A DNA stretch of 10,355 bases, taken from positions 1 through 10,355 of the forward strand of contig DAOVMD010000071.1 in the NCBI GenBank assembly GCA_030630935.1. The letters run 5' to 3'. A program made the translations under genes and the position numbers. Origin of the DNA: Candidatus Mcinerneyibacteriota bacterium (lineage in GTDB: Bacteria > AUK180 > JAQVHJ01). Positions 1 through 10,355 of this stretch are shown here, in pieces. The notes below the pieces were generated by a model. The model did no database searches, was not told where the DNA came from, and saw nothing but the letters and a program-made list of their open reading frames with translations. How positions within the stretch are numbered: position 1 is the first letter of the stretch; each line of letters begins with the position of its first letter.

Positions 1-1
1 G

Positions 2-421
2 GTTAAGGACGAATCAGCAGAAGAAGAAGATACTTTTGGAGCCGCTACAGAAGAACCGGTTAAGGACGAATCAGCAGCAGAAGAGGATATTTTTGGTGGC
101 GCTACAGAAGAACCGGTTAAGGACGAATCAGCAGAAGATGAAGATATTTTTGGAGCTGCAACTGAAGAACCAGTTAAAGAAGAAGTAGCAGAGGAAGAAG
201 AAGATATTTTTGCTGCAGCCACTGAAGAACCAGTTAAAGAAGATGTAGAAGAGAAAGAAGAGGATATTTTTAGTGCAGCTGCTGAAGAACCAGTTAAAGA
301 AGAAGTAGCAGAGGAAGAAGAAGATATTTTTGCTTCTGCTGCTGAAGAACCAGTCAAGGAGCCTGGAGTTCCAGAGCAAGAAGTTGAAGAGAAATTAGAC
401 GATATATTTGAAACAGGAGGA
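2..421 (+). repeat. In-frame 57/60-bp tandem repeat encoding EEPVK...EDIF units
   Basis: One incomplete unit (2-49) is followed by units at 50-106 and 107-163 (57 bp, 19 residues each), at 164-223, 224-283 and 284-343 (60 bp, 20 residues each), and a degenerate last unit at 344-421. All units stay in frame. Each gives EEPVK, an acidic stretch, then (E/D)DIF or EDTF and a small Ala/Gly/Thr-rich tail. The first 51 bases of the units at 164 and 284 are identical, although the unit between them differs. The first three units share a different nucleotide version, using GTTAAGGACGAATCAGCAG. The array begins outside the window, so the total copy number is unknown. Confidence 0.95.
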
Positions 422-1021
422 GAAGAGCCCCATCAAGATTTAGCTACGGGTGAAATAACACCAGAATTCCAGACTGAAGAGATATCCCAGACTTTTGAAG
501 ACGATATTGCTGAAGATGAGGAAGTTACTATTACTACAGATGCAATTGAACTTGAAGAAACTGTTGAAGCCCCTGTTCAAGAAGTACAGCTTGAAGAACC
601 ACCGGTTGTCCCAACACCTGAAGCTCAGGCAGAAGAAACATTCGAACCAACCATTGCCACTGAAGCAGAAGAGAGCAACCTATTAGAAAGATTATTGTCA
701 GAGATTAAATCAATCAGAGGAGTAACAGGTGTTGCAATGGTATCAGAAGATGGTTTATTAATCTCCCATAGATTTGTACCAGATGCACCTGGAGAAACGA
801 TTGCAGCATTTTCAGTTGAAATATTTAGAAAAGTCAGAGATGATGTTCAGAAACTTTCTACTGGTGAAATTAAGAATCTCATTTTAGATACTGATAAAGA
901 ATATATTCTGATTACTAAAATTCCGGAAGGTTTACTGGTAACTTATACAGATGAATATGTGATTTTGGATTATATTAACCTTGCACTTAAAAAATATTCA
1001 GAAAAATTTAAAAATATTTAG
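2..1021 (+). CDS. Acidic-repeat protein with C-terminal Roadblock/LC7 domain (5' partial)
   Basis: The reading frame is open from the left edge to the TAG at 1019-1021, so the true start lies outside the window; 339 residues are visible. Visible residues 1-140 are an acidic tandem repeat of 19-20 residues with the core EEPVKxE...EDIF. Residues 140-227 are a Glu/Pro/Thr-rich linker without repeats, probably disordered. Residues from about 228 to the end form a compact domain starting LLSEIKSIRGVTGVAMVSEDG, which fits the Roadblock/LC7 (MglB-like) fold: alternating strands and helices, with a GLLISHR strand and an ILITKI strand. In bacteria such domains usually dimerise and act on or beside small Ras-like GTPases such as MglA; no GTPase is visible here. 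A TTG at 695 would give the domain alone, but the open, similarly composed frame upstream argues for one long protein. The next gene starts 3 nt after the stop. Domain call fairly sure; cellular role unknown. Confidence 0.8.
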   Translation, partial: VKDESAEEEDTFGAATEEPVKDESAAEEDIFGGATEEPVKDESAEDEDIFGAATEEPVKEEVAEEEEDIFAAATEEPVKEDVEEKEEDIFSAAAEEPVKEEVAEEEEDIFASAAEEPVKEPGVPEQEVEEKLDDIFETGGEEPHQDLATGEITPEFQTEEISQTFEDDIAEDEEVTITTDAIELEETVEAPVQEVQLEEPPVVPTPEAQAEETFEPTIATEAEESNLLERLLSEIKSIRGVTGVAMVSEDGLLISHRFVPDAPGETIAAFSVEIFRKVRDDVQKLSTGEIKNLILDTDKEYILITKIPEGLLVTYTDEYVILDYINLALKKYSEKFKNI

Positions 1022-1024
1022 TTT

Positions 1025-2098
1025 ATGGAACAAATTAAAAAATTACAAAATCAACTTAAAGAATTTCACTTAGATGCTTTTTTTATTATTTCACCAATTA
1101 ATCGTCGATATCTCACTGGTTTCCCTTCCAGTTTAGGATTTCTTATTGTAACCAAGAAGGAAAGCCTTTTGTTCTTAGATTCCCGTTATTACGAAGCTGC
1201 TACAAAATTAGTTTCCGGTTCTAAAGTTATACGGTTCAAAAATAACAAAGAACTTATGAAGATAATTAAGAAGTATTTCCAAAAAAATAAAGTTGAGAAC
1301 GTAGGTTTTGAAGAGAACAAATTAACTTATGCACAATTTAAGAAATATAACGAAATTTTTAACAAGATTAATTTTATCCCTGCGGAATCTATTTTATCAA
1401 AGCTAAGACTTATTAAGACAAAAGACGAAATTACAAATATTAAAAAGGCTGTAGATATTTCTAAAAGGGCTTTTCAACATATTTTAAATTTTATTAAACC
1501 CGGAATGTCTGAAAAAGATCTTCAAGCAGAATTAGAATATACAATTAAGAGATATGGAGGATATGCCGCTAGTTTCGATATAATCTTCATCAGTGGACCT
1601 AAGACTTCAATGCCCCATGGTGTTTCAACATCAAATAAAATTAAGGATAAAGATATTATTCTTGTTGATTTTGGAGTTTTATATAATGGTTATGTTTCAG
1701 ATATTACTAGGACTTTTTTCATTGGTGAACCGAATAAGAAGCTAGAAATAATCTATCAAATAGTTTTAAAGGCACAGAAAACTGCGATTTCAAAGTTAAA
1801 AGTTGGAATGACCTGTGAAAAAGTAGATTCATTAGCTAGGAATATCATTAAAAAAGCAGGATTTGAGAGATATTTCAATCATAGTTTAGGTCATGGAATA
1901 GGTTTAGAAGTTCATGAAAGACCGACTATTGCACAAACTATAGATATGCAGATTAAAACAGGTATGATTTTTACAATTGAACCGGGAATTTATATCCCGG
2001 GTTTAGGTGGAGTAAGAATTGAAGATAATGTCCTAATCAAGAGAAATAGTACAGAAGTTTTAACTAAAGATATCCCAAAAGACTTACTTATTCTTTAG
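1025..2098 (+). CDS. M24-family Xaa-Pro peptidase (aminopeptidase P / prolidase type)
   Basis: A cytosolic metallopeptidase that removes or cleaves N-terminal residues next to proline; 357 residues, the usual length for single-subunit bacterial PepQ/YpdF-type enzymes. Residues 1 to about 125 form the creatinase-like N-terminal domain and about 130-357 the pita-bread catalytic domain. All five dinuclear metal ligands can be placed: D215 (VDFG), D226 (SDITRT), H290 (GHGIGLEVHE), E319 (TIEPG) and E333 (RIEDN), with an extra active-site His, H198, in MPHG. The D215-D226 spacing is that expected of the family. There is no signal peptide. The ATG follows the previous stop by 3 nt with no clear Shine-Dalgarno, so translation may be coupled. 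It lies 15 nt ahead of efp, a pairing common in bacteria. Aminopeptidase P and prolidase cannot be told apart from sequence alone. Confidence 0.93.
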   Translation: MEQIKKLQNQLKEFHLDAFFIISPINRRYLTGFPSSLGFLIVTKKESLLFLDSRYYEAATKLVSGSKVIRFKNNKELMKIIKKYFQKNKVENVGFEENKLTYAQFKKYNEIFNKINFIPAESILSKLRLIKTKDEITNIKKAVDISKRAFQHILNFIKPGMSEKDLQAELEYTIKRYGGYAASFDIIFISGPKTSMPHGVSTSNKIKDKDIILVDFGVLYNGYVSDITRTFFIGEPNKKLEIIYQIVLKAQKTAISKLKVGMTCEKVDSLARNIIKKAGFERYFNHSLGHGIGLEVHERPTIAQTIDMQIKTGMIFTIEPGIYIPGLGGVRIEDNVLIKRNSTEVLTKDIPKDLLIL

Positions 2099-2102
2099 GA
2101 AG

Positions 2103-2108
2103 AAGGAG
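2103..2108 (+). promoter_or_regulatory. Strong ribosome binding site for efp
   Basis: AAGGAG lies 5 nt before the ATG at 2114, in the short gap after the peptidase stop. It is one of the two clearest Shine-Dalgarno sites of the window and fits high expression of a translation factor. Confidence 0.8.
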
Positions 2109-2113
2109 AATTT

Positions 2114-2677
2114 ATGGCCACATCCAATGATTTTCGTAATGGAATGATTATAAAAATAGATGAGAAATTAATGAGTATTGTAGAGTTTCTTCACGTAAAA
2201 CCAGGAAAGGGAAATGCTTTTGTTCGGACAAAACTAAAAAATATCTTAACCGGGCAAGTCGTTGAAAAGACTTTCAGGGGTGGAGAAAAGGTTGCTGAAG
2301 TTGTAGTTGAAGCCCGTATGATGGAATATTTATACCCTGACTTACCTAATTATTGTTTTATGGATGGAGACACTTATGAACAGATTTTGATTAGTGAGAC
2401 TTTATTAGGTAACACAATGAAATTTTTAAAACAGAATACACGTGTTAAAATTTTATTCTACAAGGAGAACCCAATTATAATTGAATCACCAACTTTTGTT
2501 GACTTAGAAGTAACTGAGACAGAACCCGGGGTTAAAGGTGATACTGTTTCTAATGTAACAAAACCAGCTACATTAGAGACGGGTCTTGAGATTAACGTAC
2601 CATTATTTATTGAGAAGGGAGATACGTTAAAAGTTGATACACGGAAATGTGAATATGTTGAAAGAATTAGAAAATAA
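2114..2677 (+). CDS. efp: Elongation factor P
   Basis: EF-P binds between the ribosomal P and E sites and rescues ribosomes stalled on polyproline stretches. The protein has 187 residues, the standard EF-P length. The N-terminal KOW-like domain (about 1-60) has the loop HVKPGKGNAFVRTKLKN, whose tip residue K32 corresponds to the lysine that many bacteria modify. A middle OB domain (about 66-125) and a C-terminal OB domain (about 128-185) follow. The family signature is clear near the end: TETEPGVKGDTVSN, then KPATLETG and INVPLFIEKGD. No modification enzyme (EpmA/EpmB, EarP or YmfI type) is in the window, so the modification type is unknown. The Pro-rich tail of the downstream helicase-like protein could be an EF-P client, but that is only a guess. 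accB starts 17 nt after the stop. Confidence 0.98.
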   Translation: MATSNDFRNGMIIKIDEKLMSIVEFLHVKPGKGNAFVRTKLKNILTGQVVEKTFRGGEKVAEVVVEARMMEYLYPDLPNYCFMDGDTYEQILISETLLGNTMKFLKQNTRVKILFYKENPIIIESPTFVDLEVTETEPGVKGDTVSNVTKPATLETGLEINVPLFIEKGDTLKVDTRKCEYVERIRK

Positions 2678-2694
2678 GTAACGAGGTTTAGAAA

Positions 2695-3162
2695 ATGAAT
2701 GTTAAGGATATCGAAAAAATTATTAAGATGCTTGATGGAACAGATATCAGTGAGATATCAATTGAACATGAAGGTGTTAAACTCATGTTAAAACGAGGTT
2801 TTAACAAAGAAATAAGTATAATTCAGGCACCTTCCATGGAAACTGGACAAGCTCCGGTTATTATGTCAACTCCTGCAGTTTCAGGTGCTCTGGTAACTGC
2901 TCAAACTTCTGAAAAAGAAGAATATATCAAAATTACTGCACCTATGGTAGGGACATTTTATCGAGCACCTTCACCAGAGTCTGCTCCCTATGTGAAAGTA
3001 GGAGATATTGTTGATAAGGAGACGGTTGTTTGTATAATAGAAACTATGAAAGTAATGAATGAAATCCAAGCCGAGCAACAGGGAAAAATTGTAAAGATTT
3101 TATTAGAAAACAGCAACTCTGTTGAATATGGTCAGGCAATGTTTCTATTGGAAAAAATTTAA
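2695..3162 (+). CDS. accB: Biotin carboxyl carrier protein of acetyl-CoA carboxylase
   Basis: AccB carries biotin between biotin carboxylase and the carboxyltransferase in the first step of fatty acid synthesis. The 155-residue length is typical of bacterial BCCP. The N-terminal segment MNVKDIEKIIKML followed by ISIEHEGVKLMLKRG matches the usual AccB start. A Pro/Ala/Thr-rich linker covers about residues 45-75, and the biotinyl/lipoyl domain about 78-155 starts ITAPMVGTFYRAPSPESAPYVK. The biotin site is ETMKVMNEI with K119 as the acceptor; the more common form is EAMK, so Ala-to-Thr is a mild variation. The domain has the APMVGTFY and P-E-S-A-P thumb-type region characteristic of AccB rather than of pyruvate or propionyl-CoA carboxylase carriers. 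A GAGG at 2683-2686 precedes the ATG. Unusually, accC is not next but follows the helicase-like gene. Confidence 0.97.
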   Translation: MNVKDIEKIIKMLDGTDISEISIEHEGVKLMLKRGFNKEISIIQAPSMETGQAPVIMSTPAVSGALVTAQTSEKEEYIKITAPMVGTFYRAPSPESAPYVKVGDIVDKETVVCIIETMKVMNEIQAEQQGKIVKILLENSNSVEYGQAMFLLEKI

Positions 3163-3168
3163 AATAAT

Positions 3169-3174
3169 GGAGGA
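3169..3174 (+). promoter_or_regulatory. Strong ribosome binding site for the DnaB-like gene
   Basis: GGAGGA lies 8 nt before the ATG at 3183 and 6 nt after the accB stop. It supports this start, and with it the long charged N-terminal tail of the protein. Confidence 0.8.
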
Positions 3175-3182
3175 AAGTCCGA

Positions 3183-5072
3183 ATGGAACAGGATAATAAA
3201 AAGAAAAAAACTGTTAAGCCGGATGATCTCTTTGCAGAATTTGTTAAAGAGAAAACAACTAAATCATCTGGACCAAAACCTGCAAAATCTGATACGCCAA
3301 AGGAAGCACCTCCTGCTGAAAAATCAAAACCTGCAGCACCGAAAAAAGCAAAAGTTGACTCACCCAAAATGCCTACCACAGAAGCTGAAGAATTTGTAAA
3401 GGGTGAGGAGAAGCTCTTAAGTAAGGAAGACTTTGCGCCTTCACCGGTTAAGGAAGAAACAGATAATTCTCTGGATGCGATTGAGGATGAAGCTGCAGAA
3501 GCTGAAAATGAAGAACTTATTCTTCTAAGCGGTTTTTTAAATGATCGTTTTTTAATATCAACTGCAATTGAAAAAGGTTTCAAACCATTTTTACTTAGAT
3601 CACGCCAGGCTAGAACCTTGTGTTCAGTTATTTTTGAATTATATGATTCACAACGTGAAGATGTTTTAATTGATAATAATTCAGTTAAAAACGAATTAAT
3701 TTATCGAAATTATTTCACTGCAGAAATGCAGGATTTTTATAAGAAACTCATCCAGACTGAACCCCCGCAGCTTGCCCAAATGATGGCTTATATTGATATC
3801 CTAAAAATGAAGACTGGTAAGGATAAATTACGTGAAGTACGTAAGATGATTGATGAGTATATGGGAGGTTATGGTCTAAATAAAGATAAAGAGATTGCCG
3901 ATTTTTCAGGTCAGATTGCTCATCAGTTAATGGCTCTGCAGAAACTGCAATTCCATGAAGTTATTCTTCCAATGAAGTATAAAATGTATGAATTAGAAAA
4001 CGAAATTCGAAACAGAGACAGCAATGTCACTATCGAAAATATGGGATTCTCTATTAAACCATTTTCAACATTAAATAAAACTCTTTCAGGTTTAAGAAAA
4101 GGGTTCTACTATGGTTTAGTCGGTGCTCCAAGACGTGGAAAAACTAATTTCTCTTTACAGATTGCATCTCATGTTGCATCTCAGAATAAAATACCTATTT
4201 TATTTTATTCATGGGAGCAGACTCAAAGAGTTTTAACCTTGAGAATTTTATCTAAAGAAAGTTTAATAAATCCGACCATTCTCCAAACAGAAAATGTTAT
4301 GGAGAACAAGAAGATCAAAGAGAAATTTATGCGTGGTTGGAGAGCTACTGAGGCTTATATGAATTATGTATTTATGATTGAAGGTGGTCAAAAGGATAAT
4401 TTTGAAAGGATTGAAGCCCATGCTTATAATGTTATGCATGAATTTGAAACTGATGATATTGCAATTTTTATTGATTATTTACAAAAAATGCCTTTGGGAG
4501 GTCATATTACTGATCCGCAAACAAGAATTAATCAAATATCATCCGGTCTATCTGAGTTGTCTCTTTCATTGAACTGTCCTATCTGGGCAATTTCATCACT
4601 TGATAAAGAAGGTTGTAAATTAGATGAGAAAGAAAGTTTCCAAAGACCTACAATGCATAATAGTACGGGTTCCGGAGATATTGAATATGATTTAGATGTT
4701 GCATTACTATTCTCAAAGGATTGGCATGATACAGCAGAATTACTTCAGCAATTACGTGAAATTGCACGAACGAAAAATATTTCTGAGGATAAAATACCTA
4801 AGATAGATATTGTTAATTTACATATTGACAAGAATAGAGATGCCCCTCCAGGTGTGTCATCAATTATTCAGTATTTATTCTTCATTGAAATTAATAAGCA
4901 CATTGAGTTGGGATACAAGAATCAGGAAGAAGAACATACCTATACTAAAATTCAAAATATCATCAGAAGGCTTATTAAAAGCCGAATTATTTGGGATGAG
5001 TTTGAAGAGTTAATTGAAGAATTTGATTTGATGGATATTGAAGGTTTACAAGAAGGACCAAAAGGAAGTTAG
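3183..5072 (+). CDS. DnaB-family (SF4) helicase-like ATPase with long charged N-terminal tail
   Basis: The 629 residues exceed the roughly 450-470 of ordinary DnaB. Residues 1-109 are a Lys/Pro/Ala/Glu-rich, probably disordered tail. From about 110 (EELILLSGFLNDR) to 220 is a helical segment resembling the DnaB N-terminal domain. The RecA-like core has Walker A GAPRRGKT at 314-321 (K320, T321), the catalytic Glu E345 in FYSWEQT (DnaB: FSLEM), Walker B FIDYLQKM with D431, a GSGDIEYDLDVAL stretch like the DnaB SGxIEQDADVV segment, and K550/R552 in DKNRDAPPG like the DnaB KQRNGPTG finger. The motif H3 position reads AISSLDK, with S472 where DnaB has Gln (ALSQLSR). A C-terminal extension of about 60 residues is acidic. 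It probably forms an NTP-driven ring, but helicase activity is not shown. Its place between accB and accC is unusual. It is more likely a paralogue than the main replicative helicase. Confidence 0.82.
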   Translation: MEQDNKKKKTVKPDDLFAEFVKEKTTKSSGPKPAKSDTPKEAPPAEKSKPAAPKKAKVDSPKMPTTEAEEFVKGEEKLLSKEDFAPSPVKEETDNSLDAIEDEAAEAENEELILLSGFLNDRFLISTAIEKGFKPFLLRSRQARTLCSVIFELYDSQREDVLIDNNSVKNELIYRNYFTAEMQDFYKKLIQTEPPQLAQMMAYIDILKMKTGKDKLREVRKMIDEYMGGYGLNKDKEIADFSGQIAHQLMALQKLQFHEVILPMKYKMYELENEIRNRDSNVTIENMGFSIKPFSTLNKTLSGLRKGFYYGLVGAPRRGKTNFSLQIASHVASQNKIPILFYSWEQTQRVLTLRILSKESLINPTILQTENVMENKKIKEKFMRGWRATEAYMNYVFMIEGGQKDNFERIEAHAYNVMHEFETDDIAIFIDYLQKMPLGGHITDPQTRINQISSGLSELSLSLNCPIWAISSLDKEGCKLDEKESFQRPTMHNSTGSGDIEYDLDVALLFSKDWHDTAELLQQLREIARTKNISEDKIPKIDIVNLHIDKNRDAPPGVSSIIQYLFFIEINKHIELGYKNQEEEHTYTKIQNIIRRLIKSRIIWDEFEELIEEFDLMDIEGLQEGPKGS

Positions 5073-5097
5073 TAATTTCAGAAAGGAATAAATTTTA

Positions 5098-6435
5098 ATG
5101 TTTTCTAAAATATTAATTGCAAATAGGGGAGAAATCTCTCTCCGAATTATTCGAGCATGTAAGGAATTAGGTGTAAGGACAGTTGCGGTTTTCTCAAATG
5201 CTGATAAATATGCATCTTTTGTACATCTTGCAGATGAGAGTGTTTGTATAGGACCAAGTGCAAGCTCCGATTCTTATTTGAAGATGGAGAGGATTATCGC
5301 AGCGGCTGAGATTACCGATGCAGAGGCTATTCACCCCGGATACGGATTCCTTGCGGAGAATCCGGAATTTGCTGAAATCTGTGAAGCATGTAATATTAAG
5401 TTTATAGGTCCATCTCCACAGGTTATTAGATTAATGGGTGATAAGAATAATGCCCGAATTACAATGTCAAAGATTGGAGTACAAGTTGTACCCGGGAGTA
5501 AGGATATATTAAAAGACGAGAAGGAAGCATTAAAAATTGCTCATGAAATAGGTTTTCCTGTTATAATTAAAGCTTCTGCAGGCGGTGGCGGAAAAGGTAT
5601 GAGAGTTGCACATACTGACATCGCGTTATCTAACGCATTCTTTACCGCAAAAGCTGAAGCGGAAAAAGCCTTTGGAAATTCTGATGTTTATATTGAGAAG
5701 TATATCGATGACCCGCGTCATATTGAGATCCAGGTACTTGCAGATGAACATAATAATGTTGTACATTTAGGTGAGCGTGAATGTTCAATTCAACGCCGTC
5801 ATCAAAAATTAATTGAAGAATCTCCATCTCCAATTGTTACAAAGGAAATTCGAGAAAAGATGGGAAAAGCAGCAGTCTCTGCAGCAAAATCAGTTAATTA
5901 TACTAACGCCGGTACAGTTGAATTTATTATGGATAAAGATTTGAACTATTATTTTATTGAAATGAACACCAGGGTGCAAGTGGAACATACAATAACAGAA
6001 GAAGTAACAGGTTTGGATATTATTAAAGAACAATTAAAGATTGCATCTGGTGAGAAGTTAGCTTTTAAACAGAAAGATATTACATTTCATGGTCATTCAA
6101 TTGAATGTAGAATCAATGCAGAAGATCCGGACAAGGGGTTCAGACCATCCCCAGGAAAAATTACAAAGATACATTTCCCCGGCGGTCCGGGAATTAGAAT
6201 TGATACTTTTATTTATCCGGATTTCTTGATCCCAACATTTTATGATTCATTAATTGCAAAGTTAATTGTGAAAGCTCAAAATAGAAAGGAAGCTATTAAT
6301 CGAATGATCAGAGCTCTGGATGAATTCTATGTTGATGGAGTTAAAACCACAATTAGCTTTTTGAAAATGATTTTGAAAAATGGTGATTTCCAAAAAGGAA
6401 ATTATTCTACAAAATTTATCGAAAGAATTATGTAA
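5098..6435 (+). CDS. accC: Biotin carboxylase subunit of acetyl-CoA carboxylase
   Basis: AccC uses ATP and bicarbonate to carboxylate the biotin on AccB. The 445 residues match the usual length. The N-terminal domain (about 1-114) begins [21 protein letters not shown]. The ATP-grasp domain has the glycine loop [12 protein letters not shown] at 158-169, [16 protein letters not shown], and [10 protein letters not shown] with E288, N290 and R292. The C-terminal domain includes [13 protein letters not shown] with R338. R292 and R338 fall at the same numbers as in the E. coli enzyme. AAAGGA at 5082-5087 precedes the ATG. The protein is a stand-alone subunit, not a fusion with a carrier or carboxyltransferase domain. 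Together with accB it gives half of the carboxylase; the accA/accD-type or propionyl-CoA-type transferase must be encoded elsewhere. The next gene starts 1 nt after the stop. Confidence 0.98.
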
Positions 6436-6436
6436 T

Positions 6437-6844
6437 ATGAGTAATGAAATTGAATATATTAAAAGATTTCATGGTCAATTAGATCCTTATATTATCTTAG
6501 GTTATAAAATGGGGATTTATGCTCTTGAATTACTGAATTGTGACCTATATTGGGATATGAAAATATTTGCAAAAATGGGGCATAAACCACCAATTACTCT
6601 GGTCCTGGACGGATTACAACTTTCTACAGGATGCACTTTTGGAAAGGGAAATATCAAAAATGAAAAATTAAATGAGAATGAAGTGGTCTTTTATTTTGAT
6701 AATAATATCTGTAAGATTAAGATTAAAGCTAATATCCTGAAGGAAATCGAGAACTCAACTGATAAAGAAAATCTGGCATTGAAATATTTCAAACTGGAAC
6801 CTTCTATCTTTTTTAAAATGGAATTATCTTTAACAAAAATTTAA
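6437..6844 (+). CDS. FmdE-like protein with altered metal-site motif
   Basis: The 135 residues resemble the core of the FmdE (formylmethanofuran dehydrogenase subunit E) family. FHGQLDPYIILGYKMG at about residues 10-25 matches the FHGHxCPGxxxGYR helix, and DGLQLSTGCTFGKGNI matches the DAIQxxTGCTxGKGN motif. A following VVFYFDNN strand fits the FmdE pattern of a beta strand after the TGC motif. The usual His-x-Cys of HGHxCPG is replaced by Gln-x-Asp, so a metal site of the standard kind may be lost or changed. There is no C-terminal zinc-ribbon extension, as is often the case for short members. The ATG at 6437, 1 nt after the accC stop, was chosen over an in-frame ATG at 6380, which would lie inside accC. 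FmdE-like proteins occur beside molybdenum or tungsten enzymes, and the next two genes are of that kind. Substrate unknown. Confidence 0.72.
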   Translation: MSNEIEYIKRFHGQLDPYIILGYKMGIYALELLNCDLYWDMKIFAKMGHKPPITLVLDGLQLSTGCTFGKGNIKNEKLNENEVVFYFDNNICKIKIKANILKEIENSTDKENLALKYFKLEPSIFFKMELSLTKI

Positions 6845-6870
6845 CAGTTTTTCTAAATTAGGAATCTAAT

Positions 6871-7332
6871 ATGGGTAAAATAAATTTTATACTAAATGGT
6901 AAATCAGTTGAATTCAATTGCCCTGATAATTGGACATTGCTGCGGATGTTAAGAGATGGTTTCAGGTTAACAGGTACAAAAAGGGGTTGCGGAAAAGGTG
7001 AATGTGGTGCATGCTCAGTTATTCTTGATAATAAAATTGTTAATTCATGTTTGATTTTAGGAAATCAGATCGATGGGACGGAAATTACTACAATTGAAGG
7101 GTTATCTTCAAATGGTGAACTTGACCGAATTCAACAAGCATATATTGATTATGGTGCAATTCAATGCGGGTTTTGTACTCCCGGAATGGTTTTAGCTACA
7201 AAAGTTTTACTGATGAAAAATAAATCACCAAATTTAGAAGAAGTGAGAGAAGCTCTCTCCGGAAATCTTTGTAGATGCACAGGATATAGAAAAATTTTTG
7301 AAGCTGTTTTATCGTTAAAGGATGAAAAATGA
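6871..7332 (+). CDS. 2Fe-2S subunit of a molybdenum hydroxylase (CoxS/XdhC type)
   Basis: This small subunit moves electrons between the molybdenum centre and FAD in enzymes such as xanthine dehydrogenase, CO dehydrogenase and nicotinate or aldehyde hydroxylases. At 153 residues it has the normal length. The plant-ferredoxin-type cluster is bound by C40, C45, C48 and C60 (CGKGECGACS...SC). The second helical-domain cluster is bound by C99, C102, C134 and C136 (QCGFCTPGM, then LSGNLCRCTGY). All eight ligands and the Q98 next to the cofactor are present, so the protein looks functional. There is no Tat signal, so it is probably cytosolic. AGGA at 6860-6863 precedes the ATG. Its stop overlaps the start of the FAD subunit by 4 nt, a sign of translational coupling. 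The substrate cannot be read from this subunit. Confidence 0.95.
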   Translation: MGKINFILNGKSVEFNCPDNWTLLRMLRDGFRLTGTKRGCGKGECGACSVILDNKIVNSCLILGNQIDGTEITTIEGLSSNGELDRIQQAYIDYGAIQCGFCTPGMVLATKVLLMKNKSPNLEEVREALSGNLCRCTGYRKIFEAVLSLKDEK

Positions 7333-8177
7333 AAAAGTTTAAATATATTAGACCGAATAATTTAAAGGATGCCTGTTCCATTTTAAAAAGGGAAAATGAT
7401 ATAAAGATTCTTGCCGGAGGTACCGATTTACTTGTTCAAATTAAAGACAGAATGAAAACTCCTGAGAATCTTTTAGATATCACTTATTTATCTGAGTTAA
7501 GAGTTATTAGGAATAATTCAAATTATCTTGAAATAGGGGCATTGTCGACTCACCAGGACATCATTGATTCTGACCTTGTTTCTAATAATGCCGGTATTCT
7601 ACAACAAGCATGTATTCAAATTGGGTCCCCGCAAATTAGAAATAGAGGAACAATTGGCGGGAACATTATTAATGCTTCACCTGCTGCTGACACATTACCA
7701 CCATTATTTACACTTGAGTCTGAATTAATTTTAATATCTGAATCGGGGGAGAGAACTGTAAAAATTAAAGATTTCTTTCAAGGCCCGGGTAGGTCTATTA
7801 TTGAACCGAATGAAATTTTAAAATCAATTCGATTTAAAAAACATTCGAATTGGTTAGGGCACTTTAAAAAATTAGCAAGCAGAAAAGCTCTTGCAATATC
7901 TAAATTATCGGTTGCTGGATTATTCCTTGTTAATAACGGAACTATTGATCAAGCGCGAATAGCTTTTGGCGCCGTCGGTCCGACAATTCTTATAGGAAAA
8001 GATACGGTAGCTCTTATATTAAATAAGAAGATAAGTTCAATCTCTGAAAAAGAAATTTCGGATGCGGTTATTAAAGATATCTCTCCAATTTCTGATCTGA
8101 GATCAACTCAGGAATATAGAAAGGCGATTACGACTATACTAGTGCAGCGAATTCTACAGAATTTAATGAAAGCTTAA
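7329..8177 (+). CDS. FAD-binding subunit of a molybdenum hydroxylase (CoxM/XdhB type)
   Basis: This medium subunit holds FAD and passes electrons from the 2Fe-2S subunit to the final acceptor. The 282 residues match the family. The FAD pyrophosphate contacts are visible as AGGTDLL at 29-35 and the TIGGN turn at 108-112, inside GSPQIRNRGTIGGNIINASP. The C-terminal CO-dehydrogenase flavoprotein domain spans about 175-280 and ends with EYRKAITTILVQRIL, a typical family ending. The start ATG overlaps the stop of the 2Fe-2S gene (ATGA). In related operons the third subunit, the molybdopterin-binding large chain of about 700 residues, is normally adjacent; here a small NTPase follows after 4 nt instead. 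The complex therefore needs a partner encoded elsewhere, or the pair serves another acceptor protein. Confidence 0.94.
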   Translation: MKKFKYIRPNNLKDACSILKRENDIKILAGGTDLLVQIKDRMKTPENLLDITYLSELRVIRNNSNYLEIGALSTHQDIIDSDLVSNNAGILQQACIQIGSPQIRNRGTIGGNIINASPAADTLPPLFTLESELILISESGERTVKIKDFFQGPGRSIIEPNEILKSIRFKKHSNWLGHFKKLASRKALAISKLSVAGLFLVNNGTIDQARIAFGAVGPTILIGKDTVALILNKKISSISEKEISDAVIKDISPISDLRSTQEYRKAITTILVQRILQNLMKA

Positions 8178-8181
8178 TAAA

Positions 8182-8733
8182 ATGATCCCTTCTGCAGCAA
8201 CGGCTCTATTCATTACAGGTGAAAGGAATGTTGGGAAATCAACACTGATTAAAAGAATATGTGCAAGCTTAAATGTAAATACAAAAGGCTTTCAAACTTT
8301 TTCTGAGATTGAAAATTCAACCGGGAAAAGAACTTTTTATATCAAATCTTTTAATTCTCCGGAAAAAAAAATAATAGGGCAGAAGAATCCTGATAATAAC
8401 CTGGAGATTTTTCCTGATACTTTTGATAGTTTCGGAACTGAAATATTAAATTTGATTAATTTAAATGATAACAACCTGATAATATTTGATGAAATAGGGA
8501 GATTTGAAGAGACGAGTTTAAAGTTTAAAAATAAAATTAAAGATTTAATAGCAGATAAGCATTATATACTTGGTGTCTTAAAAAAATGGGATTCTCCTTT
8601 TCTTAAAATGATACCTAAAATGAAAGGGGTTTTTGTACTGGAAATTAATAAAGAAAACCGTGAAGAGAAATATTTTGAGATTTTAAAATTTATAAAAAAT
8701 AATTGGTTAAATCTATTTATTGAGGATAAATAA
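8182..8733 (+). CDS. THEP1-like P-loop nucleoside-triphosphatase
   Basis: The 183 residues fit the small NTPase_1 (THEP1) family. Walker A is GERNVGKST at 13-21 (K19, S20). The Walker B region is LIIFDEIGRFE with D103 and E104, close to the DEIGKME signature of the family, and is followed by a helix like those in THEP1 proteins (SLKFKNKIKDLI) and by a YILGVLKK strand. The segment GFQTFSEIENSTGKRTFYI corresponds to the family's GFxTxEIRxxGxRxGF region. Members hydrolyse NTPs in vitro, and their cellular role is poorly known. Some P-loop proteins are accessory factors for molybdenum hydroxylases, and the position directly after the FAD subunit would fit, but nothing in the sequence proves it. 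The start follows the previous stop by 4 nt with no clear ribosome binding site. The family call is fairly sure, the role is not. Confidence 0.78.
   Translation: MIPSAATALFITGERNVGKSTLIKRICASLNVNTKGFQTFSEIENSTGKRTFYIKSFNSPEKKIIGQKNPDNNLEIFPDTFDSFGTEILNLINLNDNNLIIFDEIGRFEETSLKFKNKIKDLIADKHYILGVLKKWDSPFLKMIPKMKGVFVLEINKENREEKYFEILKFIKNNWLNLFIEDK
8722..8725 (+). promoter_or_regulatory. Ribosome binding site deciding the phosphatase start
   Basis: GAGG lies 9 nt before the ATG at 8735, inside the end of the NTPase gene. It favours that ATG over the in-frame TTG at 8720, which overlaps the site itself. Confidence 0.5.
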
Positions 8734-8734
8734 T

Positions 8735-9523
8735 ATGATTGAATTTATTGAAGAAATTGCATTTGAAGCTGGAAGAATTCTTTCGGCTCATTTCAGAAAT
8801 ATTAAAAGTTCTGATATTAAAGAAAAATCAAAGAATGAATATGTTACAATGGTTGATATTAAGGCAGAAAAATTATTAAGAAGGAGAATTCAAGAGAAAT
8901 TTCCTACTCATACAATTATTGGAGAAGAAGAGGGTGGAATTTTTAATAAACATGGATTTGAATGGATAATTGATCCTTTAGACGGGACCCATAATTTTAT
9001 GCATGGATTTCCTATGTTCTGTGTATCAATTGCACTTGCAGAAGATGGAATAATTAAGTATGGTGTAATATATGATCCAATTCATGAAGAGATGTTTAAA
9101 GCTGAAAAGGGGCAAGGCGCGTTCCTGAATAAGAAAAAAATATCAATTTCAAAAACTAATGATTTATCTAGATTCTTCCTTGCAACAGGTTACCCATTTA
9201 GAGCAAAACCATATTTAGAACTTTACCTTGAAGCCTTTAAAAATCTTTTTCTCAAGACCGCAGGGATGAGGAGAGCAGGCAGTGCAGCTCTGGATCTATG
9301 TTATACTGCCTGCGGAAGATTCGATGCATTTTGGGAGATGAAATTGAAAATCTGGGATATCGCTGCAGGTGCTCTGATCATTGAAGAAGCCGGCGGAAAA
9401 GTTTCAGGATTTGGAAAAAATAAAAACTTCATGGAGACAGGTTGTATAATTGGAAGTAATGGCATATTCCATGAAGAACTTCAGAACATACTTGAAACTA
9501 CTTTCATAGAAATTGATTTGTAA
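8735..9523 (+). CDS. Inositol monophosphatase family phosphatase (SuhB-like)
   Basis: A Mg-dependent phosphomonoesterase of 262 residues, the usual length for the family. The metal-binding set is complete: GEEEGG with E64, DPLDGT at 80-85 (D80, D83, T85), and WDIAAG with W207 and D208. The stretch DGTHNFMHGFPMFCVSIAL is typical of inositol monophosphatases, with GVIYDPIHEEMF and MRRAGSAALDLCYTACGRFDAFWE following as in SuhB. Related enzymes act on inositol-1-phosphate, fructose-1,6-bisphosphate, histidinol phosphate or 3'-phosphoadenosine 5'-phosphate, and these cannot be told apart with confidence here; the R-R-A-G-S-A-A-L-D-L segment favours the inositol monophosphatase branch. The ATG at 8735, 1 nt after the NTPase stop, is preferred to the TTG at 8720. 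It is the last gene of the run and no clear functional link with the molybdenum genes is visible. Confidence 0.93.
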   Translation: MIEFIEEIAFEAGRILSAHFRNIKSSDIKEKSKNEYVTMVDIKAEKLLRRRIQEKFPTHTIIGEEEGGIFNKHGFEWIIDPLDGTHNFMHGFPMFCVSIALAEDGIIKYGVIYDPIHEEMFKAEKGQGAFLNKKKISISKTNDLSRFFLATGYPFRAKPYLELYLEAFKNLFLKTAGMRRAGSAALDLCYTACGRFDAFWEMKLKIWDIAAGALIIEEAGGKVSGFGKNKNFMETGCIIGSNGIFHEELQNILETTFIEIDL

Positions 9524-9538
9524 GAGCAGCTGCGCTGG

Positions 9539-9571
9539 CGCTCCACATTTATGATTGATAGTTATTAATGG
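9539..9571 (+). repeat. CACATTTATGAT repeat, copy 1
   Basis: Reads CGCTCCACATTTATGATTG, then an AT-rich tail ATAGTTATTAATGG. A second direct copy with the same head and tail lies at 9825-9868. It starts 15 nt after the phosphatase stop. Confidence 0.65.
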
Positions 9572-9589
9572 TTAATCCGATTTTTCTAT

Positions 9590-9615
9590 CGTTTTTAAAC
9601 CTGCAAACGTTTTTT
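9590..9615 (+). terminator. Weak candidate Rho-independent terminator
   Basis: CGTTT at 9590-9594 can pair with AAACG at 9605-9609 across a 10-nt loop, followed directly by six T at 9610-9615. The stem is short and AT-rich, so this is a weak candidate for ending the gene run about 70-90 nt after its last stop codon. Confidence 0.25.
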
Positions 9616-9649
9616 GTCATTGCGAGAGAGCATAGCGACCGCGGCAATC
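9616..9649 (+). repeat. GTCATTGCGAG...GGCAATC repeat, left copy
   Basis: Begins GTCATTGCGAG and ends CGCGGCAATC, with ATTGC/GCAAT able to pair across the unit. An inverted copy lies at 10081-10120. From general experience, elements of this look are dispersed in many environmental bacterial genomes; copy number here cannot be judged from one window. Confidence 0.75.
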
Positions 9650-9824
9650 TAATCTTATTTATTTTTCTTTTGCTTTTCCCTTTCGTGATCAGTATGTTCA
9701 GTAGTTAATTTTGCATTCTTTGTTCCTTTAAGCAACTCCAGCTATGAATAAGAGCACTGTCATATATAAAGCAAAAACATTATTAATTTTTTTCTTCATG
9801 TTCTTCACGGATATAGTTTCGATT

Positions 9825-9868
9825 CGCTACACATTTATGATTTATGATTGATAATTATTAATTGATAA
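9825..9868 (+). repeat. CACATTTATGAT repeat, copy 2
   Basis: Reads CGCTACACATTTATGATTTA and continues with TGATTGATAATTATTAATTG, matching copy 1 at 9539-9571 apart from a small internal tandem duplication of TTTATGA and a few substitutions. Confidence 0.65.
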
Positions 9869-9934
9869 ACAAATTTATAGAACGTCTTTTATACTTGCTA
9901 TTGATATCATTATATTCCCTTTTGAATTTGTTCA

Positions 9935-9951
9935 TTACAAGTCTCGTAAAA
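9935..9951 (-). repeat. TTTACGAGAC element, copy 1
   Basis: On the - strand this reads TTTTACGAGACTTGTAA. The TTAC and GTAA ends can pair across a 7-nt loop. The same element, with a longer stem, is at 10142-10162. Confidence 0.65.
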
Positions 9952-9972
9952 GTCTCCCGATACGCTTCGCGT

Positions 9973-9988
9973 CCCCGACAAATCGGGG
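9973..9988. repeat. Perfect CCCCGA-CAAA-TCGGGG hairpin
   Basis: A 6-bp GC-rich stem closes a 4-nt CAAA loop. No T-run follows on the + strand, and on the - strand the next bases are ACGCGAAGCG, so it is not a standard terminator. It lies inside a GC-richer block at 9957-10020. Confidence 0.8.
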
Positions 9989-10080
9989 TAAACTCAATCT
10001 CCTCCCTTCGGTCGTCAACCTGCTGAAGAATTATTTTTTTCTTTTTGTTTTATGTTTTGTTTCGTCTTGTAAAATAATGA

Positions 10081-10120
10081 GATTGCCACGTCATTCACTT
10101 CGTTCAATCCTCGCAATGAC
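10081..10120 (-). repeat. GTCATTGCGAG...GGCAATC repeat, right copy, inverted
   Basis: Its reverse complement begins GTCATTGCGAG and ends GTGGCAATC, the same ends as the copy at 9616-9649, with a centre that is 6 nt longer and different in sequence. The inner AACGAAGTGAATGACG part contains its own partial symmetry. Confidence 0.75.
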
Positions 10121-10141
10121 ATTCAGACATTTTTTAATTAT

Positions 10142-10162
10142 CCTTTACATGTCTCGTAAAGG
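10142..10162. repeat. TTTACGAGAC element, copy 2, perfect 7-bp hairpin
   Basis: CCTTTAC at 10142-10148 pairs perfectly with GTAAAGG at 10156-10162 across the 7-nt loop ATGTCTC. The loop and right arm share GTCTCGTAAA with the copy at 9935-9951. Confidence 0.75.
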
Positions 10163-10236
10163 TTCATGTTAAAAAATTTATGTTTGTTTTGTTTGTTTTT
10201 TGTTTTCTTTTGTAATGAGTGATTAATGGGACACTC

Positions 10237-10288
10237 TTGATAAATTTGGGAAATACATTTCTTTGAAGACAAAAGAAAGTTTTATCAA
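10237..10288. repeat. Inverted repeat near the right edge
   Basis: TTGATAAA at 10237-10244 is the reverse complement of TTTATCAA at 10281-10288. A second inner pair, TTCTTT and AAAGAA, lies near the centre (about 10259-10277), so the two together give an interrupted hairpin. No gene or transposase could be tied to it within the window. Confidence 0.5.
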
Positions 10289-10355
10289 TAATGCTACCAT
10301 TTTTTCACATCCTTATTTTGTTTTTTCGATTTCTTTTAACTGTTTCAGTATAACA

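Follow-up and report, generated by a model that had tools for sequence, protein, structure and literature searches.

DnaBX, the name given here to a 629-residue DnaB-family protein, represents a distinct, ancient, and strongly conserved family of ring ATPases that spans at least six bacterial phyla and has apparently gone unstudied. Its gene, an open reading frame with an ATG start at 3183–5072 (+), lies in the window, the whole stretch of 10,355 nucleotides that was analyzed, and profiles, phylogeny, and fold matching identify the product as a paralogue of DnaB (SF4, RecA fold). The presence of separate DnaB and RadA proteins in the same genome, the placement of DnaBX in a clade of its own, and its altered loop residues favor a non-replicative ring. 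The best explanation, and on balance a probable one, is that DnaBX is ATP-driven, non-replicative, and the third member of the cell's DnaB/RadA RecA-fold set. What matters is less the address of the gene in an acc operon than the gene itself, a member of an ancient family of DnaB-like ATPases in which the residues for coupling to DNA are altered. A search of the openly available literature found nothing relevant on such a DnaB paralogue or on an accB-dnaB-accC operon, and no Pfam or NCBIfam model specific to DnaBX was found. The protein probably carries the annotation “replicative DNA helicase”, a label that would mislead automated dnaB counts and trees.

Operon setting

The DnaBX gene sits between accB (BCCP; 2695–3162; TIGR00531, 149 bits against a cut-off of 115) and accC (biotin carboxylase; 5098–6435; TIGR00514, 715 bits against a cut-off of 626), separated from them by 20 and 25 nt, respectively. 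A GGAGG ribosome-binding site, read directly at 3169–3173, lies 9 nt before the ATG. The placement of a DnaB-family gene with its own ribosome-binding site between two acc genes of the same direction, as given in the preliminary description, is thus accurate. In the 5′ part of the window all genes are on the + strand, in the order of a gene for a Roadblock/LC7-domain protein with acidic repeats (2–1021, open at the window start), a pepP-like peptidase gene (1025–2098), efp (EF-P; 2114–2677), accB, DnaBX, and accC. The Roadblock/LC7 protein carries tandem acidic D-I-F-x-A-A-T-E-E-P-V-K repeats, to which the PDDLFAEF motif in the DnaBX tail is similar in flavor, and a TPR-Roadblock protein occupies the same position in class relatives. 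No convincing promoter or terminator is found between accB, DnaBX, and accC, and predicted sites in 2600–5400 stay at the level of shuffled sequences, so co-transcription of the three genes is plausible from the sequence.

Beyond accC, the + strand continues with an FmdE-domain gene, two molybdenum-hydroxylase-like subunits, a P-loop NTPase, and an inositol-monophosphatase-like gene, the hydroxylase-like and monophosphatase-like products being named from their sequences only. The region 6380–8177 comprises the FmdE-domain gene followed by genes that resemble those for the small and the medium subunit of molybdenum hydroxylases; the window shows no gene for a large subunit.

Five other genomes of the class (AUK180/Ca. 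Uvuciota) permit the gene order to be read, and every one of them, JAGGYO010000036.1 of isolate AUK180 included, shows pepP-efp-accB-DnaBX-accC. AUK180 is listed as Candidatus Uvuciota (PMC11382960), to which the class of the window would accordingly belong. One genome of another phylum, G361, has efp-accB-DnaBX-accC, with accC reading as two overlapping frames; efp is thus a conserved operon member in both phyla and pepP in the class. The G361 relatives G092 and G232 are without DnaBX and have accB and accC ~10 nt apart, and in carriers whose DnaBX gene is located elsewhere (e.g., G082 and G394), accB and accC are likewise adjacent. The insertion between accB and accC is therefore genuine and of long standing, and it is restricted to two lineages, the class and G361. 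The conservation of this order in related genomes, which the preliminary description had raised, is borne out within these limits. The acc operon would provide a lineage-specific expression slot beside housekeeping genes, and the location of DnaBX there does not speak for a role in fatty-acid synthesis.

Family assignment and predicted fold

DnaBX scores 99.9 bits against the DnaB_C profile (cut-off 27) and 118.5 bits against the DnaB profile TIGR00665; the latter score falls far below the equivalog cut-off of 385, and the protein is therefore DnaB-like rather than DnaB. Profile, Walker A and B motifs, catalytic glutamate, lysine and arginine fingers, and fold all place it in the DnaB superfamily (SF4, DnaB_C). 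A structural model of residues 105–629, built from an alignment that included 26 phage DnaB-like proteins and may therefore be biased toward DnaB, has a mean pLDDT of 77.5, with most of the N-terminal domain above 85. It matches 4esv_C with a Z of 29.5 (rmsd 5.1, 421 residues aligned) and 7t20_B with a Z of 28.9 (rmsd 4.5, 434 residues). The predicted fold is that of full-length DnaB, with a collar domain, a linker, and a RecA core.

DnaBX shares with the replicative helicase DnaB (PF03796, TIGR00665; 4ESV, 7T20) the full-length fold, the two-domain layout, the Walker A and B motifs, the catalytic glutamate, and the lysine and arginine fingers. It differs in being only ~20–25% identical, in its Walker A sequence GAPRRGKT, in the loss of the H3 glutamine and the loop arginine, in a GxGDIEYDxD motif, in an extra C-terminal helix, and in coexisting with a true DnaB. 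RadA/Sms is likewise a RecA-fold ring ATPase of the DnaB superfamily, and some DnaBX proteins have an N-terminal CxxC...CxxC ribbon as it does; however, the collar domain of DnaBX is of the DnaB type, carriers have a distinct gene for RadA, and the two occupy separate tree branches. KaiC, a RecA-fold hexamer that acts on protein rather than DNA, matches the model with a Z of 19.4, but DnaBX combines one RecA domain with a DnaB collar instead of having the tandem CI/CII arrangement, and its match to DnaB is much better. Phage DnaB-like helicases (phrog_19, phrog_243) share the profile match, with 114 bits to phrog_19, whereas their sampled members fall outside the DnaBX clade and are without its diagnostic motifs.

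Domains and active-site residues

Residues 1–108 (3183–3506) form a charged, low-complexity tail with 21 K/R, 26 D/E, and 12 P. The long charged tail reported in the preliminary description is real in this copy, but its length varies among relatives, being shorter within the class, and it is absent from much of the family. Within it, PDDLFAEFVK (residues 13–22; 3219–3248), which reads NPEDLFAEFIK in class relatives, is conserved in 6/6 class members and is a possible docking motif. A zinc ribbon is absent from the N-terminus of the window's protein; CxxC...CxxC zinc-ribbon-like segments do occur at the N-terminus of some other DnaBX proteins, namely those of the G261 phylum and G090 (L115, L116, L117, L243, L245, L246, and L247), and are absent from the class.

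The tail is followed by a helical domain that matches the DnaB collar by profile, model, and fold (residues ~110–205; 3510–3797). The ATPase residues comprise the Walker A motif GAPRRGKT (residues 314–321; 4122–4145), invariant in 27/27 DnaBX proteins, the catalytic Glu345 (4215–4217), and the Walker B Asp431 in IDYLQKMP (4473–4475), the latter two also invariant. Lys550-Asn-Arg552 (4830–4838), similarly invariant, supplies the lysine and arginine fingers, which in DnaB are K418 and R420 (PMC8421360). A helical extension completes the protein (residues 580–629; 4920–5069). In the window's copy, the acidic C-terminal extension of the preliminary description is acidic over its final 29 residues only (10 D/E, 2 K/R); across the class, this extension is conserved as a helical segment.

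The residues that couple DnaB to DNA are different in DnaBX, as judged from alignment columns of 27 DnaBX and 33 DnaB proteins. The side chain of the DnaB loop arginine, R381 in Geobacillus stearothermophilus and R403 in Escherichia coli, contacts an ssDNA phosphate (PMC6391071, PMC8421360). This arginine is present in 33/33 DnaB and 0/27 DnaBX proteins, three of which have lysine instead (G261, G090, and G124), and the glutamate beside it in DnaB is glycine in all DnaBX. The corresponding loop motif TGSGDIEYDLD (residues 495–505; 4665–4697) replaces the DnaB sequence RESGxIEQDAD, and its GxGDIEYDxD pattern is invariant in the family. In the alignment with the G. stearothermophilus protein, R381, E382, and G384 correspond to Thr495, Gly496, and Gly498 of DnaBX. 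In cystoviral P4, a related RecA-fold motor, the H3 residue senses the γ-phosphate and drives the nucleic-acid loop (PMC3814363). At this position all 33 DnaB proteins and none of the 27 DnaBX proteins have glutamine; the window's copy has Ser472 (4596–4598), and the family has S, A, or P. The role of H3 in P4 presumably carries over to the DnaB glutamine.

Together, these replacements suggest a loss of DnaB-type ssDNA binding. They can suggest it at most, because two of the three DnaB loop contacts to ssDNA are made by the backbone amides of E382 and G384 (PMC8421360), which sequence cannot reveal, and because three members carry lysine. DNA unwinding by DnaBX appears doubtful since all members compared lack two of the residues by which DnaB couples to DNA.

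Phylogeny and distribution

A RecA-core tree places the DnaBX proteins in one clade, with support of 100/100, outside all sampled cellular and phage DnaB proteins and on a stem of ~3 changes per site; rooting is not settled. With RadA included, the clade is recovered at 97/96, and the RadA rows split off with 100/99, separate from DnaBX; both branches are long, and the program warned of long branches meeting. The comparison of the core with DnaB, phage helicases, and RadA that the preliminary description had proposed thus yields a separate DnaBX clade. Branches within this clade are short, even between phyla, and the G361 protein is sister to those of the class (98/95).

A profile search of 386 family-spread genomes returned 16 carriers and was followed by phylum-level searches. 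DnaBX is found in 34/54 genomes of the G019 phylum, 33/39 of the G261 phylum (30 of them clear), 36/43 of the G082 phylum, 1/4 of the G361 phylum, 1/1 of the G090 phylum, and 6/7 of the class, amounting to ~108 genomes in six phyla. Matches in G468, G469, and G471 (1e-41 to 1e-44) are not counted as clear DnaBX, and three genomes (G472–G474) hold two copies. G001, a 72% complete genome of the same family as the window's, has no DnaBX match and also no DnaB or BCCP match, and is uninformative. A codon comparison of two close relatives gives 23 synonymous differences against 1 non-synonymous, indicating purifying selection. Within the class, DnaBX is 67–68% identical and better conserved than the DnaB of the same genomes, which lies on long, divergent branches.

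The window's genome encodes a separate full DnaB on another contig (C124, 322 bits), the standard dnaB that the preliminary description had proposed to look for, as well as RadA. DnaBX, full DnaB, and RadA are all present in nearly every carrier among 28 genomes scanned. No full DnaB was found in carrier G392, a genome that is 75% complete, which may reflect incompleteness.

Gene neighborhoods in other phyla

The neighbors of DnaBX vary with lineage, and no one partner accounts for all contexts. In the G082 phylum, 14/20 loci have DnaBX directly beside a TPR-MshEN-T2SSE gene and/or pilB-pilT-pilC; the adjoining triple-fusion gene is that of L281:11210-13513 and its equivalents. These genomes have 2–8 T2SSE genes per 2.2–4.8 Mb, which puts the chance of one lying within ~1 kb of DnaBX on the order of 0.5% by rough estimate. 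The six loci without a pilus-gene link belong to families f275 (five) and f276 (one). Five class genomes have an MshEN-SPOR gene ~2.25 kb downstream (e.g., L039:13790-15541), conserved downstream of accC in the class, in which MshEN is fused to SPOR with no secretion ATPase domain, and a pilB-like gene lies 2.3–2.7 kb downstream of DnaBX in G090 and G466. Two families of the G019 phylum have a GerMN gene ahead of DnaBX in 14/14 loci, and one of them has dnaA-dnaN-recF-dciA beside DnaBX with only the GerMN gene between. A lipoprotein-like gene follows DnaBX in 12/19 loci of the G261 phylum. A similarity cluster over 38 loci was dropped, as it consisted mostly of spurious antisense reading frames.

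Proposed function

The predicted fold and the fingers imply that DnaBX would form an ATP-hydrolyzing hexamer, in which the intersubunit lysine and arginine fingers would work as in DnaB. The channel loop would grip or sense something other than ssDNA held in the manner of DnaB, candidate substrates being nucleic acid in some other state or a partner protein, and the protein would act as a remodeling or regulatory ring rather than as a fork helicase. Its conservation through most of several phyla points to a likely basic role. With its DNA-coupling residues missing, DnaBX offers a natural experiment on a DnaB ring without the usual ssDNA grip.

It is scarcely credible that DnaBX does no more than serve as the replicative helicase or that it is a helicase captured from a phage. 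The DnaB_C match would fit either, but the window's genome and nearly all carriers tested hold a second, full DnaB, so a replicative role is rejected; the viral scan returned generic DnaB relatives only, ~25–30% identical, those placed in the tree fall outside the DnaBX clade, and the spread inside several phyla is broad rather than patchy, which dismisses phage capture as well. The non-replicative role that the preliminary description had offered as its second option is the one favored by the conserved gene order and the second dnaB. Its first option, in which the acc operon would link DNA replication with fatty-acid synthesis, is very improbable: the accB-DnaBX-accC order is conserved in the class and G361, but DnaBX lies elsewhere in the other four phyla, G082 and G394 keep accB and accC adjacent without it, and the operon also contains efp and pepP, which makes the neighborhood one of general housekeeping. 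Given the varied neighbors elsewhere (pil, GerMN, lipoprotein) and the doubtful unwinding, a special tie between a DNA process and lipid supply is unsupported, and as a general function it is rejected, the gene lying elsewhere in most carriers. A defense system was also considered and rejected, as PADLOC gave no match.

An accessory DNA motor with RadA-like tasks in repair, fork restart, or recombination, moving on DNA with modified loops, is the closest competitor, its chances falling somewhat below even. Nucleic acid is the substrate of nearly all DnaB relatives, the predicted DnaB architecture is complete, the zinc ribbons of the G261 phylum and G090 recall RadA, and one G019-phylum family places the gene beside dnaA-dnaN-recF-dciA. 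Yet the DNA-loop arginine and H3 glutamine are lost in 27/27 members compared, carriers already have RadA, and the oriC-like neighborhood is confined to that one family. A protein-acting or signaling ring linked to type IV pilus and envelope machinery is rather less likely. It would account for the 14/20 G082-phylum loci, in genomes where T2SSE genes are few, for the MshEN-SPOR gene in the class, and for the pilB-like genes near the G090 and G466 copies; however, the direct operon link is seen in one phylum and may reflect one event, six loci there are without it, no pilus gene lies nearby in the window, and the G019 phylum has other neighbors. In its boldest form, DnaBX would be a near-universal core protein of several phyla that has given up ssDNA translocation and turned into a motor for protein remodeling or signaling, in partnership with MshEN proteins and the motor ATPases of type IV pili, a proposal that is unlikely as a whole. 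The reading preferred here remains the non-replicative ring.

Variation in the coexisting DnaB proteins

The DnaB proteins of one class family (L104–L108, from G002–G006) lie on a long branch (1.2–1.6) away from the DnaB of the window's genome, which suggests replacement or fast evolution. The profile match of the standard DnaB is interrupted in four genomes: in G353, G082, and G224 (L100–L102), a gap of >1 kb follows immediately on the Walker A region, and in G388 (L103), one of ~1.3 kb lies close to the match's C-terminal end. The open frames of these four split genes are 785–892 aa long, a pattern expected of inteins.
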